A program made the translations under genes and the position numbers. The notes beneath the pieces were generated by a model, which worked only from the letters and a program-made list of their open reading frames with translations, had not been told where the DNA came from and made no database searches. Shown piece by piece: positions 1 to 64,000 of a stretch of 64,000 bases of DNA. The number at the start of each line of letters is the position of its first letter. The stretch's first letter is position 1. Origin of the DNA: Deltaproteobacteria bacterium (GTDB taxonomy: Bacteria > Myxococcota_A > UBA796 > SXON01); assembly GCA_947445035.1 (NCBI GenBank), contig CANFCK010000017.1:1-64000 (forward strand). Reading direction: 5' to 3'.

Positions 1-852
1 AATCAGGTTCGTATACGTGAACGACGGGTCTCCGTTGCACACCACCCCCTGGGCCTCGATCACCGTGCCATCCGCGAGTTCAACCCCCGCCGCGCGCCCT
101 GACTCCACCCTGATTCGCGTGACGGCCGAGTTGCACCGCACATCGACCCCCACCTCGCCGAGCAGCTGCACCAGCCCGTTCACGACGGCACCCGTGCCTC
201 CCCGCGGAAACCATACGCCCCACTTCCGCTCGAGCCAGTGAATCAGAAGGTAGATCGACGGCGCGGTGAACGGGTTTCCCCCGATCAGCAGAGGTTCGAA
301 GGTAAGCACCTGTCGAAGCCGTTCATCTCGGATGTGCTTTGCCACCATTCCGTAGATCGAGCGCCAGCTCCCGAGCCTGATCATGTCCGGCACGACCCGG
401 AGCATGTCCGGAAGGCGGCTGAAGGGCTGGTCTGCCAATCCGGTGTAGCCCACGTCGAAGGTGTCCTGGGCCTGCTTCAGCAACCGGCGGTAGCCGTCGA
501 CGTCGGGAGGCGAGATCGCTTCGATTTGCGCGAGCAGGCGCTCGTCGTCGCCGACGTAGTCGAAGTGCCCCCCCTCGTGAAAGAGCACCCGGTAGAATGG
601 GTCCACCGGGTCGAGCGTGTAGTAATCCCTGGGATCTCGGCCGAGCAGGCTGAACAGCTCGTCAAGCAGATACGGCGCGGTGATCACGGTCGGCCCGGCA
701 TCGAAGGTGAAACCGTCCCGCTGCCAGACGCTCGCTCGCCCCCCGGCCTGCTCGTTCGCTTCGAGCACGATCACGGGGTGCCCCATGGCGCGGAGCCGCA
801 CGGCCGCGGCGAGCCCCCCGAACCCGGAACCGATGACAACATAGGGTTTCAT
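1..852 (-). CDS. crtI: Phytoene desaturase, C-terminus beyond window
   Basis: This carotenoid-pathway flavoenzyme introduces double bonds into phytoene. The frame is open from an ATG at 852 to the left window edge (284 codons), so roughly the last 200 residues are missing. It begins with the FAD-binding dinucleotide fold (VIGSGFGGLAAAVRL), continues with LEANEQAGGRA, and carries the CrtI-typical DAGPTVITAPYLLDELF near residue 50. Its ATG overlaps the stop of crtE by four bases (ATGA), so the two are translationally coupled and share the promoter upstream of crtE. CrtI-type desaturases vary in the number of steps they catalyse; the sequence here does not decide this. Confidence 0.93.
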   Translation of the reverse strand, partial: MKPYVVIGSGFGGLAAAVRLRAMGHPVIVLEANEQAGGRASVWQRDGFTFDAGPTVITAPYLLDELFSLLGRDPRDYYTLDPVDPFYRVLFHEGGHFDYVGDDERLLAQIEAISPPDVDGYRRLLKQAQDTFDVGYTGLADQPFSRLPDMLRVVPDMIRLGSWRSIYGMVAKHIRDERLRQVLTFEPLLIGGNPFTAPSIYLLIHWLERKWGVWFPRGGTGAVVNGLVQLLGEVGVDVRCNSAVTRIRVESGRAAGVELADGTVIEAQGVVCNGDPSFTYTNLI

Positions 853-1892
853 GCTGCGCTCCCGCGGAACATCGAGAGGGAGGAGGCGCCTGCTCGTTGA
901 ACGCGCGCCACCAGATCCTCGGCGACTGCAGCGAGCTCAGGTATCGCGCGCAGCCTGGAGTCGCGCGTCACGGAGTCCGCCCAAAGCGGCAACTGCTCTT
1001 GAACCCGTTCGACAGCCCCGCCCTCGAACAACCGCTTCTCCACGGTGGCAATGAACGCATCGTCCGCGCGCAGCACGGGGTCCTGAAGCCAACGGTAGGT
1101 CTCGACAGCTTCAGAAGGATGAAGCTCCAGATGAGCCACGATGAGGGCGCTCATCTTTCCCTCCCGAAGATCGCTGCCGGAGCGGCCCTTCCCCTTTTCA
1201 GCCGACAGATCGAGCAGGTCATCCTGAAGCTGGTACAGCACACCCGCGCGGGAGAACGCGCCCGCCAACGCCTGGGAGCTGCAATCGTCCAGCCCGGCGA
1301 GGATCGCCGCGCCCTGGACCGGCAACCCGAGGAGCGCCCCGGACTTTCCCTCGGCCACACGGACCCACTGAGGCCAGCCGACCTCATCCTGATTCGGCAA
1401 CTCCATCTCAGCGGCTTGGCCCCGTGCCGTCCGGGCCGCGGCGACGGCGATGGCGGCGTAGAGCCGACTGCGGATCGCGGGTGGTGCCTCGATCTCGCCC
1501 ACGGCCAGGAACGGCAACATCAACATCAAATCCCCCGCGTTGATTGCCTGTCCTACGCCGTGACGGGCCCACACGGTGGGGAGCCCACGCCGGACGGGAT
1601 CGGCGTCCTGGATGTCGTCGTGAATCAGCGTTGCGTTGTGGAGCAGTTCGCACGCTGCCGCCCACGGCACCAGCGTTTCGTCCGACACGCCCAGGGCGTG
1701 ACCCGCGGCCAGCGCCAGATGGGCGCGGAGGCGCTTCCCTCCACTCCGGATACATTGCCCCACCATCTCCCCGGCGATGTCCAGTCGCTCGCCCAGGGCG
1801 AGGCGCAGCATCAGCGCTTCCACCTCCGGGAGTCCGGCGTGCGAGGACAGCAGACCACGGGGGGACGGGTGGTAGGTAGGGGAAGCGACCAT
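849..1892 (-). CDS. crtE: Geranylgeranyl diphosphate synthase (polyprenyl synthetase)
   Basis: A trans-prenyltransferase of 347 residues, expected to make GGPP for carotenoid synthesis. The first aspartate-rich motif is in LIHDDIQDADPVRRG and the second is QDDLLDLS, and GGKRLR precedes them, so all catalytic landmarks are present. The ATG at 1892 is chosen because GGAG lies five bases upstream and a sigma70-like promoter ends about 30 bases upstream. It is the first gene of a crtE-crtI unit. The product chain length (C15, C20 or longer) is inferred from the neighbour crtI, not from the sequence. Confidence 0.92.
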   Translation of the reverse strand: MVASPTYHPSPRGLLSSHAGLPEVEALMLRLALGERLDIAGEMVGQCIRSGGKRLRAHLALAAGHALGVSDETLVPWAAACELLHNATLIHDDIQDADPVRRGLPTVWARHGVGQAINAGDLMLMLPFLAVGEIEAPPAIRSRLYAAIAVAAARTARGQAAEMELPNQDEVGWPQWVRVAEGKSGALLGLPVQGAAILAGLDDCSSQALAGAFSRAGVLYQLQDDLLDLSAEKGKGRSGSDLREGKMSALIVAHLELHPSEAVETYRWLQDPVLRADDAFIATVEKRLFEGGAVERVQEQLPLWADSVTRDSRLRAIPELAAVAEDLVARVQRAGASSLSMFRGSAA

Positions 1893-1924
1893 GAAGGCTC
1901 CACGGCTTGACGGGTGTGGTGCAA

Positions 1925-1953
1925 ACTATATACACAATGTATATGGAGTGCAA
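1925..1953 (-). promoter_or_regulatory. crtE promoter with palindromic operator in the spacer
   Basis: On the minus strand a -35 box TTGCAC (1948-1953) and a -10 box TATAGT (1925-1930) are separated by 17 bases. A perfect palindrome, ATATACA-CAA-TGTATAT on the plus strand (1928-1944), fills the spacer. An operator between the -35 and -10 is the geometry used by MerR-family regulators, which include the CarA/CarH/LitR regulators of carotenogenesis. The regulator identity is inference; no such gene lies in the window. Confidence 0.7.
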
Positions 1954-2052
1954 CATCGATGTGGAGCCCCGAGCCACCGACTGCCCGTGGCAAAGGCCGG
2001 CCCGGGCGTCTTCCCGTCATGACAAACCTGGTGCGGCACCCGTGGTGACCCG

Positions 2053-2736
2053 ATGACCGGAGTTGTGGGGGCAGCTCAGTTCGCTGGCGACTGGACGCTC
2101 GAGGTCGTGGTCGTGACGGCCGCTCACGTCCCCGTTCTGGGCGACATCCTGGCCCGCTCGCGCTCCGAGTTGGCCGTCCGCCTCGACCGGGGCACCGATG
2201 GTCTCGTTCAGACCCAACGAGTCTGCTCGACGACGGTGAATGACGGACGGGGACTCGTACGCACGGTGGTTCCCCCCGCGTTCATCGCCGCGCTTCCCGT
2301 CGTATCCTTTCCGGTTGACATCGCTGAGCGCGGTGGAATTTGGGGCTATGCGGCTGACTTCGGGCGACAGGCGCTCGGCTGGGATGGCATCGGCGGGCTC
2401 CCGACGGACCCGGCCGATTCGCGCGTGCGGGACAGCGACGGCGACGGCCATCCGGGCTTGACGGTGCAGGTCGAAGCGCCGCTCGTGGGCACCGGGGCTG
2501 TCTACGTGGTTCAGGTTGGTCGCACGACCGTCGCGGGGACCTGGGACGGCCTGGGGTTCTTCGGCGCTGTCGGCGTGCGCGAGTTTGCTCAATCGGTGAT
2601 CGGGGCCTCCTCGCAGATACTCCTCAACGGCCCGACCGTGCGGCCCGCACCCCAGTTGAGCTCCTTCCGCATGACCCGGGGGGTGGCACCGTGTGGACCG
2701 ATCCTGGAAACACCTCCGACCGACTCCTCTGGATAG
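2053..2736 (+). CDS. C-terminal part of a secreted Asp/Gly-rich protein, probably incomplete
   Basis: 227 residues, not assigned to a named family. It contains LPTDPADSRVRDSDGDGHPG at about 130-150, an acidic loop in the style of secreted calcium-binding proteins, followed by beta-rich sequence. No signal peptide or convincing ribosome site is seen at the ATG (2053), and the open frame reaches back only to 2023. It therefore looks like the 3' part of a larger lipoprotein or secreted-protein gene that lost its beginning. It converges with a truncated MFS gene; the junction lies near 2740-2800. Confidence 0.5.
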   Translation: MTGVVGAAQFAGDWTLEVVVVTAAHVPVLGDILARSRSELAVRLDRGTDGLVQTQRVCSTTVNDGRGLVRTVVPPAFIAALPVVSFPVDIAERGGIWGYAADFGRQALGWDGIGGLPTDPADSRVRDSDGDGHPGLTVQVEAPLVGTGAVYVVQVGRTTVAGTWDGLGFFGAVGVREFAQSVIGASSQILLNGPTVRPAPQLSSFRMTRGVAPCGPILETPPTDSSG

Positions 2737-2799
2737 GCGAGGCGTGCTCCGGTCCGCCCGCTCTTGGCGTCTTGCAGGCCGCCGACCCCGCTCGCCGCG

Positions 2800-3873
2800 C
2801 CGGTACACGCCCACCGCCGACGCGCGCGAGGAGGGGTGCGCCACGTCGCCGATCGCGGCCAGGATCGTGGGGTAGACCATCGCCGTGCCGAGCCCGAGCA
2901 GCACCTGCCCGAGCACGAACGCCGGGATCGTGCTCCCCGAGGCAACCGTGGCGATCCCGAACGCCTGCACGAGCATCCCGCCCGCGATCAGCCACTTGCG
3001 ACCGACACGATCCGAGAGCGCACCGGTCACGAGCTGCGACGCCCCCCACACCGCGGGGTACAGCGCCACGAGCCACCCGATCTCGGCGAGGCCGAGCTTC
3101 GCGGTGGTGAAGATCAGCGGGAACAGGCCCCACGCCATCCCGTCGTTCAGGTTGTTCACCAGGCCCGCCTGCGTCACAGACGACAGCTCACGGTCCGTCA
3201 GCGTCGTGCGCCAGAACACCTCGCGCTGGGTAGGCGCGCCTGCCGGCGGGTGGTCACCGGCCAGCTTCGCCTCGTGTTTGACGTGTTGATGGGTCTCTCG
3301 GACGAGCACCGCCGACAGGCCGAGCCCGAACAGGACGTAGGCGACCCCAAGGTAGAACGGCTCGGGACGGAGCCCCCAGCGCGCGGAGATGTACCCAGTG
3401 GCCAGCGCGGAGCCCGCTACCGCGAGGTAGCCGGCGAACTCGTTGAGCCCCATCGCGAGCCCGCGGTTCTTCGGCCCCGCGAGGTCGATCTTCATGATCA
3501 CCGTGGTGGACCAGGTGAGCCCCTGGCTGATCCCGAGGAGCAGGTTGGCGAAGAGCACCCAACTCCACGACGGCGCCCACATCAGGAGGAACGGCACCGG
3601 GGCCGCGACGAGCCACCCACCGACCAGCACGCGCTTGCGGCCGACGACGTCGGAGAGCCGCCCCGCGAGGTAGTTCGTCAGCGCCTTGCTCACGCCGAAG
3701 ACGACGATGAACGAGAGGATCGCGACCGTGGCTTCGAGGTGGAACTCCTCCTCCGCGATGGAGGGCAGGATCGTGCGCTCCATCCCCACCATGGCGCCGA
3801 CGAAGGCGTTGACGACGACGAGGAGCGAGAACTGCGCCAAGTTGGCGCGAATACCGAGCGACGGCGGGGTCAC
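2800..3873 (-). pseudogene. MFS transporter, 3'-truncated
   Basis: The N-terminal 358 residues are a normal major facilitator: a first transmembrane bundle, the loop motif GRLSDVVGRKR near 72-82 and the second-half counterpart GALSDRVGRKW. After SAVGVYR (2800) the sequence turns abruptly into basic low-complexity residues with no membrane segments, in frame with antisense of the neighbouring gene. The last membrane segments and the natural stop are therefore missing. The GTG start overlaps the stop of the rhodanese-like frame (GTGA). Its former substrate cannot be told. Confidence 0.75.
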
Positions 3874-4109
3874 GACGACGCCTCCACCGGCACACCGGCC
3901 GCACGCCAGTCGGGGAGACAGGTGTCGAGCCGGACCGCGGTGAAGCCCTGCTCCCGGAGGACCCGGATCGCCTCTATGGCGAGCACACAGTAGGGCCCTC
4001 GGCAGTAGGCCACCACCTCTCGGTCCTTCGGTAGCTCTCGTAGCCGTGACCGAAGCTCCGAGAGCGGGACGGAGCGCGCGTTGGGGAGGTGCCCGGCGCA
4101 GTACTCCTC
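3870..4109 (-). pseudogene. Rhodanese domain remnant of an ArsR-rhodanese type protein
   Basis: About 80 residues of a rhodanese domain: AGHLPNARSVPLSELRSRL, then the active-site loop VVAYCRGPYCVLAIEA with its cysteine, then a C-terminus ending in LPDWRAAGVPVE. This form is typical of proteins in which a rhodanese follows an ArsR helix-turn-helix. Upstream of EEYCAG the frame becomes arginine/proline-rich and meaningless, so the regulator half is gone. It is coupled to the MFS remnant by a GTGA overlap, consistent with a former regulator-transporter pair. Confidence 0.6.
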
Positions 4110-4124
4110 GGAGGGGCGGTGGGC

Positions 4125-4241
4125 ATGGCCCCGATGGACTGGATGGACCTCGCGTTCCACGGAGCGCCCTGGGTCTGGCTGGTTGCGGCGCTCGCCGCCT
4201 GGGGGTGGCGACGCTGGCGGCCGGCTGCTTCCTCCTCGTGA
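4125..4241 (+). CDS. Possible 38-residue single-span membrane peptide
   Basis: A short frame beginning MAPMDWMDLAFHGAPW with a hydrophobic stretch (WVWLVAALAAWGW) followed by Arg/Trp residues and a stop. GGAGGGG lies eight bases before the ATG. It sits where the N-terminal half of the rhodanese gene has been lost, so it may be a remnant or chance. No homologue is recognised. Confidence 0.25.
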   Translation: MAPMDWMDLAFHGAPWVWLVAALAAWGWRRWRPAASSS

Positions 4242-4287
4242 ATCCAAACCGAGCGCGACGTGGCGCTCACGAACAACGGAGAATCTC

Positions 4288-4443
4288 ATGTCGCAGTTCA
4301 TCAAGGTCACCGAGGCGATATTCCGATTCGGAGGTGATCGAGAGCGCCATCCCGTTGGTCGTCGACCAGCAGGTCGGCTTCGCGGGGCGTGCGGGGTCGG
4401 TCAGCTCTTCGATCGCGCCGCTGCCGCCACGGAGCCCGGGTGA
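4288..4443 (+). pseudogene. 5' stub of an unknown gene (MSQFIKVTEA...)
   Basis: GGAG six bases before an ATG introduces ten well-formed residues, MSQFIKVTEA, after which the frame becomes arginine-rich and ends after 51 codons. The start region looks like a real gene whose body has been lost or frameshifted. It lies inside the decay zone between the rhodanese stub and the sigma54-activator remnant. Confidence 0.3.
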
Positions 4444-4478
4444 ACCCGCTCCTGGCGTCGATCGTCGGTGGGTCGCCC

Positions 4479-5156
4479 CTAAACGCCCGTCCGCTTCCGC
4501 ATCCGCCAGAACGTCGTGCGGCTGACGCCCAGCGCTTCGGCCGCCCTCTCCATGTCACCCTCGGCCTCCTCGATCGCCGCCCGAACGCGCTCCGCCTCGG
4601 CGTCGCTCCGCGCAGGCTTCTGGAACGGTGCGCGTACGCTCGGCTCCCGACGCCGCTGGCGGAATTCCGGCGGGAGTTCATCGATCTCGATCGTGGGTCC
4701 TCGGCCCACCGCGAACGCGTACTCCATCACGTTGCGCACCTCGCGGACGTTTCCGGGCCACGCGTAGTCGAGGAGCGCACGCATCGCCTCGGGAGAGAAC
4801 CCCGCCACGACGCGCGGGCCGGCGCGGTTGAACCCGCCTGTGAAGTGGCGAAGGAGGAGGTTGATGTCGAGGGGGCGCTGTCGAAGCGACGGCAGGAAGA
4901 TCGGCACGACCCGTAGGCGGAACATCAGGTCCTCGCGGAACCGTCCGGCGCGGACCTCCTCGCGGCACGGGAGCCCGGCCACCGTCGCGGCCGGGTGCCC
5001 GAAGATGCGCTGGGCCTCCGCCGACCGGTGCAATACCCGACGTTCGGCGTCGGTGACGACGACCGCTGCGCCGGGCATGAGGTCGGCGAGCGCGCGAAAG
5101 GTCGCGTCGACGCCGTTCCGGCGCAGCCAGCCCTCCAGTTTCAGATCGTGTTTCAT
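4479..5156 (-). pseudogene. Sigma54-dependent activator with most of the AAA+ core deleted
   Basis: About 225 residues. A PAS-like sensor region (LADLMPGAAVVVTDAERRVL) is joined directly to the distal AAA+ segment GRFREDLMFRLRVVPIFLP, followed by AWPGNVREVRNVMEYA and a Fis-type helix-turn-helix (AAEALGVSRTTFWRM). Walker A, the GAFTGA loop that contacts sigma54 and Walker B are all absent, so it cannot hydrolyse ATP or open a promoter. The deletion is in frame. The ATG at 5156 is preferred because it starts MKHDLKLEGWLRR; further upstream the frame is nonsense. A palindrome overlaps this start and a sigma54 promoter lies divergently beyond it. It might still act as a DNA-binding protein. Confidence 0.75.
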
Positions 5157-5166
5157 CTGTGAAACA
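5149..5166. promoter_or_regulatory. Palindromic activator site TGTTTCA-N4-TGAAACA
   Basis: Perfect seven-base arms with a four-base centre, overlapping the start codon of the sigma54-activator remnant and about 70 bases upstream of a divergent sigma54 promoter. The position fits an upstream activating sequence bound by the neighbouring Fis-type helix-turn-helix, and binding there could also repress the activator gene. The symmetry is seen; the binding protein is inferred. Confidence 0.6.
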
Positions 5167-5234
5167 GAACGAAACAAACGCGCCAGCGCGCACGGAGGAA
5201 CCGCACATCCCGGCCGGGAGGCACCGTGCGGGGC

Positions 5235-5250
5235 TGGCGTGCCTGTTGCA
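5235..5250 (+). promoter_or_regulatory. Sigma54 (-24/-12) promoter
   Basis: TGGCGTGCCTGTTGCA has the obligatory GG and GC dinucleotides (5236-5237, 5248-5249) with ten bases between them and a TTGCA -12 element. It reads rightward and is followed by GGAG and the ATG at 5282. The match to TGGCACG-N4-TTGCA fails only at two bases of the -24 box. Confidence 0.65.
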
Positions 5251-5281
5251 TTCGGCGCTGCCAACATTCCCTGGAGCCTCG

Positions 5282-5506
5282 ATGGTCCCCACCCCGCTTC
5301 TCGCCCGTTCCGACGCGCGCCCCGGCTACCGCGACGTTCCCCCGCTCGTCGCGCTCGATCACCTCGCTGCGAAGCGGCGCAATGGGGATCCGAAGCGCCA
5401 GGAGTATACGCCGGCCACCGACCAAACCCTCGACCTTCGTGGCAAGCGTCCACCAAGGCTGAGGGGGACGTTCAGGCAAGCCCGATTGGACGCGCAGCCG
5501 CGTTGA
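5282..5506 (+). pseudogene. Truncated target gene of the sigma54 promoter
   Basis: GGAG five bases before ATG starts MVPTPLLARSDARPGYRDV and continues with PPLVALDHLA, which looks like the beginning of a real protein, but the frame becomes arginine-rich and stops after 74 codons while running into the 3' end of the opposing gene. I do not recognise the family. With promoter and activator site intact but gene body lost, it is best read as a 5' fragment left by a deletion. Confidence 0.45.
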
Positions 5507-6752
5507 GGTCCCTACGCGTCAGGCGTGGGGAGACGGCCACGTGCGGGGCGCCAGTTGGCGGGCGCCGCCCATTCAGTGAGCGCGCGGCCCCGCGGCGCCG
5601 AGGGTCCTTGCTCGCCGCGGCGATGGCGAGGTCCGCGTCCGAAAACGCGCCGGCGCGGGTCAGCGCCTCGACGGCGAGGCGCCAGCCCACATCGTCGGTG
5701 CATGGGTCCAGGAGCACCGTGCGCGCCCGCAACACCGCGTCCGGCTCGCCCAGCAGGGCGGCAAACCAGGCTCGATAGGCGGCGAAGAGCCTGCCCCGGC
5801 TCCCGCGGGTCTCGACGAGCCAGTCCGCGGCGCGTGCACCGAGCGCCGCGAGGGCGGGCGCACGAGTCGCGAGCGCACACAGCAGCTGCGCGACGTCGTC
5901 GACCCGCTCAGCGTCTCCCGAGGCCATCGCCCCGTTCCACACGGCGCGCGCGGGGGGCGTTGCGTCGCGCCCCTCGTCGACCAGATCCACCAGCTGCCCC
6001 AGCGCCAACTCAACCTGGGCCAGCGGGTGGTTCCCAGGCACGCGGGCCCAGTCTTCGGGGGTGGCGAGGTAGGACGCGGTGACGCCCGCCCGCTCGAAGC
6101 GCGCCAGGGCCGACCCCGCAGGGATCCTGATGGCCTCTCGCCACAAGCGCGCCTGGGCGCGCATGGGTGAGACAAACCCGTTCTCCGAGCGGGGAATCAG
6201 CCCGTCGGCGTCGCGCACTGCGAGGCTGGAGCCGCGCCGGGAGGGCTTGAGCAACAGCCGTTCAACGGCGTCGGGCGCGTCGGGAAGGGCCAGGAAGCGC
6301 GCCCAACGCAACGCCTCGCGGTGCTCCGGACACACCGCCAACGCCTGCCCGATCGCCAGGGCGGCGTCGCGACCACCCTCCGACAGCATACGCAGCGCGG
6401 CGACATCACACCAACCGTCCGCTGCGAGCCCGGACGCGCGCGCGCCGGTGGCCCGGCGGACCGCCGCTGGCAGCGGGTTGGGCTCCATCCAAAGCGCCAA
6501 AGCCTCGACTTCGGGGCCGGCGTGGGCGCGGGCCTGGGCCCAGGCACGCTCCGCTTCCGCGGGGCGACCGAGGGTCAGCATCGCACGGGTTGCGACGGCC
6601 CAGGCGTCGCCGCGCTCACCCACGGGCAGGCCGGGAATCTGGCGGACAGCGGCATCGAAGCAGCAGTCGCATAGATTCGCGGCGAGGTACAGCTCGAACC
6701 AGGGTTGCCAGGGGGGTGAGCGGTCGATGAGAGGCGTGGACGGAATAGACAT
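5472..6752 (-). CDS. Alpha-helical repeat protein of unknown function
   Basis: 426 residues, alanine-rich and predicted almost wholly helical, with TPR-like pairs (for example AVATRAMLTLGRPAEAERAW). There is no signal peptide. Three clustered cysteines near residue 30 (NLCDCCFD) are noticeable. GGAG lies seven bases before the ATG at 6752. It is divergent from the transglutaminase-fold gene. The last 40 residues are basic and may be an extension created where the decay zone begins. A scaffold or sorting role would be guesswork. Confidence 0.7.
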   Translation of the reverse strand: MSIPSTPLIDRSPPWQPWFELYLAANLCDCCFDAAVRQIPGLPVGERGDAWAVATRAMLTLGRPAEAERAWAQARAHAGPEVEALALWMEPNPLPAAVRRATGARASGLAADGWCDVAALRMLSEGGRDAALAIGQALAVCPEHREALRWARFLALPDAPDAVERLLLKPSRRGSSLAVRDADGLIPRSENGFVSPMRAQARLWREAIRIPAGSALARFERAGVTASYLATPEDWARVPGNHPLAQVELALGQLVDLVDEGRDATPPARAVWNGAMASGDAERVDDVAQLLCALATRAPALAALGARAADWLVETRGSRGRLFAAYRAWFAALLGEPDAVLRARTVLLDPCTDDVGWRLAVEALTRAGAFSDADLAIAAASKDPRRRGAARSLNGRRPPTGAPHVAVSPRLTRRDLNAAARPIGLA

Positions 6753-6887
6753 GGGTTAGCTCCAGGGGATGCGCCGTGTCGCCAGTGCAAGCCCCGGGCC
6801 GACGGGCCAAGGCGGGCTTTTTCGCGTTGACCTGACCGACGTCCGTCGGGGGGTGTCCGACTTCCGTCACCCCCCCCGAGGTTGCCG

Positions 6888-8315
6888 ATGATTCCTTTGC
6901 TGCTTGTCGCCGCCACCGCCCAGGGGGCCTGCCAGCTCATGCAGACCGCGACGCCTGCCGGAACCGTGGTTTTGCTCCAGGCCATCGCCGAGCCGCTTTC
7001 GTGCCGCCGCGTCACGCTCCGTAGTTCGCGCCCAATCCCCAAGGTCCACGTAGCGGTGTGGCGTCACCGGGTTCGGCCCGATCACATCCGGTTCGGCGAC
7101 AACGAGGTCGAGATCGGCCTTCCAGAACTCAAAGTGGGCGACGAGGTCCGCATTGACGTGGCCCTGGCCGCCCAGGATGTCGAAGTCATCCTCGGTCCGC
7201 CGCCGGCGCGGTCGCAACCGGCAAAGGAGACCCACATCACCTGGACGGTGGCGGTCGATCCCAAACATCCTGGCTGGGGCTTTGCGGATCCGAAGTTCGC
7301 GATGACGCGGAAGGAGGTCGCGACTGTGGATCCGGCCGGGCACCGCGTCGTGGACGAGCCTGGCGCCGCAGCCTCCGGCGTCTTGCGGCTGGCGCCCGGG
7401 TCGTTCACGCTGGATGCACCCGGCGCGTCGATGATGGGCTGGGGCAGCCCGGGGGTCACGGTCACGCGCACGCCCACCAAGCTCCAGTTCGCGGCGCCAG
7501 AGGGGGGGGAGGCCCGCTGGCGGGTGTCCTCGATGGCGGGGGCGTCGGTGATCCCCGACGAGCAGACCTTCACTGAGGGGCTGGACTGGCGGTTTCGGCA
7601 GGTGAGCCTGCCCGAGCCGGCGATTCCGCCTCGGTACGGGGCGGGCAACGACCCTGAAGCGCTGGCGCGCGCGCTCTACGGTGACGTGCAGTCGCTGGTC
7701 GACGGCTGGTTGCCGGGACCGTCCCCGCTGCATCCCCGACAGCTCAATCGGGCCTGGCGCTCGGGCTGGGCGACACCGGTTGAACACGCGCTGATCCTCG
7801 ATCGGCTCCTCAAGCAGGGAGGAATCGTGGCCGCCTGGATGCTCACCGGAGAAGCGCCGGAGTTCCTCACGCTCACCGGCTACGACCACATGCTGGTGGC
7901 GGCCCGGCTGGGGGAGCGGGACGTGCTCTTGGACCCGGCGTGTGGGGTGTGCGACTTCGACGAGGTCTCGACCCGCGTGGCCGGGAAGCGGGCGGTCGGG
8001 GCAGCGGCGGTGGTGCCGCTTTCGCCCGGACAGCTCAGCCGGAAGCTCAGCCTTGTCGGCAACGAGTTCGCCGCGGTGGTCACCGCGTCCGGGGCGGCGG
8101 CGTTGTGGCTGCGCGAGGCCGCCGTCGGACTCGGCGAGGTCCGTCGCAACGAGGTCCTGGCGGCGTCGTTGGGGATGGAGGGGGCGCGGGTCACGCGGGT
8201 GGAGGGGCTCGAGTCGCTCGGGCAGCCGGTTCGGTTGGAGCTCACCTCGCCGCGGCCGCCCGGCCCGGTTTTCACGTTGGAGCCGCCTTGGATCGGGGGG
8301 TGGGCGGACGAGTAG
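6888..8315 (+). CDS. Secreted transglutaminase-fold protein, catalytic cysteine absent
   Basis: 475 residues with a short signal peptide (MIPLLLVAATAQGA). The N-terminal two-thirds is beta-rich, like the DUF3857 region of similar proteins; the C-terminal third resembles a transglutaminase-like domain. GWATPVEHALILDRLLKQGG aligns with the nucleophile region usually written GDCKDxA, but has no cysteine. The downstream histidine and aspartate regions are kept (YDHMLVAARL, LLDPAC). The protein is thus probably not a classical thiol enzyme. The ATG at 6888 is chosen because GAGG lies six bases upstream. Confidence 0.75.
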   Translation: MIPLLLVAATAQGACQLMQTATPAGTVVLLQAIAEPLSCRRVTLRSSRPIPKVHVAVWRHRVRPDHIRFGDNEVEIGLPELKVGDEVRIDVALAAQDVEVILGPPPARSQPAKETHITWTVAVDPKHPGWGFADPKFAMTRKEVATVDPAGHRVVDEPGAAASGVLRLAPGSFTLDAPGASMMGWGSPGVTVTRTPTKLQFAAPEGGEARWRVSSMAGASVIPDEQTFTEGLDWRFRQVSLPEPAIPPRYGAGNDPEALARALYGDVQSLVDGWLPGPSPLHPRQLNRAWRSGWATPVEHALILDRLLKQGGIVAAWMLTGEAPEFLTLTGYDHMLVAARLGERDVLLDPACGVCDFDEVSTRVAGKRAVGAAAVVPLSPGQLSRKLSLVGNEFAAVVTASGAAALWLREAAVGLGEVRRNEVLAASLGMEGARVTRVEGLESLGQPVRLELTSPRPPGPVFTLEPPWIGGWADE

Positions 8316-8323
8316 TACCGCGG

Positions 8324-11300
8324 CTACGGCGCCTCGGTAAGCCACCGCTCGGTCATCGCTGAAAACTCGGCATGGCGCAGGTTCCGGAGGTCGGCGAACA
8401 CCGCTGCAAGTGCGACGGTGTCGCGCTCGGCGCGTGCCTGGAGTGCGGTGGCCAGCAAAACTCCGCTGCGCCATCGGTCGCGTTCGCACAGCTCGAGGGC
8501 ACGGGAGATGGCCACCGGGCGGGCGTCGTCGTCGGTGGTGAGCGCATCGAGCAGCTCGCGGCGCGCTCGCGTGCGTCCGGACACGTCGATGGCCGCCGCA
8601 AGATGCTGACGAGCGTGCTGGATTTCTCCGCGGCGCCAACGGACCTCGGCGAGGTCCACTTCGATCCGACCGAGGCGGGACTCGAGCCCAGCGTCGCGCA
8701 GGATCGAGCGGGCCGCAACCAGGTGCCCCAGCGCGCGCCCGGCGTGCTGGGTGCGCGACTCCACGCGGCCCAGTCGGCGCAGGGTGCCGGCGACGCCCTC
8801 GGGCCGGCCGAGCACCTCGCGGATGGTGAGCGCGCTTCGATGGCTGGCGACGGCACGTTCGACGTTGCCGACGAGCGCCAGGACGCCCCCGTACAAGTCG
8901 AGCGCGTCCGCCCTGCCAGCGGGGTCGGGGGTGCGTTGCGCCGCAGTGACCGCCTCTTCCAAAACCTCCAGAGCTTCGGTGAAACGGTCGTGACGGACGA
9001 GGTCGGCGCCGTAGAAGCGCAGCGCCCGCGCGCGGTCCTCGGGCGTGCCGGCGCTGGCCAACGCCTGGGCGTGGGCGGCGGCGGCGCCGGGATCGCCAAG
9101 CTCGCTGAGCGCTCTGGCGCGAACGGCGGCCGCCATCGCGCCGGGGAGTCCGGCCACCGCGGTGAGCGCCTCACGCGCGAAGCCGGCGCCGACCAAGGCG
9201 GCCGCCACCTCGGCGTGGAGCCCGGCGTCACCGACGTTGCGGAACGCTTCCAGCGCCAGGTCGGCTCGCCCGAGGGCCAACATCGCGTCCCCCAACGCCC
9301 GTTGGACCTGGGGCAGGGCGCCGGGTCGGTGGGTCCGGGCAATGCGCGTCGCTTGCTCGCTGTGGGACAGCGCCAGCCGCGGTCGGCCATGCGCCAGGGC
9401 GCGCCGCGACGCCTCGACCAGGGGTTCGATCGCCTCGGCGGGGGCGTCGCTGCGGGAGAGATGCCACGCCAAAACTTCGGGCGCCACCGGCGCCCCTGCG
9501 GCGGAGCGGGCCTGCAGCACGCGGCCCACGCGGGTGTGGAGTTGGCGCCGTCGGGGGGTCGTCATGCGCATGTACGCGATCTCGCGTGTGGCTTCCCGAT
9601 CGAAGGCGACACGCGCCCCGACCTCGTCGGGAATCAACAGGCGCTCGTCGAAGAGCGCGCGCAGCCCCTCTTCGGCGCGCGGCACGTCGGCGCTGAGGCG
9701 GCGGAGAAGACCCTGATCGACGGTGCGTCCGAGGATGGCCGCCCGCTCCAGGACCTCGCGCGCAGCGGGGTCGAGGGTGTCGATCCGGGCTGCGTACCAG
9801 GCTTCGATCGACTCGGGAAGATCGTCGCGCCCCCGGCGCGCTGCATCGGCGAGGGCCACCAGCTCCCGCGGGCTTCCGTGCGCACGATCGAGGATTCTCG
9901 CGATGACCGTGGGGTCGGCCGCTCGCTCGCCCAAGAGCGGAGTGACGAGCGCTTTGGCGGCCTCTACGGACAGCGGGCTCAGCTCGATGGTGGTGACCCC
10001 CGCCGGGAGACGGGTGCGCGGGCGGGCGGTGACGACGACGCGGAGCGGCGTGCGCGCGCCCTCGCCGAGTAGGCGATGCAGCAGGGCGATCGCGTCTTCA
10101 TCGGCCCATTGCAGGTCTTCGAAGACCAGGAGGGTCGGCCCGGCTTCGGCGAGCCCGACGAAGAGTTGGCGCAGGGCCGAGGTGACCGCGCCCAGCTGCG
10201 GCGCACCGGAGGCGACGAACGCGTCGAGCACCGCGGTGGCCCGGTCGTCCATTCCCGGCAGCGTACGCAGCGCCGCTTGGAGCGCCGTTCGGGTCGGGGC
10301 CTCGCCGGCGAGGCGCCGGACCGTGCCGATGAACGGCGCCAGCGGGCGAACGGCCCCGTGATCCCGACATGTCGCGCGCAGCACGCGCCAGGAGGGGTTG
10401 CGCGCCGCCCACTCCTGCCACAGGTACCGTTTGCCCTGACCCGCGGCCCCCACGATCACGACGGGCTGGTTGGCGTCGAGCTGGGCGTCGAGCTGCGTGA
10501 GCTCGCGTCGGCGCGCGTAGGCCGGATCGGCCTGGGCGCGCCGCGGGGTCGACAGGCCCAGGACCACCCTTGCCGCGACCGGACGGGCCTTGCCGCGCAC
10601 CGTGACGGCCTCGGCCGGTCCTGCCAACGCTTCGCGGACTGCCTCAACCAGGGCTGACGTGGCGACGATCTCGGCCGGCTGTGCGTGGGCCAGGAGCCGG
10701 TAGGCGACGTTGACACAGTCGCCGAGCACGTCCCAGGCCAGGCGCGTGCTGTCGCCCAGTACCAGCGCCAGCACCGGGCCGTCGGCCATCGCGAAGCGGG
10801 CCCGGATGCCCTCGGCGTCGGCGAGGCGGTCCCGCGCGGCCAGAGCATAGGCCAGGGCGCGGGTGGCGTCGTCCTCGCCCGCCGTAGGGATCCCCGCGAC
10901 GGCCAGCACGATGGCGCGTTCCCCCTCCGCCCGCACCTTCAGGAGCACGATGTGGTGGGCCTCCGCCTCCTCCGCCAGGGTCCGGTACGCGAGGCCGGCG
11001 CTGTCCAGCGGCGTGGCGATGAACAATGCCACGATGCGACGGTGCACGGGCGTTGGCGGCGCCAGGCCCCGCAAACCAGAGGGGACGAACATCGCCAAAA
11101 CCGCATCAGGCGGCGTTTGAAGTGGACCCTCCGCGGTGCCCGGCTCGTCGTAGTCCAGGGCGATCGCGGCGGAGTCGGACTCCAGCTGCTCGAGTGCTTG
11201 GAGCGCCGGGCCGTACAGGAGCTCGTGGCGCTGTTCGCCGCCGCCGAGCTGCATCGCGCGCACCTGCCCGCTTGCGATGGCGGCATGGAGCTTCGGTCGC

Positions 11301-11656
11301 ACCGCGAGGATGTCGTCCATCGCGCAACGGCCCCGAATCGCGTGGCCGGGCCCCCGAAAAAGGGCCAGGACGGCGTCGCCCTCGAGGCTGGCGAGGCTGC
11401 CGCCGTGACGATCGACGGCGTAGAAGATGGGGCGGAAGGCCTCTTCGACTGCCGCGGCGAGGTCCTCGGCGGCCGCCTGCTCCTGGGTGCGGGCTGGCGC
11501 TGGCGCTTGGCGGTCGGGGCGGGACGAAAAATCGGGGATGTCCAGGCGCACCAACGTTCCCCCGAAGCGCTCCTCCTGGCCGACCGGGGGCAGGGGAGTG
11601 CGCCGGTCCACGAGGTGGCGGGCCAGCCAGGGCGCGACGCGTTCTTCGGGCGTCAA
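8324..11656 (-). CDS. Tandem class III adenylate cyclase / AAA ATPase / TPR protein
   Basis: 1110 residues with the layout of mammalian soluble adenylyl cyclase: two cyclase domains, an ATPase, then helical repeats. Domain C1 has RLDIPDF and EGDAVLALF, carrying the two metal-binding aspartates. Domain C2 lacks these but has VNVAYRLL, the transition-state Asn-x3-Arg. One composite active site is therefore plausible. The ATPase follows near residue 390 with a Walker A GAAGQGKR (Arg where Ser/Thr is usual) and Walker B LLVFEDLQWADED. About 400 residues of TPR-like repeats end the protein. TTG at 11656 is preferred (AAGG six bases upstream; LTPEERVAPWL). It is divergent from the pentapeptide gene. 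Confidence 0.85.
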   Translation of the reverse strand: MTPEERVAPWLARHLVDRRTPLPPVGQEERFGGTLVRLDIPDFSSRPDRQAPAPARTQEQAAAEDLAAAVEEAFRPIFYAVDRHGGSLASLEGDAVLALFRGPGHAIRGRCAMDDILAVRPKLHAAIASGQVRAMQLGGGEQRHELLYGPALQALEQLESDSAAIALDYDEPGTAEGPLQTPPDAVLAMFVPSGLRGLAPPTPVHRRIVALFIATPLDSAGLAYRTLAEEAEAHHIVLLKVRAEGERAIVLAVAGIPTAGEDDATRALAYALAARDRLADAEGIRARFAMADGPVLALVLGDSTRLAWDVLGDCVNVAYRLLAHAQPAEIVATSALVEAVREALAGPAEAVTVRGKARPVAARVVLGLSTPRRAQADPAYARRRELTQLDAQLDANQPVVIVGAAGQGKRYLWQEWAARNPSWRVLRATCRDHGAVRPLAPFIGTVRRLAGEAPTRTALQAALRTLPGMDDRATAVLDAFVASGAPQLGAVTSALRQLFVGLAEAGPTLLVFEDLQWADEDAIALLHRLLGEGARTPLRVVVTARPRTRLPAGVTTIELSPLSVEAAKALVTPLLGERAADPTVIARILDRAHGSPRELVALADAARRGRDDLPESIEAWYAARIDTLDPAAREVLERAAILGRTVDQGLLRRLSADVPRAEEGLRALFDERLLIPDEVGARVAFDREATREIAYMRMTTPRRRQLHTRVGRVLQARSAAGAPVAPEVLAWHLSRSDAPAEAIEPLVEASRRALAHGRPRLALSHSEQATRIARTHRPGALPQVQRALGDAMLALGRADLALEAFRNVGDAGLHAEVAAALVGAGFAREALTAVAGLPGAMAAAVRARALSELGDPGAAAAHAQALASAGTPEDRARALRFYGADLVRHDRFTEALEVLEEAVTAAQRTPDPAGRADALDLYGGVLALVGNVERAVASHRSALTIREVLGRPEGVAGTLRRLGRVESRTQHAGRALGHLVAARSILRDAGLESRLGRIEVDLAEVRWRRGEIQHARQHLAAAIDVSGRTRARRELLDALTTDDDARPVAISRALELCERDRWRSGVLLATALQARAERDTVALAAVFADLRNLRHAEFSAMTERWLTEAP

Positions 11657-11796
11657 GGCTGGCCTTGTGCGTGATGGTGGGTTAGACGCGCGTGCCGCGG
11701 CCACGGGGCCGGCTCGACGGCGGATGGGTGCAGGCTGGCCGACACGGGGCCAGAGTGTCACCCCGGTCACTCGGGCGCAACCCCTCCGGAGACGTC

Positions 11797-13542
11797 TTGA
11801 CGCTGCTCGAACTGCTCCTCGCCGGCAACGTCGCCGAGTTCAACAGCCGTCGCGGCCAGCGGGTCACGCTGGACCTCTTCGCGGCAGACCTCGCCAATCT
11901 CGCGCTGGCGGGGATCGATCTTTCTGGGGCAAACCTGGAAAAGGCCGACTTCTCCTCCACCGATCTCACCGGGGCCAACCTCAGCAAGGCTACACTGGTC
12001 GGCGCCGATTTCACTGGCGCAAAGATGGAGCGAGTCGTGGCGATCAAGGCGCGCCTTCGGGAGGCGTACCTGGGCGGGGCCCAGCTCTCCGGCGCGGAGC
12101 TTTCGGGGGCGGACCTCAGCGAAGCCGACCTCAGCGCGGCGCACCTTTCGCGCGCCCGGCTGGCGGGGGCCCGTCTCCGGGAGGTCAGCGCGCGACACGC
12201 CTACTTCGATGGCGCCGACCTTTCGGAGGCCAAGCTTGCCGGCGCGGACCTGCGTGAGGCAGAGCTGGTGGGGGCCAACCTGCGTGAGGCCGACTTGTCC
12301 CGCGCCACGCTCGACGGCGCTACGCTGGAAGATGCGAATCTCACCGGAGCGCGGCTCACGGGCGCCTCGCTCAAGGGCGCGCGGCTTTTCGGGACCAAGC
12401 TCTGCGGCGCCGATTTGAGCGCGGCCGACCTGACCGGCGCGCAGATCGATGAAACCACCGATTTCAGCGGCACGGACATGACAGCCGCGGTGGTCGACGA
12501 CCTGTTGGCCGAGCGCTTGAAGGGCACACCGACGCCCATCGTCCTGGTGGGGCAGCCGGTGGAGCTTCACATGGACGAACCTGCCGTCGCCCAATCGGGG
12601 GGGCAGGTGGCGGTGCTGTGGTTCAACGTGGAAAAGGACGAGGACGAAGTGATCCGGGTGGCCGTTCGTAGCTTCGGTGAGGACGGGTCGGGCGCGGCCG
12701 AGCTGCAAGTGCCCTCGGCGCAGGTGGTGGCCCGTAGCGTGGTGCCGTCGCCGGATGGCTTCCGGGCCGTGCTCCTGGTCGATCGGCCTGGCGGCATGGA
12801 CGTGACGGTCTTCGATGTCGCGCGGGATGGCTCAGTGGGCCCGGGGCGTTCGTCGCGACTCGGATACACCTGCACCACGTTGCCGGTCATCGTTCCCGAT
12901 GGCGATGGGTTCTTGCTCTTCGGCATCGGCCGCGGCGTGCTCTCCGTGCATCGTTGGTCGCCCGAGGGCCTGGCCGAACGCCTGCGGGCACCCGCCAGCA
13001 CCTTCAAGGGCTTCTGCGACCGGATGAGCCCGGTCATCCTCGGGAAGGGCGGCACCGTCACTGCGGTGGACGCCGACGGCATCGGCCGCCTGCTCACGGC
13101 GCCTACAGGCTTCCCCGGCCGGCTTCAGGCGGCGTCGGCGTTGCGGGAAGATCTCATCGCCCTGGCGTGGGTCACCCGCGAGGAAAAAGGGCTCCGCCTG
13201 CAACGCTTGGGGCTCGACACCGAGCCCCTCCGACTCGACGAAAAGTTGCCGGTGGGCTCGGTCGATCTGCGGCCCACTGAGGGTGGTTGGTGGGTGGCGT
13301 GGGTGCGGGAGCCGGTCGCCGACCGGGACGTCACCGTGCCGATGGCGATGTTCCTGCCGGACAGCGGCGCTCCGGGGAAGCCGTTTCCCATCCTCTCGAC
13401 CGCCGAGGTCGAAGATCTCGAAGACCTCCGGTTCGTCATCGGTGAGGGCCCGCCGCGAATGGCCGCCGTCACCTTGGAAGAAACGTTGGTCGTGATTGAG
13501 CTGGCCCCGACCGGAGGCAAGATCGTCGCGCGGGTGGGCTGA
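11797..13542 (+). CDS. Pentapeptide-repeat protein with C-terminal beta-propeller-like region
   Basis: 581 residues. After a short helical cap, residues about 30-230 are tandem pentapeptide repeats of the A(D/N)LXX type (LSGANLEKADFSSTDLTGAN, ...), forming a right-handed quadrilateral beta-helix. The remaining 340 residues are beta-rich with repeated VAVLW/FRAVLLVD strands resembling a propeller. TTG at 11797 is chosen because GGAG lies five bases upstream; a GTG at 11692 with a GTTAGA motif before it is an alternative. It is divergent from the cyclase and coupled to the downstream hydrolase (TGATG). Function unknown; a protein-interaction role is likely. Confidence 0.82.
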   Translation: MTLLELLLAGNVAEFNSRRGQRVTLDLFAADLANLALAGIDLSGANLEKADFSSTDLTGANLSKATLVGADFTGAKMERVVAIKARLREAYLGGAQLSGAELSGADLSEADLSAAHLSRARLAGARLREVSARHAYFDGADLSEAKLAGADLREAELVGANLREADLSRATLDGATLEDANLTGARLTGASLKGARLFGTKLCGADLSAADLTGAQIDETTDFSGTDMTAAVVDDLLAERLKGTPTPIVLVGQPVELHMDEPAVAQSGGQVAVLWFNVEKDEDEVIRVAVRSFGEDGSGAAELQVPSAQVVARSVVPSPDGFRAVLLVDRPGGMDVTVFDVARDGSVGPGRSSRLGYTCTTLPVIVPDGDGFLLFGIGRGVLSVHRWSPEGLAERLRAPASTFKGFCDRMSPVILGKGGTVTAVDADGIGRLLTAPTGFPGRLQAASALREDLIALAWVTREEKGLRLQRLGLDTEPLRLDEKLPVGSVDLRPTEGGWWVAWVREPVADRDVTVPMAMFLPDSGAPGKPFPILSTAEVEDLEDLRFVIGEGPPRMAAVTLEETLVVIELAPTGGKIVARVG

Positions 13543-14177
13543 TGCCGCAACGCGTCGCCATCTGCTTCCACGGATTTCTCCGCACCGGCGCGTCGATGTG
13601 GTGGGTGTCCCGGCGGCTGCGTCGTGCCGGGTTCATCGATGTTGCGCTGCCGACGTTCGGATACCATCTCCGCCCGTTGGCTGAGTGTGCCGAGGCGGCT
13701 GCGACCGCGGTGCGAGCGCTGTCCTCGCGGCATCCTGATGCGGAGCTTCATCTGGTGACGCACAGCTACGGCGGGGTTCTGGCTCGGGCCACCTGGGCCT
13801 CGCACGAGCTGCCTGCCTTGCGACGGGGGGTGCTCATCTGCCCGCCCAATCAGGGTGCGGTCGCCGCCGACTTTGCGCGCAAGGTGCTGCCGGTCCACCA
13901 CACCGGCTGGGACCCTTTCGGCCCGATGCGACCGGGCGTTCCCGCCCACTGGCCGCTGCCGCCCGGCGAGATCGGCATCCTTACCGGCGGCACCGGCACG
14001 CCCCGCGGCTACAACCCGCTCTTCGGCGAGGACAACGACGGCACCGTCCGGGTGGAGGAGGCCCGTCACCACGGCGCCGCGGAGTTCCTCGTGGTTCCCG
14101 TGCAGCATAGCCTTACGATTCTTGCGCCGAGTGTTCTGGACCGGGTCGAGGGCTTCCTGACGACCGGGCGTTTTTAG
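13542..14177 (+). CDS. Alpha/beta hydrolase, lipase-like
   Basis: 211 residues with no signal peptide. The fold begins VAICFHGFLRTG (oxyanion loop) and has the nucleophile elbow LVTHSYGGVL (Ser in H-S-Y-G-G). A late histidine (VQHSLTIL) and DNDGTV are suitable triad members. It resembles short triacylglycerol-lipase/PGAP1-like hydrolases. It starts inside the stop codon of the pentapeptide gene, so the two are co-translated. Substrate unknown. Confidence 0.8.
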   Translation: MPQRVAICFHGFLRTGASMWWVSRRLRRAGFIDVALPTFGYHLRPLAECAEAAATAVRALSSRHPDAELHLVTHSYGGVLARATWASHELPALRRGVLICPPNQGAVAADFARKVLPVHHTGWDPFGPMRPGVPAHWPLPPGEIGILTGGTGTPRGYNPLFGEDNDGTVRVEEARHHGAAEFLVVPVQHSLTILAPSVLDRVEGFLTTGRF

Positions 14178-14242
14178 GGGAGGGGCGTGCCGGCGCCGGC
14201 GGCGCCGTTGGCCTCGCTGCGCGGTCCGGCCTGCGGCCGTCA

Positions 14243-14267
14243 GTCACGGCGCCGCGCCCGCCGTGAC
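14243..14267. terminator. Hairpin between convergent genes
   Basis: GTCACGGCG and CGCCGTGAC form a perfect nine-base-pair stem with a seven-base loop, lying between the hydrolase gene and the oppositely oriented OmpA-fusion gene. No T-tract follows on either strand, so it is at best a bidirectional, U-poor terminator. The rest of 14178-14361 is GC-rich with no recognisable gene. Confidence 0.4.
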
Positions 14268-14361
14268 CCGGCGCGACTCAGGCAGTTCATCCGTCGCGAC
14301 ATCCGCTGCGTCGCGCCCGCGCTCCGGTCCGCCTCACGCGCCTCCGCGAGCCACCAATCGC

Positions 14362-17300
14362 TCACCCGCCCTTGCGCGGCCCCTTCGGCGGGCGGGCGTC
14401 TTCCGTGGCCGGTCCTGCGAGGATGCGGAACACCACGCGGCGGTTCACCTCGCGCGCGTCGGCGGCCGTGCCCGGTTGCAGAGGCTGGGCTTCCCCGTAG
14501 CCTCGTGCTACCAGCCTGTCGGGATCGATGCCCTGGCCGATGAGGTACTTGCGCACCGCCTCCGCCCGCCGCTGTGAGAGCTCCAGGTTGTAGTCCTCCG
14601 CGCCCTGATCGTCGGTGTGCCCCTGCACCTCCACCAGGCGCAGCTCGGTGTGGTTCTCGAGGGTGCCGGCCACGTCATCGAGGATGCGGTAGCTCTCCGC
14701 GGTGATGGTGGCGCTGTCGAGGTCGAAGAATACCTTGTCGCGGATGTCGACCCGGTCCTTGAGCACCACCACGCGACTGACCCCGAGCGTCACCGACACG
14801 CTCTTCTTCTCGTCGCGCGCGATCTGGACGCGCAGGCGCTCGGGCCGGTAGCCCTCGGCCCAGATCGACAGCTCGACCTCGCCGCTTTGGACCGGCTCGG
14901 TGCCGATGCCGTCGCCGCCGGTGGTGAACTTGCGGCCTTCGCCCAAGAGCGTCACCAACGCCGCGATGGGCTGCCCCGCTTCGTTCAGGACCGTCAGGAT
15001 CAGCGTGCCGCCCACTGCCGCCGGCGCCAACTGGAAGGCCTGCTCGTGGCGGGGCGCGTCCGGGACGATCAAGCGTGCATCGGTCGCGACAAAGCGGGGT
15101 GCCCTGACACGAGCTGCGTATTCACCGGGCGGAAGTGACCGTGTGAGTTCGCCGTCAGCGAGCGTCCAGCGGCCGATCTCCGGGCCGCTGGTGAGTTCGA
15201 CGGATGCGCCCGCGAGGCGTCGGCCCTCGCCGTCGGTGACCACCAGATGGGTCGGGACCATGCCCGCGTCGGGGCAGCCGTCGGCGTCGTCTTTGCCGTT
15301 GTGGTCTTCGGGCTGGTCGGGGCAGAGGTCTTGACCGTCGGCGATGCCGTCGCCGTCGCGGTCGGGGCCGTGCGACACCCGCACCGCCTCGGCGCGGGGC
15401 TGCCAGCCGAGCCCGCCCAAAAGTCGGAACTCCGGGGCGCCGATGCCGGTGCCGAGTCCGGTGCCCGCGCCGAGCGAAGCGACAAGGTTGGGTCCGAGCT
15501 TCGCCCGCCCGCCCACGCGCCATTCCATTGGGCTGGCGCCGACGATGTCTTTGGTGGAGAGCGCCGACTCTCCCTCGAACTCGGCCACCGCCGTGAACGT
15601 GGCTCCCAGCGGCACCGACACCCCCGCGCCCCATTCGACGCGGCTTCCCCAGCTCAGCTCGCCGAGCGTGGCTGGAGAGGCGATGTGCATGCCCAGGTTC
15701 GCGGCGCCCACGACGCTCTTGCCAGCGGTGACACTGAGGCCCGCGCCCAGCTCGGGCGAGCCGGAGCCCACGTAGGCTTCCCCGGAGCCGGTGGGCAGGC
15801 CCACATCACCGTAGACGCCCAAGCCGACGAGGCCCGCCTCTCGCCGCACGATCTCGCCCAGCACGCCGACGCGCAGGTCGCCGAGCGCGAAGGTGCTGTC
15901 CATCCGGTCGCCGTCAACGCTGTGCAGCGGCAGATCGAGCGTGAAGGCAACACGACGACTCGCCCAGCTCGCACCAAGATCGACGGTGGCCGCCGAGGCG
16001 AGCAGCACCACGGGCGCCCTGCCGTCGTCATAGGTGTACTGGAGCGGTCGCGACGCATAGTTGACGCCCAAACCCAGACCGAAGCCCGGCGCGTGGGCCG
16101 TGCTGTCGTGGAGCGAGAAGAACGTCGCCGACTCAAACGCCGGCTGGTAGCGCTGGGCGTTGACCGTGGGGTCGGCCGCCGCCGCCGGGGAGGGGAGGGC
16201 CGCCAACGCCGCCAAGGCCGTGACGCCCACGACGGTGGCGCGCCGACGGCGCCGCACGCCCAACAGGACCGCACCGAGCGCGCCGATCGCGGAGGCCGTC
16301 CCGCCGCCGGTGGAGCACGAGCCGCCGGTGTAGTGGCCGCCGCACAGCCCGTCCGCGCAGGTGGTGCCAGAGTCCGTCGGAGCCGTATCGATCGGGTCGG
16401 CGCAGCCGTCTGGGTCGGTCGCGCCGTCGAGGCGGTCGGGAAGCTCGTCGCAGTCCTCGTCGTCCTCGCAGCTCTCGGCGGCGTCGCCGAGGCCGTCGGC
16501 GTCGGTGTCGGGGTCGTCGGGGTTGCTGCCGCAGGCGAGCTCGTCGCCGTTGGTCACCCCGTCGCCGTCGCGGTCGGCGCAGTCCCCGTCGTCGTCATCG
16601 AGGTCGTAGGCGTCGGTGATCTCGTCGCAGTCGGCGTCCCCCTGGGGCTCGTCGCCGTCGAGCACGCCGTTGCCGTCGCTGTCGGGGTCTTCCCAGGTGG
16701 GGAGGCCGTCGCCGTCGGCGTCGTCGCCCGCCTCTTCGGCGCGATCGTCGACCGTCGGAACCCCGTCGTTGTCATCGTCATCGTCGCAGAAGTCGGGGGT
16801 GCCGTCGCCGTCGGTGTCAGCGAGGCCCTCTTCTTCATCGGGGCGGCCGTCCTCGTCGTGGTCGGTCCAGTCCTCGCCCCCGCACGTTCCTTCCAACGAG
16901 TCAGCGATGCCGTCCTCGTCGGCGTCTACGTCGTCGGTGATGTCGTTGGGATCCGTCTCCCACGGGCCGTACTCGCCGTTGCCGTTGCGATCTTCGAGCT
17001 GGTCGAGGAGCGTGCCCGCGTCCGTGTCGTTGGAGTTGGGGTTGGTGGTGGTGTCGGGGTCGGTGTCCGAGACGAAGCAGCCGACGCTCAGGTCGGTCTC
17101 GGGCACAGCCACGTCGATGCCCAGTTCCAACCCATCGGAGAGCGTGTCGCCATCGCTGTCGCAGGCAAGCGGGTCGGTGCCGAAGGTGTTGACCTCGTCT
17201 CCGTCGCCGAGGCCGTCATCGTCACTGTCGACATCGTTCGGGTCGGTGCCGAGCGCCTCTTCGTCAAGGTCGAGTACGCCGTCCCGGTCCCGGTCGATGC

Positions 17301-17964
17301 CCAGGCTGTCGCTCCAGGCGTCGGCCAGGCCGCCCAGGGTGGTGCTGTCGTCGGTACCACACAGGTCGGCATCCGCGCCGATCGGCGTGCCGCTGGCGCC
17401 GGTGACCGCGGCCATCCGGAAGGTGGTCCCACTCGAAAACGAGCCGGGCAGCTCGATGAGATCCACGCTTACGTCGATGAACCAATCCCCGAGGGTGTGC
17501 ATCGAGGTGTCAGCCTCGCTCACCCGGTAGTGCGTCGTGTTCACATCCACGAGGTCCAACGCCGCGGCGTCCACCCCCGGGTCGCCATCGGTGTTCTGGT
17601 ACAGGTAGACTGTCGGCGAGGCCCCCGAAAGCGCCAGCACGTACTCGAAGTTGGTGTCGTCGCCCCCGAGCTCGATCAGAAACGACCAGTCCAGCGGCAA
17701 AAGGAAGCTCCCCTCGGTCAGCCAGGGGTCGTCGTCCACGCGCATCCGCAAGAAGAGTTCGGCGCCGTCTGTGCTCCAGTACACCGCGGCTGCGCTCAGG
17801 GCGGAATCACCCACGCAGTCGATGGCGTCAGCGTTCCCGAGCCCATCGCGGTCGTGATCGTCGACGACGTCAACCACGTCGACCCCGCCAATCTGGACGG
17901 CGGTCCAGTCGGCGTCGGTGGCGGGCCAGGCGAACGCGGGGGAGTTGACGAGCAACAGCAGCAT
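14362..17964 (-). CDS. Fusion: secreted TSP3 protein with MYXO-CTERM-like tail + OmpA-family outer-membrane protein
   Basis: 1200 residues in one open frame. Signal peptide (MLLLLVNSPAFA), a beta domain to about 215, then Asp-rich thrombospondin-type-3 calcium repeats (220-520). Around 545-575 comes a cysteine-containing segment (GGSCSTGGGTASAIG), a hydrophobic stretch and RRRRR, the hallmark of a myxobacterial C-terminal sorting tail. Directly after it is a second hydrophobic signal-like segment ending PSPAAAA, then a beta-barrel-like domain, a short TSP3 linker (GPDRDGDGIADGQDLCPDQP), carboxypeptidase-regulatory-like domains and a C-terminal OmpA peptidoglycan-binding domain (VQGHTDDQG, LSQRRAEAVRKYL). 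This reads as two envelope proteins joined. A GTG near the second signal could allow separate initiation, but no ribosome site is visible. Confidence 0.88.
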   Translation of the reverse strand: MLLLLVNSPAFAWPATDADWTAVQIGGVDVVDVVDDHDRDGLGNADAIDCVGDSALSAAAVYWSTDGAELFLRMRVDDDPWLTEGSFLLPLDWSFLIELGGDDTNFEYVLALSGASPTVYLYQNTDGDPGVDAAALDLVDVNTTHYRVSEADTSMHTLGDWFIDVSVDLIELPGSFSSGTTFRMAAVTGASGTPIGADADLCGTDDSTTLGGLADAWSDSLGIDRDRDGVLDLDEEALGTDPNDVDSDDDGLGDGDEVNTFGTDPLACDSDGDTLSDGLELGIDVAVPETDLSVGCFVSDTDPDTTTNPNSNDTDAGTLLDQLEDRNGNGEYGPWETDPNDITDDVDADEDGIADSLEGTCGGEDWTDHDEDGRPDEEEGLADTDGDGTPDFCDDDDDNDGVPTVDDRAEEAGDDADGDGLPTWEDPDSDGNGVLDGDEPQGDADCDEITDAYDLDDDDGDCADRDGDGVTNGDELACGSNPDDPDTDADGLGDAAESCEDDEDCDELPDRLDGATDPDGCADPIDTAPTDSGTTCADGLCGGHYTGGSCSTGGGTASAIGALGAVLLGVRRRRRATVVGVTALAALAALPSPAAAADPTVNAQRYQPAFESATFFSLHDSTAHAPGFGLGLGVNYASRPLQYTYDDGRAPVVLLASAATVDLGASWASRRVAFTLDLPLHSVDGDRMDSTFALGDLRVGVLGEIVRREAGLVGLGVYGDVGLPTGSGEAYVGSGSPELGAGLSVTAGKSVVGAANLGMHIASPATLGELSWGSRVEWGAGVSVPLGATFTAVAEFEGESALSTKDIVGASPMEWRVGGRAKLGPNLVASLGAGTGLGTGIGAPEFRLLGGLGWQPRAEAVRVSHGPDRDGDGIADGQDLCPDQPEDHNGKDDADGCPDAGMVPTHLVVTDGEGRRLAGASVELTSGPEIGRWTLADGELTRSLPPGEYAARVRAPRFVATDARLIVPDAPRHEQAFQLAPAAVGGTLILTVLNEAGQPIAALVTLLGEGRKFTTGGDGIGTEPVQSGEVELSIWAEGYRPERLRVQIARDEKKSVSVTLGVSRVVVLKDRVDIRDKVFFDLDSATITAESYRILDDVAGTLENHTELRLVEVQGHTDDQGAEDYNLELSQRRAEAVRKYLIGQGIDPDRLVARGYGEAQPLQPGTAADAREVNRRVVFRILAGPATEDARPPKGPRKGG
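16240..16320 (-). other. Internal MYXO-CTERM-like sorting segment
   Basis: This encodes about residues 549-575 of the fusion protein: a conserved-type cysteine in a Gly/Ser/Thr cluster, a roughly 15-residue hydrophobic helix and five arginines. Such segments normally end a protein and are processed by myxosortase-type membrane proteases. Here translation continues into a second signal sequence. Confidence 0.65.
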
Positions 17965-17974
17965 GATCGTACCC

Positions 17975-17991
17975 TTGACGTGTCAAGTGTA
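17975..17991 (-). promoter_or_regulatory. Promoter-proximal palindrome TTGACACGTCAA before the OmpA-fusion gene
   Basis: On the minus strand a -10-like TACACT (17986-17991) runs into the palindrome TTGACACGTCAA (17975-17986), ten bases before the ATG at 17964. The same arrangement, ending in ACRCGTCAAG, occurs before the glucosaminidase gene (33667) and the FtsB-like gene (63377). Confidence 0.45.
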
Positions 17992-18084
17992 CCGCTTCGG
18001 GGGAGGCTTGTCCAGCACCAGCGAGGCTCCGGCTGACTGCGGTCGTCCTCCCCCCGCGCCCACTCGCGGATACACCCCCCCGCG

Positions 18085-18777
18085 ATGGACACCCCCGCCC
18101 CGCTCCGCCCCGCCGCGACGATTCTCGTTTTGCGAGACACCGTCGCCGGCCCCGAAGTTTGGCTGATGGAGCGGGCGCGGACGGTGGGGTTCATGCCCTC
18201 CGCCTGGGTTTTTCCCGGAGGTCGGGTCGACCCGGCCGACGAAGCGGCGACGGTTGTGGGCGGCGACTTCGCCCGGGTCCCCAGGCACTTCTGGGTGGCG
18301 GCGGCGCGCGAACTGCATGAGGAGGCCGGCGTCGCCTTGCGCGACGGCCCCGCCTGGGACCTACGCGGCATGCGGGTGTGGGCGCATTGGATCACCCCCG
18401 AGGTGGAGCCGCGTCGCTACGACACGTGGTTCTTCGCGGCGCGGTTGCCAGACGGAGCGGAGGCCGTGATCGATGGCCAGGAGGCCAGCCGCGGCGGCTG
18501 GTACCGCCCCGCCGACGCCCTGGCGCTGTCCGAGCGGGGGGAACTTCCGGTGGCGCCGCCCACGCTGCGCACGCTGGTCGAGCTGCTCCCGTTTGCCGAT
18601 GTGGAGGCGGTGCTCGCGGCCCCGCGCCATACTCCTCCCATCATGCCCAAGTTCCTCGACGTCGACGGGACGGCGCACGTGCTGCTCCCCGGCGATCCCG
18701 ACCACCCTTCGGTAGAGCGGGTGGAGCCCCCGTGGCGCTACGTTTTTTCGGCCGGACGGTGGTGGGCGTCGCGGTGA
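18085..18777 (+). CDS. NUDIX hydrolase of the NUDT19-like, long-box type
   Basis: 230 residues. The Nudix signature is split by an insertion: GGRVDPADE, about 20 residues, then AARELHEEAGV, which carries the metal-binding glutamates. This spacing is known from NUDT19/NUDT8-like enzymes, some of which act on CoA derivatives; the substrate here is unknown. Ends PPWRYVFSAGRWWASR. The stop overlaps the GTG of the next gene (GTGA), suggesting coupled synthesis with the subtilisin-like protein. Confidence 0.82.
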   Translation: MDTPAPLRPAATILVLRDTVAGPEVWLMERARTVGFMPSAWVFPGGRVDPADEAATVVGGDFARVPRHFWVAAARELHEEAGVALRDGPAWDLRGMRVWAHWITPEVEPRRYDTWFFAARLPDGAEAVIDGQEASRGGWYRPADALALSERGELPVAPPTLRTLVELLPFADVEAVLAAPRHTPPIMPKFLDVDGTAHVLLPGDPDHPSVERVEPPWRYVFSAGRWWASR

Positions 18778-19952
18778 CGGCCGACGCGGCACCCATGCAC
18801 CTCGTCGCCGACGCGCCTCCCCCGGGCGCCGTCTCGCGCTTTGAGGGCGCGACGGGCGCCCTGGCGCGGCACTGGGTCCTCCGCGGTGAGGACGCACCGC
18901 TGCAAGCGCGCTCCCTGCTGGATCGCGGCACCATCGAGCGCGCCTGGGTCGCGATACGCCCCGCGCCGCCGCCCGAAGGAGACATCCCCCCGGAAACGCC
19001 CAGTTTCGATCAGGCGTGGCTGGCCCCCTTCCCGGACGGCTTCGGCTTTTCGGGGGCGTCGGGCTGGCCCGGCGGTCGCGGCGAGAACGTGACGATCGTC
19101 GACATCGAATTCAGTTGGGACCCGACCCACGAGGAACTTTGGCACCTCGCGTCAGAGCCGTTGGGCGGCGTGCCCGATGCCACCTGGGCTTTTCACGGGA
19201 CCGGCGTCCTCGGCATCCTCGCCGCGGGCGACAACGGCTTTGGCGTCACCGGCGCCGCGCCCCTGGCCGACGTGCGCGTGCAGCACCCGTACTTCGACGT
19301 CGATGGCGCCTTCGAGTACGACGTCGCCCGCGCCCTCGTCGAGGCGACGGCCGCGCTCTCCGCTGGCGACGTCATCCTCATCGAGCAGCAGGTCTACGGG
19401 CCGGACGACGAGTACCTCCCAGCCAGCTACGACCTTGCCGTCCGCGACGCGATCCGCGTCGCCACCGCCGCGGGAATCGTCGTCATCGAGGCCGCTGGCA
19501 ACGACGACGTGGACCTCGACGACCCGGTGTGGGAGGGCGTTTTCGTCGAAGACACCGGCGTCATCCGTGTCGGCGGCGGTGGCTCGTCATTCGACGCGGT
19601 CCCGCGCTATCGGGCCGGCTCCAACCACGGCGTGGCGGTGCACGTCCAGGCGTGGAGCAGCGACATCGTCACCTGCGCAGGGCCGCCGTACACCGACCTT
19701 TTCTACCCGGAGGAGGATCCGCGCCAGGCCTACACCTCCTCGTTCGCGGGCACCAGCGGTGCCTCGGCCCTGGTGGCGGGCGTCGCCGGGGTCCTCCAGT
19801 CCACCAGCTTCGCGGTCCGCGGCGAGCCCCTGACCCCCTACGAGCTGCGCGCCGCCTTGGTTTCAGCGGGGTGGGCCCAAGCCGAAGGCTCGCCGGAGAT
19901 CGGGCCGATGCCGGATGTGCGACGGATGCTGCGGAGCTGGTTGGTGCCGTAG
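18774..19952 (+). CDS. Subtilisin-family (S8) serine protease, no obvious signal peptide
   Basis: 392 residues. The triad is recognisable: Asp in TIVDIEFSWDPTHEEL, His in AFHGTGVLGILAAG and Ser in FAGTSGASALVAGVAG; the oxyanion Asn is in IEAAGNDD. The usual D-x-G after the catalytic Asp is D-I-E, a variant. About 110 residues precede the catalytic core as a possible propeptide. No leader is seen with the GTG start, which is supported by overlap with the NUDIX stop. The protease may be cytoplasmic or exported by an unrecognised route. Confidence 0.82.
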   Translation: MTADAAPMHLVADAPPPGAVSRFEGATGALARHWVLRGEDAPLQARSLLDRGTIERAWVAIRPAPPPEGDIPPETPSFDQAWLAPFPDGFGFSGASGWPGGRGENVTIVDIEFSWDPTHEELWHLASEPLGGVPDATWAFHGTGVLGILAAGDNGFGVTGAAPLADVRVQHPYFDVDGAFEYDVARALVEATAALSAGDVILIEQQVYGPDDEYLPASYDLAVRDAIRVATAAGIVVIEAAGNDDVDLDDPVWEGVFVEDTGVIRVGGGGSSFDAVPRYRAGSNHGVAVHVQAWSSDIVTCAGPPYTDLFYPEEDPRQAYTSSFAGTSGASALVAGVAGVLQSTSFAVRGEPLTPYELRAALVSAGWAQAEGSPEIGPMPDVRRMLRSWLVP

Positions 19953-20012
19953 CCGGTGCCCCGTGCCCCAACCGCCCCCCCGGCATAGACCGCGCGCCCT
20001 CCCGGAAGCCCG

Positions 20013-21311
20013 ATGGTCCCCCGCTACAGCACCCCTGAAATGGTCGCGATCTGGGCGCCTGAACGTCGCTTCCAGATCATGTTGGAGGTGGAGCTTTTGG
20101 CGTGCGAGGCGATGGAGTCCCGCGGCGAGGTGCCAGCGGGAACGGCGGCAGTCTGTCGGGAGCGGGCCCGCTTTGACATCGACCGCATCGATGAGATCGA
20201 GCGTACCGTCAAGCACGACGTCATCGCTTTTTTGACCAACGTCAACGAACACATCGGCGAGCCGGGGCGGCACTTGCACAAGGGCATGACGTCCTCGGAC
20301 GTGCTCGACACCGCGCTGGGGGTGCAGTTGGCCGAGTCGGGGGCGCTGCTGCGGCGTGAGCTGAACACGGTGCTCGACGCGTTGCGGCTGCGCGCGGAAG
20401 AGCACGTCGACACCGTGTGCATCGGCCGCAGCCACGGGATTCACGCCGAGCCGACCACCTTCGGCTGGAAGCTGACGATCCTGTGGGACGAACTTCGGCG
20501 CGGTCGCGAGCGTCTGGACCACGCGATCAAGGACATCTCGGTCGGCAAGATCAGCGGCGCGGTCGGCACCTTCGCCCACGTCGATCCGGCGGTGGAAGCG
20601 TACGTGTGTCAGAAACTTCGGCTGACGCCGGCTCCTGCGTCAAACCAGATCGTACAGCGTGACCGGCACGCGTTCTTCTTCAATGTTCTCGCCCTTTTGG
20701 CGACCAGCATCGAGAAGTTTGCGGTGGAGGTCCGCCACCTCCAGCGCACCGAGGTCGCCGAGGTGGAAGAGGCCTTCACCGCCGGTCAGAAGGGCAGCAG
20801 CGCCATGCCCCACAAGCGCAATCCGATCCTGAGCGAAAACCTCACCGGCCTCGCGCGGCTGATGCGGGGCTACGCGCACGCGGCGATGGACGACGTGCCG
20901 CTGTGGCACGAACGCGACATCAGCCACAGCTCCGTCGAACGGGTGATCGCGCCCGACGCGACGGTGACCCTGCACTTCATGTTGCGACGCCTGCGGGGCC
21001 TGGTCGCCGGTTTGATGGTCTACCCCGAGAACATGCAGCGCAACCTGCAGAAGAGCGGCGGCATTTACGTCTCACAGAAAGTACTTCTGGCGCTGGTCGA
21101 GGCGGGGCTCAGTCGCGAGGACGCCTATGCTCGGGTCCAGAAGGGGGCGATGGTGGTCTTTGCGCAGGGCGGCTGGCTCCCGGACCTGCTCGCAGCCGAA
21201 CCCGACGTGGGCGGAGTGCTCGGTGCGGAACGGGTGATTGCGCTCTGCGACCTTGGCTGGTACGTCCGGCACGCGCGCACCGTCCAGGCCCGGGTTTTCT
21301 CGGCCGGCTGA
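20013..21311 (+). CDS. purB: Adenylosuccinate lyase
   Basis: 432 residues. It cleaves SAICAR and adenylosuccinate to AMP precursors plus fumarate. The fumarase/aspartase signature loop is GSSAMPHKRNPI, with further motifs TSSDVLDTALG and GRSHGIHAEPTTFG. The length is normal for the bacterial single-domain form. It is preceded by 60 bases without other signals and stands alone, with no purine operon around it. Confidence 0.95.
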   Translation: MVPRYSTPEMVAIWAPERRFQIMLEVELLACEAMESRGEVPAGTAAVCRERARFDIDRIDEIERTVKHDVIAFLTNVNEHIGEPGRHLHKGMTSSDVLDTALGVQLAESGALLRRELNTVLDALRLRAEEHVDTVCIGRSHGIHAEPTTFGWKLTILWDELRRGRERLDHAIKDISVGKISGAVGTFAHVDPAVEAYVCQKLRLTPAPASNQIVQRDRHAFFFNVLALLATSIEKFAVEVRHLQRTEVAEVEEAFTAGQKGSSAMPHKRNPILSENLTGLARLMRGYAHAAMDDVPLWHERDISHSSVERVIAPDATVTLHFMLRRLRGLVAGLMVYPENMQRNLQKSGGIYVSQKVLLALVEAGLSREDAYARVQKGAMVVFAQGGWLPDLLAAEPDVGGVLGAERVIALCDLGWYVRHARTVQARVFSAG

Positions 21312-21363
21312 CGGCACGGGGGCTCTGCACCAATTCTGCACCACAGCGGTGCCATCGTGCACT

Positions 21364-22101
21364 ATGCTTTCCCTGATGGTCCTCTTTTTGACGCTCGGGT
21401 GCATCCACCAGGTCTCCTGGACCGTGGAGCATGCCGCGCGTTACCCAGCACCAACCAGCCGAGTTGCGGTGGTGGCCATGGAGCAGGCCTGTCGGCCCCT
21501 GGCGCAGGCGGTGATCGACGCGCTTCGTTCCCGACCCGGGGTCGAGGTCAGTCCGGAAGCAACGCAGCGAATTTTCGTCACGTCCTGCGACGATCTGGTC
21601 ACCACGGCCGTGGATGTCGAGGGGACCTACCCTGGGCTCACCTACGCCAACAGCGTGTACTTCGAACGCCGCCGCTATCGTTTGCACGGGTGGGCCCGTG
21701 GGGAGATCGAGGTGCAGTCGCCGGGGTTGACGCCGATGAAGTTTTCAGCCGTCGCCGAGCGGGATCAGCGCGGGGCGTGGATCGACAGTGGCGACGTGGA
21801 CATTCCCGCCTCGCCGGCCCTGCGCTCGCGCCTGGCTGAGGAGGTGGCCGACGGGCTGGTCCAGAATCTCGTGCCGCTGCCAGAGACCATCCGCCGCACC
21901 GTCTACGCCGAGCCCGAACCCGGCACGGCGCGCCAGCTCCACAACGACGCGGTCGCGGCCGAACGGGCGGGAAATCTCGACGAGGCGATGCGCCTGGCTC
22001 GGGCGGCCTACGCGGCCGATCCCGGTCCGGCGACGATGGACTACATCGAGCTTCTGGACGAGCGCGCCGAGGCGATCAACTACGCGTCGAAGGCCGAGTA
22101 G
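21364..22101 (+). CDS. Probable lipoprotein with C-terminal TPR-like helices
   Basis: 245 residues. MLSLMVLFLTLGC is a lipoprotein-like leader (cysteine 13). The body has beta-alpha sequence with VAVVAMEQACRPLAQAVIDAL, perhaps a nucleotide- or ligand-binding-like fold, and the last 60 residues form a TPR-like pair (AAERAGNLDEAMRLARAAY). ATG 21364 is chosen because it gives the leader; the longer frame upstream is not protein-like. It converges with pfk four bases downstream. Function unknown. Confidence 0.75.
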   Translation: MLSLMVLFLTLGCIHQVSWTVEHAARYPAPTSRVAVVAMEQACRPLAQAVIDALRSRPGVEVSPEATQRIFVTSCDDLVTTAVDVEGTYPGLTYANSVYFERRRYRLHGWARGEIEVQSPGLTPMKFSAVAERDQRGAWIDSGDVDIPASPALRSRLAEEVADGLVQNLVPLPETIRRTVYAEPEPGTARQLHNDAVAAERAGNLDEAMRLARAAYAADPGPATMDYIELLDERAEAINYASKAE

Positions 22102-22104
22102 GCC

Positions 22105-23142
22105 CTACCCGCCCATTTCGACGCCGACGGCGCGCGCGGTCGTGATCAGCTCTCCGTGGGCATCGACGAAGCGGTTGCTGCCCACCGCGTCCTCGAGCGG
22201 GACGCCGATGACCTTGCCGTCGCGCAGCGCGACCATCTCGCCCCAACGGTTGGCCGCTGCAAGGTCGACCGCAGCCACCCCGAAGCGGGTGGCCAAAACC
22301 CGGTCATAGGCGTCGGGCGAGCCCCCACGCTGGAGGTGGCCCAGCACGGTCAGTCGAATGTCGAGGTCAGGCTCGGCCGCTTCCAGGGCGTCCACCACCA
22401 ACTGCCCCGCGCGCCCGGTCGGCATTGCGGCCCCCGCGGGCCGGGCCGCCTCGGACACGACGATGAGCGAAAAGCGCCGGCCGATGTTGCGCCGCTGTTC
22501 AAGCTTGGCGCGGATGCGTTCCAGCTCCCACGGAATCTCTGGGATCAGGATGACATCGGCCCCGCCAGCGATGCCCCCGTGCAGGGCGATGAAGCCGGCG
22601 TCGCGACCCATCACCTCGACCACGATGCACCGATCATGGCTTTCGGCGGTCGTGTGCAGCCGGTCGAGCGCGTCGGTGACACAGTCCACCGCCGATTGGA
22701 AGCCGAAGGTCTGATCGGTGGCGCCGAGGTCGTTGTCGATGGTCTTGGGCACGCCGACCACCGGCACGCCCTCTTCCCGCATCAGCTTTTCGGCGATCCG
22801 CATCGTGCCGTCGCCGCCGATGACGATGAGCCCTTCCATCCCCAGCCGGTCAAGCTCGACCCGCACGTCGCGGGCGTGGTTTTTTCCGTCCTTCCACTTG
22901 AACGGGTCGCCGCGGTTGGTGGTGCCGAGTACGGTGCCGCCCCGACTCAAAAGCCCGCCGCACGAGCGGGGGACGAGTCGGCGGAGCCGCATCGGACGAG
23001 CAATGAGCCCGTCGAACGCGTCCTCCACCCCGGTCAGGAGCCAGCCCTTGTGCCCCACGGCGTACTTCACGACGGCGCGGATGACCGCGTTGAGCCCAGG
23101 TGCGTCGCCGCCGCCGGTCAGGATGCCCACGTGGCGTGACAT
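22105..23142 (-). CDS. pfkA: 6-phosphofructokinase, ATP- or PPi-dependent
   Basis: 345 residues. It phosphorylates fructose 6-phosphate in glycolysis. Motifs are GILTGGGDAPGLN, IGGDGTMRIAEKL, PKTIDNDLGATDQTFGF, MGRDAGFIALHGG and HLQRGGSP. The donor-determining positions are mixed: Gly in GGDGT (as in ATP enzymes) with Lys in PKTIDND (as in PPi enzymes), a combination found in group III PFKs whose donor must be tested. GGAGG lies seven bases before the ATG. It is divergent from the GH1-like gene with only 32 bases between starts. Confidence 0.93.
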   Translation of the reverse strand: MSRHVGILTGGGDAPGLNAVIRAVVKYAVGHKGWLLTGVEDAFDGLIARPMRLRRLVPRSCGGLLSRGGTVLGTTNRGDPFKWKDGKNHARDVRVELDRLGMEGLIVIGGDGTMRIAEKLMREEGVPVVGVPKTIDNDLGATDQTFGFQSAVDCVTDALDRLHTTAESHDRCIVVEVMGRDAGFIALHGGIAGGADVILIPEIPWELERIRAKLEQRRNIGRRFSLIVVSEAARPAGAAMPTGRAGQLVVDALEAAEPDLDIRLTVLGHLQRGGSPDAYDRVLATRFGVAAVDLAAANRWGEMVALRDGKVIGVPLEDAVGSNRFVDAHGELITTARAVGVEMGG

Positions 23143-23174
23143 GCTCGAGCCTCCGCGCCCGGGTAACAGTGCCG

Positions 23175-23858
23175 ATGGCAAACGGGCAGCTCCCACCCGC
23201 GGTCGTCACCGTTTCGTGGTCGCGGGTCGAGCCGACGCGGGGCGATTACGACGATGGCGCGGTGGACGAGGTTGTCGCTGCGGTGAAGCGGGCACGCGCG
23301 GCGGGGGGCGAGCCGTTGGTCGTGCTTCACGACGGCGCCTTCCCGGATTGGATCGTCGAACGCCACGGATGGCTCGACCCCGACGTGCTGGCGGCGTGGG
23401 GCTGCTACGTCGATCGGGTCGCGCAGCGCGCGGGGGTCCACGTACGACGGTGGGTGCCGATTCGCGGCCCGTTCGAGGAGGCCGGGTGGTACGACGGGGA
23501 GGGGCGTGCGGTGCTGCGGGTACTGCTGGACGCGCACGCCACGGCGTACTTGCACCTGCGCCGCAGCCAGGGCCACGGCGGCAGCCCGCCAGACGTAGGC
23601 ACCATCGCGACGTGGGGCCGTTCGCCGGCGGGCGTGGTCGAGCGCGCGCGGCGGGCGGTGGGGGGTGAGGGGGCAGATGCGTGGGTCAAGGTTTTGGCCA
23701 CGGGCAAGCTGGCGCCGCCGTTCGCGCTCTTCGGAGAGCTCCCGAACGGGACGCCGGCGCTGGACTTCATCGGGATGGAGTGGGTCGGGCCTGAGAGCGA
23801 GGCGGGACCGGCGTTGCAGCGGCTTGAGGCGCTGGGGAAGCGGGTGGTTCGGGTTTGA
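23175..23858 (+). CDS. Short GH1-like (beta/alpha) protein lacking the catalytic acid
   Basis: 227 residues, about half the usual GH1 length. The start VVTVSWSRVEPTRGDYD, then LVVLHDGAFPDWI and WGCYVDRVAQRAGVHVRRW, follow the beta-glucosidase family 1 pattern. Where GH1 enzymes have NEP, this protein has RWVPIRGPFEEAG, so the acid/base glutamate is missing; ALDFIGMEWVG replaces the usual DFxGxNYY. It is probably not a functional glycosidase. ATG 23175 gives the first recognisable residues. Confidence 0.6.
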   Translation: MANGQLPPAVVTVSWSRVEPTRGDYDDGAVDEVVAAVKRARAAGGEPLVVLHDGAFPDWIVERHGWLDPDVLAAWGCYVDRVAQRAGVHVRRWVPIRGPFEEAGWYDGEGRAVLRVLLDAHATAYLHLRRSQGHGGSPPDVGTIATWGRSPAGVVERARRAVGGEGADAWVKVLATGKLAPPFALFGELPNGTPALDFIGMEWVGPESEAGPALQRLEALGKRVVRV

Positions 23859-23956
23859 ACGGCGCTCCCCGCAGGGCCGCGATGCGCTCCGAAGCTCGCC
23901 GCGAAAAAGCGGCCGGGGTCTACCATCGCCGACCCCACGCGGCTTACCGTGGCCGG

Positions 23957-25471
23957 GTGCGTCCCCCCGAACCGCCACTCCCATTCTTGCTTCCCCTTTT
24001 GCTCTGCGCGTCGGCCTGCGAACCGACCGAGCCTGCCATCGTTCCCGACACGATGCCCCACCCCGGCGCGTGGTCCTTGGCCGGTCCCGGCGGCCCAACG
24101 ATGAGCTTTGCCGCCGATGCGTTGGATGTGCCCTGCGCCGCGCTGACCGGTGGGCCCGAAGACGCCGAGCACCACAACCTCGTGGGAATGTACGATGGAT
24201 ACCTGGTTCTTCCGTGGGCGCCGGAGTCGGGCGGCGGCGGCGTGAGCCTCTACGAGTTCGACGATCCCTGCGCGCCAGTGAAGATTGGCGAGGCCTACAG
24301 CCCGATCATGCGGGAAAGCCACACGCTCGCCATCGCCGAGGTGGATGGGCGCACGCTCCTGGCCGTCGACATGCACATGGACGAGAAGCACGGCGGCATC
24401 GGGTTTTGGGACCTGTCCGACCCCACCGCGCCGGTGTGGCTGAGCCAGCTGGAGCTGCCCGACTACGACTACCCTGACGCCTACTTTCGCGTGGCGCTGT
24501 CGACGTTCTGGCAGGGGGATCGGCTCTATGTTTCGGCCGGGTTCAACGGCATCTTCGTGGTGGACGTGTCCGACCCGGAAGCGCCGTTGATTCTGGACAA
24601 TTTCACCGAGGTGGCGTTTTTGGCCGGGAGCTTCCACGTGATCGGCAACCTCGCGCTCGCCAGCTCGGCGGGGCTGCTCAAGACCATGACCCTTGACATC
24701 GGCGATCCCGACAACTGGCAGCGGCTGGCCACCTGGGAAACGGCGGACGCGGCCGGAAAGCTGCATCCCTACTACTTTGCGACCGTCGGCGGCCGCTATG
24801 CCCTGTTCGCGCGCAAAGACACCGGCGGCGGCCCGATCGTGTACGACCTGAGCGATCCGGGCCTCCCCAAGCTGGTGGGCGGCGCCGAGAATCCCGAGGC
24901 AGACGGCGGGTACGTGTACCGTCACCACGACCTGCTCTTCCAGGGTGAAAGCAACTTCGGGTCGCGATACGACTTCACCGACCCGGCCTTGCCGGTCGAG
25001 GTCGCCCGCATCGACATCTCCGGCGACTTCGACACGCTGACGCCGATCGGGAACGTGGCGGTCGCGAGCGTGGACGACGGAGCGGACCCTGGCCTTGCAA
25101 CGGTGGTTTTCCCGTGGGATATGGAGCCCGACAGTCGGGGCCCCACGGCCGAGCTGACCAACCCGGCGGACGGCGCGGTCTGGATTCCCGTGACCGGGAG
25201 GGTGGGGCTGAGCTTCGACGAGCTGGTCGAGCCGCGCAGTGTGCACGCCGGCTCGTTCCGGGTGTGGGACGCAAGCGGGCGCGCGGTTCCGGGGCGGTTC
25301 TACGCCCAGGAGCACATCGTCAACTTCGTCCCCGACGCCTTACAGGCCGATACCACCTACTTCGTACAGGTCCCGGCGGGGGGAATCGCCGACGTGACCG
25401 GCAACCCGACGACGACCACGCTGGAGTTTTCGTTCGCGACGGGGGCCACGGTGGCCCAGCGACCGTGGTGA
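23957..25471 (+). CDS. LVIVD-repeat beta-propeller lipoprotein with Ig-like C-terminus
   Basis: 504 residues from the GTG at 23957. The leader LLPLLLCASAC offers a lipid-attachment cysteine. The propeller is made of LVIVD-type blades (GIFVVDVSDPEAPLIL, GFWDLSDPTAPVWL, IVYDLSDPGLPKLV). The last 105 residues form an Ig-like Big_5/SbsA-type domain (LTNPADGAVWIPV, ADTTYFVQVPAGGIADVTGN). The stop overlaps the start of the di-haem gene by four bases, so the two surface proteins are made together. Confidence 0.85.
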   Translation: MRPPEPPLPFLLPLLLCASACEPTEPAIVPDTMPHPGAWSLAGPGGPTMSFAADALDVPCAALTGGPEDAEHHNLVGMYDGYLVLPWAPESGGGGVSLYEFDDPCAPVKIGEAYSPIMRESHTLAIAEVDGRTLLAVDMHMDEKHGGIGFWDLSDPTAPVWLSQLELPDYDYPDAYFRVALSTFWQGDRLYVSAGFNGIFVVDVSDPEAPLILDNFTEVAFLAGSFHVIGNLALASSAGLLKTMTLDIGDPDNWQRLATWETADAAGKLHPYYFATVGGRYALFARKDTGGGPIVYDLSDPGLPKLVGGAENPEADGGYVYRHHDLLFQGESNFGSRYDFTDPALPVEVARIDISGDFDTLTPIGNVAVASVDDGADPGLATVVFPWDMEPDSRGPTAELTNPADGAVWIPVTGRVGLSFDELVEPRSVHAGSFRVWDASGRAVPGRFYAQEHIVNFVPDALQADTTYFVQVPAGGIADVTGNPTTTTLEFSFATGATVAQRPW

Positions 25472-27486
25472 CCGCGCTGGCGTGGTGGGCGCTGGCCTGC
25501 GTCGAAGCCGAGGCACCTGCGTCGACGACGGATGAGCCAGAAGCGCTGTTGAACCCCGGTGACGTCGCGTTCGTCGGTGAGTCGGTGGGCCTCGACGCCG
25601 CCGACAGCGTGGGCGAGCGATTCACGTGGGAGTTCGGCGACGGCACGACCGCGGACGGCGCCAAGGTCGTGCACGCTTGGGACGAGCCGGGTCGGTACTC
25701 CGTGCGTCTTATCGTCGCGACTTATGAGGGCCGCACCGACGTGGCCACGACTACGCAGGTGGTCGTTCACCGGCCGCTGGCCGAGCCGCCGAGCCAGAGC
25801 GGTCGCCTCGTCCACGTCGGCACCCGGCTGTACGCGGTGGTGCCCGACGAGGACGTCATCGTCGTGGTGGAAGGCGAAGCGGTGGTCGGGCGCTGGTCCA
25901 CCTGCGGGGAGCCCACCTCGCTCGCGTCCCGCGGCGATCGGCTGCTGGTCGCCTGCCGGCTGGACGCGGTGCAGGAGTGGGACCTCGCCACTGGCACCCT
26001 GACCGACGAGTTTGCCACCGGGTGGGGCTCGCGGCCGGAGTCGGTCGCCTTCGACGGCGACGTTGGCTGGGTGGCACTCGCAGGTGATCGTAAGTTGGTG
26101 GCGCTCGGAACGGCGGGCGAGGACCGCAGGGTGACCGTGGCGGACCCGCGGGCGCTTGCCGCAGCCGAAGGGGTGCTCTGGGCGCCCCGGTTTCGGTCAG
26201 AGGTGGATGGGGGATTCCTGCAGCGCGTGAGCGCGGTGGGGATCGAAGACGTAGGGCTCGCGCCGGACCTCGGCCCAGACTCGGACACCGACGCCCGCGG
26301 CGTGCCTACGCTGCTGGGCGCCGTCGCCGTGCGCCCGGACGGGCGGGCCGTGGTCGTCGGGGGCAGCAAGGCCAACCTCGCCCGCGGCCTCCGACGCGAT
26401 GGCCTCGCGCTGACGCCCGAGACGGCCACCCGCGCGGCGCTTCGCTCCGTCGACAGTGAAACCGGCGAGCCGCTGGCCCGCGCGCTCTTCGACAATCGCG
26501 ACGTCGTGGGCGCGCTGGCGTTCACCCCGCTCGGCGACAGCCTGTTGGTGGCGCACCTCGGCGCGGGCATCGTCGATGTGCTGGACCCGCTCACGCTCAC
26601 GCGTATCGGCGGCTTCCAGCACGTCGGCGTCGGCCTCGATGGCGCGGCCACCGACGGCGCCACTGCGTGGTTCCTGGCGTCGGTCGAGAAGGAGCTCGTC
26701 GCCTTCGATCTGGTGTCTGGGAACCCCGATCCGATCGCCCGCGTGCAGCTTTCAGAGGTTCCGCCCGACCTCGGCGCGCAGGTCTTCTACGGGGCCGGCG
26801 ATCGGCGCATGAGCCAGGACGGCTACCTGTCCTGCGCCAGCTGTCACCCCGACGGCGGTCACGACGGCCAGACCTGGGATTTCACCGACCGCGGGGAGGG
26901 GTTTCGCGACACCCAGGCGCTGTTTTCTATCCCCGACGCAGGGCCGTTCCACTGGAGCGGCAACTTCGACGAGCTCCAGGACTTCGAAAACGCCATCCGC
27001 GCCCACCAGGGCGGGACCGGCTTTCTCGAGGACGCCGCGCTGAGCGAGCCGCTGGGCGCCCCCAAGGCCGGCCTCTCCCCCGAGCTGGACGCCCTCGCCG
27101 CGTTTGTCCGCGGGTTCACGACCCCCCGCTCCCCCTACCGCGAGCCCGATGGCAGCGCATCAGAAGGGGGGGTGCTTGGTCGCGCCATCTTCCTCGCGGA
27201 AGGGTGCGACGCATGCCACGCAGGCCTTGAACTGACCGACGCCGGCTGGCACGACGACGGCACCCCGATCCTGCACGATGTCGGCACCCTGGTGGAGCAC
27301 AGCGGCGATCGCGCCGGCGAAGCGTTGACCGGTCTGCGCACGCCCAGCCTCCTGGGACTGCACGCCACTGCGCCCTACTTGCACGACGGCAGCGCGGCCA
27401 CGGTCGAGGTCGCGCTGGAGGCGCATGGCGTCTCGGCGGACGCCTCGCTGGTTCAGTATTTGTTGGAGCTTGAGGGGGGGCCGTGA
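25468..27486 (+). CDS. PKD / beta-propeller / MauG-like di-haem cytochrome lipoprotein
   Basis: 672 residues. Leader ALAWWALAC ends in a likely lipidated cysteine. A PKD domain (FTWEFGDGTTADGAKVVHAW), a seven-blade-like propeller (VALGTAGEDRRVTVADP, LLVAHLGAGIVDVLDP) and a C-terminal di-haem region follow. The two haem sites are SCASCHPDGG and GCDACHAGLE, with downstream PYLHDGS typical of MauG/cytochrome-c-peroxidase families. Expected on the outer face of the envelope, handling peroxide or oxidising a partner. GTG start within the LVIVD stop (GTGA). The electron donor is not in the window. Confidence 0.87.
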   Translation: MTALAWWALACVEAEAPASTTDEPEALLNPGDVAFVGESVGLDAADSVGERFTWEFGDGTTADGAKVVHAWDEPGRYSVRLIVATYEGRTDVATTTQVVVHRPLAEPPSQSGRLVHVGTRLYAVVPDEDVIVVVEGEAVVGRWSTCGEPTSLASRGDRLLVACRLDAVQEWDLATGTLTDEFATGWGSRPESVAFDGDVGWVALAGDRKLVALGTAGEDRRVTVADPRALAAAEGVLWAPRFRSEVDGGFLQRVSAVGIEDVGLAPDLGPDSDTDARGVPTLLGAVAVRPDGRAVVVGGSKANLARGLRRDGLALTPETATRAALRSVDSETGEPLARALFDNRDVVGALAFTPLGDSLLVAHLGAGIVDVLDPLTLTRIGGFQHVGVGLDGAATDGATAWFLASVEKELVAFDLVSGNPDPIARVQLSEVPPDLGAQVFYGAGDRRMSQDGYLSCASCHPDGGHDGQTWDFTDRGEGFRDTQALFSIPDAGPFHWSGNFDELQDFENAIRAHQGGTGFLEDAALSEPLGAPKAGLSPELDALAAFVRGFTTPRSPYREPDGSASEGGVLGRAIFLAEGCDACHAGLELTDAGWHDDGTPILHDVGTLVEHSGDRAGEALTGLRTPSLLGLHATAPYLHDGSAATVEVALEAHGVSADASLVQYLLELEGGP

Positions 27487-27506
27487 AAGGGGGGCGCGGC
27501 GTGGGG

Positions 27507-28319
27507 CTACTCCGCCGCCCCGCGCGCAATCCCCGCCTTCACCCGGCGCAACCTCGCCAGAATCGCGAGGCCACCCCCGAGCATGACGATGGCGCCCCAT
27601 TGGGCGGGGGTCAGCCCGCTCCACCGAACGTCGGCGGTCGGGAAGCCCGGAATCTCGTCGGTGCGACGAAGGAAGTCCATGAAGAAGCGGACCGGGGCGT
27701 AGACCAGGCACCACAGCGCCAGGAAGCTGCCCGCCGGCCAGGGCTTGTTTCGCACCGCGAAGAACAGCGCCGCGATCACCATGGCAAACAGGCACTCGTA
27801 GAGGCCCAGGTCGTGGCGGACGCCCATGCCCTGCCGCATCTCGTCGAAGTTCACGGCGAGGAAAAAGTCGGTGGGGCGCCCGATGTGGTCGTGCACGATC
27901 GAGCAGCCGGCTCGGCCGAAGATCCACGCGAAAGGGAAGGCGTACATGATGACGTCGGCGTGCGCCCAGTAGTCCAGCTTGCGGATGAACTTGAAGAAGA
28001 CGATGGAGCCGATCACCGCGCCGAGGAAGCCGCCAAAACTGGAGAAGCCGGCCCAGATCTCGTAGATCGCCGCAAAGCCTTGTTCGTCGATCTTCTCGGG
28101 GTGGTAGGCGAGCACGTGGACGAGGTGCCCGCCGACGAAGCCGGACATCACGATGAACACCAACGCATCGATGATGTCGCGGACGTCGAGGCCTTTGGCC
28201 AGACCCCGTGCCCGCGCGACTTCCAAGCCCAGCACAAAACCAATGGTGACCAGTATCCCCCAGGGGTCCAGCGGCACCGGGCCAAGGTGGTACGTCGGGA
28301 TGTGGATGTACGGGAACAT
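27507..28319 (-). CDS. lgt: Prolipoprotein diacylglyceryl transferase
   Basis: 270 residues, polytopic inner-membrane enzyme that attaches diacylglycerol to lipobox cysteines; its many clients are visible in this window. The signature GRAGCSIVHDHIGRPTD corresponds to the conserved GRxGNFxNxExxGR region, with the common Cys/His variant of distant homologues; GFSSFGGFLGAVIG is the second conserved loop. ATG 28319 begins the first membrane segment. A GTTAT variant of the local start-proximal motif lies eight bases upstream. Confidence 0.9.
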   Translation of the reverse strand: MFPYIHIPTYHLGPVPLDPWGILVTIGFVLGLEVARARGLAKGLDVRDIIDALVFIVMSGFVGGHLVHVLAYHPEKIDEQGFAAIYEIWAGFSSFGGFLGAVIGSIVFFKFIRKLDYWAHADVIMYAFPFAWIFGRAGCSIVHDHIGRPTDFFLAVNFDEMRQGMGVRHDLGLYECLFAMVIAALFFAVRNKPWPAGSFLALWCLVYAPVRFFMDFLRRTDEIPGFPTADVRWSGLTPAQWGAIVMLGGGLAILARLRRVKAGIARGAAE

Positions 28320-28364
28320 GCGCCGGGATAACCCGTTGGCGCCGGGCTTCCGGCGGGAGGCTTC

Positions 28365-28817
28365 ATGTCCGTGTACACCAACGACGTGCTCATCGAGGGT
28401 GTCCGCCGCGACGACGTGCTCGCATGGCTCAGTGAACCCCGGAACCACGGCGCCATCGTCGCCGGCGCGTGGGATGGCCTGCGGGAGACGGGCACCGGCT
28501 GCTTTGAGCTCGACATCAAGAGTCGCCCCCGGCCCCGGGTCATGTCCTACGTCTTTGATCGGTTGGACGAAGAGCACGGCGGCCGTCGCATCCACGTCGC
28601 GCTCTCCGGGCGGCACATCAACGGAAAGATGCACTACAGCCTGCGGACGATGAAGCCGAGCACCAACACGCTGGTGACGCTCCACGTGGACTTCGATGGC
28701 AACGGCTACCTCCTGCTCGCGGCCGAGGCGCTGGGCCTGCGAGATCGCCTGGATGCGGGTTTCCGCAAGATGACGGAGAACATCAAGGCCCAGGTCCTCG
28801 CCGCTCGGGTGCTATGA
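28365..28817 (+). CDS. SRPBCC-fold (START/polyketide-cyclase-like) protein
   Basis: 150 residues with the length and strand pattern of the SRPBCC hydrophobic-ligand fold: VYTNDVLIEGVRRDDVLAWL at the start, several beta strands and a long C-terminal helix (RDRLDAGFRKMTENIKAQV). GGGAGG lies five bases before the ATG. It is followed after seven bases by the acyltransferase-domain protein, so they form one unit. Ligand unknown. Confidence 0.65.
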   Translation: MSVYTNDVLIEGVRRDDVLAWLSEPRNHGAIVAGAWDGLRETGTGCFELDIKSRPRPRVMSYVFDRLDEEHGGRRIHVALSGRHINGKMHYSLRTMKPSTNTLVTLHVDFDGNGYLLLAAEALGLRDRLDAGFRKMTENIKAQVLAARVL

Positions 28818-28824
28818 TCGGGGC

Positions 28825-29664
28825 ATGCCCAACATCGAGCTGACGCGGTACCCCAACCCGTCGACGTACCGCCAGATCGCCGCCAATGTGTGGGACCACC
28901 CCTACGATCCGCACGTGTACGGCTCGTTGGAGGTTCGCGCCGAAAAGTTGCAGGCGTGGATCGCCGCCAAGCGGGAGAGCTCCGGCGAAAAGGTGACGGT
29001 CAGCCATGCGGTAGCGCGCGCACTGGCGATGATCATCGCCAAACATCGCGATCTCAACTCGTTGGTGCGCCTGGGCAACCTCTACCAGCGTAAAGACGTC
29101 GACATCTTCATGCAGATCGTGGTCGAGGACGCCGAGAACATCGGCAAGACCGATCTGAGCGGCATCAAGATCAAGAACGCCAACACGCTCGACGTGGTGG
29201 CCATGGGTCGGTTGATCCGGGAGCGGGCGCTCAAGATTCGCGCTGGCGACGACGCCGAGTTCAACCAGACCAAGAAGGGGCTGGCAGGCCTGCCGGGCTT
29301 CCTCATCAAGCCGGTGCTGCGTTTCCTGGACTTCCTCCAGTACACCTTGAACATCAACCCGAAATTCCTGGGTACACCTGGGGATCCTTTCGGTTCGGCC
29401 ATGGTGACCAACGTCGGGGTGTTCGGATTGACGGTCGGGTATGCGCCTTTTTTCCCGCTCGCTCGTACCCCCATCATCGTGACCCTCGGCACCATCGAAG
29501 AAAAGCCGCTGGTGGTGGACGGCCAGATCGTCATCGGGCGGGTGCTCCACATCAACGGCACCTTCGACCATCGGGTGGTCGATGGCTACCACGGGGGCGT
29601 CGTCGCCAAAGAGATGAAGGCACTTTTGGAGAACCCGGAACGCCTCGACGAGCTAGGGGTCTAA
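28825..29664 (+). CDS. Stand-alone 2-oxoacid dehydrogenase E2-type acyltransferase domain
   Basis: 279 residues comprising only the catalytic (CAT-like) domain of E2 proteins; there is no lipoyl domain, no peripheral-subunit-binding domain and no E1/E3 nearby. The catalytic motif HRVVDGYHGG and the Ser-containing FGSAMVTNVGVFG are both present. Such solo domains may acylate with CoA thioesters, as chloramphenicol acetyltransferase does, or be scaffolds. The region around 150-190 (GLAGLPGFLIKPVLRFLDFL) is unusually hydrophobic and could touch a membrane. It is in one unit with the SRPBCC protein. Confidence 0.82.
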   Translation: MPNIELTRYPNPSTYRQIAANVWDHPYDPHVYGSLEVRAEKLQAWIAAKRESSGEKVTVSHAVARALAMIIAKHRDLNSLVRLGNLYQRKDVDIFMQIVVEDAENIGKTDLSGIKIKNANTLDVVAMGRLIRERALKIRAGDDAEFNQTKKGLAGLPGFLIKPVLRFLDFLQYTLNINPKFLGTPGDPFGSAMVTNVGVFGLTVGYAPFFPLARTPIIVTLGTIEEKPLVVDGQIVIGRVLHINGTFDHRVVDGYHGGVVAKEMKALLENPERLDELGV

Positions 29665-29670
29665 ACGCCG

Positions 29671-31671
29671 ATGCTGACCCTCCTTTGTGCGGCCGCCTTC
29701 GCGCTGTCTGGACCGCCAAAGTCCACGGTGGTCGACTTGTGGCGCGGGTACCCCGGCGCCGACAAGGTGTACGTGCAGGTCGGCACGCCCGACGGCGGTA
29801 CGGCGTTGTTCCTGGTGGATACCGGGGCCGCGGTGTCGGTGGTGACGGAGGATGCGGCGGAGCGCCTGGCCCTGACGTCCGTGGATGCCGGCGGTCGGGT
29901 GGCGGGCCTGTCGGGGAGCGTGGCGTGGCGAAGGGCCACCCTGCCCTGGATCCAGCTGGGCGACTTCCGCATCGACAACGTCGATGTCGCGACCGGGGTG
30001 CCGGGCATCCCTGACCACGCTGGCGCCATCCCTGTAGACGGAATTCTGGGCCACAATGTTTGGCGGAACTGGACGCTGGTGGTCGACTACCCGGCGGACC
30101 GGTTGGAGCTGCACCGCCCGGGCACCTACAAGCCGCGCGGCAAGGGTCAGGCGCTGGGCGTCACCAAGAGCCATGTGGGCGTGGACGTCCGCATCGAAGC
30201 GTCGCGCGGCAAGAAGTTCGTGGCCGCTACCGTCGGCATCGAGATCGATACCGGCGCGGGGGACACCAGCCTGTGGTGCCAAACGGGCGAGCCCTTTCGG
30301 GAGCTGACGACGCTGGGAGTCGAGCCCGTATTCGGCATCGGGGCCGCGCTCGACAAGGTGCCGGACTTTCAGTTTCTGACGGAGACTCGTCACATTCCCG
30401 CCACGCTCATCGAAGTAGGTGGGCGGAGCATCAAGCGTACGCTCCCCATTCGTTGGTCCAGCCCCGACAACCCCGCCGCCGACGTCTGCTCCGTCTCACG
30501 GGGGCTGCTCGGCTTTTCGACGCTCGGAAGCTGGCGCACCGTCATCGACTACCCCGGGCAGCGGTTGGTCCTCGAATCGCCGCGCAAACGTCGGACCTTC
30601 GATGCGATGGCCGCCTGGCTCAAGGAGGACGCCGCCCGTCATCGCGAGGCGCTGGCGGCCGGGGATTTGAGGTCTGCGGGGGCGCGCGCCCGAGTGCTCA
30701 TCGCCCACGACGAGCTGCCGGCGGCCCGGGAGTTGGTCGCGCGCGCGTTGGCCGCCAACGCCCACGAGCCCGTTCTGGTCGCGCTGGCAGCGCGGATCGA
30801 ACGGTATGACGGAAACGACGAGGTGGCGATTGAGCGGCTCGGGGTGCTCAGCCCTGTCGAGATGGTCGAGGAGGGCATCTGGGGTGAGCTCATCGGCACG
30901 CTCATCGCGCTGGGCCGCGAGGACGAGGCGCTGGCGCGCGCGGAGGCGTCGTTGTCGGTTCCCGTGGAGGACCCTGACCTCCGGCAGGAGCTGCTGGTGG
31001 CCTACTCGGACGTGCTCCTGGCCATGGGCCGTCCTGCGGAGGCGGAGCGCGCGTTGGACGAGGCGATCGCTGTGGATCGCGGGGGTAGCGGCTTCCTTTT
31101 CCGTCGTGCGCTGGTCGCCTTGGAGTCGGGCGATCGCTACGGTGCCATCACCACGCTGCGCCAACTGCTCGACGTGTACCCGGTGGGCGGCCACCCGATG
31201 TGGCTGTACGCGATGTCGTTGGAAGAGGGCGACCGCGCTACCTTCCGCGCCGACGTGACGCGCGCGTTGGGGCGCCTGCATCCGGGCGCCGAACCCCTCG
31301 ACTTTGTCGGCGCTGCGCTGCATCTGGTCGCTGATGGTGATGCCGCCCGAGCCGCGCTCGCCGCGGGCTACGAGCGCGACTGCAAGCCGTTTCGCCGGGG
31401 ACCGGGTCGTGACAACTGTGATGCATGGTACTGGGCGTTGGGTGAGGAGCGGGTGGCCGAGGCCCAGCGTGCCAGCGCGCGCGCCGTTGCCGCCGATCCC
31501 AAGAACGCCGCGTATCGGGACACTGCCGCCGTGGTGGCCTATGTGGCGGGCGACGTCGAGGAGGCCGAGCTGCAAGCGCGAGCCGCCGCTCGATTGAGCC
31601 CCGACGATCCCTACCTCATCTGGCAGGCCCGCCGGTTCAGCCATGCGGCGAAGGCGCGCGGGACCCCGTGA
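29671..31671 (+). CDS. Double retropepsin-type aspartic protease domain with TPR tail
   Basis: 666 residues with a signal peptide (MLTLLCAAAFALSG). Two aspartic protease-like halves occur: LFLVDTGAAVSVV with DGILGHNVW near residues 48-130, and VGIEIDTGAGDTSLW with GLLGFSTLG near 190-290. Retropepsin-type proteases are usually dimers of one such half, so this chain may form its own active site. From about 320 to the end are TPR-like repeats (LGREDEALARAEASL, LLAMGRPAEAERALDEAI). Periplasmic. The stop overlaps the GTG of the nuclease gene. Confidence 0.8.
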   Translation: MLTLLCAAAFALSGPPKSTVVDLWRGYPGADKVYVQVGTPDGGTALFLVDTGAAVSVVTEDAAERLALTSVDAGGRVAGLSGSVAWRRATLPWIQLGDFRIDNVDVATGVPGIPDHAGAIPVDGILGHNVWRNWTLVVDYPADRLELHRPGTYKPRGKGQALGVTKSHVGVDVRIEASRGKKFVAATVGIEIDTGAGDTSLWCQTGEPFRELTTLGVEPVFGIGAALDKVPDFQFLTETRHIPATLIEVGGRSIKRTLPIRWSSPDNPAADVCSVSRGLLGFSTLGSWRTVIDYPGQRLVLESPRKRRTFDAMAAWLKEDAARHREALAAGDLRSAGARARVLIAHDELPAARELVARALAANAHEPVLVALAARIERYDGNDEVAIERLGVLSPVEMVEEGIWGELIGTLIALGREDEALARAEASLSVPVEDPDLRQELLVAYSDVLLAMGRPAEAERALDEAIAVDRGGSGFLFRRALVALESGDRYGAITTLRQLLDVYPVGGHPMWLYAMSLEEGDRATFRADVTRALGRLHPGAEPLDFVGAALHLVADGDAARAALAAGYERDCKPFRRGPGRDNCDAWYWALGEERVAEAQRASARAVAADPKNAAYRDTAAVVAYVAGDVEEAELQARAAARLSPDDPYLIWQARRFSHAAKARGTP

Positions 31672-32498
31672 TCCTCTTCGCGCTCTGGGCGCTCGCCACC
31701 GAACCCGACATCGACCCGGACGTGGTCGTGCGGCTTTCGGACGCGCCCCCGCCGCCGGAGTACGCGACGGTGACGGCGGTCTACGACGGCGACACGGTCA
31801 CGCTCGACACCCGCGACAAGGTGCGACTGCGCTGGGTGAACACCCCGGAGCTGAAGCCGCCGGAGGAGTACGGGCCAGAGGCGCGAGAGCTCGCCGCGTC
31901 CTTGGTGCTTCAGAAGCGCGTCCGCCTGTTGAGCGACGGCAAGCGGGACGGCTACGGTCGCATCTTGGCGGGGATCGAAGTCGACGGGAAGAACCTCTCC
32001 GTCGCGCTCTTGGAGGCGGGGCTGGGGCACGTCTTCGTGATCCCGCCGGACCCTACCGACCTGACCGCGCTCCTGGCTGCCCAGGAAAAAGCGCGGAAGG
32101 CGCGCCGCGGAATCTGGTCGACCGAACGTTTCCAAGGGGCGCTCCACATCACCTCGTTCCACGCCAACGCCGATGGCGACGACCGGCAGAACGTCAACGG
32201 CGAGTACCTTCGCGTGGCGAACATCTCCGCGGCGCCGCTGAACCTCGCCGGGTACCACATCGCCGACATCTCCGGTCGGAACTGGCCGCTTCCCCAGGTG
32301 ATCGTGCCGGTGGGCAACACCTTCAAGCTGCATAGCGGGCGCGGCGTTGATGCGGTGGACCCCACCGCCCAGCTGGAGCTGTACCTCGGCAGCGGCGACC
32401 CGATCTGGAACAACGGCGCAGATCGCGCTACGATCTACGACCGCTACGGGCGCGTCGTGGACTCCCGCGCGCACCACGTGGAGCGCCCCAACCCCTGA
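31668..32498 (+). CDS. Thermonuclease (SNase) domain fused to a lamin-tail domain, exported
   Basis: 276 residues with a short leader (MILFALWALATEP). The staphylococcal-nuclease domain shows VYDGDTVTLDTRDKVRLRWV, with the catalytic first arginine in RLRWVNTPE, then ARELAASLV and DGYGRILAGIE. The C-terminal 120 residues match a lamin-tail domain (NVNGEYLRVANISAAPLNLA, GYHIADISGRNW). This pairing is known in secreted bacterial nucleases. GTG start inside the previous stop (GTGA); six bases separate it from the PAP2 gene. Confidence 0.87.
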   Translation: MILFALWALATEPDIDPDVVVRLSDAPPPPEYATVTAVYDGDTVTLDTRDKVRLRWVNTPELKPPEEYGPEARELAASLVLQKRVRLLSDGKRDGYGRILAGIEVDGKNLSVALLEAGLGHVFVIPPDPTDLTALLAAQEKARKARRGIWSTERFQGALHITSFHANADGDDRQNVNGEYLRVANISAAPLNLAGYHIADISGRNWPLPQVIVPVGNTFKLHSGRGVDAVDPTAQLELYLGSGDPIWNNGADRATIYDRYGRVVDSRAHHVERPNP

Positions 32499-32504
32499 GG
32501 TGGC

Positions 32505-33008
32505 GTGGACCAGACCGTCTTTGTCGTCATCAACGGCTGGTACACGGCGGCGCCCGAGTTGTGGGCGCTCTTCGACTCGCGGTCGGGGCTGGCCGCGCTG
32601 GTGGTTCTGTGCGTGGTACTCTGTTATTTCCGGCAACAGCAACGCTGGCTTTTGCCCGCGCTCATCGCGGTGTCGCTGACCGACGTCGGGGTGGTGCGGG
32701 TGCTCAAGCCGATGGTCGGGCGGGAAAGGCCGTGTGCGGTGCTCGATCGCAGCTACGGGCCGATGGACGAGTCCGGCCCCCGCTGCGGGTCTGGCGCCGC
32801 CATGCCTTCCGCCCACGCGGCCAACACCATGGCGCTGGCCGCGGTCCTCGGATTCCCCGAGCTGGCGCTGGTCTCGGTTTTTGTGGGGGTCTCTCGGGTG
32901 ACCACCGGCCAACATTGGCCGAGTGACGTTCTAGCAGGTTGGGCGATCGGTCTCGCCTCGGGAAGCGTGGTGCGGTGGGCCTTGCGGAGGTTTCTGGGGT
33001 GGCCGTGA
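32505..33008 (+). CDS. PAP2-family membrane phosphatase
   Basis: 167 residues, polytopic. All three phosphatase motifs are present: KPMVGRERP, AMPSAHAAN and SRVTTGQHWPSDV, so it should hydrolyse a lipid phosphate or undecaprenyl pyrophosphate at the membrane. The GTG start lies six bases after the nuclease stop and its own stop overlaps the HAD start, placing it in a coupled four-gene run (29671-33658). Confidence 0.88.
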   Translation: MDQTVFVVINGWYTAAPELWALFDSRSGLAALVVLCVVLCYFRQQQRWLLPALIAVSLTDVGVVRVLKPMVGRERPCAVLDRSYGPMDESGPRCGSGAAMPSAHAANTMALAAVLGFPELALVSVFVGVSRVTTGQHWPSDVLAGWAIGLASGSVVRWALRRFLGWP

Positions 33009-33658
33009 GGGCGGTCTTCGTCGACGCGGGGGGCACGCTTTTGCGCCCGCGGGAGCCGGTCGGCGTCACCTATGCACGGGCCGCTCGCGCACGCGGCCAC
33101 GCCGCCGATCCGGTGGAGGTAGAGCTTCGCTTCCGGACCGCGTTGCGCGCCCGCCAGGGCCAGGCGCAGGAGGGCGACGGTCGGGCGTTTTGGTCGCCGC
33201 TGGTCGCCGAGGCGGTGGGGGTGCAGGACGAGGCGCTCTTCGAGGCGCTGTACGAGTGGTATTCGCGTCCTCGCGCGTGGTGGGTCGATACCGATGCGCT
33301 GCGGGTGCTCGGCGACCTTTCCCGCGCCGGCATCCGCATCGCCATCCTCTCCAACTGGGACCTGCGCCTGCGCGATCTCTTTCATCGTTTTGCGCTCGAC
33401 CGTCTTTTCGGGGCGCTGGTGGTCTCGTCGGAGCACGGCGTCGAGAAGCCGGATCCGCGCATCTTCGAGATTGCTTGCCGGGTGGTCGGGGTGGCACCGA
33501 AGGAGGCGATCCACGTAGGAGACGACGTCGAAAAGGATGTTGCAGGCGCATCTCGCGCTGGACTTGTGGGGCTGCATTACGATGATGAACGAGGCTGGCG
33601 CGGGGTGGAGGCGGAGATCGCCCGGCTGCGTCGGTCGGCAGGCATGTACGCTCGCTGA
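33005..33658 (+). CDS. HAD-superfamily protein with altered first motif
   Basis: 217 residues. HAD motifs: AVFVDAGGTLLRP (motif I), IAILSNWD (II), EKPDPRIF (III) and HVGDDVEKDVAGA (IV). Motif I reads D-A-G-G-T, so the acid/base aspartate (D-x-D) is glycine, as in the HDHD3-like branch; phosphatase activity may be weak or absent. The GTG at 33005 overlaps the PAP2 stop (GTGA). Partner or substrate unknown. Confidence 0.85.
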   Translation: MRAVFVDAGGTLLRPREPVGVTYARAARARGHAADPVEVELRFRTALRARQGQAQEGDGRAFWSPLVAEAVGVQDEALFEALYEWYSRPRAWWVDTDALRVLGDLSRAGIRIAILSNWDLRLRDLFHRFALDRLFGALVVSSEHGVEKPDPRIFEIACRVVGVAPKEAIHVGDDVEKDVAGASRAGLVGLHYDDERGWRGVEAEIARLRRSAGMYAR

Positions 33659-33666
33659 CCCCGCTA

Positions 33667-33678
33667 TTGACGCGTCAA
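33667..33678 (+). promoter_or_regulatory. Palindrome TTGACGCGTCAA upstream of the glucosaminidase gene
   Basis: A perfect twelve-base palindrome 37 bases before the GTG at 33716. It continues AAGACTTG and is the plus-strand member of the TTGACRCGTCAAG set seen before the OmpA-fusion and FtsB-like genes. A GTTAGC motif (33702-33707) lies eight bases before the start codon. Confidence 0.45.
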
Positions 33679-33715
33679 GACTTGCTCGATCCTGGGATAT
33701 CGTTAGCTGCGCGGG

Positions 33716-34513
33716 GTGTTTCGCCGGCTGAACTTTCTTCCGCTCTGTCTGTTCGTGCTGGCGGCGGTTCCCGCGGCGCCGACGGGTGCCGAAATGCTCC
33801 CGGAAATGCGGGCGGTGGACGAGAGCACGGCGCTTCGTGACGAGGTCGCCGCGCTGTGGTTGGCGCTCGACACCGGCGCCTCGGCCGACGCGATCGGGAG
33901 CCGGGTGGAGGCGCTCCTCTCCGCGCAGCCGCGGGCGCTCTTGGCGACGTCCAGCGCCTCGCCCGGGCTCGCCGCCGCCTTCGACGCGCTTTTGGCCCTG
34001 CGCGTTCGGGTGCTCGTCGCTACGACGCCGTTGCCATCGGGTCGGAAGGGGGAGTTCCTCGCATCGGTTTTGCCCGGCGCCACGTTTGGGGATGTCGTCT
34101 TCGGCGTGCCGGCCAGCGTCACCGTCGCTCAGGCCATCTTGGAGAGCGGCTGGGGAAAGAGCGCGCCTGGATTCAACCTTTTCGGCATGAAGGGTGTGGG
34201 TCCGGCCGGCTCGTCCAAGCGGCGGGTGGTCGAGTACCAGCGTGGCAAGCGGGGGCACCGGCACCACGAGTTTCGGCTGTACCACTCCTTCGCCGAGTCG
34301 CTCGCGGACCACTCCCGCGTGCTGGCGACGGCCGATCGTTACGCACCGGCGAGGTTGGTGGCTGAAGATCCTGTCGCGTATGCCCGCGCGCTCCAGGGAA
34401 AGTACGCGACGGATCCCCGGTACGGCACGAAGCTCGGCGAGCTGGCGGACCACTACGGGTTGCGACGCTTCGACTGGGTCGCGCCGATGGACTCCCTCGT
34501 GGCTGCGAACTGA
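33716..34513 (+). CDS. Exported beta-N-acetylglucosaminidase (FlgJ/LytG-type)
   Basis: 265 residues with a signal peptide (LPLCLFVLAAVPAAPTGA). The C-terminal domain belongs to the GH73-like glucosaminidase family: VAQAILESGWGKSAPGFNLFG contains the catalytic glutamate, and EFRLYHSFAESLADHSRVL plus AYARALQGKYATDP complete the fold. It should cut peptidoglycan glycan strands. The N-terminal 100 residues are helical and unassigned. GTG 33716 follows a GTTAGC motif at eight bases and an upstream palindrome. Confidence 0.88.
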   Translation: MFRRLNFLPLCLFVLAAVPAAPTGAEMLPEMRAVDESTALRDEVAALWLALDTGASADAIGSRVEALLSAQPRALLATSSASPGLAAAFDALLALRVRVLVATTPLPSGRKGEFLASVLPGATFGDVVFGVPASVTVAQAILESGWGKSAPGFNLFGMKGVGPAGSSKRRVVEYQRGKRGHRHHEFRLYHSFAESLADHSRVLATADRYAPARLVAEDPVAYARALQGKYATDPRYGTKLGELADHYGLRRFDWVAPMDSLVAAN

Positions 34514-34542
34514 TCTGATCCCTGCCGATCCAAAAACGGCAA

Positions 34543-34572
34543 GGCCGAGTCACCCGTGCGGGTGACCCGGCC
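34543..34572. terminator. Hairpin terminator between convergent genes
   Basis: Two 14-base arms with a TG loop: a perfect inner eight-base-pair stem (GTCACCCG/CGGGTGAC) extended by GGCC pairs with one mismatch. It lies between the glucosaminidase gene and the oppositely oriented lipoprotein gene. There is no T-tract, as is common in such GC-rich genomes. Confidence 0.6.
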
Positions 34573-34587
34573 AGCGTCAACGGGGCG

Positions 34588-35559
34588 TTACTCCGGTTCG
34601 CCGCCCTCGAGGTTTTCCGGGAAGATCGCCTCGGTCGGGCACTTCTCCTGAGCCTGGATCGGCGCGCCCGGAACAACCAACTGGCGAGACTCCTCGTTGT
34701 TGGCCCACACGCGCCAGCCGGTGCGGGTGCCGGCACGAGCGAACTCGAGCGCCTGCTCGACGGAGTGCGCCGAGTCGACCCAGCCGATCGAGATCGGGCT
34801 GGTGCCCCAGCACAGTTCGCCAATCAACGGCTCGGTTTCCTCGAAGCTCTCGCTGCCGTCGACGTCGATGTACACCCGGGGGGTGACCTCCGCGACAACG
34901 CTGCCATCCTCCAGCTCGGTCGTAGACGACGGCGTTCCGGAGATCTCGGCCTGGAAGGTGTCACTGATCGGAGCGTCGGCGTCGATCACTCCGTCGGGTC
35001 CGGCGAAGGCGACCCGCAGCGAGCCTTCGGCGATGCCGCCCGGGGTGCCACTGACGGACGCGGCGGTGGGGCCGAGCAGGCGGCTCGAGATGCTGACGAT
35101 GCGGTCGGTGCTCGACCAGGTGAGCGTGCCGTCGTCATCGCTGGCTTGCACGTACCAGCCCTTTTTTCCGCCGTCCTTGCCGTTGAAGTACACGACCGAC
35201 TCCGAGCCGACGCCGTAGTACGAGTCGGGTTGTCCTTCGGGCATGTCGGCGTACGCGAAGACCTGGTACGCCACCGGGGCGTCCGGGAACGTCGGGTTCT
35301 TGTCGCGGCGCGCGGCGCGGAGCGGCAGGGTGATGCTCACCGCGCCGTCGGCGATCGTGCCAGTGCGCAGCACTGAGCCGACCGTGACGTCACCCTCTTC
35401 GTCGTAGCTCACCGAGCGGAGGGCGATTTTGGTGCCATCCACGGGGAACTCGAAGTTGACGGTGGGTCCGCTGACGAGCGGAGATTCAGTGACCTCGGGG
35501 GTGTCAGATTCCGGGGCGCAGGCGAAGAAGGCGAGGGTGAGAAAGCTGATGAAACGCAT
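34588..35559 (-). CDS. Lipoprotein of unknown function
   Basis: 323 residues. Leader MRFISFLTLAFFAC suggests a lipid-anchored cysteine at 14. The mature part begins with acidic Ser/Thr-rich sequence and is beta-rich throughout (VNFEFPVDGTKIALRSVSYD, VSITLPLRAARRD, VYIDVDGSESFEE). It resembles the other acidic lipoprotein at 36390 in leader, size and composition, but not clearly in sequence. GGAGG stands ten bases before the ATG. No family recognised. Confidence 0.75.
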   Translation of the reverse strand: MRFISFLTLAFFACAPESDTPEVTESPLVSGPTVNFEFPVDGTKIALRSVSYDEEGDVTVGSVLRTGTIADGAVSITLPLRAARRDKNPTFPDAPVAYQVFAYADMPEGQPDSYYGVGSESVVYFNGKDGGKKGWYVQASDDDGTLTWSSTDRIVSISSRLLGPTAASVSGTPGGIAEGSLRVAFAGPDGVIDADAPISDTFQAEISGTPSSTTELEDGSVVAEVTPRVYIDVDGSESFEETEPLIGELCWGTSPISIGWVDSAHSVEQALEFARAGTRTGWRVWANNEESRQLVVPGAPIQAQEKCPTEAIFPENLEGGEPE

Positions 35560-35621
35560 GGATGGTGGTCCTCCGTGTCCGTAGGTGGACAAACCATGGA
35601 TCGGAATGTCGCGGCCTGGGC

Positions 35622-35960
35622 ATGAGGGGGAATTGTCTCACCCTCTACGATACAGGTAGCGCCTCGCTGATGTCGTTCTCGGGGACCCTCAGCACCGATG
35701 GCACGGGGGCGCGCACGGCGGATGCGGCCGAATGACAGCAGCAGCAGCGACGGCGCTGCGTGTGCGTCCAAGACGGGCTGCACCGACCCGATGACGGACA
35801 GCTCCACATCGACGAAGGCCGAGGTGGACTGGGACGGCGAAGGCGTGGCGAGCAGCCCCACCGTCAAGGAGTTGGTGGACATCCTTACCAGCGGCCGCCT
35901 GACCTACTACGACTCCGCCAAGACCGAGCTGGGCGAACCCTTTGGGAGGGTGCTGGGACC
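35622..35960 (+). pseudogene. Frameshifted remnant of an unknown protein
   Basis: Two protein-like stretches in different frames: 35622-35735 (MRGNCLTLYDTGSASLMSFS, then stop) and, from about 35731 in a second frame, SDGAACASKTGCTDPMTD, SPTVKELVDILTSGRLTYYD, ending in KTELGEPFG near 35945. Neither has a complete gene. They look like pieces of one secreted or surface gene broken by frameshift. The stretch 35560-35621 holds only the leader region of the opposing lipoprotein gene. Confidence 0.3.
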
Positions 35961-35965
35961 CGCCC

Positions 35966-36373
35966 CTACGACGTCTGCGTCGCGACCTGACTGCCCCGGC
36001 TGCTCGGCCCAGATGGGCATGCGGGGTCCAAGTCCCAGAGGTGGGCGACGCCCGAGGGGTCGATGGTCGGCGCCGACCCACTCCCCGGACAGGAGGGGTA
36101 CACCGATCGTGTCCAGCGTTTTCGCGTCGAGGATTCGCACCGAGCCATGCGCTCCGGCTGGGCGTCGCTGCCCCCACGGCACGGCAGCGACGGCGAGCAG
36201 CGCAACCCCTGTCCCGACAACCGTCGCGTGACCAGGCGGAGGGCGGCCCGGGCCTCCTGCTTCGCCTGGTCGGCGCTCGGCACCTTCGGTAGCGCCGCGC
36301 TCGCCGCTCCCAGCAACCGGCAACTCCCGATGTGAGCCGCCACCTCCGCAGTTCCCGGTAGCGCCGTGCTCAC
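35966..36373 (-). pseudogene. Remnant of a membrane-anchored WD40-type protein
   Basis: WD40-like pieces are split over frames: one reads GSVRILDAKTLDTIGVPLLS, another APTIDPSGVAHLWDLDPACP. Upstream, a hydrophobic segment VVGTGVALLAVAAVPW follows basic residues, as in serine/threonine kinases with a membrane span and a WD40 ectodomain. No kinase domain remains. It is best seen as a decayed fragment; together with the previous entry it fills the gap between two lipoprotein genes. Confidence 0.3.
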
Positions 36374-36389
36374 AGGGCCGCCGCCGTCC

Positions 36390-37313
36390 CTACTCGCAGA
36401 CCTCGGCGATCACCACCCGGGTGGCGTCAAAGAGCGGGTGCCCGATCTCGTCCGTCGCGACCCAGGCGTTCCAGCCCGGGGTCGATCGGGACCGGGTCAG
36501 CAAGTCGGCCGCGCGCACCTCGGTGGGCTCGGCGAACCAGCGGATGAAGCTTTCGTCGGCGCGTGCGCAGGCGATGCCGATCTGGGCCTCGCTGTCGGTG
36601 TCGTAGCGGAGGTCGTCGTCCGCATCGAGAAAGGCGACTGGACGGAGCAGTCGGCCGGGCGTCAGGCCGGGGTCGTCGTCCACGCGCAGGCCCCACATCC
36701 CTTCGGCGACGATGCCGACGACACCGTCGATGGGCGTGCCTTCGTCCAGAAGCGCGATCCGGATCGAGGTGCCGATGTCGGCCACGACGCCCTCGACGGC
36801 GAAGGGTCCGCCGATCACCAGCTCGCTCTCCGTGCGCAGCCGCAGCTCGACGTCGGCGGAGCCGATCGGCGACCACTCGCGATGGCCGCGCCGGCCCGCC
36901 TCGACGGCCCAGCCCGCCGGGGCGCCGGTCACGTTTCCGCTCTCTGACCACACCAGCGCGGGCTGGAAGGCTTCGCGGATGGGGCCGATGCTGCCGTCCC
37001 CGCGCGATTCGCGGAAGATGACGCGGTAACGAACGCTCTGGGGGCCATCCTCGCCGGGGGTCGGCAGGGCGATCGAGACGTAACCGTCCAGGTTCACCGG
37101 GACGCTGCTCCGCACCGAGGGGTAGCGCGGCGGCGTACCGAGCACCTCTTCGACCAGCTCGGCCACGAGGATGCCGTCGGTCTCAGCGTCATAGTCGATG
37201 AGCTCAGCGGTGAACGAAGGTGCGTCGTCCTGCACTCCCAGCGCCGCGCTGGTTTCCATCGGGGCCGACTCGGACTCGGCGCACGCGAACAGGGACAAAA
37301 GGACCAGGGTCAT
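36390..37313 (-). CDS. Lipoprotein of unknown function
   Basis: 307 residues. Leader MTLVLLSLFAC carries a good lipobox (L-F-A-C). The mature protein is acidic and beta-rich (VPVNLDGYVSIALPTPGED, VRYRVIFRESRGDGSIGP) with two cysteines, the second at the C-terminus (VVIAEVCE). GGAGG five bases before the ATG at 37313 fixes the start. Paralogue-like in style to the lipoprotein at 34588. It is divergent from the small gene at 37414. Confidence 0.75.
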   Translation of the reverse strand: MTLVLLSLFACAESESAPMETSAALGVQDDAPSFTAELIDYDAETDGILVAELVEEVLGTPPRYPSVRSSVPVNLDGYVSIALPTPGEDGPQSVRYRVIFRESRGDGSIGPIREAFQPALVWSESGNVTGAPAGWAVEAGRRGHREWSPIGSADVELRLRTESELVIGGPFAVEGVVADIGTSIRIALLDEGTPIDGVVGIVAEGMWGLRVDDDPGLTPGRLLRPVAFLDADDDLRYDTDSEAQIGIACARADESFIRWFAEPTEVRAADLLTRSRSTPGWNAWVATDEIGHPLFDATRVVIAEVCE

Positions 37314-37413
37314 GAATTCCTCCGCACTCCCCGCTGAATCGGCCAGAACGGCGCTGGAGTTGAGGGCCCGCGGCGAGAACAGCATGTTAGGTCGGCGTCC
37401 GCGAGGGTTTCCG

Positions 37414-37722
37414 ATGGCCGCACGCTACCTGGACTGGCTCACCGACCTGTTCGAAGAAGCGCAGGTGCCCTACACCGCGGCTTCGGCGGACTGGCTCGAC
37501 CAGGCGCTGCGGCGGATCGCGGCCACGCCCGCGGGCGCCAGCCAGGAGGATGTCTACCACGCGCTTCGCAAGCGCTGGCTCAACCACGGGCAGCCCGGCC
37601 GCCAGCTTCTTGCCAGCTTCCTGCGCGACGAAGTCTTTGCCCGTCGCGACTCGCCGCTGCGCCCTGTCGAGGGTGAGGGCTACTTCACCAACGAGTGGGC
37701 CGCCGCCCACGTGAAAGGCTGA
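37414..37722 (+). CDS. Small helical protein of unknown function
   Basis: 102 residues beginning MAARYLDWLTDLFEEAQVPY, helical, with no membrane segment or known motif. GAGGG is six bases before the ATG and a GTTAGG motif lies at 37386. It is followed after eight bases by the YgfZ-like gene, so the two are probably co-transcribed. It may be a small accessory protein; nothing more can be read from the sequence. Confidence 0.65.
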   Translation: MAARYLDWLTDLFEEAQVPYTAASADWLDQALRRIAATPAGASQEDVYHALRKRWLNHGQPGRQLLASFLRDEVFARRDSPLRPVEGEGYFTNEWAAAHVKG

Positions 37723-37730
37723 CGGCCGCG

Positions 37731-38783
37731 GTGGGGCTTACGCGCACTCCGCTCTTCGCCACGCACGTCGCGGCCGGCGCCCAGTTCGGCGACGTCGATG
37801 GCTGGCTTTTGCCTGCCCAGTTCCGTACGGTCGAAGAAGAGGCGGCCGAGGCTCGTCGCGGTGCGGTGCTCTTCGACCTGGCCGATCACGCGGTGATCGA
37901 TCTGGTGGGGCCCGACGCGCGCCGTTTCGCCAACGGCATGTTCACCAACAACATTCGCGACCTGGCGGTGGGCGCCTGCAATCGCAGCGCGATGGGCGAC
38001 GAAAAGGCCAAACTACAGGGGCTTTTGTCGGTGGCGCGTGTGGGAGAGGAGGCTCTTTTGGTGGTCCTCGACGGCGTGGCCGCCGCGGCCTTCGTCGAAC
38101 GATACGAAAAGTTCATCCTCTTCGACGATGTGGAGCTGTCCGATCGCAGTGAGGATCGCGTGGTGGTGCACCTTGCGGGGCCAGGGGGTGCGGAAGTGTT
38201 GGCTGCCGCGGGGCTGCCGGTTCCGACTCTTGGGCAAGCGGTCGCGGCAGCAGACCTGTGGCTGCTCGGTCGTGACCGTGGCGTGACCGGCATCGACATC
38301 GTGGTCCCGACGACGGCGGTGACCGAGCTGTGGGCGGCGCTCCGGGCGGCCGGCGCGGGCATCGGCGGTAGCGAGGCGCTCGAAGCGCTCCGTGTGCGGG
38401 CAGGTCGCGTGCGCTGGCCGGTCGACATGGGGGAGCGTGCGCTGGTGCACGAAATGCGACTGGTCGAGGAGTGCTGCAGCTTCACCAAGGGCTGCTACCT
38501 CGGCCAGGAGGTCATCAACCGCATCGACGTCATGGGGCAGGTGGCCAAGAAGTTGTGGGGTCTCCGCATGGTGGAGGATGCCATTCCGCCGGTCGGCGCC
38601 GAGGTGAAGCTCGGGGACGAGGTCGTGGGCAGCACGCGCTCCGGCGTGCGTGAGGGCGGCGTGGCCCGGGTGTTGGCCGTGCTGCGAAAGGCGGCGTGGA
38701 AGCCGGGTCTGGTGGTGGATGTGGTGGCCGCTGGGCGCACCGTCCAGGGCGTGGTGGAGGACCTGCCGTTCGCAGGGAGCTGA
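37731..38783 (+). CDS. ygfZ: Folate-binding YgfZ/GcvT-like protein
   Basis: 350 residues. GcvT-fold protein of the YgfZ/IBA57 family, which uses tetrahydrofolate to help assemble or repair [4Fe-4S] clusters. The family signature is KGCYLGQEVINRI, with the reactive cysteine. Other GcvT-like landmarks are VLFDLADHAVIDLVGPDA and GIDIVVPT. GTG 37731 starts VGLTRTPLF. The function is assigned by family; the partner cluster enzyme (for example the radical SAM at 48329) is only a suggestion. Confidence 0.88.
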   Translation: MGLTRTPLFATHVAAGAQFGDVDGWLLPAQFRTVEEEAAEARRGAVLFDLADHAVIDLVGPDARRFANGMFTNNIRDLAVGACNRSAMGDEKAKLQGLLSVARVGEEALLVVLDGVAAAAFVERYEKFILFDDVELSDRSEDRVVVHLAGPGGAEVLAAAGLPVPTLGQAVAAADLWLLGRDRGVTGIDIVVPTTAVTELWAALRAAGAGIGGSEALEALRVRAGRVRWPVDMGERALVHEMRLVEECCSFTKGCYLGQEVINRIDVMGQVAKKLWGLRMVEDAIPPVGAEVKLGDEVVGSTRSGVREGGVARVLAVLRKAAWKPGLVVDVVAAGRTVQGVVEDLPFAGS

Positions 38784-38821
38784 GGGCCGCGCCCGTGCTT
38801 CGCCCGGGCGCCGGGCTTCCA

Positions 38822-40990
38822 TCAAAATCCCGTCATCCCATCCCCGTCGACCGCGCCGCCGTGTTCGTCGCTGGTGTCATGCCAGTTCAGGCCGAAGTTG
38901 GAGTCGTTCGCGGGCGCGCGGGCGTCGCCCGCGGGCCACAACCAGGTGTCGACGTCCCCTCCGGCGTCCATGAAGATGCCGATGCTGGGATCGGCAACCC
39001 GGCTCGGACACTCATCGGAGTGGTTGCCGAGCCCGGTGGACTGGTTGCTCTGAGCCTCGTAGACATCGACGCCGTCTTTGTCGATGAGGATGCCCACGCC
39101 CTGGCAGTTGCTCGCGCCGACGGCGAGCCCGCCGTAGCGGTACATGTCGTCGCCGCCGTCGTCGACGAGCATGCCGAGGGAGTAGTCGTGCCCGGCGCCG
39201 GTCTGCATCGAGTAGGGATCGATGCGCTGGTTGTAGCGGTCGTTCCCACCGCCATCGAAGAGCATGCCGGTCGCGTAGTGGGCAACGCCGCCTTGAATGT
39301 AGTACAGCGCGTCGTACTGGTCGTCACCAGCGCCATCCGACAGCAGGCCGGTGCCCTCCCAATAGCCAGTTCCCTGGCCGAAGACGCCGTTGACGTAGTC
39401 GTCGTTCCCGCTGGCGTCGCGAAGCACGCCGAAGCCGCCGGAAAGGTACAGGGCGTAGGCGTCGCCGCGCAGGCCAAAGCCGGCGCCCTGACAGAAGGAG
39501 CTGTTGCCTTCCCCGCCTGGAAGCTGCGGCGAGCCGTAGAGCGTCAGCCCACCGAACGCGTTGCCGGGGTCCGCGGTGTACACGTCGTCGCCGCCCACAT
39601 CCAGAAGCGTCGCGGCCGAGCCGGCGTAGGCAAAACCCTGGCTGTACGCCCAGCTCTTGTACGTATCGTCGCCGCCCCCGTCCAGGAGCAGCCCCCACCC
39701 GAAGACGGCGGACCCCTGGGCGCCCGCCTCGGCGGTGTAGGTGTCGGCGCCGCCGTCGTCGCGCAGGACGCCGATGCCGAGGGCGCCGAAGCCCTGGCTC
39801 ATGCGCAGGCTGGCCCAGGAGTCGTCCCCGCCGCCAAGGTCGAACGCCATGCCGATGCCGTACCGTCCGCTGCCCTGGCGGCCGTGGTCAGAGTCGGAGG
39901 TGCCATTGCGGCCGTCCTCGTCGGACGGGAGGGCGCCCTCGACGTCGCCACTGTCCGGCACCACTGCGTACCCGTAGATGTCGTTCCCGTGGAGGTCCAC
40001 ATGGAGCGCAACCGGGTTGTCGGCGTTGACGTTGGCGCCGACCCCCGTCGTGTACGTGTCGTCGCCGCCGAGCTCCAAGAGGAAAAGGGTCGGCTCTTCC
40101 TCCTCGGCGTGGACGCCGTTGGACGACGGGGCAATGCGGAGGGTGCCGGCGTCGGTGTGGAAGGTCCAGTCGGTGTCGGTGCCGGCGAAGCGGCCGAGGT
40201 CGGCGTCCTCCACCGCGAACGCCAGCTGTCGAGCGGGCAGGAGCAGGGCGCGGGGTCCGTCCTCGCTGAGGAACCACTCGGTCGCAGCTTCGTGTTCGGC
40301 CGCATCGGTGAGCGGGGGGAAATACTCGCGGCCGTCAATCACCAACCCGGCCGCGCCTCCGAACAGGCGAGCGGGCTTGTTGACGTCCTCGGCCGCTTCG
40401 TCCATGGCGTGGCGGGCGTCGATGCCCCTGACCAGGGCCATGACGATGGGCGTCAGGGCCTCCGCAAGCTCGACCGGAAGCTCCACTGCCGTCGCGGGGT
40501 CGCCCGTGCCACCCGCCGCATCGTGCAGGGCAGCCAGTGCGCGCTCCAGATCGCTCTCCCCGACATCGATAGGATCTCCCGAAACATCGATGCCAGCGCC
40601 CTCGTAGAGCACGCCCAGCGCGGCGGCGGTGGGGTGGGGCATCAGGGCGGCGGCGTCCAGGTCGGCCGCGTGCTGGCGGGCGAAGCAGGCGGCCACGCGA
40701 GGATCGTGGTGAACGGCCTCGAAGTGCGGCCACTGGTAGGGCCCTCGGACAAAGCCTCTCGTCGCCCAGTCTTCCCAGATCGACTCGTCAAAGCCAAAAT
40801 CGTCCGCGTCCAGGTCGGCGTCGAGCAGCGCTTCGTCCAGCAAGCCAGCCGGCGCGTCGGGATCGCAGCCGATTGAAGCACCGGGGCGATCCCAGGCGGG
40901 GGCGGCGGCCAAGCCGGTGTCGGCGGGCTCGACGTCGGGGTCGGTGCCGGTGCCGGTGGGGCAGCCCAGCAACGTGAGAAGGAGGAGCAT
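38822..40990 (-). CDS. Lipoprotein with tandem GGDDxY repeats (predicted beta-solenoid)
   Basis: 722 residues. Leader MLLLLTLLGC has a perfect lipobox. The N-terminal 260 residues are helical. From about 265 to the end are roughly eleven repeats of 30-45 residues built on (L/M)L-x-D-x-GGDD-x-Y followed by SQGxxxxG, for example LLLDGGGDDTYKSWAYSQGF, MLVDDGGDDMYRYGGLAVGA and MLFDGGGNDRYNQ. The regular Asp-Asp turns suggest a calcium-binding parallel beta-solenoid on the cell surface. The repeats differ from RTX nonapeptides. It converges with the ygfZ-like gene. Confidence 0.82.
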   Translation of the reverse strand: MLLLLTLLGCPTGTGTDPDVEPADTGLAAAPAWDRPGASIGCDPDAPAGLLDEALLDADLDADDFGFDESIWEDWATRGFVRGPYQWPHFEAVHHDPRVAACFARQHAADLDAAALMPHPTAAALGVLYEGAGIDVSGDPIDVGESDLERALAALHDAAGGTGDPATAVELPVELAEALTPIVMALVRGIDARHAMDEAAEDVNKPARLFGGAAGLVIDGREYFPPLTDAAEHEAATEWFLSEDGPRALLLPARQLAFAVEDADLGRFAGTDTDWTFHTDAGTLRIAPSSNGVHAEEEEPTLFLLELGGDDTYTTGVGANVNADNPVALHVDLHGNDIYGYAVVPDSGDVEGALPSDEDGRNGTSDSDHGRQGSGRYGIGMAFDLGGGDDSWASLRMSQGFGALGIGVLRDDGGADTYTAEAGAQGSAVFGWGLLLDGGGDDTYKSWAYSQGFAYAGSAATLLDVGGDDVYTADPGNAFGGLTLYGSPQLPGGEGNSSFCQGAGFGLRGDAYALYLSGGFGVLRDASGNDDYVNGVFGQGTGYWEGTGLLSDGAGDDQYDALYYIQGGVAHYATGMLFDGGGNDRYNQRIDPYSMQTGAGHDYSLGMLVDDGGDDMYRYGGLAVGASNCQGVGILIDKDGVDVYEAQSNQSTGLGNHSDECPSRVADPSIGIFMDAGGDVDTWLWPAGDARAPANDSNFGLNWHDTSDEHGGAVDGDGMTGF

Positions 40991-41004
40991 GGGGGCATGT
41001 TAGC

Positions 41005-41580
41005 TCAGACCAGCCGCGCCCACACCCTCCGGGTCGTCGCTTCCAGCTCGGCGGTGTCCCCGTCGTTGCCGATGAGCGCGTCGGCGAGGCGCACCTTTTC
41101 GGCGGTGGGGAGCTGCGAGGCGAGCCAGCGCTCGACCGCCGCCGGATCGTAGCCTTCACGCGCGGCGAGGCGGGCGCGTTGCGTGTGCGGCGAACAGGTG
41201 ACCACCAGGAGCTTGTCGTAGCGCCGGTAGCTGCCCGTCTCGACCATCAGCGCCGCCTCGATCACCACGGCGGGAGCGTGCTGCGCGGCGATCCACGCCT
41301 CCATCCGGGCCCAGATGAGCGGGTGGGTGATCGACTCGAGCGCGGTTCGTTCGGTGGCGTCGGCCATCACCAGGGCGCCGAGCGCTTTGCGGTCGAGCCC
41401 GCCTTCCACGACGACGGCGGGCCACCGCGCGGCGATGGCGGCCAGGGCGGGTGTCCCCGGCGCGACCACCTCTCGGGCGACTTGATCGAGGTCGAGCACC
41501 GGCACCCCATCGGCTCGCAGGACGGCCGCGACCGTGCTCTTGCCGGAGGCGATGCCTCCGGTGAGGCCGACGGTGATCAC
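41005..41580 (-). CDS. coaE: Dephospho-CoA kinase
   Basis: 191 residues; last step of coenzyme A synthesis. Walker A is GLTGGIASGKST and the substrate-binding segment LDLDQVAREVVAPG follows, with HPLIWARM and LVVTCSPHTQRARLAARE further on. The GTG at 41580 overlaps the preceding stop (GTGA). It is the last gene of a coupled operon with two ArsA-type ATPases and a membrane protein. Confidence 0.93.
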   Translation of the reverse strand: MITVGLTGGIASGKSTVAAVLRADGVPVLDLDQVAREVVAPGTPALAAIAARWPAVVVEGGLDRKALGALVMADATERTALESITHPLIWARMEAWIAAQHAPAVVIEAALMVETGSYRRYDKLLVVTCSPHTQRARLAAREGYDPAAVERWLASQLPTAEKVRLADALIGNDGDTAELEATTRRVWARLV

Positions 41581-42197
41581 GGGCTCGGCGGGGAGGGGAT
41601 CGCGGGGGCCTGCGGCGGGACCGGCGCCGTTGCCACCGGGGCTGTCGGCGGGGTCGGGGTGGGCGCGTCCGCGGCAGGCAGCGACGCCAGCACCGCCAGC
41701 GCGGCGTCGATGCGCTTCAGGCCGCCCTTGTCGGTGACGAGGGTCCGCCCGGTCTGGATGCGCCCGATCATCTCCGGGTGCCCCAGGTCGGCGAGGATCT
41801 CCGCGCACAAGACCACGGTGTTGGCGTAGGTCAGCGCGCTTGCGCAGGCCGACGGGGCGCGCGCGTCGACCTCGACCAGGGTCGAGCGGCCTTCGAGCGC
41901 GGCGATGCTGTCTGGTGCGTGGTTCATCGCCGCCAGGGCCCGTCGGGTCTCACCCTTGACGGTGCGAGCCGCGAACAGGCGCTCGGGGCCGTCGTCGCCG
42001 CCGAGGTCGGCGAGGTAGTCGCCGAGCTTCTTCTCGATGGAGGGGCCGCCTTTTTCAGGGTCGCCCTCGACCGCCCAGGCGGGGCCCGCCCAGACGCCGA
42101 TTGCCAGCACGACCAGGAAAAGCGCGCCGATCTCCGGCGCACAGCCCAGCTTCTTTCCCTTCCGCAAACGTTTGCGCAGCCAGTCAGCCTGATTCAT
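41577..42197 (-). CDS. Membrane-anchored protein in the ArsA-pair operon
   Basis: 206 residues: a basic N-terminus (RKRLRKGKKLG), one hydrophobic segment (IGALFLVVLAIGVWAGPAWA, about 23-42), a helical body with three cysteines, and a Pro/Thr/Ala-rich C-terminal tail ending PAIPSPPSP. The hydrophobic segment could be a signal peptide cut after AWA or a membrane anchor. It overlaps both neighbours by four bases, so it is made with the ATPases and could be their client or partner. Family not recognised. Confidence 0.75.
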   Translation of the reverse strand: MNQADWLRKRLRKGKKLGCAPEIGALFLVVLAIGVWAGPAWAVEGDPEKGGPSIEKKLGDYLADLGGDDGPERLFAARTVKGETRRALAAMNHAPDSIAALEGRSTLVEVDARAPSACASALTYANTVVLCAEILADLGHPEMIGRIQTGRTLVTDKGGLKRIDAALAVLASLPAADAPTPTPPTAPVATAPVPPQAPAIPSPPSP

Positions 42198-43279
42198 GGC
42201 GTGTCCAACCCCCGGATGGCTCCCGCCTCTTCCAAGGCGCGGCCCAACAAACGTAGCCCCGCGAGGTCGTGGACGTCGCCTTCGGCCTCGGGCACCCGCC
42301 AGGCCTGGGCGCCGCGGGGGGCGTGGGTGACGAGCTCGGCGATGGCCGCGTCCTGGGTGGCCACCAGCGCTCGGTGGCGGGCGAGCACCGCTTCCAGCGC
42401 GGCGCCAACGGCTTCCCAGCGGGGCTCGTCGCCTGGCGCGGCGGGCGGCCACGCGATCGGAGGGGGCGCGGCGACGGCGCACCGGTTCACCAAGAACCCG
42501 GCAAAGGGCATGCCTTCTTTCTGGAGCACCTCCAAGAACTGGAGCGCCTCGGCGCGCGCGCCCGGCGCCGGCGCGGTGACCAACAAGAAGCGGGTTTCGG
42601 GGGCGCGCAACAATGCCCGCACCGCCGTGGACCGCTCCCGAAAGCCGCCCCACAGGCTCTGAAAGCCAGCGAAGAACTCGGCGATATCACCCACGGTCTC
42701 CTGCCCCAGAAGCCGCTTGAGCACCCCCGCGAGCACGTCGCTGCCCATCTCCAACATTCGCCAACCGCCGACGCTGGCTGGGAGCACGATCCAGCGCATC
42801 ACGCCCTCGTCCATCAGGCCGCCCATCCGGTCCGGCGCCACCAGGAAATCGAGCGCATGCCTCGTCGGCGGCGTGTCGAGCACGATCACGTCCGCATCGG
42901 CCTCGCGGTGGAGCGCGAGCAGCTTTTCCATCGCCATGTATTCGTGCACGCCGGGCAGCCGGGTGCTGACGGACCGGTAGTAGTGGTTGGCCAGGATGCG
43001 GTCCCGCACCTCGGCGCTCCCTGCATGTCGCGACACCAGCTCGTCGAAGGTCTGCTTGGGATCGAGCATCAGCGCCAGGAGCTCGCCGCGATCGGTCGGG
43101 ACCCGCTGGGGTTGGTTGTCGAGTCCTTTGAGCCCCAGCGCGTCGGCGAGTCGCATCGCCGGATCGATGGTCAGCACCACCACCCGCTTTCCCTGTTCTG
43201 CGAGGCGCAACGCCAGCGCCGCGGAGAGGGTCGTCTTGCCTACCCCGCCCGAGCCGCAGGTGATGATGACCCGGGTCAC
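42194..43279 (-). CDS. ArsA/GET3-family ATPase, first of a pair (signature lysine absent)
   Basis: 361 residues. Deviant Walker A reads CGSGGVGKTTLSAAL, so the intradimer signature lysine (K-G-G-x-G-K-T) is replaced by serine. Switch regions VVVLTIDPAMRLADALG and VIVLDTPPTRHALDFL are intact. Paired with the adjacent 306-residue ATPase, it resembles the two-gene arrangement Rv3679-Rv3680 of mycobacteria, described as GET3-like. GTG start; ATGA and GTGA overlaps on both sides. The role, arsenite-type or tail-anchored-protein handling, is open; no arsB-like gene is present. Confidence 0.85.
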   Translation of the reverse strand: MTRVIITCGSGGVGKTTLSAALALRLAEQGKRVVVLTIDPAMRLADALGLKGLDNQPQRVPTDRGELLALMLDPKQTFDELVSRHAGSAEVRDRILANHYYRSVSTRLPGVHEYMAMEKLLALHREADADVIVLDTPPTRHALDFLVAPDRMGGLMDEGVMRWIVLPASVGGWRMLEMGSDVLAGVLKRLLGQETVGDIAEFFAGFQSLWGGFRERSTAVRALLRAPETRFLLVTAPAPGARAEALQFLEVLQKEGMPFAGFLVNRCAVAAPPPIAWPPAAPGDEPRWEAVGAALEAVLARHRALVATQDAAIAELVTHAPRGAQAWRVPEAEGDVHDLAGLRLLGRALEEAGAIRGLDTP

Positions 43280-44196
43280 GTCAGCACTCCAAGCCGTTCG
43301 GCGAACCCTTCGAGCTCGGCGCGGCCAAGGTTTCGGCGATAGAGGAAGGGCAGCTCTGCCATGGGGACGCCGACGGCGCCGAGGCGGTCGCGGGCAAGAG
43401 CCTGTCGCGCCACGGCGCAGAGCTCACCATCGACGATCGAAGTGGCTGCGAGTGCGTCGCCGCCCACCTCGCGGAGCCGGGCACGATCAGCGGGCCACGC
43501 GCTGGGGTCGGGGAGCGGCGCGGGGTGAACCTCGTTGAGCACGACGCCCGCGATCAGCGCCCGCAAGCTCCCCAGGCGCTCCACCAGCTGCTCGGTTTCC
43601 CGCAAGGGCATCTCCTCCGCCGTCGAGACCAGGAGCAACGACGTGCGGCGCGGGTCTTCCACCAGCTCGGCGATGCGCTTGGCATTGTCGTAAAACGGGC
43701 CGGCCCGCGTGAGCTCCATCATCGCCCGCGGGGCGCTGAGCATGGTGAGCCCGTGGCCAGTGGCCGGCGCGTCGACCACGATGAGGTCCCAGCGGGGGCG
43801 CCCGTTCTCGGTCTCCCGCTCGGCGAACCACACTTTTCCGAGCTGGACCAGATCATGGAGGCCGGGCACCGCGTCGACGAAGGGGGCCATGACGCGATTC
43901 TGGAACACGAGCTTGTACAGGCGTAGGAAATGCACCTGCAACAGCACGTATTCTTGAATTGCCTCGGTGGGGGTGATGCTGAGCGTCCACAGATTGGTCG
44001 CGACCTGCGTCGGGTCGTACCCGCGGGAGGGCTTCCCGAAGCTCGCGGGAATGCGCGCCGCGCCCGAGGTCTCGCACAACAGCACGCGCTTGCCAGCGCG
44101 GGCTTCCGCGAGCGCGAACGCGGTGGCGATGGTCGTCTTGCCCACGCCACCCTTCCCGGTGACGAGGACGACGCGGCGTTCGGAGGGGCCGGCCAT
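43276..44196 (-). CDS. ArsA/GET3-family ATPase, second of a pair (canonical signature lysine)
   Basis: 306 residues, promoter-proximal gene of the operon. Walker A is TGKGGVGKTTIATAFAL with the signature lysine; LIVVDAPATGHGLTMLSAP is the switch II region. The segment around 70-110 (LLQVHFLRLYKLVFQNRVMA) is strongly hydrophobic and could be the client-binding helices. GTTAGC lies eleven bases upstream of the ATG. A heterodimer with its neighbour is the simplest reading, because only this subunit keeps the signature lysine. Confidence 0.86.
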   Translation of the reverse strand: MAGPSERRVVLVTGKGGVGKTTIATAFALAEARAGKRVLLCETSGAARIPASFGKPSRGYDPTQVATNLWTLSITPTEAIQEYVLLQVHFLRLYKLVFQNRVMAPFVDAVPGLHDLVQLGKVWFAERETENGRPRWDLIVVDAPATGHGLTMLSAPRAMMELTRAGPFYDNAKRIAELVEDPRRTSLLLVSTAEEMPLRETEQLVERLGSLRALIAGVVLNEVHPAPLPDPSAWPADRARLREVGGDALAATSIVDGELCAVARQALARDRLGAVGVPMAELPFLYRRNLGRAELEGFAERLGVLT

Positions 44197-44347
44197 GGCG
44201 GGCGGGGGCTAACCGCTCATGGGCGCGGCGCCCGTTATCGGCCGGTCTTCTGTGGGGCCCGCGACTCGTTCGCGATGCGGTCCTGCCTCGTTTCTGACGC
44301 GCGCGGCCAGCGCCGTAGCATCGCCCCGTCCATGTTAGACGCGCGCC

Positions 44348-44731
44348 ATGCCGATCTACGAGTACGCCTGCCCCGACTGCAAGCACAAGTTCGAAGCGCT
44401 CCAAAAGTTCTCGGACGACCCCATCACCACCTGTCCGCAGTGCCAGGCGGGGCAGGTGAAAAAACTCATCAGCGCCACCAATTTCGTGCTCAAGGGCGGC
44501 GGTTGGTACAGCGACCACTACGGGCTCAAAGGCGGGGAGAAGGGCGGCGAAGGCGCTGGCGACAAGGCTGGCGACAAGGCAGCTGGCGACGCAGCGGCAC
44601 CGGCAACAGGGGCAGCGGCGGCGGCACCCGCAACGACTGGCGCTGCTCCTGCGGCAGCACCGGCAGCTGCCCCGGCACCAGCCGCAGCGCCCGCAAAGTC
44701 GGCTTCCGCGAGCACCGGCTCCACGACTTGA
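44348..44731 (+). CDS. FmdB-type zinc-ribbon protein with Ala/Pro-rich tail
   Basis: 127 residues. The N-terminal 45 residues are a zinc ribbon: MPIYEYACPDC...CPQC, with the usual ending QVKKLISATNFVLKGGGWYSDHYG. The remaining 60 residues are repetitive Gly/Lys/Ala/Pro sequence, longer than in most family members. GTTAGA lies eight bases before the ATG. The stop overlaps the TTG start of folD (TTGA). A regulatory role is suggested for the family but not proven. Confidence 0.83.
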   Translation: MPIYEYACPDCKHKFEALQKFSDDPITTCPQCQAGQVKKLISATNFVLKGGGWYSDHYGLKGGEKGGEGAGDKAGDKAAGDAAAPATGAAAAAPATTGAAPAAAPAAAPAPAAAPAKSASASTGSTT

Positions 44732-45567
44732 GCGCCACCATCATCGACGGAAAGGCCGTCGCCGCCGAGGTGACGGAGGCCCTGCGCGTCCGCGTGGCGG
44801 CGATGTCGCGCAAACCCGGCCTCGCCGTGGTTTTGGTTGGGGACGACCCCGCCAGCGCCGTCTACGTCCGCATGAAGTCGCGCACCGCCGAGCGCATCGG
44901 CCTCCGCCACTGGCAGCTGACCCTGCCGGCCGACACCAGCGAAGCCGCGCTGCTTGCCGAGGTTCGCCGACTGGCCGACGATCCCGATGTCGACGGCATC
45001 CTGGTGCAGTTCCCCGTGCCCTCCCACGTCGACCGCCTGCGGGTGGTCGACGCCTTGCCGCCGGACAAGGACGTCGATGGGCTGCACGTCATCAGCGCGG
45101 GCAGGCTCGCTCAGAAGCGCGACGGTTTTGTCCCGTGTACGCCCGCTGGGTGCATGGAGCTTTTGCGGCGCACGGGCGTGACCCTGCGCGGCGCCGAAGC
45201 GGTGGTCGTCGGCCGCAGCGACCTCGTGGGCCGACCCATCGCCCGGCTCTTGGAGCACGCCGATTGCACCGTGACGGTGGTCCACAGCCGCTCCCGTGAC
45301 GTCGGTGCGCACGTGGCGCGGGCGGACATCGTGGTGGCAGCGGTGGGGGTTCCGGGGTTGGTCAAGGGCGCCTGGATCAAGCACGGCGCGGTGGTGCTGG
45401 ACGTGGGCGTCAACCGGCTGGCCGACGGCTCCCTGACCGGCGATGTCGAGTTCGGGCCCGCAGCGGAGCGCGCCGGGTGGATCACGCCGGTGCCGGGCGG
45501 CGTCGGCCCGATGACGATCGCGATGCTGATGGCGAACACGGTGAGGGCGGGGGCGGCGAAGGGGTGA
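44728..45567 (+). CDS. folD: Bifunctional methylenetetrahydrofolate dehydrogenase/cyclohydrolase
   Basis: 279 residues. It interconverts methylene-, methenyl- and formyl-tetrahydrofolate. Landmarks: SAVYVRMKSRTAERIG with the catalytic lysine, ILVQFPVPSHV, PPDKDVDGLH, VVVGRSDLVGRPIA and ITPVPGGVGPMT. TTG 44728 starts LSATIIDGKAVA inside the fmdB stop. The next gene begins inside the folD stop (TGATG). Confidence 0.95.
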   Translation: MSATIIDGKAVAAEVTEALRVRVAAMSRKPGLAVVLVGDDPASAVYVRMKSRTAERIGLRHWQLTLPADTSEAALLAEVRRLADDPDVDGILVQFPVPSHVDRLRVVDALPPDKDVDGLHVISAGRLAQKRDGFVPCTPAGCMELLRRTGVTLRGAEAVVVGRSDLVGRPIARLLEHADCTVTVVHSRSRDVGAHVARADIVVAAVGVPGLVKGAWIKHGAVVLDVGVNRLADGSLTGDVEFGPAAERAGWITPVPGGVGPMTIAMLMANTVRAGAAKG

Positions 45568-45953
45568 TGCTCCTGCTGGCCGGGACCGTGTCGGTCTTTG
45601 CGGCCCATCCGGAGGCGGCGGGGTTTGTCGACGGGACCGGTCATCCGCTCCGGTGCCACTATCTGGACGGTCTGGCCGCCCTCTGCGACGTTGTGCTGCC
45701 CGCGCTCGACGAGGCCTGGACCGTGCAAGTCGATGGGCTCGGTTTTGCCCCTCCGCTGGCGGATGGCGGCCTCGGCGGCAGCGACGCGCTCGACGTCTAC
45801 CTGACGCACGACGGCACCGGTGGGGCCGGTGGCGCCTATGTGATCTGCGATGGCGAGGAGGCGGACCCCTGCATGGACGCGGTCGCTGGCGACGGCCGCC
45901 CGGGCCGGGCCCGGTCGCCCCGCGAGGCCTTTTCCAACCAAGTCGAGAAATGA
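45567..45953 (+). pseudogene. Secreted protein, truncated at the palindromic repeat cluster
   Basis: 128 codons. A signal peptide (MLLLAGTVSVFAAHPEA) is followed by plausible secreted sequence: LCDVVLPALDEAWTVQVDGL, GGSDALDVYLTHDGTGGAGG, VICDGEEADPCMD. After AVAGDGR near 45900 the sequence becomes basic, and it ends inside the first 46-base palindromic repeat. The expected C-terminal part is missing. It starts within the folD stop. The family is not named here; similar acidic exported proteins seem longer. Confidence 0.55.
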
Positions 45954-45979
45954 CGCACCACTCCTCGACTTGGTTGGCG
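45934..45979. repeat. 46-base palindromic repeat, copy 1
   Basis: CCAACCAAGTCGAG and CTCGACTTGGTTGG are perfect 14-base arms around a 16-base centre, followed by CG. The stop codon of the truncated gene lies in the centre. Copy 3 is identical at 36 of 46 positions. Confidence 0.75.
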
Positions 45980-46027
45980 CTCCCTTGCGCCTTGGCGCCG
46001 CCCTCCCGCGGTGCCTCGCCCGAAATG

Positions 46028-46074
46028 CCAACCAGTCCCCGAGGTGAGGCCGTCACTCACCGCGTTCGTTGGCG
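46028..46074. repeat. Palindromic repeat, copy 2 (diverged)
   Basis: It shares the ends (CCAACCA...GTTGGCG) and length with copies 1 and 3, but the inner arms have diverged (CCCCGAGGTGA ... TCACCGCGTTCG). An inner GGTGA/TCACC pairing is preserved, so the hairpin seems to be kept. Confidence 0.55.
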
Positions 46075-46101
46075 CCGCTGCGCCCCCCGCCCCGCACGGT
46101 G

Positions 46102-46147
46102 CCAACCAACTCACGAAGTGATCTGCCGCTCTTCGACTTGGTTGGCG
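46102..46147. repeat. 46-base palindromic repeat, copy 3
   Basis: Begins CCAACCAACTCACGAA and ends CTTCGACTTGGTTGGCG. Same length and ends as copy 1, with the left arm diverged. Bases 45980-46027 and 46075-46101 between copies are GC-rich without a gene; 45954-46233 as a whole is an intergenic repeat block. Confidence 0.7.
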
Positions 46148-46233
46148 ACGGCATCGCCGCGACGGCGGCCCGAGCGCGCCCCAGCGTCGCCGGGGACGGT
46201 GGGCCCGGTGATTCCTCGGTTATGGGCTCTCCG

Positions 46234-47046
46234 ATGTTGACCCTGCTTTCCCTCGCGGCGTGCGACATCTTCAACCCGATGGCGGGGTACCAGGCCTTCC
46301 CCGCCCAGCGGATGCCGTTCGGATATCCCAGCGACTACGCGCCCATGTTTGCCGGCTGCACGTGGACGCGCACCCGCGTGGATCCCGAGGACGAGGCGCA
46401 CGTGGACGAAACACTCGCCGAGTACGACCCTTACGGGCGGCTGCTGTCCTCGTGAGTCCTCGACGTGAACGGGTTGGCAGAGGTGACGAACACCTGGCAC
46501 GACGACTGCTTGGTCGTTCAGGAGCTACGCTACGACGGTTCCCCGCGGGGCGAGGACCGGACGTTCACATGCGACGAGCACGGCCACGCCTGGGAACGCA
46601 CATCCACCTACTTTTCCGTAGGTGACGACGGTGTGCGCGTCGAGACCATCGGCACCGACGAATACACGTACGGGCTGTCGTACTCCGGCGCCGACTGGAC
46701 GGAGTGGACGAGCCCGGTCGACGGCTGGTCGTTCGAACTGGATTTCGTAAATACGCAGCTGCTATCTACCACCTGGGACTACTACAGGATGTCCATCGTC
46801 GGCACGTCAAGGTACACCTGGGAGGACGAAAGCCTCGTCGCGGTTGACCACACCGACGTCGATACTGAAAACGACTTCACGTGGGACTACCACACGACTT
46901 GGACCTACGACGACGCGGGGCGCGTCGTCTCGCGCGACGACGACGGCAAGACGAGCAGCTGGCGCTACGTTGGCGACGACCCCCGGCCCCAAGAGGAGGC
47001 GCACTGGACCGGGAATCGCTACGCCATCACCTTCGACTGCGGGTAG
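46234..47046 (+). pseudogene. YD-repeat-like lipoprotein gene split by an in-frame TGA
   Basis: Leader MLTLLSLAAC (lipobox L-A-A-C) is followed by FPAQRMPFGYPSDYAPMFAG and YDPYGRLLSS. Then TGA (46453-46455) interrupts, after which the same frame continues VLDVNGLAEVTNTW to a natural end at 47046 with YD/RHS-like strands (TWTYDDAGRVVSRDDDGK, GNRYAITFDCG). Apart from that one codon the gene is a coherent 270-codon lipoprotein. A GTTATG variant of the local motif lies nine bases before the ATG. Confidence 0.65.
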
Positions 47047-47153
47047 CGCTGCGGGCCATCTGGCGCGACCCGTCCGCGCGACCAAGAACCAGCTCACGCT
47101 TCCGGTGATCCATCCGGCGGCGGCCCCATGCCGCGACGCTGGCGCGCGCGCCC

Positions 47154-48332
47154 TCAAAGCATATGATCAAACACGACGTACACCCCCAAGCTCGGCACCG
47201 TCGTCCTGCGAAAGTCCGCCTCTTCCACCTGGTCAAGCCCCACCGCCAGGTCCAAACGCCCCACGAACGTGTCCTCGACGATGGGGTGGATGCCCAGGCC
47301 AGCGCCGGGGTGGACCGGCCACTCGCCGAGCGGCTCGGTCCCGAACACGGTGACCGCATCGACAAACGGCACCAACTGCCACCGGATTTCGCGTTTGAAA
47401 GCCACGTGTCGGAAAAGGTCGATGCGGAGCTCGTTGTTCACCGCGACCTTGTTGACGTCGCGCCACCGCCCGAAGGCGATGCCCCGCGCCGAGTCGCTGC
47501 CTCCGATGCCCATCGTGGGTGACAGTCCGCCCCAGGTGTTCAGATCGTAGAACGGGACGTCGCCCCACATCGCCTCGCCCATGATCCGGCTGGCCAGCAC
47601 CACCTTGGGTCCCAGCTTCCAGTACGCCCGCGCGCTCGCGAAGGCAGCCACCCACTTCGCCTCGGCGCCCGGCAAGAGCGGCATCCCGCGCGCCGACAGC
47701 TCCAGCAGCACGCCGGCGTCGGGGGTCAGCTCCGGCTCGCGCGTGTCGTAGAGCAAACCCAGCCCCGGCTGCACGCCCAACCCCCCTTCCATGCCGATGG
47801 GAGCGCGCTCTCGGAGCAGCGAGCCATCGTACGTCTCGACCGATGACCAGCGCCCGGCGAGGAACGCAAACCAAGCCCAGGGCCCCCCCAGCTCACCTCG
47901 TAGAGTCAACCGCCCGAAGGGTTGCACCAGCGTGTAGCGGTAGCGCTTGGCCAGCTCGCCCTCGGTGGCTTCGTACACGGCTCGCGACACCGTGGTGTCG
48001 TTGCCCAGCCCCCAGTACCCGTCGTTGAGCCACTGCCGGTATGCGAAGTGGCCCGTCAATCGCAGGGTATGCGTGGCGCCGAGCCCGGGCGCGTCGAAGC
48101 GGACGCGGTGGTGATGGTAGCCGTTGGTGGTGGCGAAGGCCTGGACCACAAACGCCAGTTGGTAGGGGTCGTAGCCGGTCTTGTACCAGTCGATCTCGGC
48201 GCGGGCGCCAAGGCCAAGCCCGTCGTCGACGTCGTAGCCGATGTTGGGGATCGCGACCCAGGTCATTCGGGTGTCCGCGCGCGGCTCTTCGGCGTGTGCG
48301 GAGAGCAGAAACACCAGGAACGAGAGGATCAT
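47154..48332 (-). CDS. BamA/Omp85-like outer-membrane beta-barrel protein
   Basis: 392 residues with a signal peptide (MILSFLVFLLSAHA). The sequence alternates amphipathic strands from start to end and finishes with aromatic LGVYVVFDHML, like the C-terminal surface-antigen barrel of the Omp85 superfamily, but POTRA domains are absent. Motifs DDGLGLGARAEIDWY and GSDSARGIAFGRWRD suit barrel strands and the region of the L6 loop. The ATG overlaps the radical SAM stop (ATGA). No convincing gene is seen in 47047-47153. Confidence 0.8.
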   Translation of the reverse strand: MILSFLVFLLSAHAEEPRADTRMTWVAIPNIGYDVDDGLGLGARAEIDWYKTGYDPYQLAFVVQAFATTNGYHHHRVRFDAPGLGATHTLRLTGHFAYRQWLNDGYWGLGNDTTVSRAVYEATEGELAKRYRYTLVQPFGRLTLRGELGGPWAWFAFLAGRWSSVETYDGSLLRERAPIGMEGGLGVQPGLGLLYDTREPELTPDAGVLLELSARGMPLLPGAEAKWVAAFASARAYWKLGPKVVLASRIMGEAMWGDVPFYDLNTWGGLSPTMGIGGSDSARGIAFGRWRDVNKVAVNNELRIDLFRHVAFKREIRWQLVPFVDAVTVFGTEPLGEWPVHPGAGLGIHPIVEDTFVGRLDLAVGLDQVEEADFRRTTVPSLGVYVVFDHML

Positions 48333-50389
48333 ACCGCGATGAGTCCGGCCCGTCGGACCACGGGCAAGAGCCGATCGACTCCGCGCGGACGGCTGAGCGC
48401 GACCTGCTCCCAGGTCAGCGCCGACTCCCCCGGGCGAGCGGCCGTGACCAGCTCCCCGATCCAGGCCAGGGCTTCGTCCGGGCCGCGCAGGCGGGTGGGC
48501 CCTGACGCGCTGTGGAGCACCAACGCGCCGTCTTCTTCGAGGGGGTCGCCGCCCAGCCAGAGGACGCGACCGGCGAAGGGCTCCGGCTCGGTCAAGAGCG
48601 CGCGGGCCACGCGATCGGAGGGCTCCGTCGTCGCGGGCGTTCCCGCTGCGAACCAGCTCTCCACGGGGCGATCGTAGCCCTCGCCGCGTTTGTAGGCGTC
48701 GAGCGCGGCCACCAGCGGGGCGTCGAAGGCGTCGTGATCGGCGCCGTCGGGATCCCGGTGGGGGACGTCGTTTTCGGCGAACGCGCGTGAACGCGCAGGC
48801 ACGCTGACCCCGAAGGCCGCGGGGTCCGGGTAGATCGCCGAGTGCCGGGTGAGCACGAACCGATGCCAGAAGGCGCTCCGGAGCGCGCCGACCGCGAAGA
48901 GCTGTCGCACGATCTCCACGCTGTCGACGGTCTCCTGGAGGGTCTGGGTGGGAAAGCCGTACATCAAGTAGGCGTGCACCATCACCCCGGCGTCCGAAAA
49001 CGCGCGGGCGGCGCGGGCGACCTGCTCGATGGTGACGCCCTTGTCCATCTTCTGGAGCAACCGGTCGCTCGCGACTTCGAGTCCCCCGGTCACCGCGACC
49101 AGACCCGCGGCGGCGAAAAGCCGACACAGGTCCGGGGTGAACGTGCGCTCGAAGCGGATGTTGCCCCACCAGGAGATCGATTCTCCGCGAGCCAAGAGCT
49201 CGATCGCGAAGTCGCGCATCGCGCGGGGGGGGGCGGCCTCATCGACAAAGTGGAAGCCGCGCTGCCCGGTGTCGCGAACCAACTCGACGGTCTGATCGAC
49301 CAGCGCGCTCGTTCCTGCTGGTACAAAGCGGGAGATGTAGTCGAGCGAGACATCGCAAAAAGAGCAACGTTTCCAGTAACATCCGTGGGCAAGAGTGATC
49401 TTGTTCCACCGGCCATCCGACCACAGGCGGTGGGCAGGATTGGTGGCATCCACAAGGTTCAGGTACTGCGCGAGGGGCAGCTCGCCGTACCAGGCCGCGT
49501 GCGTGGTGCCGACGTCCGGGTAGGCGGCTTGGTGCAGGCCTTCGCGGGTCCGGGTCCGGTGGCGGCGGTCCGGTTCGCCCGCGGCGTGTTCGAGGATGGC
49601 GCGCAGCGGGCCTTCGCCATCGTCGTAGACCAAGGCGTCAGCGCACTCCCACAGGCCGGGTTCGTCGACGTCCCGCAGCTCGGTGTTGACGTACCCTCCG
49701 CCGAGGATCACGGTGACGCCGCGCTCGCGGAGGCGCTGACCTACGCGCAGCGCGCCGTACAGGTTGCCTGGGAAGGGGACGGAGAGGCCGACGATGGGCG
49801 TGTCGAGGCTGGCCGCCAGTTCGTCCAGCCAGCCGTCGAGCAGGGTCTTGCCGGCCAGCCGCGCCGCGAGGGGAGCCCACTCGGCGGCACCTGCGGCAAG
49901 GTGGTGGTGGTACCGAGCGAGCGCGAAGCCTTCGTCGACGCAGCCCACGAGCTCGGCGATGTCGGCCAGCCACTGGGTGGCGACGTGGCGCGCGGCGTCG
50001 TCGACGGCCGCCTCGCCGAAGGCGCCGAGGTCGATCGCCTCCGTGCGCGGCCCGCGTGGGAGCCAGGGCGTCCCCAACAGCTTGGGCGCGAGCCCACGGT
50101 CCCGCCCCTGGAGGAAGGCCACCACGCCGTCGATCGCGCCCTCGAACTGTCGACGCATCGCCAGGGCGCGCCACGCCGGAACCGGCAGCGACTCGCGCGC
50201 CTCCAACTCGTCGAAGATCGCCGCCAGTCCGGCGCGGCTGTACACCCGCAGCGCCAGCTCCAGACCGAGGTCGCGCTGCTTGCAGGGGTGCCCATGCTCG
50301 CGCAGGTGCCGCGCCAGATACGCCGTCGAGGGGTACGGCGTGTTGAGCTGGCACAGCGGCGTCAGGGCCAACGTGATCGAGGGCGTCAC
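48329..50389 (-). CDS. B12-binding-domain radical SAM protein with CX4CX2C cluster motif
   Basis: 686 residues. The N-terminal half resembles a cobalamin-binding Rossmann domain (IVGLSVPFPGNLYGAL, VTVILGGGYVNTEL). The radical SAM core near 330 has LAHGCYWKRCSFCDVSLDYI; the three cysteines are spaced CX4CX2C rather than CX3CX2C. Later VTGGLEVASDRLLQKMDKGV and AYLMYGFPTQT match SAM-binding strands. The C-terminal part is a small tail domain. It is co-translated with a beta-barrel gene. Reaction unknown. Confidence 0.84.
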   Translation of the reverse strand: MTPSITLALTPLCQLNTPYPSTAYLARHLREHGHPCKQRDLGLELALRVYSRAGLAAIFDELEARESLPVPAWRALAMRRQFEGAIDGVVAFLQGRDRGLAPKLLGTPWLPRGPRTEAIDLGAFGEAAVDDAARHVATQWLADIAELVGCVDEGFALARYHHHLAAGAAEWAPLAARLAGKTLLDGWLDELAASLDTPIVGLSVPFPGNLYGALRVGQRLRERGVTVILGGGYVNTELRDVDEPGLWECADALVYDDGEGPLRAILEHAAGEPDRRHRTRTREGLHQAAYPDVGTTHAAWYGELPLAQYLNLVDATNPAHRLWSDGRWNKITLAHGCYWKRCSFCDVSLDYISRFVPAGTSALVDQTVELVRDTGQRGFHFVDEAAPPRAMRDFAIELLARGESISWWGNIRFERTFTPDLCRLFAAAGLVAVTGGLEVASDRLLQKMDKGVTIEQVARAARAFSDAGVMVHAYLMYGFPTQTLQETVDSVEIVRQLFAVGALRSAFWHRFVLTRHSAIYPDPAAFGVSVPARSRAFAENDVPHRDPDGADHDAFDAPLVAALDAYKRGEGYDRPVESWFAAGTPATTEPSDRVARALLTEPEPFAGRVLWLGGDPLEEDGALVLHSASGPTRLRGPDEALAWIGELVTAARPGESALTWEQVALSRPRGVDRLLPVVRRAGLIAV

Positions 50390-50395
50390 GCGAGG

Positions 50396-51007
50396 CTAGC
50401 TGCGCAAGCGGATGTAGCGGCCCTCTGCCGCGTCCGAGGTGCTGGCCACCGCGCTGACCGAGATGCGCCGGCCTTCGACGTCCACCGTCTGGCCCGCCCG
50501 CAGCGGCGCCAGCACGGCGTCGTCAACCCGCACCGCCAGGCTGCCAGCGAGACAGCGTACCCGGTACGTCCTGGCGCGGTTGCCCTGAAAGATCGGCTGG
50601 TCGGCCATCTCGCCCGGGGCAGGAAAACGAATGTGTCCCGGGGGCTCCGGGAAGGTGTCCTGTGTGCGCGGGCGGCGGGATTGCCCGCCGGCCTCCACCA
50701 CGGCTTCCGATAGGGCGCTGTCGGCCTCGTTGGCGAGCCGAAGGGCGGGGCGCGCACCGACATCGACGACGTCGTCATCGTTGCGGCCGCCGTCCAAGAG
50801 CGAGACCGACGGCGTGGCCACCTGCGGCTGCAGGCGAACGGTGCGCACTTCCACGGTGGTCAGCGGAAGGTCGCCAAGTGAACCTAGCACGTCACGCAGG
50901 CTGGTCAGCAGCGCGTCGCGTTCGTCACCGTCGACGATCTCGAGCTCGTCCAGGGCCGATTCGACCTGGCCCAGGACTTCCTCGATATCGTCGGGGTCAC
51001 GCGGCAT
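50396..51007 (-). CDS. Hypothetical protein with acidic helix and C-terminal beta domain
   Basis: 203 residues. N-terminal 45 residues are an acidic helix (DDIEEVLGQVESALDELEIV), then a disordered stretch, then a compact beta segment from 145 (RTYRVRCLAGSLAVRVDDAV, GQTVDVEGRRISV) ending GRYIRLRS. No membrane or signal segment. GTTAGA lies seven bases before the ATG. It is followed by the radical SAM gene, with which it may be co-transcribed. No family recognised. Confidence 0.68.
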   Translation of the reverse strand: MPRDPDDIEEVLGQVESALDELEIVDGDERDALLTSLRDVLGSLGDLPLTTVEVRTVRLQPQVATPSVSLLDGGRNDDDVVDVGARPALRLANEADSALSEAVVEAGGQSRRPRTQDTFPEPPGHIRFPAPGEMADQPIFQGNRARTYRVRCLAGSLAVRVDDAVLAPLRAGQTVDVEGRRISVSAVASTSDAAEGRYIRLRS

Positions 51008-51015
51008 GGCGCGAT

Positions 51016-51432
51016 CTAACGGGAGCGGCGCTTCTTGCCCTTCTTCGCGCCCGCCTTCTGGCCGTCATGGTTGCGACGCCACCATTGGGCGGCACCTTCG
51101 GCGGTGCGGATGTTGAACAACTTCGCCAGCTCGGCCCAATCGGCGCCCTTCGCGATCGCTTCGGCGCCGGCACGGAGACGCTCAGCGCGCCATTCCTTGC
51201 GCTGCTTGCGCTGCGCCTCACGCTCTTCCGAGCGGTTGGCGCTCGCCTGCTTGCGCATCAGCGGGTAGGTCTGGCCTTCGGCCTTGGCCCAACGGCGAGC
51301 CTTGGCGCGGAGGGCGTCGCTGGACAGACCCTCCTTGTCCGCGAGCTTGCGCAGCGTCTTTTCACGCTTGCGGGGGGGCTCGTTCTTTTCGTTCATGCGC
51401 TTGAGAAGGTTGAAGAGTTCTTCGCCGGTCAT
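51016..51432 (-). CDS. Small, highly basic protein, possibly nucleic-acid binding
   Basis: 138 residues, rich in Lys/Arg/Glu helices, with a C-terminal GAKKGKKRRSR tail. Two helix-turn-helix-like stretches can be seen (LRKLADKEGLSSDALRAKA and WAELAKLFNIRTAEGAAQWW). The GGAGACCCAC leader before ATG 51432 is a good ribosome site. A possible promoter is TTGCGC-17-TACATC further upstream. Chromosome- or RNA-binding is a reasonable but unproven guess. Confidence 0.68.
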   Translation of the reverse strand: MTGEELFNLLKRMNEKNEPPRKREKTLRKLADKEGLSSDALRAKARRWAKAEGQTYPLMRKQASANRSEEREAQRKQRKEWRAERLRAGAEAIAKGADWAELAKLFNIRTAEGAAQWWRRNHDGQKAGAKKGKKRRSR

Positions 51433-51582
51433 GTGGGTCTCCTAGCGTGAGTAATGGACGGGCAAGCCCAGATGGGACCGCCTGTTCTCGACAGGGGCAT
51501 CCTGCCCCGCTCGCCGCGTTCACGGCGTTGGCGATGTAGCAAAACGTCCCATCCCGCGCAAGAGCAGCATCGCAAGTAATTG

Positions 51583-53055
51583 TCATTCCCAGGTCAGGCG
51601 CCACAGCCCGATTCGAAAGCTGGAAGCACCGGGGACCACCGGGTGCACGCCGAGGGGCACTTTCCGACCGTTGATCTCGGTGTCGGGAGCGCGGATGTCC
51701 GCCTCCCCGTGGAGGTTCCAAACCGGCCTGCGGACGCGGAGGATGATGGCGGCGGCCTCGCGTTTTCCAAGCCGAGCCACCCCATCTTCGTCGAGAATCA
51801 CCGCCGCTTCGGACTGGCCCGTGATGACGATGACCTGGCGACTGCCCCCCCGATGACGGGCGGTGAGGGTGCCTCCCAGGCGCAGGGGCATCAGCCGGCC
51901 GCGGATGACGATCGCGGCCATTCCGGCGCTCGCGAACGCCAGCAGCAACAGTGTACTTCCGACCGGCAAAGAAAGCCCGAAACCGCGGTGCACGGAGACG
52001 GTCGTCGTGGCGCGGAGCCCGGGGCGGTCCTCTTTGATGGACCACAGGTGGAGGGCCGCGCGCGGCTCGAGCCGCCCGTCGCCCGAAAACGAAAGGGTGA
52101 CCTCGACGTCGTCTTGCCGAGGGAAGAGGGACCACGGGGGAAGCGGCACCTCGACGCGCGCCTTGACGCGGGCCGGGCGCGTCAGGTCGAACGCCCGGGG
52201 CAGCGGCTCCGCCAGGCCCACCCCAACGAGGTTCTGGAGCCTGAGCTCGAGCACGCGGGACGTGCTGGTGAACTCGAGCTCGACCTCACCCGTGGGCGAG
52301 GGGGGCGCCACCGCGGTGACCGTGAAGCCGGCGTCACGCGCGTCGGCGAACGCGGCGGGGCGCGCGCGCTCGGAGGTGAGCCGGGCGGTGAAGTTCTGCA
52401 GCCACGTCAACGGCGGCTCCATGACCGCTTCGCCCCCGAACTCGTGGCGGGCGGCGGCGAGCCCCGCGCTGTCGACGCGGGCGGCGAGCGCGTCGACCGG
52501 AAACCAACGCACGTCCAGGCGGCCGGCGTCGCGCACGGTGGCCACGGCGGTCCCGATCGACGCCTGGTTGCGAATGGCCCCGCAGCCGCGACCGCCGCTG
52601 GACCACGGGCTGAGCACCGTGGGCACGTGGCAGAAGTTGCTGACGCCGAAGACGTGGGAAAAAGCCGGCGCCGACGCATCCGACAGCTCTGTCGCCAAGA
52701 GGTGCAGCCCGTCGCCGACGTCGCGATCAAAGCCGCTGGACAGGTCGAGCGCCCGGATCTTCGTGGCCAGGGCGGCGCGGGAGGCGGCGGTGATCGGCGT
52801 GCGCGGCAGGGCAACGTACGGCCGGATGTGGAAGGCGATGATCTCGACGCTGTCGCCGGCCGGCGCCGCCTCCACCAGCCGCGCAATCTCGGGCCGCAGT
52901 GCCTCGCTGGTCACCTCCATCGCGGCGGAGGTGTCAAGCCAAAAGACGTAGCCAACCGGGGGCGAGCGAGCGCCCACGCGGGTCAAGGCGTCCGTTGCCT
53001 CCTCGCGGGTGGGGGCCGCGAGCGCTGTGAGTGCGGCAAAGAGGCAAAAGGACAT
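51583..53055 (-). CDS. Secreted/membrane VWA-domain protein
   Basis: 490 residues. Signal peptide (MSFCLFAALTALA), then a VWA-like domain starting YVFWLDTSAAMEVTSE, where the MIDAS DxSxS is degenerate (D-T-S-A-A). A beta-sandwich region follows, then one membrane helix near 380 (VGSTLLLLAFASAGMAAIVI) and a C-terminal small beta domain (RKVPLGVHPVVPGASSFRIG). GTTAGC lies eleven bases upstream. It is divergent from the amidase gene. The degenerate metal site suggests structural rather than metal-dependent binding. Confidence 0.76.
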   Translation of the reverse strand: MSFCLFAALTALAAPTREEATDALTRVGARSPPVGYVFWLDTSAAMEVTSEALRPEIARLVEAAPAGDSVEIIAFHIRPYVALPRTPITAASRAALATKIRALDLSSGFDRDVGDGLHLLATELSDASAPAFSHVFGVSNFCHVPTVLSPWSSGGRGCGAIRNQASIGTAVATVRDAGRLDVRWFPVDALAARVDSAGLAAARHEFGGEAVMEPPLTWLQNFTARLTSERARPAAFADARDAGFTVTAVAPPSPTGEVELEFTSTSRVLELRLQNLVGVGLAEPLPRAFDLTRPARVKARVEVPLPPWSLFPRQDDVEVTLSFSGDGRLEPRAALHLWSIKEDRPGLRATTTVSVHRGFGLSLPVGSTLLLLAFASAGMAAIVIRGRLMPLRLGGTLTARHRGGSRQVIVITGQSEAAVILDEDGVARLGKREAAAIILRVRRPVWNLHGEADIRAPDTEINGRKVPLGVHPVVPGASSFRIGLWRLTWE

Positions 53056-53196
53056 CGGCGGTGCTGGCTAACCGATCCCGCCCACCCGCAGAGCGGGCGG
53101 TTCACGTGGGCCGATGGGGGCCCCCTGCCGGGGCCCGGGCGCCCCATTCCCCGCCCCTCCGAGGGGACGGTGGGCACAAAATCGGCGTTGCAACAA

Positions 53197-53212
53197 TGGC
53201 ACGGCGCTTGCA
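53197..53212 (+). promoter_or_regulatory. Consensus sigma54 promoter of the amidase gene
   Basis: TGGCACGGCGCTTGCA is an exact match to TGGCACG-N4-TTGCA, with GG (53198-53199) and GC (53210-53211) ten bases apart. Transcription should begin near 53222, 15 bases before the ATG at 53237. No activator gene is adjacent; 53056-53196 holds no clear enhancer palindrome. Confidence 0.82.
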
Positions 53213-53236
53213 GCCCTTGACGTCGCCGGAGTCACG

Positions 53237-54673
53237 ATGTTCACCCTGCTGTTTGCCGCCGCCTGCACCTCCCAATCCGCCGCCCCCGTCGTCAATGACG
53301 CCCTCGACGAAGCCGAAGCCGCAACCGGCGTGCCCCGCGACCTGCTCGCGGCCACGGCCTGGGCGATGTCGCGCCTCGATCAGCGCGATGGGGAGCTCAA
53401 CCGAGAAAACGGAATCGGGGTGATGAACCTTCGCGAAGATGGTGCCTACCCGTCGTTGGCCGAGGGGGCGCGGCTGGCCGACGTCAGCGAAGGCGAGGCC
53501 ACCGATGAGCTCGACGCCAACGTGCTCGCGGGGGCGGCGCTCTTGGCGGCGCGCGCGGACTTCGAGGCGGCGCGAACTGGGGAGCGCGTCGACACGCTAG
53601 AGGAGTGGCTTCCAGTCGTGGCGGCCTTCTCGGGCGCCGACGATCCCATGGTGGCCGCCGGCTTCGCCGATCAGGTCTACGACGTCCTCCAGCGCGGGCT
53701 CGCCGTGACCACCGATTCCGGGGAGCTGGTCGAGATCGACGCCCAGCCGATGATGTGGCGCCGCGAGCTGGCGCGCGGCTCCGGGCTCGCCAACAAGTGG
53801 GTCCCGGCCTCCAGCAGCAACTACACCGACGGCAGCCGCGCCAGCGTCGACCGCGTGGTCATCCACACCACCCAAGGGAGCTACAGCGGCACTGTCAGCT
53901 GGCTCCAGAACCCCGCCTCCTCCGTCAGCGCCCACTACGTCGTGCGCTCCAGCGACGGCGAGATCACCCACATGGTCCAGGAGGAAGACACCGCCTGGCA
54001 CGCGGGGCACTGGGACACCAACGCTCGCAGCATCGGCATCGAGCACGAGGGCTACGTGGACGACCCCGGCAAGTGGTACACGGATGCGATGTACCGGGCG
54101 TCCGCGGCGCTGACCAAGGACATCTGCGATCGCTACGGCATCCCCAAGGACCGCGCCCATGTCATCGCGCATAGCGAGGTGCCAGGGTGTTCGTCGGCCG
54201 GCGGCGGCGGGGCCGGCTGCCACACCGATCCGGGCGGCGGGTGGGACTGGACGTACTACATGTCGCTGGTGACGGGCTCGGGCAGCGGGTCCGGCTCGCT
54301 CGGCGGCACGGGCCTCGCCGACGGTCACTTCGGCGGTCACTTCAAGGCCACGCTGAGCGCGTCGAGTATCGGGGAGACCGACACCTGCGAGGGCGAGCTC
54401 GACGGTGCCGCCAGCGGCGGTCAGCTCTACCTCAACGGAACCTGTCGCCTGGCCAAGAATCCCGACGCTTCGGGTGACACCAAGGTCACCTGGACCGGTA
54501 GCGCGTCCGGCGACAAGCTCACCGGCACCATGGTCGCCGACGGCCGCTCGGTCAGCTGGTCCGGCTCCATCAACGCGGACGGGAGCGTCGCGGCGAAGTT
54601 CAAGGGGAGCAAGGAAGTCGGCGGCGACGTCGGCGTGCTCGGCTACGACGTGGAGCTCAACGCGAAGCCTTGA
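53237..54673 (+). CDS. N-acetylmuramoyl-L-alanine amidase lipoprotein (Amidase_2/PGRP)
   Basis: 478 residues. Leader MFTLLFAAAC puts a lipid on cysteine 10. Residues about 20-170 are helical. The amidase_2 domain spans about 195-345: VDRVVIHTTQGSYSGTVSWL has the first zinc histidine, ARSIGIEHEGYVDD and HVIAHSEVPGC...HTDPGGGWDW give the others. The last 130 residues are a Gly/Ser-rich beta domain (FGGHFKATLSASSIGETDTC). It should cleave peptidoglycan stem peptides. The 3' end overlaps hslR by 17 bases, convergently. Confidence 0.9.
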   Translation: MFTLLFAAACTSQSAAPVVNDALDEAEAATGVPRDLLAATAWAMSRLDQRDGELNRENGIGVMNLREDGAYPSLAEGARLADVSEGEATDELDANVLAGAALLAARADFEAARTGERVDTLEEWLPVVAAFSGADDPMVAAGFADQVYDVLQRGLAVTTDSGELVEIDAQPMMWRRELARGSGLANKWVPASSSNYTDGSRASVDRVVIHTTQGSYSGTVSWLQNPASSVSAHYVVRSSDGEITHMVQEEDTAWHAGHWDTNARSIGIEHEGYVDDPGKWYTDAMYRASAALTKDICDRYGIPKDRAHVIAHSEVPGCSSAGGGGAGCHTDPGGGWDWTYYMSLVTGSGSGSGSLGGTGLADGHFGGHFKATLSASSIGETDTCEGELDGAASGGQLYLNGTCRLAKNPDASGDTKVTWTGSASGDKLTGTMVADGRSVSWSGSINADGSVAAKFKGSKEVGGDVGVLGYDVELNAKP

Positions 54674-55010
54674 GCGCCAAGCGATCGAGCTCGCGCCGGT
54701 CACGTTTGGTGGGGCGACCGGCGCCGCGTTCGCGGAAGGCGGCGGGTGCCTCGGTCGGCTCGGGCGGGGTGAGGTCGGTGTACAGGAGCCGTCCGGCGTC
54801 GGCGCCGCCCCGCACCTCCGAGAGCGCCTTGATCTCGATCACCTTCCGGCCCCCTGGCGTCCGCGCGATCAGGGTGTCGCCCACGTGCAGCGGCGTCGAA
54901 GGATCGACCTTTGTGTCCCCTCGATGCACCTTCCCGTCCTTGAGCGCGCCTGCGGCCTGGGATCGCGTCTTCCAGAATCGGGCGGCCCAGAGCCACTTGT
55001 CGGCGCGCAC
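54657..55010 (-). CDS. hslR: S4-domain ribosome-associated heat-shock protein Hsp15
   Basis: 117 residues. The S4 RNA-binding domain begins MRADKWLWAARFWKTRSQA and ends in the family's basic tail (GRPTKRDRRELDRLALKA). Hsp15 rescues stalled 50S subunits carrying nascent chains. ATG 55010. It converges with the amidase gene, overlapping its stop; the SGNH hydrolase gene lies divergently 87 bases away. Confidence 0.9.
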   Translation of the reverse strand: MRADKWLWAARFWKTRSQAAGALKDGKVHRGDTKVDPSTPLHVGDTLIARTPGGRKVIEIKALSEVRGGADAGRLLYTDLTPPEPTEAPAAFRERGAGRPTKRDRRELDRLALKASR

Positions 55011-55097
55011 GGCTGAATTCGTTGGCAGCGAGGTCCTCGGGCGTTTGGGGGCCTATCGAATCGGCGGGCGCGGTGCCCGATCGGTTAGCTCGCGGCC

Positions 55098-56288
55098 GTG
55101 TCGAAGCGCCTCCGTCGCCTGGGATTCGCTGTCGTGGTGCTGGTCGCGGTGGCGGGCACGCTCGAAGCCGTGTGTCGTCAGCTTCCCTACCAGGTGAATC
55201 TCAACGGCGTCTATCGCACCGGATTTACCGGTTGTTGGTTTGCCGAGGACGGCGAGACGGTGACGCTCTGCGAGGAGGACACGGGCCGATTCCCTGCCCA
55301 GACCTTCCCGAAGAAGAAGGGCGACGCGTGTCGTGTTTTATTCGTCGGCGGCTCGTCGGTGCGGCTGCCCGGGCATCGCGGGTGGCCGGAGCGCTCGACC
55401 ATCGGGGCGCTGCCAGTGGAGGTCGTCAACGTCGGGGTGCCGGGCGCAACCTCCCTGGCCACGACGCTCCGGGCGCAGGCCGCACTTCGCTACGAGCCCG
55501 ATGTCATGGTGGTCTACGAGGGTCACAACGACCTCGCGCAGTGGTCGTTCGGCTCCGGCGAGGACGTCGTGCAACGCGACCAGCGCCTGGCCCGCGTGGT
55601 CCTGACGTTGCAGCAGAGCGCGTTCTTCCGCACGCTGAGCTGGGTGGCCGAGTTGTGGAAGCCGCTCCGCAAGCGTGAGATGGTCGAGGGGCTCCGAGTG
55701 TCAGCTGCCGTGGTCCGTGCCGAGGAAGCTCCGCTCATCGCCGCTGAGGTCCTTGCCAATTTCACCGCACTGGTTCAGGCGGCGGGGGACGTGCCGGTGA
55801 TTCAGGTGGTGCCGATCTCCAATCCGGGCAAAGCGCCCATTGCGACGGTGACCGACACCGACTTCGCGCGCGGCAAACGGGTGGACGAGCAGGTGTTGGC
55901 CGCCTACCGCCTCTTCGAATCGGGCGACTCGGGCTCTGCACTCGCCGCGTCAGAGCTTGCGCTCGTGGCCGACAAGACCCACGCGGGCGGCTGGTGGGTC
56001 AAGTCGCGCGCGCTCCAAGCGCTAGGCCGCGGGCCCGAGGCGGTCATCGCCTACGGAAACGCTCGGACGTTCGACGCGATGCCGCTACGCACCACACCCG
56101 CGGTGGACGACGCCATCCGCGCCGTGCCCGCCGACGAGCGCATCGACCTGCCGCTCCTCCTGGGCGCCGCCGGTGGGCTGGTCCCGGAGGCGCTTTTCAC
56201 CGACATGGTGCACCTCAGCGGGGCAGGCCACGGTGAGCTGGCGAGGATCGTGTCGGCAAGCGTGCAGGGGTGGTGTGCGAAGCGGTGA
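55098..56288 (+). CDS. SGNH/GDSL-family hydrolase with N-terminal membrane anchor
   Basis: 396 residues. A single N-terminal hydrophobic helix (LGFAVVVLVAVAGTLEAV) anchors or exports it. SGNH blocks: VLFVGGSSVRL (Ser, block I), NVGVPGATS (Gly, block II), YEGHNDLAQ (Asn, block III) and TDMVHLSGAGH (Asp/His, block V). The GGSS form of block I is common in the exported alginate-acetylation-like branch. Residues 245-320 contain a TPR-like insertion. GTG 55098 follows GTTAGC at eight bases. An esterase on a surface polymer is likely. Confidence 0.85.
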   Translation: MSKRLRRLGFAVVVLVAVAGTLEAVCRQLPYQVNLNGVYRTGFTGCWFAEDGETVTLCEEDTGRFPAQTFPKKKGDACRVLFVGGSSVRLPGHRGWPERSTIGALPVEVVNVGVPGATSLATTLRAQAALRYEPDVMVVYEGHNDLAQWSFGSGEDVVQRDQRLARVVLTLQQSAFFRTLSWVAELWKPLRKREMVEGLRVSAAVVRAEEAPLIAAEVLANFTALVQAAGDVPVIQVVPISNPGKAPIATVTDTDFARGKRVDEQVLAAYRLFESGDSGSALAASELALVADKTHAGGWWVKSRALQALGRGPEAVIAYGNARTFDAMPLRTTPAVDDAIRAVPADERIDLPLLLGAAGGLVPEALFTDMVHLSGAGHGELARIVSASVQGWCAKR

Positions 56289-56302
56289 CGCGGCCGCCGG
56301 CC

Positions 56303-56806
56303 CTACCCGCGCTCGACCAACCCGCGCCGAATCGCCGCTGGCACCTTCGGCGAGATGTTCGCCCACTCGGCCTCGGCATGTTTGGTGAGGGTGACGAAGT
56401 CCTTGACCGCGAAGATGCCCTTGATGCCGCCGACGGCCCAGATCTGTCGCGACAGCGGGTGGGTGTCCGCTTCTTCGGCGGTGTTGAACGAGGCCGAGCC
56501 CTTCTCGATCACGGAGACCGAACAGGTGAACTTGTGGGCGTTGGGATTCGGTGTTTCCGACTCTTCGATCTTGATGTGGGCGCCCACTTCCGCGGCGGGC
56601 GCGGCCGGTGCGGCTTCCTGACCGCCGCCGTGGTCGTGGCCGTGGTCGTGACCGCCGCCGTGCGAGTGGCCGTGACTATGGCCACGATCTTCCTCCGGGA
56701 CCGACGCTGGCCGCGGCGGGGGCGGCTTGCGTGCGGGCGGCGGCGGGGGAGGATCGGCCTTCTTTTCGCCGATGCCGAGGATGCGTTTGATGGTGCTGCG
56801 GATCAT
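56303..56806 (-). CDS. Nfu N-terminal-domain protein with His-rich linker
   Basis: 167 residues. A short basic start (MIRSTIKRILGIGEKK), a proline run and a histidine-rich segment (HSHGHSHGGGHDHGHDHGGG) precede an Nfu_N/virR-type domain: ETPNPNAHKFTCS, SFNTAEEADTHPLSRQIWAV, GIKGIFAVKDFVTLTKH. The cluster-binding CxxC domain of full Nfu proteins is missing. The His/Gly stretch could bind nickel, zinc or copper. ATG 56806 follows GTTAGC at eight bases. Metal handling for iron-sulfur or other centres is inferred. Confidence 0.8.
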   Translation of the reverse strand: MIRSTIKRILGIGEKKADPPPPPPARKPPPPRPASVPEEDRGHSHGHSHGGGHDHGHDHGGGQEAAPAAPAAEVGAHIKIEESETPNPNAHKFTCSVSVIEKGSASFNTAEEADTHPLSRQIWAVGGIKGIFAVKDFVTLTKHAEAEWANISPKVPAAIRRGLVERG

Positions 56807-56951
56807 GGCCGGGGGCTAACGCGCGCGACGGCGGCTTTCTGCCCGGGCGAGCAACAAGCGCACCACGTGTCACCCTGCCTACGCCTAGATCCGAGAATCC
56901 CAGGCCGGGGGCTGCCGAGGCTCCGCACGGTAGCATGTTAGCGCCGCTATC

Positions 56952-57569
56952 ATGCCCGCCACGCGCCCACCCGCACTCCCCGCCCTCGCCGACCGCTGGA
57001 CCCGCAAACGTCGTTACCACCACGGCAACCTCGGGCCCTCCGCTCTGGCGCGCGGGCGCGAGATCGTCGCCCTCCACGGGCCCTGCGCGCTCAGCCTTCG
57101 GGGCCTTGCGCGGGACCTCGGCGTCACCGCCGCGTCGCTGGTCCGATTGTTCGGAAACCTCGCGGGGATGCGAGCCGCCGTCGCGGAATCCGTTCGCGAA
57201 AAGTTACAGGCCGAGGCGGGCGCGGCGCCTGGGGGCAGAGCCCCACTCGAGGAAGTGGCTGGCCGCTGGATCGAATTGGCCTGTGCAAACGCCAACCTTT
57301 ACCGCCTACTCTCGGGCGAGGGCTGGCACGCCCCTGGGGCCGGGGTGCGCGGCTACCACGGCCTGGGCACCGTAGCGTCCCCACGCCGCACCCTGGACGA
57401 TGCGATCCGATGGCGCTCGCGGCGGCTCGGGAACCCGGGCGGCGACCCGGAGCGGGCCTGCTATCTGGCCTCCGCTATCCACGGACTCTCCCTCGCCCGC
57501 ATCGACGGCGTCGCCGGCGCGGCGGTGAACGAGGCGCTCGAGCGCGCGCTGCGTGCCTACGCCGCGTGA
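56952..57569 (+). CDS. TetR/AcrR-family regulator
   Basis: 205 residues. The N-terminal helix-turn-helix starts with the subgroup hallmark RRYHHGNLGPSALARGREIV and continues SLRGLARDLGVTAASLVRLFG. The C-terminal ligand domain is of the short WHG/TetR_C type. GTTAGC lies nine bases before the ATG. It converges with the polyprenyl-synthase-like gene (13-base overlap). Targets unknown; the gap 56807-56951 upstream contains no evident palindrome. Confidence 0.87.
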   Translation: MPATRPPALPALADRWTRKRRYHHGNLGPSALARGREIVALHGPCALSLRGLARDLGVTAASLVRLFGNLAGMRAAVAESVREKLQAEAGAAPGGRAPLEEVAGRWIELACANANLYRLLSGEGWHAPGAGVRGYHGLGTVASPRRTLDDAIRWRSRRLGNPGGDPERACYLASAIHGLSLARIDGVAGAAVNEALERALRAYAA

Positions 57570-58561
57570 CCCAACGCCGACGCCAACCGGTCGAGTTGCT
57601 GCCGGGCGGGCGTGTCGTCCAAGGTCGAAAGCGCCTTGCGCGCCGACCAACTCTGGGTGACCAGCAGCTCACGACCGGCCTGTAGCCCGCCGGCTTCGCG
57701 CACCGCGTCCCGCAGCGCTTCGGCGAGTCGCGCGTCGGGAGACGCCTGGAGCTTCCTCCACAACACGTTGACCTCGGGCGAACGTTCGCCGGCGATGGCG
57801 ACCGGGTACAGCGCCGGGCGCCCCGCCAGCAGGTAGGGATCGTCGATGCGTTCAAGGAGTGCCAGGTCTTCTGCGACATGCACACCGACGCCCACGTGGC
57901 GCCCATAGCGGCCAAGTCCGGTGACGACGGGGCGGGGGGCCCCGCCCAGGCGGCCGCCCGCCCGGCACGCGAACGCGAAAACCGCGCCAGTGTGCCCTTC
58001 AGCAAGATGGACGGCATCCGGTCCGGTCGCGACCCGGCGCCGCAGCGACTCGCCCAGCGCCTGGCCTTCCGCGACTTCGCGGAGGGCCTCGATGGCGTCG
58101 CCGAGCACTTCGGGGGTCGGGGCTCGCCGGGCGATCTCCAGCGCGCGCAGCATCACGTGGTGGGCGCCGAGCCAGTGGGCGGCGCCGCCGAGGACGCGAC
58201 GCGCGGCGCGGCGGCGGCGGCCGTGTTGACGTCCCAGCGCAAGGTCGTGCAGCCGGAGCGCCGTGTGCAAAAGCTCTGTCGCATAGGCGACATCGGTCGC
58301 CGCCTGGGGGTCCGCCTCCGCCCCGCCCTCCATCGTACGACTGGCCAACACCACCAGCACCGGCCGGATGCGCGGCATTCCTCCTGCGAAGAGGACCTCG
58401 GGCTCCAAGCCGGGAGGCAGCCCCTCGCCGGACGTCAGCGCCGCGAGCGCATCGTCGATGGTGCCGATCGGACCGCGCAGCTCATTGGCAAGGCGCTCGA
58501 CCTCGGCCGCGAGGGCACGCCGGGTGGACTCCCCACGGCCAAGACGAGGGCCGAGCGGCAC
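57557..58561 (-). CDS. Polyprenyl-synthase-like protein without aspartate-rich motifs
   Basis: 334 residues from a GTG that shares a base with the nadE stop (TAGTG). The fold follows trans-prenyltransferases: ATELLHTALRLHDLALGRQH sits where the first DDxxD would be, LREVAEGQALGES and EGHTGAVFAFACRAGG match the helices that follow. No DDxxD remains at either site, so classical prenyl transfer is unlikely. Similar non-catalytic partners exist as small subunits of heteromeric prenyl synthases; crtE at the other end of the window is one conceivable partner. Confidence 0.68.
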   Translation of the reverse strand: MPLGPRLGRGESTRRALAAEVERLANELRGPIGTIDDALAALTSGEGLPPGLEPEVLFAGGMPRIRPVLVVLASRTMEGGAEADPQAATDVAYATELLHTALRLHDLALGRQHGRRRRAARRVLGGAAHWLGAHHVMLRALEIARRAPTPEVLGDAIEALREVAEGQALGESLRRRVATGPDAVHLAEGHTGAVFAFACRAGGRLGGAPRPVVTGLGRYGRHVGVGVHVAEDLALLERIDDPYLLAGRPALYPVAIAGERSPEVNVLWRKLQASPDARLAEALRDAVREAGGLQAGRELLVTQSWSARKALSTLDDTPARQQLDRLASALGHAA

Positions 58562-60171
58562 TAGCGCCACCACTGGACAAGCGGCATTCGCCGCCCGCTG
58601 CCGAACGCGCGCGCGCTGACCCGCAACACGGGGGCCGCCTGCCAACGTTTGAACTCGCTCCGCACCACCATCCTCGCGATCCGCTCCACCAACGCCCGAT
58701 CATAGCCCTCAGCCACGATCGACTCGGTATCGGCGGCCCCCTCAATGACACGACGGAGGATGTCATCGAGCACCGTGTACGGCGGCAGACTGTCCTGGTC
58801 GGTCTGGTTGGGCGCCAGCTCTGCGGAAGGCGGCTTCTGCAGCGTCGACAGCGGGATTACCTCTCGATCTGCATTGATCTGTCGCGACAGGCGATAGACG
58901 TCGGTCTTGAACACGTCGCCGATCACCCCGAGCCCTCCGTTCATGTCGCCGTAGAGGGTACAATAGCCGACAGCCATCTCGGATTTGTTGCCGGTCGTGA
59001 GGAGAAGCTGCGCAAACTTGTTGGAAATCGCCATGAGCAGCGTCCCACGGGCGCGCGCCTGGAGGTTTTCCTCGGTGACGTCGGGGCTCTTTCCGGCGAA
59101 AACCGGGGTCAGAGCTTGGAGGAAAGCGTCATACACCGGGCCGATTGGCACCAACTCGAAGGGCATACTGAGGTTGGTGGCCAGCGCCCGGGCATCGGTG
59201 ATCGAGCCGGGCGACGAGTAGGGTCCAGGCATCCCGAGACCAAGGACATTGGTCCCTCCCAGGGCGCGGGTGGCGATCGCCGCGACCAAGGCGCTGTCGA
59301 TGCCGCCACTGAGGCCGAGGACGGCGGAGGTAAATCCGGTGCGCACAGCGTAGTCACGGGTGCCCATCACCAGGGCGTCGAGCACTTCTTCTTCGAAGGG
59401 GCCGAAGCGCGGCTCGATCGGCGGGCCGTCGAGGTCCACGACCACGTTGTCGGCGCGAAACTGGGCGCATTGGGCCAGGACGGCGCCATCCGCGCCCACC
59501 ACCAACGAGCCGCCGTCGAACAACAGCTCGTCGTTGCCGCCAACCTGATTGCAATACACCAGGGGCGCCCTCGACTGCCTGGCCTGGCGCCGCACCAGCT
59601 CCGCCCTCAACGCCGGCTTCCCGGCCTCAAACGGGGACGCGCTGAGGTTGACGACGAGGTCCGCCCCGCGCATCCGCTCCACCGGGTCCAGCCCGTAGCG
59701 GTGCCGAATCAGCCCCGGCTCGTTCCAGATGTCCTCGCAGATCGTCACGCCGAGGAGCAAGCCCTCGACCTCGACCGGGCGCGGATCGTCTTCTGGCACG
59801 AAATACCTGGACTCATCGAAGACGTCGTAGGTCGGCAACAAACACTTGTGACGGATGGCGACGATGGCCCCCCGCGCCGCCACCACCGCGCTGTTGCGCA
59901 GCCCCACCTCTTCCCAGGGGCAGCCGTAGATCGCGATCACCTCGGTGCCCGCTGTGGCTGCCGCGACGCGCTGCGCCTGGTGCATGCAGGCCTCGATCAG
60001 ATCGGTGCGGTCGAGCAGATCACGAGGTGGGTACCCGCTGATCACCAGCTCAGGGAGGACGACGACGCGCGCACCCTGCGTGGCCCCCTCAAGGATCGCG
60101 GCGATGCACAGATCCGCGTTGGCGACGACGTCACCGACGATGGGAGCGGCCTGCCCGACAAGAACGCGCAC
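58561..60171 (-). CDS. nadE: Glutamine-dependent NAD+ synthetase
   Basis: 536 residues. N-terminal nitrilase-type glutaminase domain with its Glu-Lys-Cys triad (LPELVISGYPP, HKCLLPTYDVFDE, GVTICEDIWN) followed by the ATP-pyrophosphatase synthetase domain (LGLSGGIDSALVAAIA, TGNKSEMAVGYCTLYGDMNG). This converts nicotinic-acid adenine dinucleotide to NAD+. GTG 60171. Coupled downstream to the polyprenyl-synthase-like gene. Confidence 0.95.
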   Translation of the reverse strand: MRVLVGQAAPIVGDVVANADLCIAAILEGATQGARVVVLPELVISGYPPRDLLDRTDLIEACMHQAQRVAAATAGTEVIAIYGCPWEEVGLRNSAVVAARGAIVAIRHKCLLPTYDVFDESRYFVPEDDPRPVEVEGLLLGVTICEDIWNEPGLIRHRYGLDPVERMRGADLVVNLSASPFEAGKPALRAELVRRQARQSRAPLVYCNQVGGNDELLFDGGSLVVGADGAVLAQCAQFRADNVVVDLDGPPIEPRFGPFEEEVLDALVMGTRDYAVRTGFTSAVLGLSGGIDSALVAAIATRALGGTNVLGLGMPGPYSSPGSITDARALATNLSMPFELVPIGPVYDAFLQALTPVFAGKSPDVTEENLQARARGTLLMAISNKFAQLLLTTGNKSEMAVGYCTLYGDMNGGLGVIGDVFKTDVYRLSRQINADREVIPLSTLQKPPSAELAPNQTDQDSLPPYTVLDDILRRVIEGAADTESIVAEGYDRALVERIARMVVRSEFKRWQAAPVLRVSARAFGSGRRMPLVQWWR

Positions 60172-60186
60172 CGAGGCCCCGGGGGC

Positions 60187-60435
60187 CTAGTAGCCGCCGG
60201 TATTCCGCCATTGGGTGGCGTTGAGGTACAAAAGCGTCGGCACGCCGATGAGCAGCGAGGCCACGGCCAGCGGGAAGTGTTCGTTCGGACCCAGATCGCC
60301 GAGCGCGTCCCACCCCACCCGGCTGAGCGAGAGGGCGATGTCGTTGCCGCCGCTGTCCCAGGAGACCAGCATGTTGAGGATGCCATTGGCGCAACACATC
60401 CCACCTACAAGCCAACCGATCGTGCGTGGATTCAT
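60187..60435 (-). CDS. Small two-span membrane protein
   Basis: 82 residues with two hydrophobic segments (IGWLVGGMCCANGILNMLV and FPLAVASLLIGVPTLLYL) joined by an acidic loop. It lies 15 bases upstream of nadE and is likely co-transcribed with it. A TCTAAC/GTTAGA motif is 23 bases upstream of the ATG. Function unknown. Confidence 0.65.
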   Translation of the reverse strand: MNPRTIGWLVGGMCCANGILNMLVSWDSGGNDIALSLSRVGWDALGDLGPNEHFPLAVASLLIGVPTLLYLNATQWRNTGGY

Positions 60436-60473
60436 CTGCTCTTCCGGAACGCCCGCGATCTAACCGGCCCCGC

Positions 60474-61811
60474 TCAGATGCGCATGCGCGACCAGTCGCC
60501 TTTGGCCGCGGCCAGCCCCTTGAGGCCGGCTTTGAACACAGAGGTGAGGTTGATCGCCCACCACACCCCCGCCGGGCCCCAACCGAGTCCGATGGCCAGG
60601 CCCCAGGCCAGCGGCACGCGAAGCGCGTTGAACGGCGCGCTCAACCAGAAGACCGGGCGCGACGCTCCGGCACCGAGCAGTACGCCTTCAGCAAGAGCTT
60701 CCCACGCCACGAAAGGTTGGCTCCAAGCCAACGCGCGGGCGTAGCCGACGGCGACCTCCAGCACCGCGGCATCGTCGGTGAAGGGGGCGCAGATCGGGAC
60801 GGCGCCGAACCAGAAGATGGCACCCGCCACCACCCCCAGGCCGGTCGTCATCGGCAGGGCCAGGCGGGCGGCGCGCCTGGCCTCCTCGATCTGGCCCGCG
60901 CCCAAACGTCGGCCGACGACCGAGCTGACCGCCAGCGAGAGCCCCGAAAAACACGGATAGGTGATGCCCTCCAGGGCCGAAAAGCCGATGCCCACGGCGG
61001 CATTCACGTGGGCCCCGAGGGGCGAGATCGCGGTACGAAGCAGCAGAAAGTACACCGCGGCATACGCCAGGGTGTTGACGAAGACCGGGACGCCGACGGC
61101 GAGGATGCGACGGGCGGTGTCATCACGGACGAGCCGGGCGCCGTGGGGGTTCAAGACGTAGACGAGGCCAATCGCCGTCGCGGGAATCCGCGCCAGCACG
61201 GTCGCCAGTGCCGCGCCCTCGACGCCCATGCCCATCCGCTCGATGAAAAAGTGGTTCAGGAGCACGTTTCCGACCGCCGCGGAGACCTGGAGGCCCATCA
61301 TGAGCCCGGTCCGGCCCCGGGCGACGAAAATCGCGTCCAACGCGGGCGCGATCGCGAGCGGCAGACCGAGCACCCCAATCGTCCGGAGAAACGCCGCCGC
61401 CGCGGCGGCGCTCTCTCCCTGCAGCCCCAGGAACGCGGCGATCGTGGGTGCCCCGAACCCCGCGATGACCGCGACGATGGCCCATGTCGCGACCGAACCG
61501 ACGAGGGCGACACCCACGACCCGTGCCGCGAGATCGCCATCGCGAGCGCCCTCCGCGCGTGCGGCGAGCGGCCCGACGCCAGCTGCGACCAGCAGGTGCA
61601 CAGCGTAAGCGGCGATCAGCACGAAGGTGCACGAGCCGATGGCGGCCTGGGCCTCGGTCGAGATCGACCCGGCGGCAATCTGGTCGATGACGCGGAAGGC
61701 GTTGTTCAAGAGCGCCGAGGCGGCGGCGGGGAGCGCCAGCCACAGGATCTCCCCAGTGGTGACGGGGCCGGGGAGGGGACGGGGGCTGCGCAGGGGAGGC
61801 GCGGCTATCAA
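60474..61811 (-). CDS. MATE-family efflux transporter
   Basis: 445 residues, about twelve membrane segments in two homologous halves (EILWLALPAAASALLNNAFR and RRILAVGVPVFVNTLAYAAV). DQIAAG after the first helix and VGRRLGAGQIEEARRAA fit the multidrug and toxic-compound extrusion family, driven by Na+ or H+. The TTG start at 61811 is the only available early codon and has a weak ribosome site, so the true start is uncertain. Substrate unknown. Confidence 0.85.
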   Translation of the reverse strand: MIAAPPLRSPRPLPGPVTTGEILWLALPAAASALLNNAFRVIDQIAAGSISTEAQAAIGSCTFVLIAAYAVHLLVAAGVGPLAARAEGARDGDLAARVVGVALVGSVATWAIVAVIAGFGAPTIAAFLGLQGESAAAAAAFLRTIGVLGLPLAIAPALDAIFVARGRTGLMMGLQVSAAVGNVLLNHFFIERMGMGVEGAALATVLARIPATAIGLVYVLNPHGARLVRDDTARRILAVGVPVFVNTLAYAAVYFLLLRTAISPLGAHVNAAVGIGFSALEGITYPCFSGLSLAVSSVVGRRLGAGQIEEARRAARLALPMTTGLGVVAGAIFWFGAVPICAPFTDDAAVLEVAVGYARALAWSQPFVAWEALAEGVLLGAGASRPVFWLSAPFNALRVPLAWGLAIGLGWGPAGVWWAINLTSVFKAGLKGLAAAKGDWSRMRI

Positions 61812-61833
61812 GAAACGGGGGAAGACGTTCGCT

Positions 61834-61851
61834 CGCCGGACTGTTCCGGCG
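61834..61851 (-). terminator. Hairpin after the QGG-repeat lipoprotein gene
   Basis: CGCCGGA-CTGT-TCCGGCG forms a perfect seven-base-pair stem with a four-base loop. On the minus strand it follows the lipoprotein gene and is trailed by a C/T-rich stretch (TCTTCCCCCGTTTCTT). It lies just before the MATE start, so it may separate the two transcripts. Confidence 0.5.
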
Positions 61852-61920
61852 CGTCCTCCCCCTACCGTCGCCTACCCTCCGGCCTCTAAACGGCGCTTTC
61901 CGGCCTGCGGCGGAGGCGGG

Positions 61921-62463
61921 CTACGGCTTCCCCCCGCCACCCTGCCGACCCCCGCCACCCTGCTGACCCCCGCCACCCTGCTGCCCCCCTTGCTGCCCCC
62001 CTTGCTGCCCGCCTTGCTGCCCGCCTTGCTGTCCGCCCTGACCTCCGCGGCCGCCGCCTCCGCCTCCGCCTTTGCCGCCGCCCGGCTTGGGCGGGGTCTT
62101 GGGGACTTCGAACAGGCCGGTACCCGGCTCCCCCATCCCCGAAGAAAACAGCTTGTCTTCGAGCTTGGTCAGTCGCGCCTCGATCGACAAGATCGTGCTC
62201 GGCGAGTCTTCGCCGGGCCGCACGGCGCCGGTCATCACCCGGGTGTCGCCGCCGATCTGGGACTGGGCAAGCTGCACGTCAAGGCGCGCTATCCGTTCCT
62301 CAATCGCCGACAATCGCGTGGCGGAATCTGGCACGGCCTCGAGCGTGTCCAGGCGGGCGTCAAGACGTTCGAGGGCCACGCTCACCGTGCCCTCCCCGAA
62401 GGTGACCGCTTCTGACGCGACGGGGGGGGGGGAGCCGGAACATGCAACCAGAAGGAACCACAT
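61921..62463 (-). CDS. Lipoprotein with coiled coil and Gln-Gly-Gly repeat tail
   Basis: 180 residues. Leader MWFLLVAC has a strong lipobox. Residues 25-105 form a predicted coiled coil (VALERLDARLDTLEAV, RLSAIEERIARLDVQLAQ). The last 55 residues are almost only Gly, Gln and Lys, with a run of QGGQQGG units. The coiled coil could trimerise and the tail be disordered or bind surface polymer. The repeat encodes CCCCCTTGCTG-type tandem DNA (61985-62040) that may vary in length. Confidence 0.75.
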   Translation of the reverse strand: MWFLLVACSGSPPPVASEAVTFGEGTVSVALERLDARLDTLEAVPDSATRLSAIEERIARLDVQLAQSQIGGDTRVMTGAVRPGEDSPSTILSIEARLTKLEDKLFSSGMGEPGTGLFEVPKTPPKPGGGKGGGGGGGRGGQGGQQGGQQGGQQGGQQGGQQGGGGQQGGGGRQGGGGKP

Positions 62464-62535
62464 TGTTGCATCCTAGCCAATCCATCAAGTGGGCGCCTTG
62501 TCGGCCGATGGTGTGGGGGTGAGATAGCGCCGCGT

Positions 62536-63051
62536 ATGCTCTGGTTCCTATTGTCGACTGCCGCGTTCGCCGCCCCCAACCGCTGTGTTGCCACGCTGGC
62601 GCTCCCGGCGCCCGGCTGTGGGCTCCGCGGCCCCATCACCGTGACCGACGCCGCTCCTTCGGAGGTGGCCGCAACCCAGGCCGCACGAAAGGCGCTTGGC
62701 AAAGCCGTTCAGTCGGCGATCGCTGCGGTCCAGGTGGAGAGGCCGCTGCTGCTCCCCGATGCCGTCGCGGGGTGCGAGGCCGCCGTCGCGGCGGCGCACG
62801 TCGAGTGTTTTCCCGACGCGCGCCTCGCCGACCCCCACTACTGCTTCGTCTCTTTGGCCGAGACCTCTTGCTGGGGCGGAGACGTGCTGACGCTCGAAGA
62901 CCGGGGCTGGAAGGTCTTTGCGGCGGGGAGGTCGCTCCTGTGCAAGGCCGTGGATGACCGCCTCGTGGCGCAGAACTACGCCGACGTCGTAACCACGCGC
63001 GCACGGTGCGCCGCGGTCTGTGCGGCTCAGGTGCAGGTCCGCTGCCCCTAG
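62536..63051 (+). CDS. Secreted cysteine-rich protein of unknown function
   Basis: 171 residues. Signal peptide MLWFLLSTAAFAA; the mature part has eleven cysteines, several in pairs (CGLRGP, YCFVSLAETSCWGG, CAAVCAAQVQVRCP), suggesting disulfide bonds in the periplasm. GATAGC seven bases before the ATG is a variant of the local start-proximal motif. It is divergent from the QGG-repeat lipoprotein. No family recognised. Confidence 0.72.
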   Translation: MLWFLLSTAAFAAPNRCVATLALPAPGCGLRGPITVTDAAPSEVAATQAARKALGKAVQSAIAAVQVERPLLLPDAVAGCEAAVAAAHVECFPDARLADPHYCFVSLAETSCWGGDVLTLEDRGWKVFAAGRSLLCKAVDDRLVAQNYADVVTTRARCAAVCAAQVQVRCP

Positions 63052-63078
63052 CGGACAGCGACGCTGCCGGTAGCAGAC

Positions 63079-63375
63079 CTACGGTGTGCCGCCGGGGAAG
63101 CGGTACAGGGTGCTGTGGGCGGGGACCAGCAGCAGCTCTTCGGCGGCGGCGCGGCGCTGGGTGACCGGATCGTCGGCCAGTCGGGCGACCTCGCGTTCCA
63201 GTGACGCGTTTTCTCGCCGGACAGCGTCCAGCCGACGTTCGGCCTTGGCGAGGTCGGCCGAAAGCTCGCCGCCCCGGACCAGTCCGTTGTCGCCCCACAC
63301 CGCGAGATACAGGATGCCCATCACCACTACCGTGGGGAGAACGTTCCATACAAGCCGGCGCTGGAGCAGATTCAT
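63079..63375 (-). CDS. FtsB/DivIC-like septum-formation protein
   Basis: 98 residues with the classic layout: a short cytoplasmic start (MNLLQRRLVW), one membrane helix (VLPTVVVMGILYLAVWG), a coiled coil (LAKAERRLDAVRRENASLER) and a C-terminal conserved-type segment (DPVTQRRAAAEELLLVPAHS). FtsB-like proteins link FtsL and FtsQ in the divisome. The palindrome-like TTTACACGTCAAG abuts its ATG. Confidence 0.75.
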   Translation of the reverse strand: MNLLQRRLVWNVLPTVVVMGILYLAVWGDNGLVRGGELSADLAKAERRLDAVRRENASLEREVARLADDPVTQRRAAAEELLLVPAHSTLYRFPGGTP

Positions 63376-63376
63376 C

Positions 63377-63388
63377 TTGACGTGTAAA
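63377..63388 (-). promoter_or_regulatory. Third TTGACRCGTCAAG-like element, before the FtsB-like gene
   Basis: On the minus strand TTTACACGTCAA lies one base before the ATG at 63375 and directly follows a -10-like TACTCT. One base departs from perfect symmetry. It shares ACACGTCAAG with the site at 17975. Confidence 0.4.
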
Positions 63389-63417
63389 GAGTATCACGTA
63401 GGGCGAGTGTTGTCATG

Positions 63418-64000
63418 ATGAAAACACACGTCACCCACGCGATTGTCCGCGGGATCAGCGCGCTTGTCCCCCTTTGGCTTTGCGGCTGCGGGGTGGCTTA
63501 CGTAGCCAGGAGCGCGGGCTTCCAAATCAAGCTTCTGACCAGCGGCGAGCCGGTCGCGGAGGTGCTGGCGGCAGGAGGGCTCAGCGCCGGGCAAGAACAA
63601 CGATTGCGCCTTTTCGCCGAGGTCAACGCGTTCGGGCATCGGATCGGGCTCCGCCCCACCCGCAACTACACTGCCTACGCGCAGCGTTGGAACCACCGGA
63701 TTTGGAACCTTTCGGCGTGTGGACCGTACTCGCTGGAGCCCAAGACCTGGTGGTTCCCGATCGTGGGGACCGTCCCCTACCTCGGCTATTTCACGTCCGA
63801 CGACGTCGACCGGGCGCGCGCCAGCCTGGAGGCCAGCGGGTACGAGGTGGCGGTTCGGGAAGTCGGCGCCTACAGCACCCTCGGCTGGTTCGTCGATCCC
63901 GTACTGCCCAGCATGCTGCGGTGGGACGAAGCGCGTTTGGCCGAGACCGTGCTGCACGAGCTGGCGCATGCGACCCTGTGGGTGCCGGGGAGCGTAAGCT
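63418..64000 (+). CDS. Putative zinc aminopeptidase (PF10023-like), 3' end beyond window
   Basis: 194 codons seen, open at the right edge. An N-terminal hydrophobic stretch with LWLCGCG suggests export and possibly lipid attachment. The body matches the putative aminopeptidase family COG4324: AGFQIKLLTSGEPVAEVL, YLGYFTSDDVDRARA, GWFVDPVLPSMLRW, and the zinc motif LHELAHATLW (HExxH). ATG 63415 or 63418 are both possible. It is divergent from the FtsB-like gene. Confidence 0.83.
   Translation, partial: MKTHVTHAIVRGISALVPLWLCGCGVAYVARSAGFQIKLLTSGEPVAEVLAAGGLSAGQEQRLRLFAEVNAFGHRIGLRPTRNYTAYAQRWNHRIWNLSACGPYSLEPKTWWFPIVGTVPYLGYFTSDDVDRARASLEASGYEVAVREVGAYSTLGWFVDPVLPSMLRWDEARLAETVLHELAHATLWVPGSVS

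Follow-up and report, generated by a model that had tools for sequence, protein, structure and literature searches.

A single reading frame of 1200 codons in the window (the whole 64,000-nucleotide stretch of DNA that was analysed) joins a putative adhesin half to an internal MYXO-CTERM sorting tail, a second signal peptide and a barrel/OmpA half, and the order-wide conservation of this layout suggests a precursor that is cut into two partner proteins. With a probability of about three in four, the precursor would be cut twice to yield a 1:1 pair of adhesin and wall-anchor partner. The first-pass annotation had read the gene as one joint frame with a sorting tail and another signal peptide inside it, and as one message for two envelope proteins if the sorting protease cuts; the frame is indeed open over its whole length, and the reading as a message encoding two proteins is supported. 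The features, in the order of translation, are as follows.

14362 to 17964, minus strand: single open reading frame of 1200 codons, from the adhesin half through the internal tail and second signal peptide to the barrel/OmpA half
17986 to 18014, minus strand: promoter-like site TGGACA-17-TACACT directly upstream of the start, a pattern match only
17929 to 17964, minus strand: short N-terminal signal peptide MLLLLVNSPAFA, followed by WP after the predicted cut (from sequence; orthologues of the genus are alike)
17290 to 17928, minus strand: conserved N-terminal beta-rich domain, residues 13-225 (alignment; model pLDDT 85.8)
16405 to 17289, minus strand: acidic calcium-type TSP3 repeat stalk, residues ~226-520 (PF18884 below cut-off; repeats at the DNA level)
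16240 to 16326, minus strand: internal MYXO-CTERM tail, residues 547-575 (TIGR03901; invariant G, C and R in 57 relatives)
16174 to 16239, minus strand: second, internal signal peptide ATVVGVTALAALAALPSPAAAA, residues 576-597, with A-x-A at its end
15403 to 16086, minus strand: outer-membrane barrel of ~12 strands, FapF/COG4313-like, residues 627-854 (model and Foldseek)
15268 to 15363, minus strand: TSP3-like linker DRDGDGIADGQDLCPDQPEDHNGKDDADGCPD (sequence; alignment)
14785 to 15243, minus strand: two carboxypeptidase-regulatory-like (Ig-like) domains, residues 908-969 and 992-1060 (PF13620, PF13715; the second below cut-off)
14440 to 14730, minus strand: OmpA peptidoglycan-binding domain, residues 1079-1175 (PF00691, 88.7 bits)

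The N-terminal signal peptide is 12 residues long and lacks Lys and Arg; it is similar in the genus relatives, and longer in family members outside the genus. The front half, which would act as an adhesin, begins with a domain for which a fold search gave no clear solved relative, the one match being weak (2ivf_C, TM 0.32). Pattern matching detected no promoter-like site within the gene. A 929-codon open frame lies antisense to it (15247-18036, plus strand), apparently owing to the GC richness of the TSP3 repeats and not as a gene, and the neighbour at 11692-13542 (plus strand) encodes a pentapeptide-repeat-like protein of 616 codons with AxLxxADLSGAxL repeats.

The internal tail is composed of GGSC(550)S, a hydrophobic helix evident from hydropathy and RRRRR at 571-575, in agreement with the Cys in a Gly/Ser cluster, the helix and the five Arg originally described. 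Its TIGR03901 match is real but marginal, with 22.0 bits in the whole-genome frame scan (cut-off 20), and 16.6 and 20.1 bits when the queries were cut down to the front half and to a 90-residue fragment, respectively. MYXO-CTERM tails are usually C-terminal, whereas 625 residues follow this one; among the best 30 tail matches of the genome, 28 end within 0-23 residues of a stop codon, and the two that do not are the window gene and one further locus (L077). Alignment of 57 joins revealed the Gly three before the Cys (G28), the Cys (C31) and one Arg (R53) to be invariant, and the second Arg (R54) and the A-x-A alanines (A75, A77) to be at least 90% conserved; matches to TIGR03901 (E up to 1) were obtained for 42 of these joins. 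The conservation in 57 relatives, together with the closeness of 28 of the best 30 tails to a stop codon, marks the internal tail as more than a chance resemblance.

A search for a myxosortase-type protease, proposed along with the original claim, identified a protein of the window genome (G000:C14) with 117 bits to Mrt_core (cut-off 100), which scores below the subtype cut-offs of MrtP (156 of 250) and MrtX (119 of 180). GspD and signal peptidase I genes are also encoded in this genome. What counts against a double cut is that the tail barely exceeds the TIGR03901 cut-off and is of the GGSCS and not the GCGC type; cleavage of TraA required its conserved cysteines (PMC11980579). Signal peptidase I might then cut alone, leaving the front half with its helix hairpin in the inner membrane and the marginal tail as no substrate of a myxosortase; the single Cys of the motif and the absence of a passing subtype model among the myxosortase searches agree with such a course. 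However, the Cys and the Gly three before it do not vary among the 57 relatives, and ordinary C-terminal tails of the window genome (GGACSS and GGCSTA, in L083 and L074) have the same form, so that cleavage by signal peptidase I alone is unlikely.

The second signal peptide claimed to stand right after the tail is present at residues 576-597 and ends in A-x-A. Between the Arg cluster and the cut site lie 17-36 residues, in 15 different lengths and always in whole codons, over the 58 joins of a table in which the A-x-A positions were chosen by eye (those of the alignment column statistics were not). In 24 of the 58 fused relatives, the stretch that begins at the Arg cluster and ends 14 residues short of the cut site contains no ATG, GTG or TTG in frame. 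Separate initiation of the second protein is therefore not the general route, and internal initiation was rejected as such.

The join is retained in one frame by genus relatives of 55-86% identity, and likewise by relatives of the family and the order. The order-wide clade holds 40 fused sequences in a single frame and one split sequence (L040); on the question raised in the first-pass annotation, whether the orthologues are one gene or two adjacent genes, the answer is one gene. Beyond the order, another eight family-level groups of the phylum account for 18 more fused sequences, whose front halves differ greatly and whose frames run to ~1000-3100 codons. The sample amounts to at least 58 fused members in 14 family-level groups. 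A profile search from a closer alignment matched only seven named MAG records, which come from uncultured bacteria and carry the labels Deltaproteobacteria or Proteobacteria; the presence of MYXO-CTERM tails and a myxosortase would fit an assignment to Myxococcota. A relative of 53% identity with the same MYXO-CTERM/OmpA join (L126, CAMBIK010000099.1) is titled as a Klebsiella pneumoniae MAG, and this title is almost certainly wrong.

Past the other internal MYXO-CTERM tail of the genome (L077, G000:C51:5373-8168), the frame continues with a lipoprotein-like signal (LLLGC) and then a half that resembles glycosidases. In the relatives of L077 the two halves are mostly separate frames, which lie on different contigs in some genomes, and its join is probably recent or accidental, as judged from these sequences. 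Since the fusion in L077 is not conserved, it provides a contrast to the window gene.

Sequencing error, a lost stop codon or a frameshift as the origin of the fused frame was ruled out by the dozens of single-frame relatives in independent assemblies and by the varied lengths of their joins. The window gene has a GTG one codon ahead of RRRRR, and translation from it would yield MRRRRRATVVG...AAAA, a good signal peptide; there are also two-gene relatives, which would suit a gene that makes two proteins by internal initiation or one whose stop codon or frame has been lost by artefact. Either course is very improbable, considering the 24 start-less joins, the frame kept through so many join lengths and assemblies, and the contrast with L077, although partial initiation at the GTG may occur in the window species.

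L040 is the only true split relative within the order-wide clade, and two-gene pairs make up a clade of their own. In split relatives the front protein stops a few codons past the Arg cluster, and the next protein starts with an ordinary signal peptide. Because the second protein of the two-gene relatives starts in this manner at the very place of the join, the internal signal peptide is taken, from sequence comparison, to descend from a real signal peptide or to have given rise to one. A tree built from 69 barrels, 58 of fused and 11 of split forms, requires at least three changes of state, and does not indicate which state came first. The window genome itself carries a two-gene pair at C1:113.9-117.5 kb, ~9 kb downstream of ftsZ, in which stop and start overlap by four bases as ATGA. 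At this locus (L207/L039, G000:C1:112.3-117.5 kb) a pair of MYXO-CTERM genes is followed by a gene for an OmpA barrel, the last two of the three overlapping, while ftsZ and a frame resembling lpxC lie upstream; the place recalls that of MXAN_5598 beside ftsA/ftsZ.

The back half had been described as an OmpA-type barrel with a peptidoglycan-binding domain. The OmpA domain stands, with an E value of 2e-23 and 82.9-88.7 bits to PF00691 (cut-off 27.2); the barrel is of a different type, as the model and Foldseek indicate ~12 strands of the FapF/COG4313 kind in place of eight, the structural match being 5o68 (E 2e-10, TMt 0.66-0.70). In the model, ~30 residues separate the A-x-A site from the first barrel strand. 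Fully stretched, ~30 residues span ~10 nm, which is too short for the periplasm if the helix is still in the inner membrane. This geometry bears on the alternative offered with the original claim, in which the protein stays whole as a double-anchored fusion that links outer surface and peptidoglycan, and the two hydrophobic stretches form an uncut hairpin. One frame does give one polypeptide, and a lasting fusion would set the 1:1 ratio of a TraA/TraB-like pair. Nevertheless, the conserved A-x-A lies directly past the second hydrophobic stretch, the two-gene relatives display the halves as separate chains, and ~30 residues are too few to cross the periplasm; an uncut fusion is thus disfavoured and appears quite improbable.

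In the preferred double-cut reading, the N-terminal signal peptide would start the export of the adhesin with its TSP3 stalk, until the MYXO-CTERM helix halts in the inner membrane with the Arg cluster in the cytoplasm. The Arg cluster would double as the positively charged front of the second signal peptide and restart export, whereupon signal peptidase I would cut after A-x-A and release the barrel/OmpA half, predicted to insert in the outer membrane and to grip the peptidoglycan. Cleavage at the Cys tail would fall to a myxosortase, and the adhesin, presumably lipidated, may reach the cell surface via type II secretion. The two halves could then act as a 1:1 pair of adhesin and wall anchor, like TraA and TraB. 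The extension of this scheme to a phylum-wide class is somewhat favoured; in such a class one Arg cluster would end the sorting tail and begin the next signal peptide, and the cuts by signal peptidase I and myxosortase would give an obligate 1:1 adhesin/barrel pair.

The cytochrome b/c1 precursor encoded by fbcH of Bradyrhizobium is likewise the product of one gene, and becomes two proteins when signal peptidase cuts at an internal signal sequence. It differs from the window gene in having no sorting tail and in giving respiratory proteins. Literature searches on fbcH as a polyprotein and on midcut-by-XrtH retrieved no paper. HVO_0405 of Haloferax volcanii is a fusion of two once independent genes and is cut at its central tail by an archaeosortase, as seen on Western blot (PMC7157517). 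It resembles the window gene as a gene fusion with a central tripartite sorting tail; it differs in being archaeal, in its PGF motif and archaeosortase, and in being without an outer membrane or a barrel half.

In M. xanthus the genes traA and traB share four bases (PMC3325183), and their products form a 1:1 complex (PMC12045341). The likeness to the window gene lies in a MYXO-CTERM surface protein adjacent to a barrel-TSP3-OmpA partner, though TraA/TraB are two genes and the window has one. Pfam gave no match in the window protein to the PA14-like domain and Cys-rich repeats of the TraA type, and the TraB model NF033763 scored 110 bits on the back half against a cut-off of 700.

Guo, Haft and Wall 2025 (PMC11980579) noted that internal MYXO-CTERM motifs occur in frames in rare cases. 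Among these is MXAN_5598 of Myxococcus xanthus, with an adhesin, an internal tail, a barrel and an OmpA domain, for which a fusion of two genes was suggested; the authors proposed that its front half is processed at the internal tail and anchored at the surface (PMC11980579). The original statement that no sorting tails are known except at C-termini is therefore wrong, as MXAN_5598 (PMC11980579) and HVO_0405 (PMC7157517) have internal ones, and the internal-tail fusion is a kind already known. Compared by architecture, MXAN_5598 and the window gene each combine, within a single frame, an adhesin-like front, an internal MYXO-CTERM tail, a barrel and an OmpA domain. MXAN_5598 lies in the ftsA/ftsZ cluster, whereas the window gene is on C17 and ftsZ at C1:104535; no MXAN_5598-like gene was found beside ftsZ in nine genomes of family f19. 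The second signal peptide is a feature of the window gene which the parts of PMC11980579 on MXAN_5598 do not discuss. MXAN_5598 is described there as rare and atypical, whereas the form in the window is conserved throughout an order. What is new is the breadth and depth of this conservation, a conserved second signal peptide that has its Arg cluster in common with the tail, the start-less joins and the history of fused and split forms. The internal signal peptide with its shared Arg cluster is a testable second feature, and the natural fused and split versions allow one to ask why a cell would fix the ratio of adhesin to wall anchor, and whether the pairs act like TraA/TraB. The oddity reported as MXAN_5598 thereby becomes a conserved architecture, represented by at least 58 members in 14 family-level groups.
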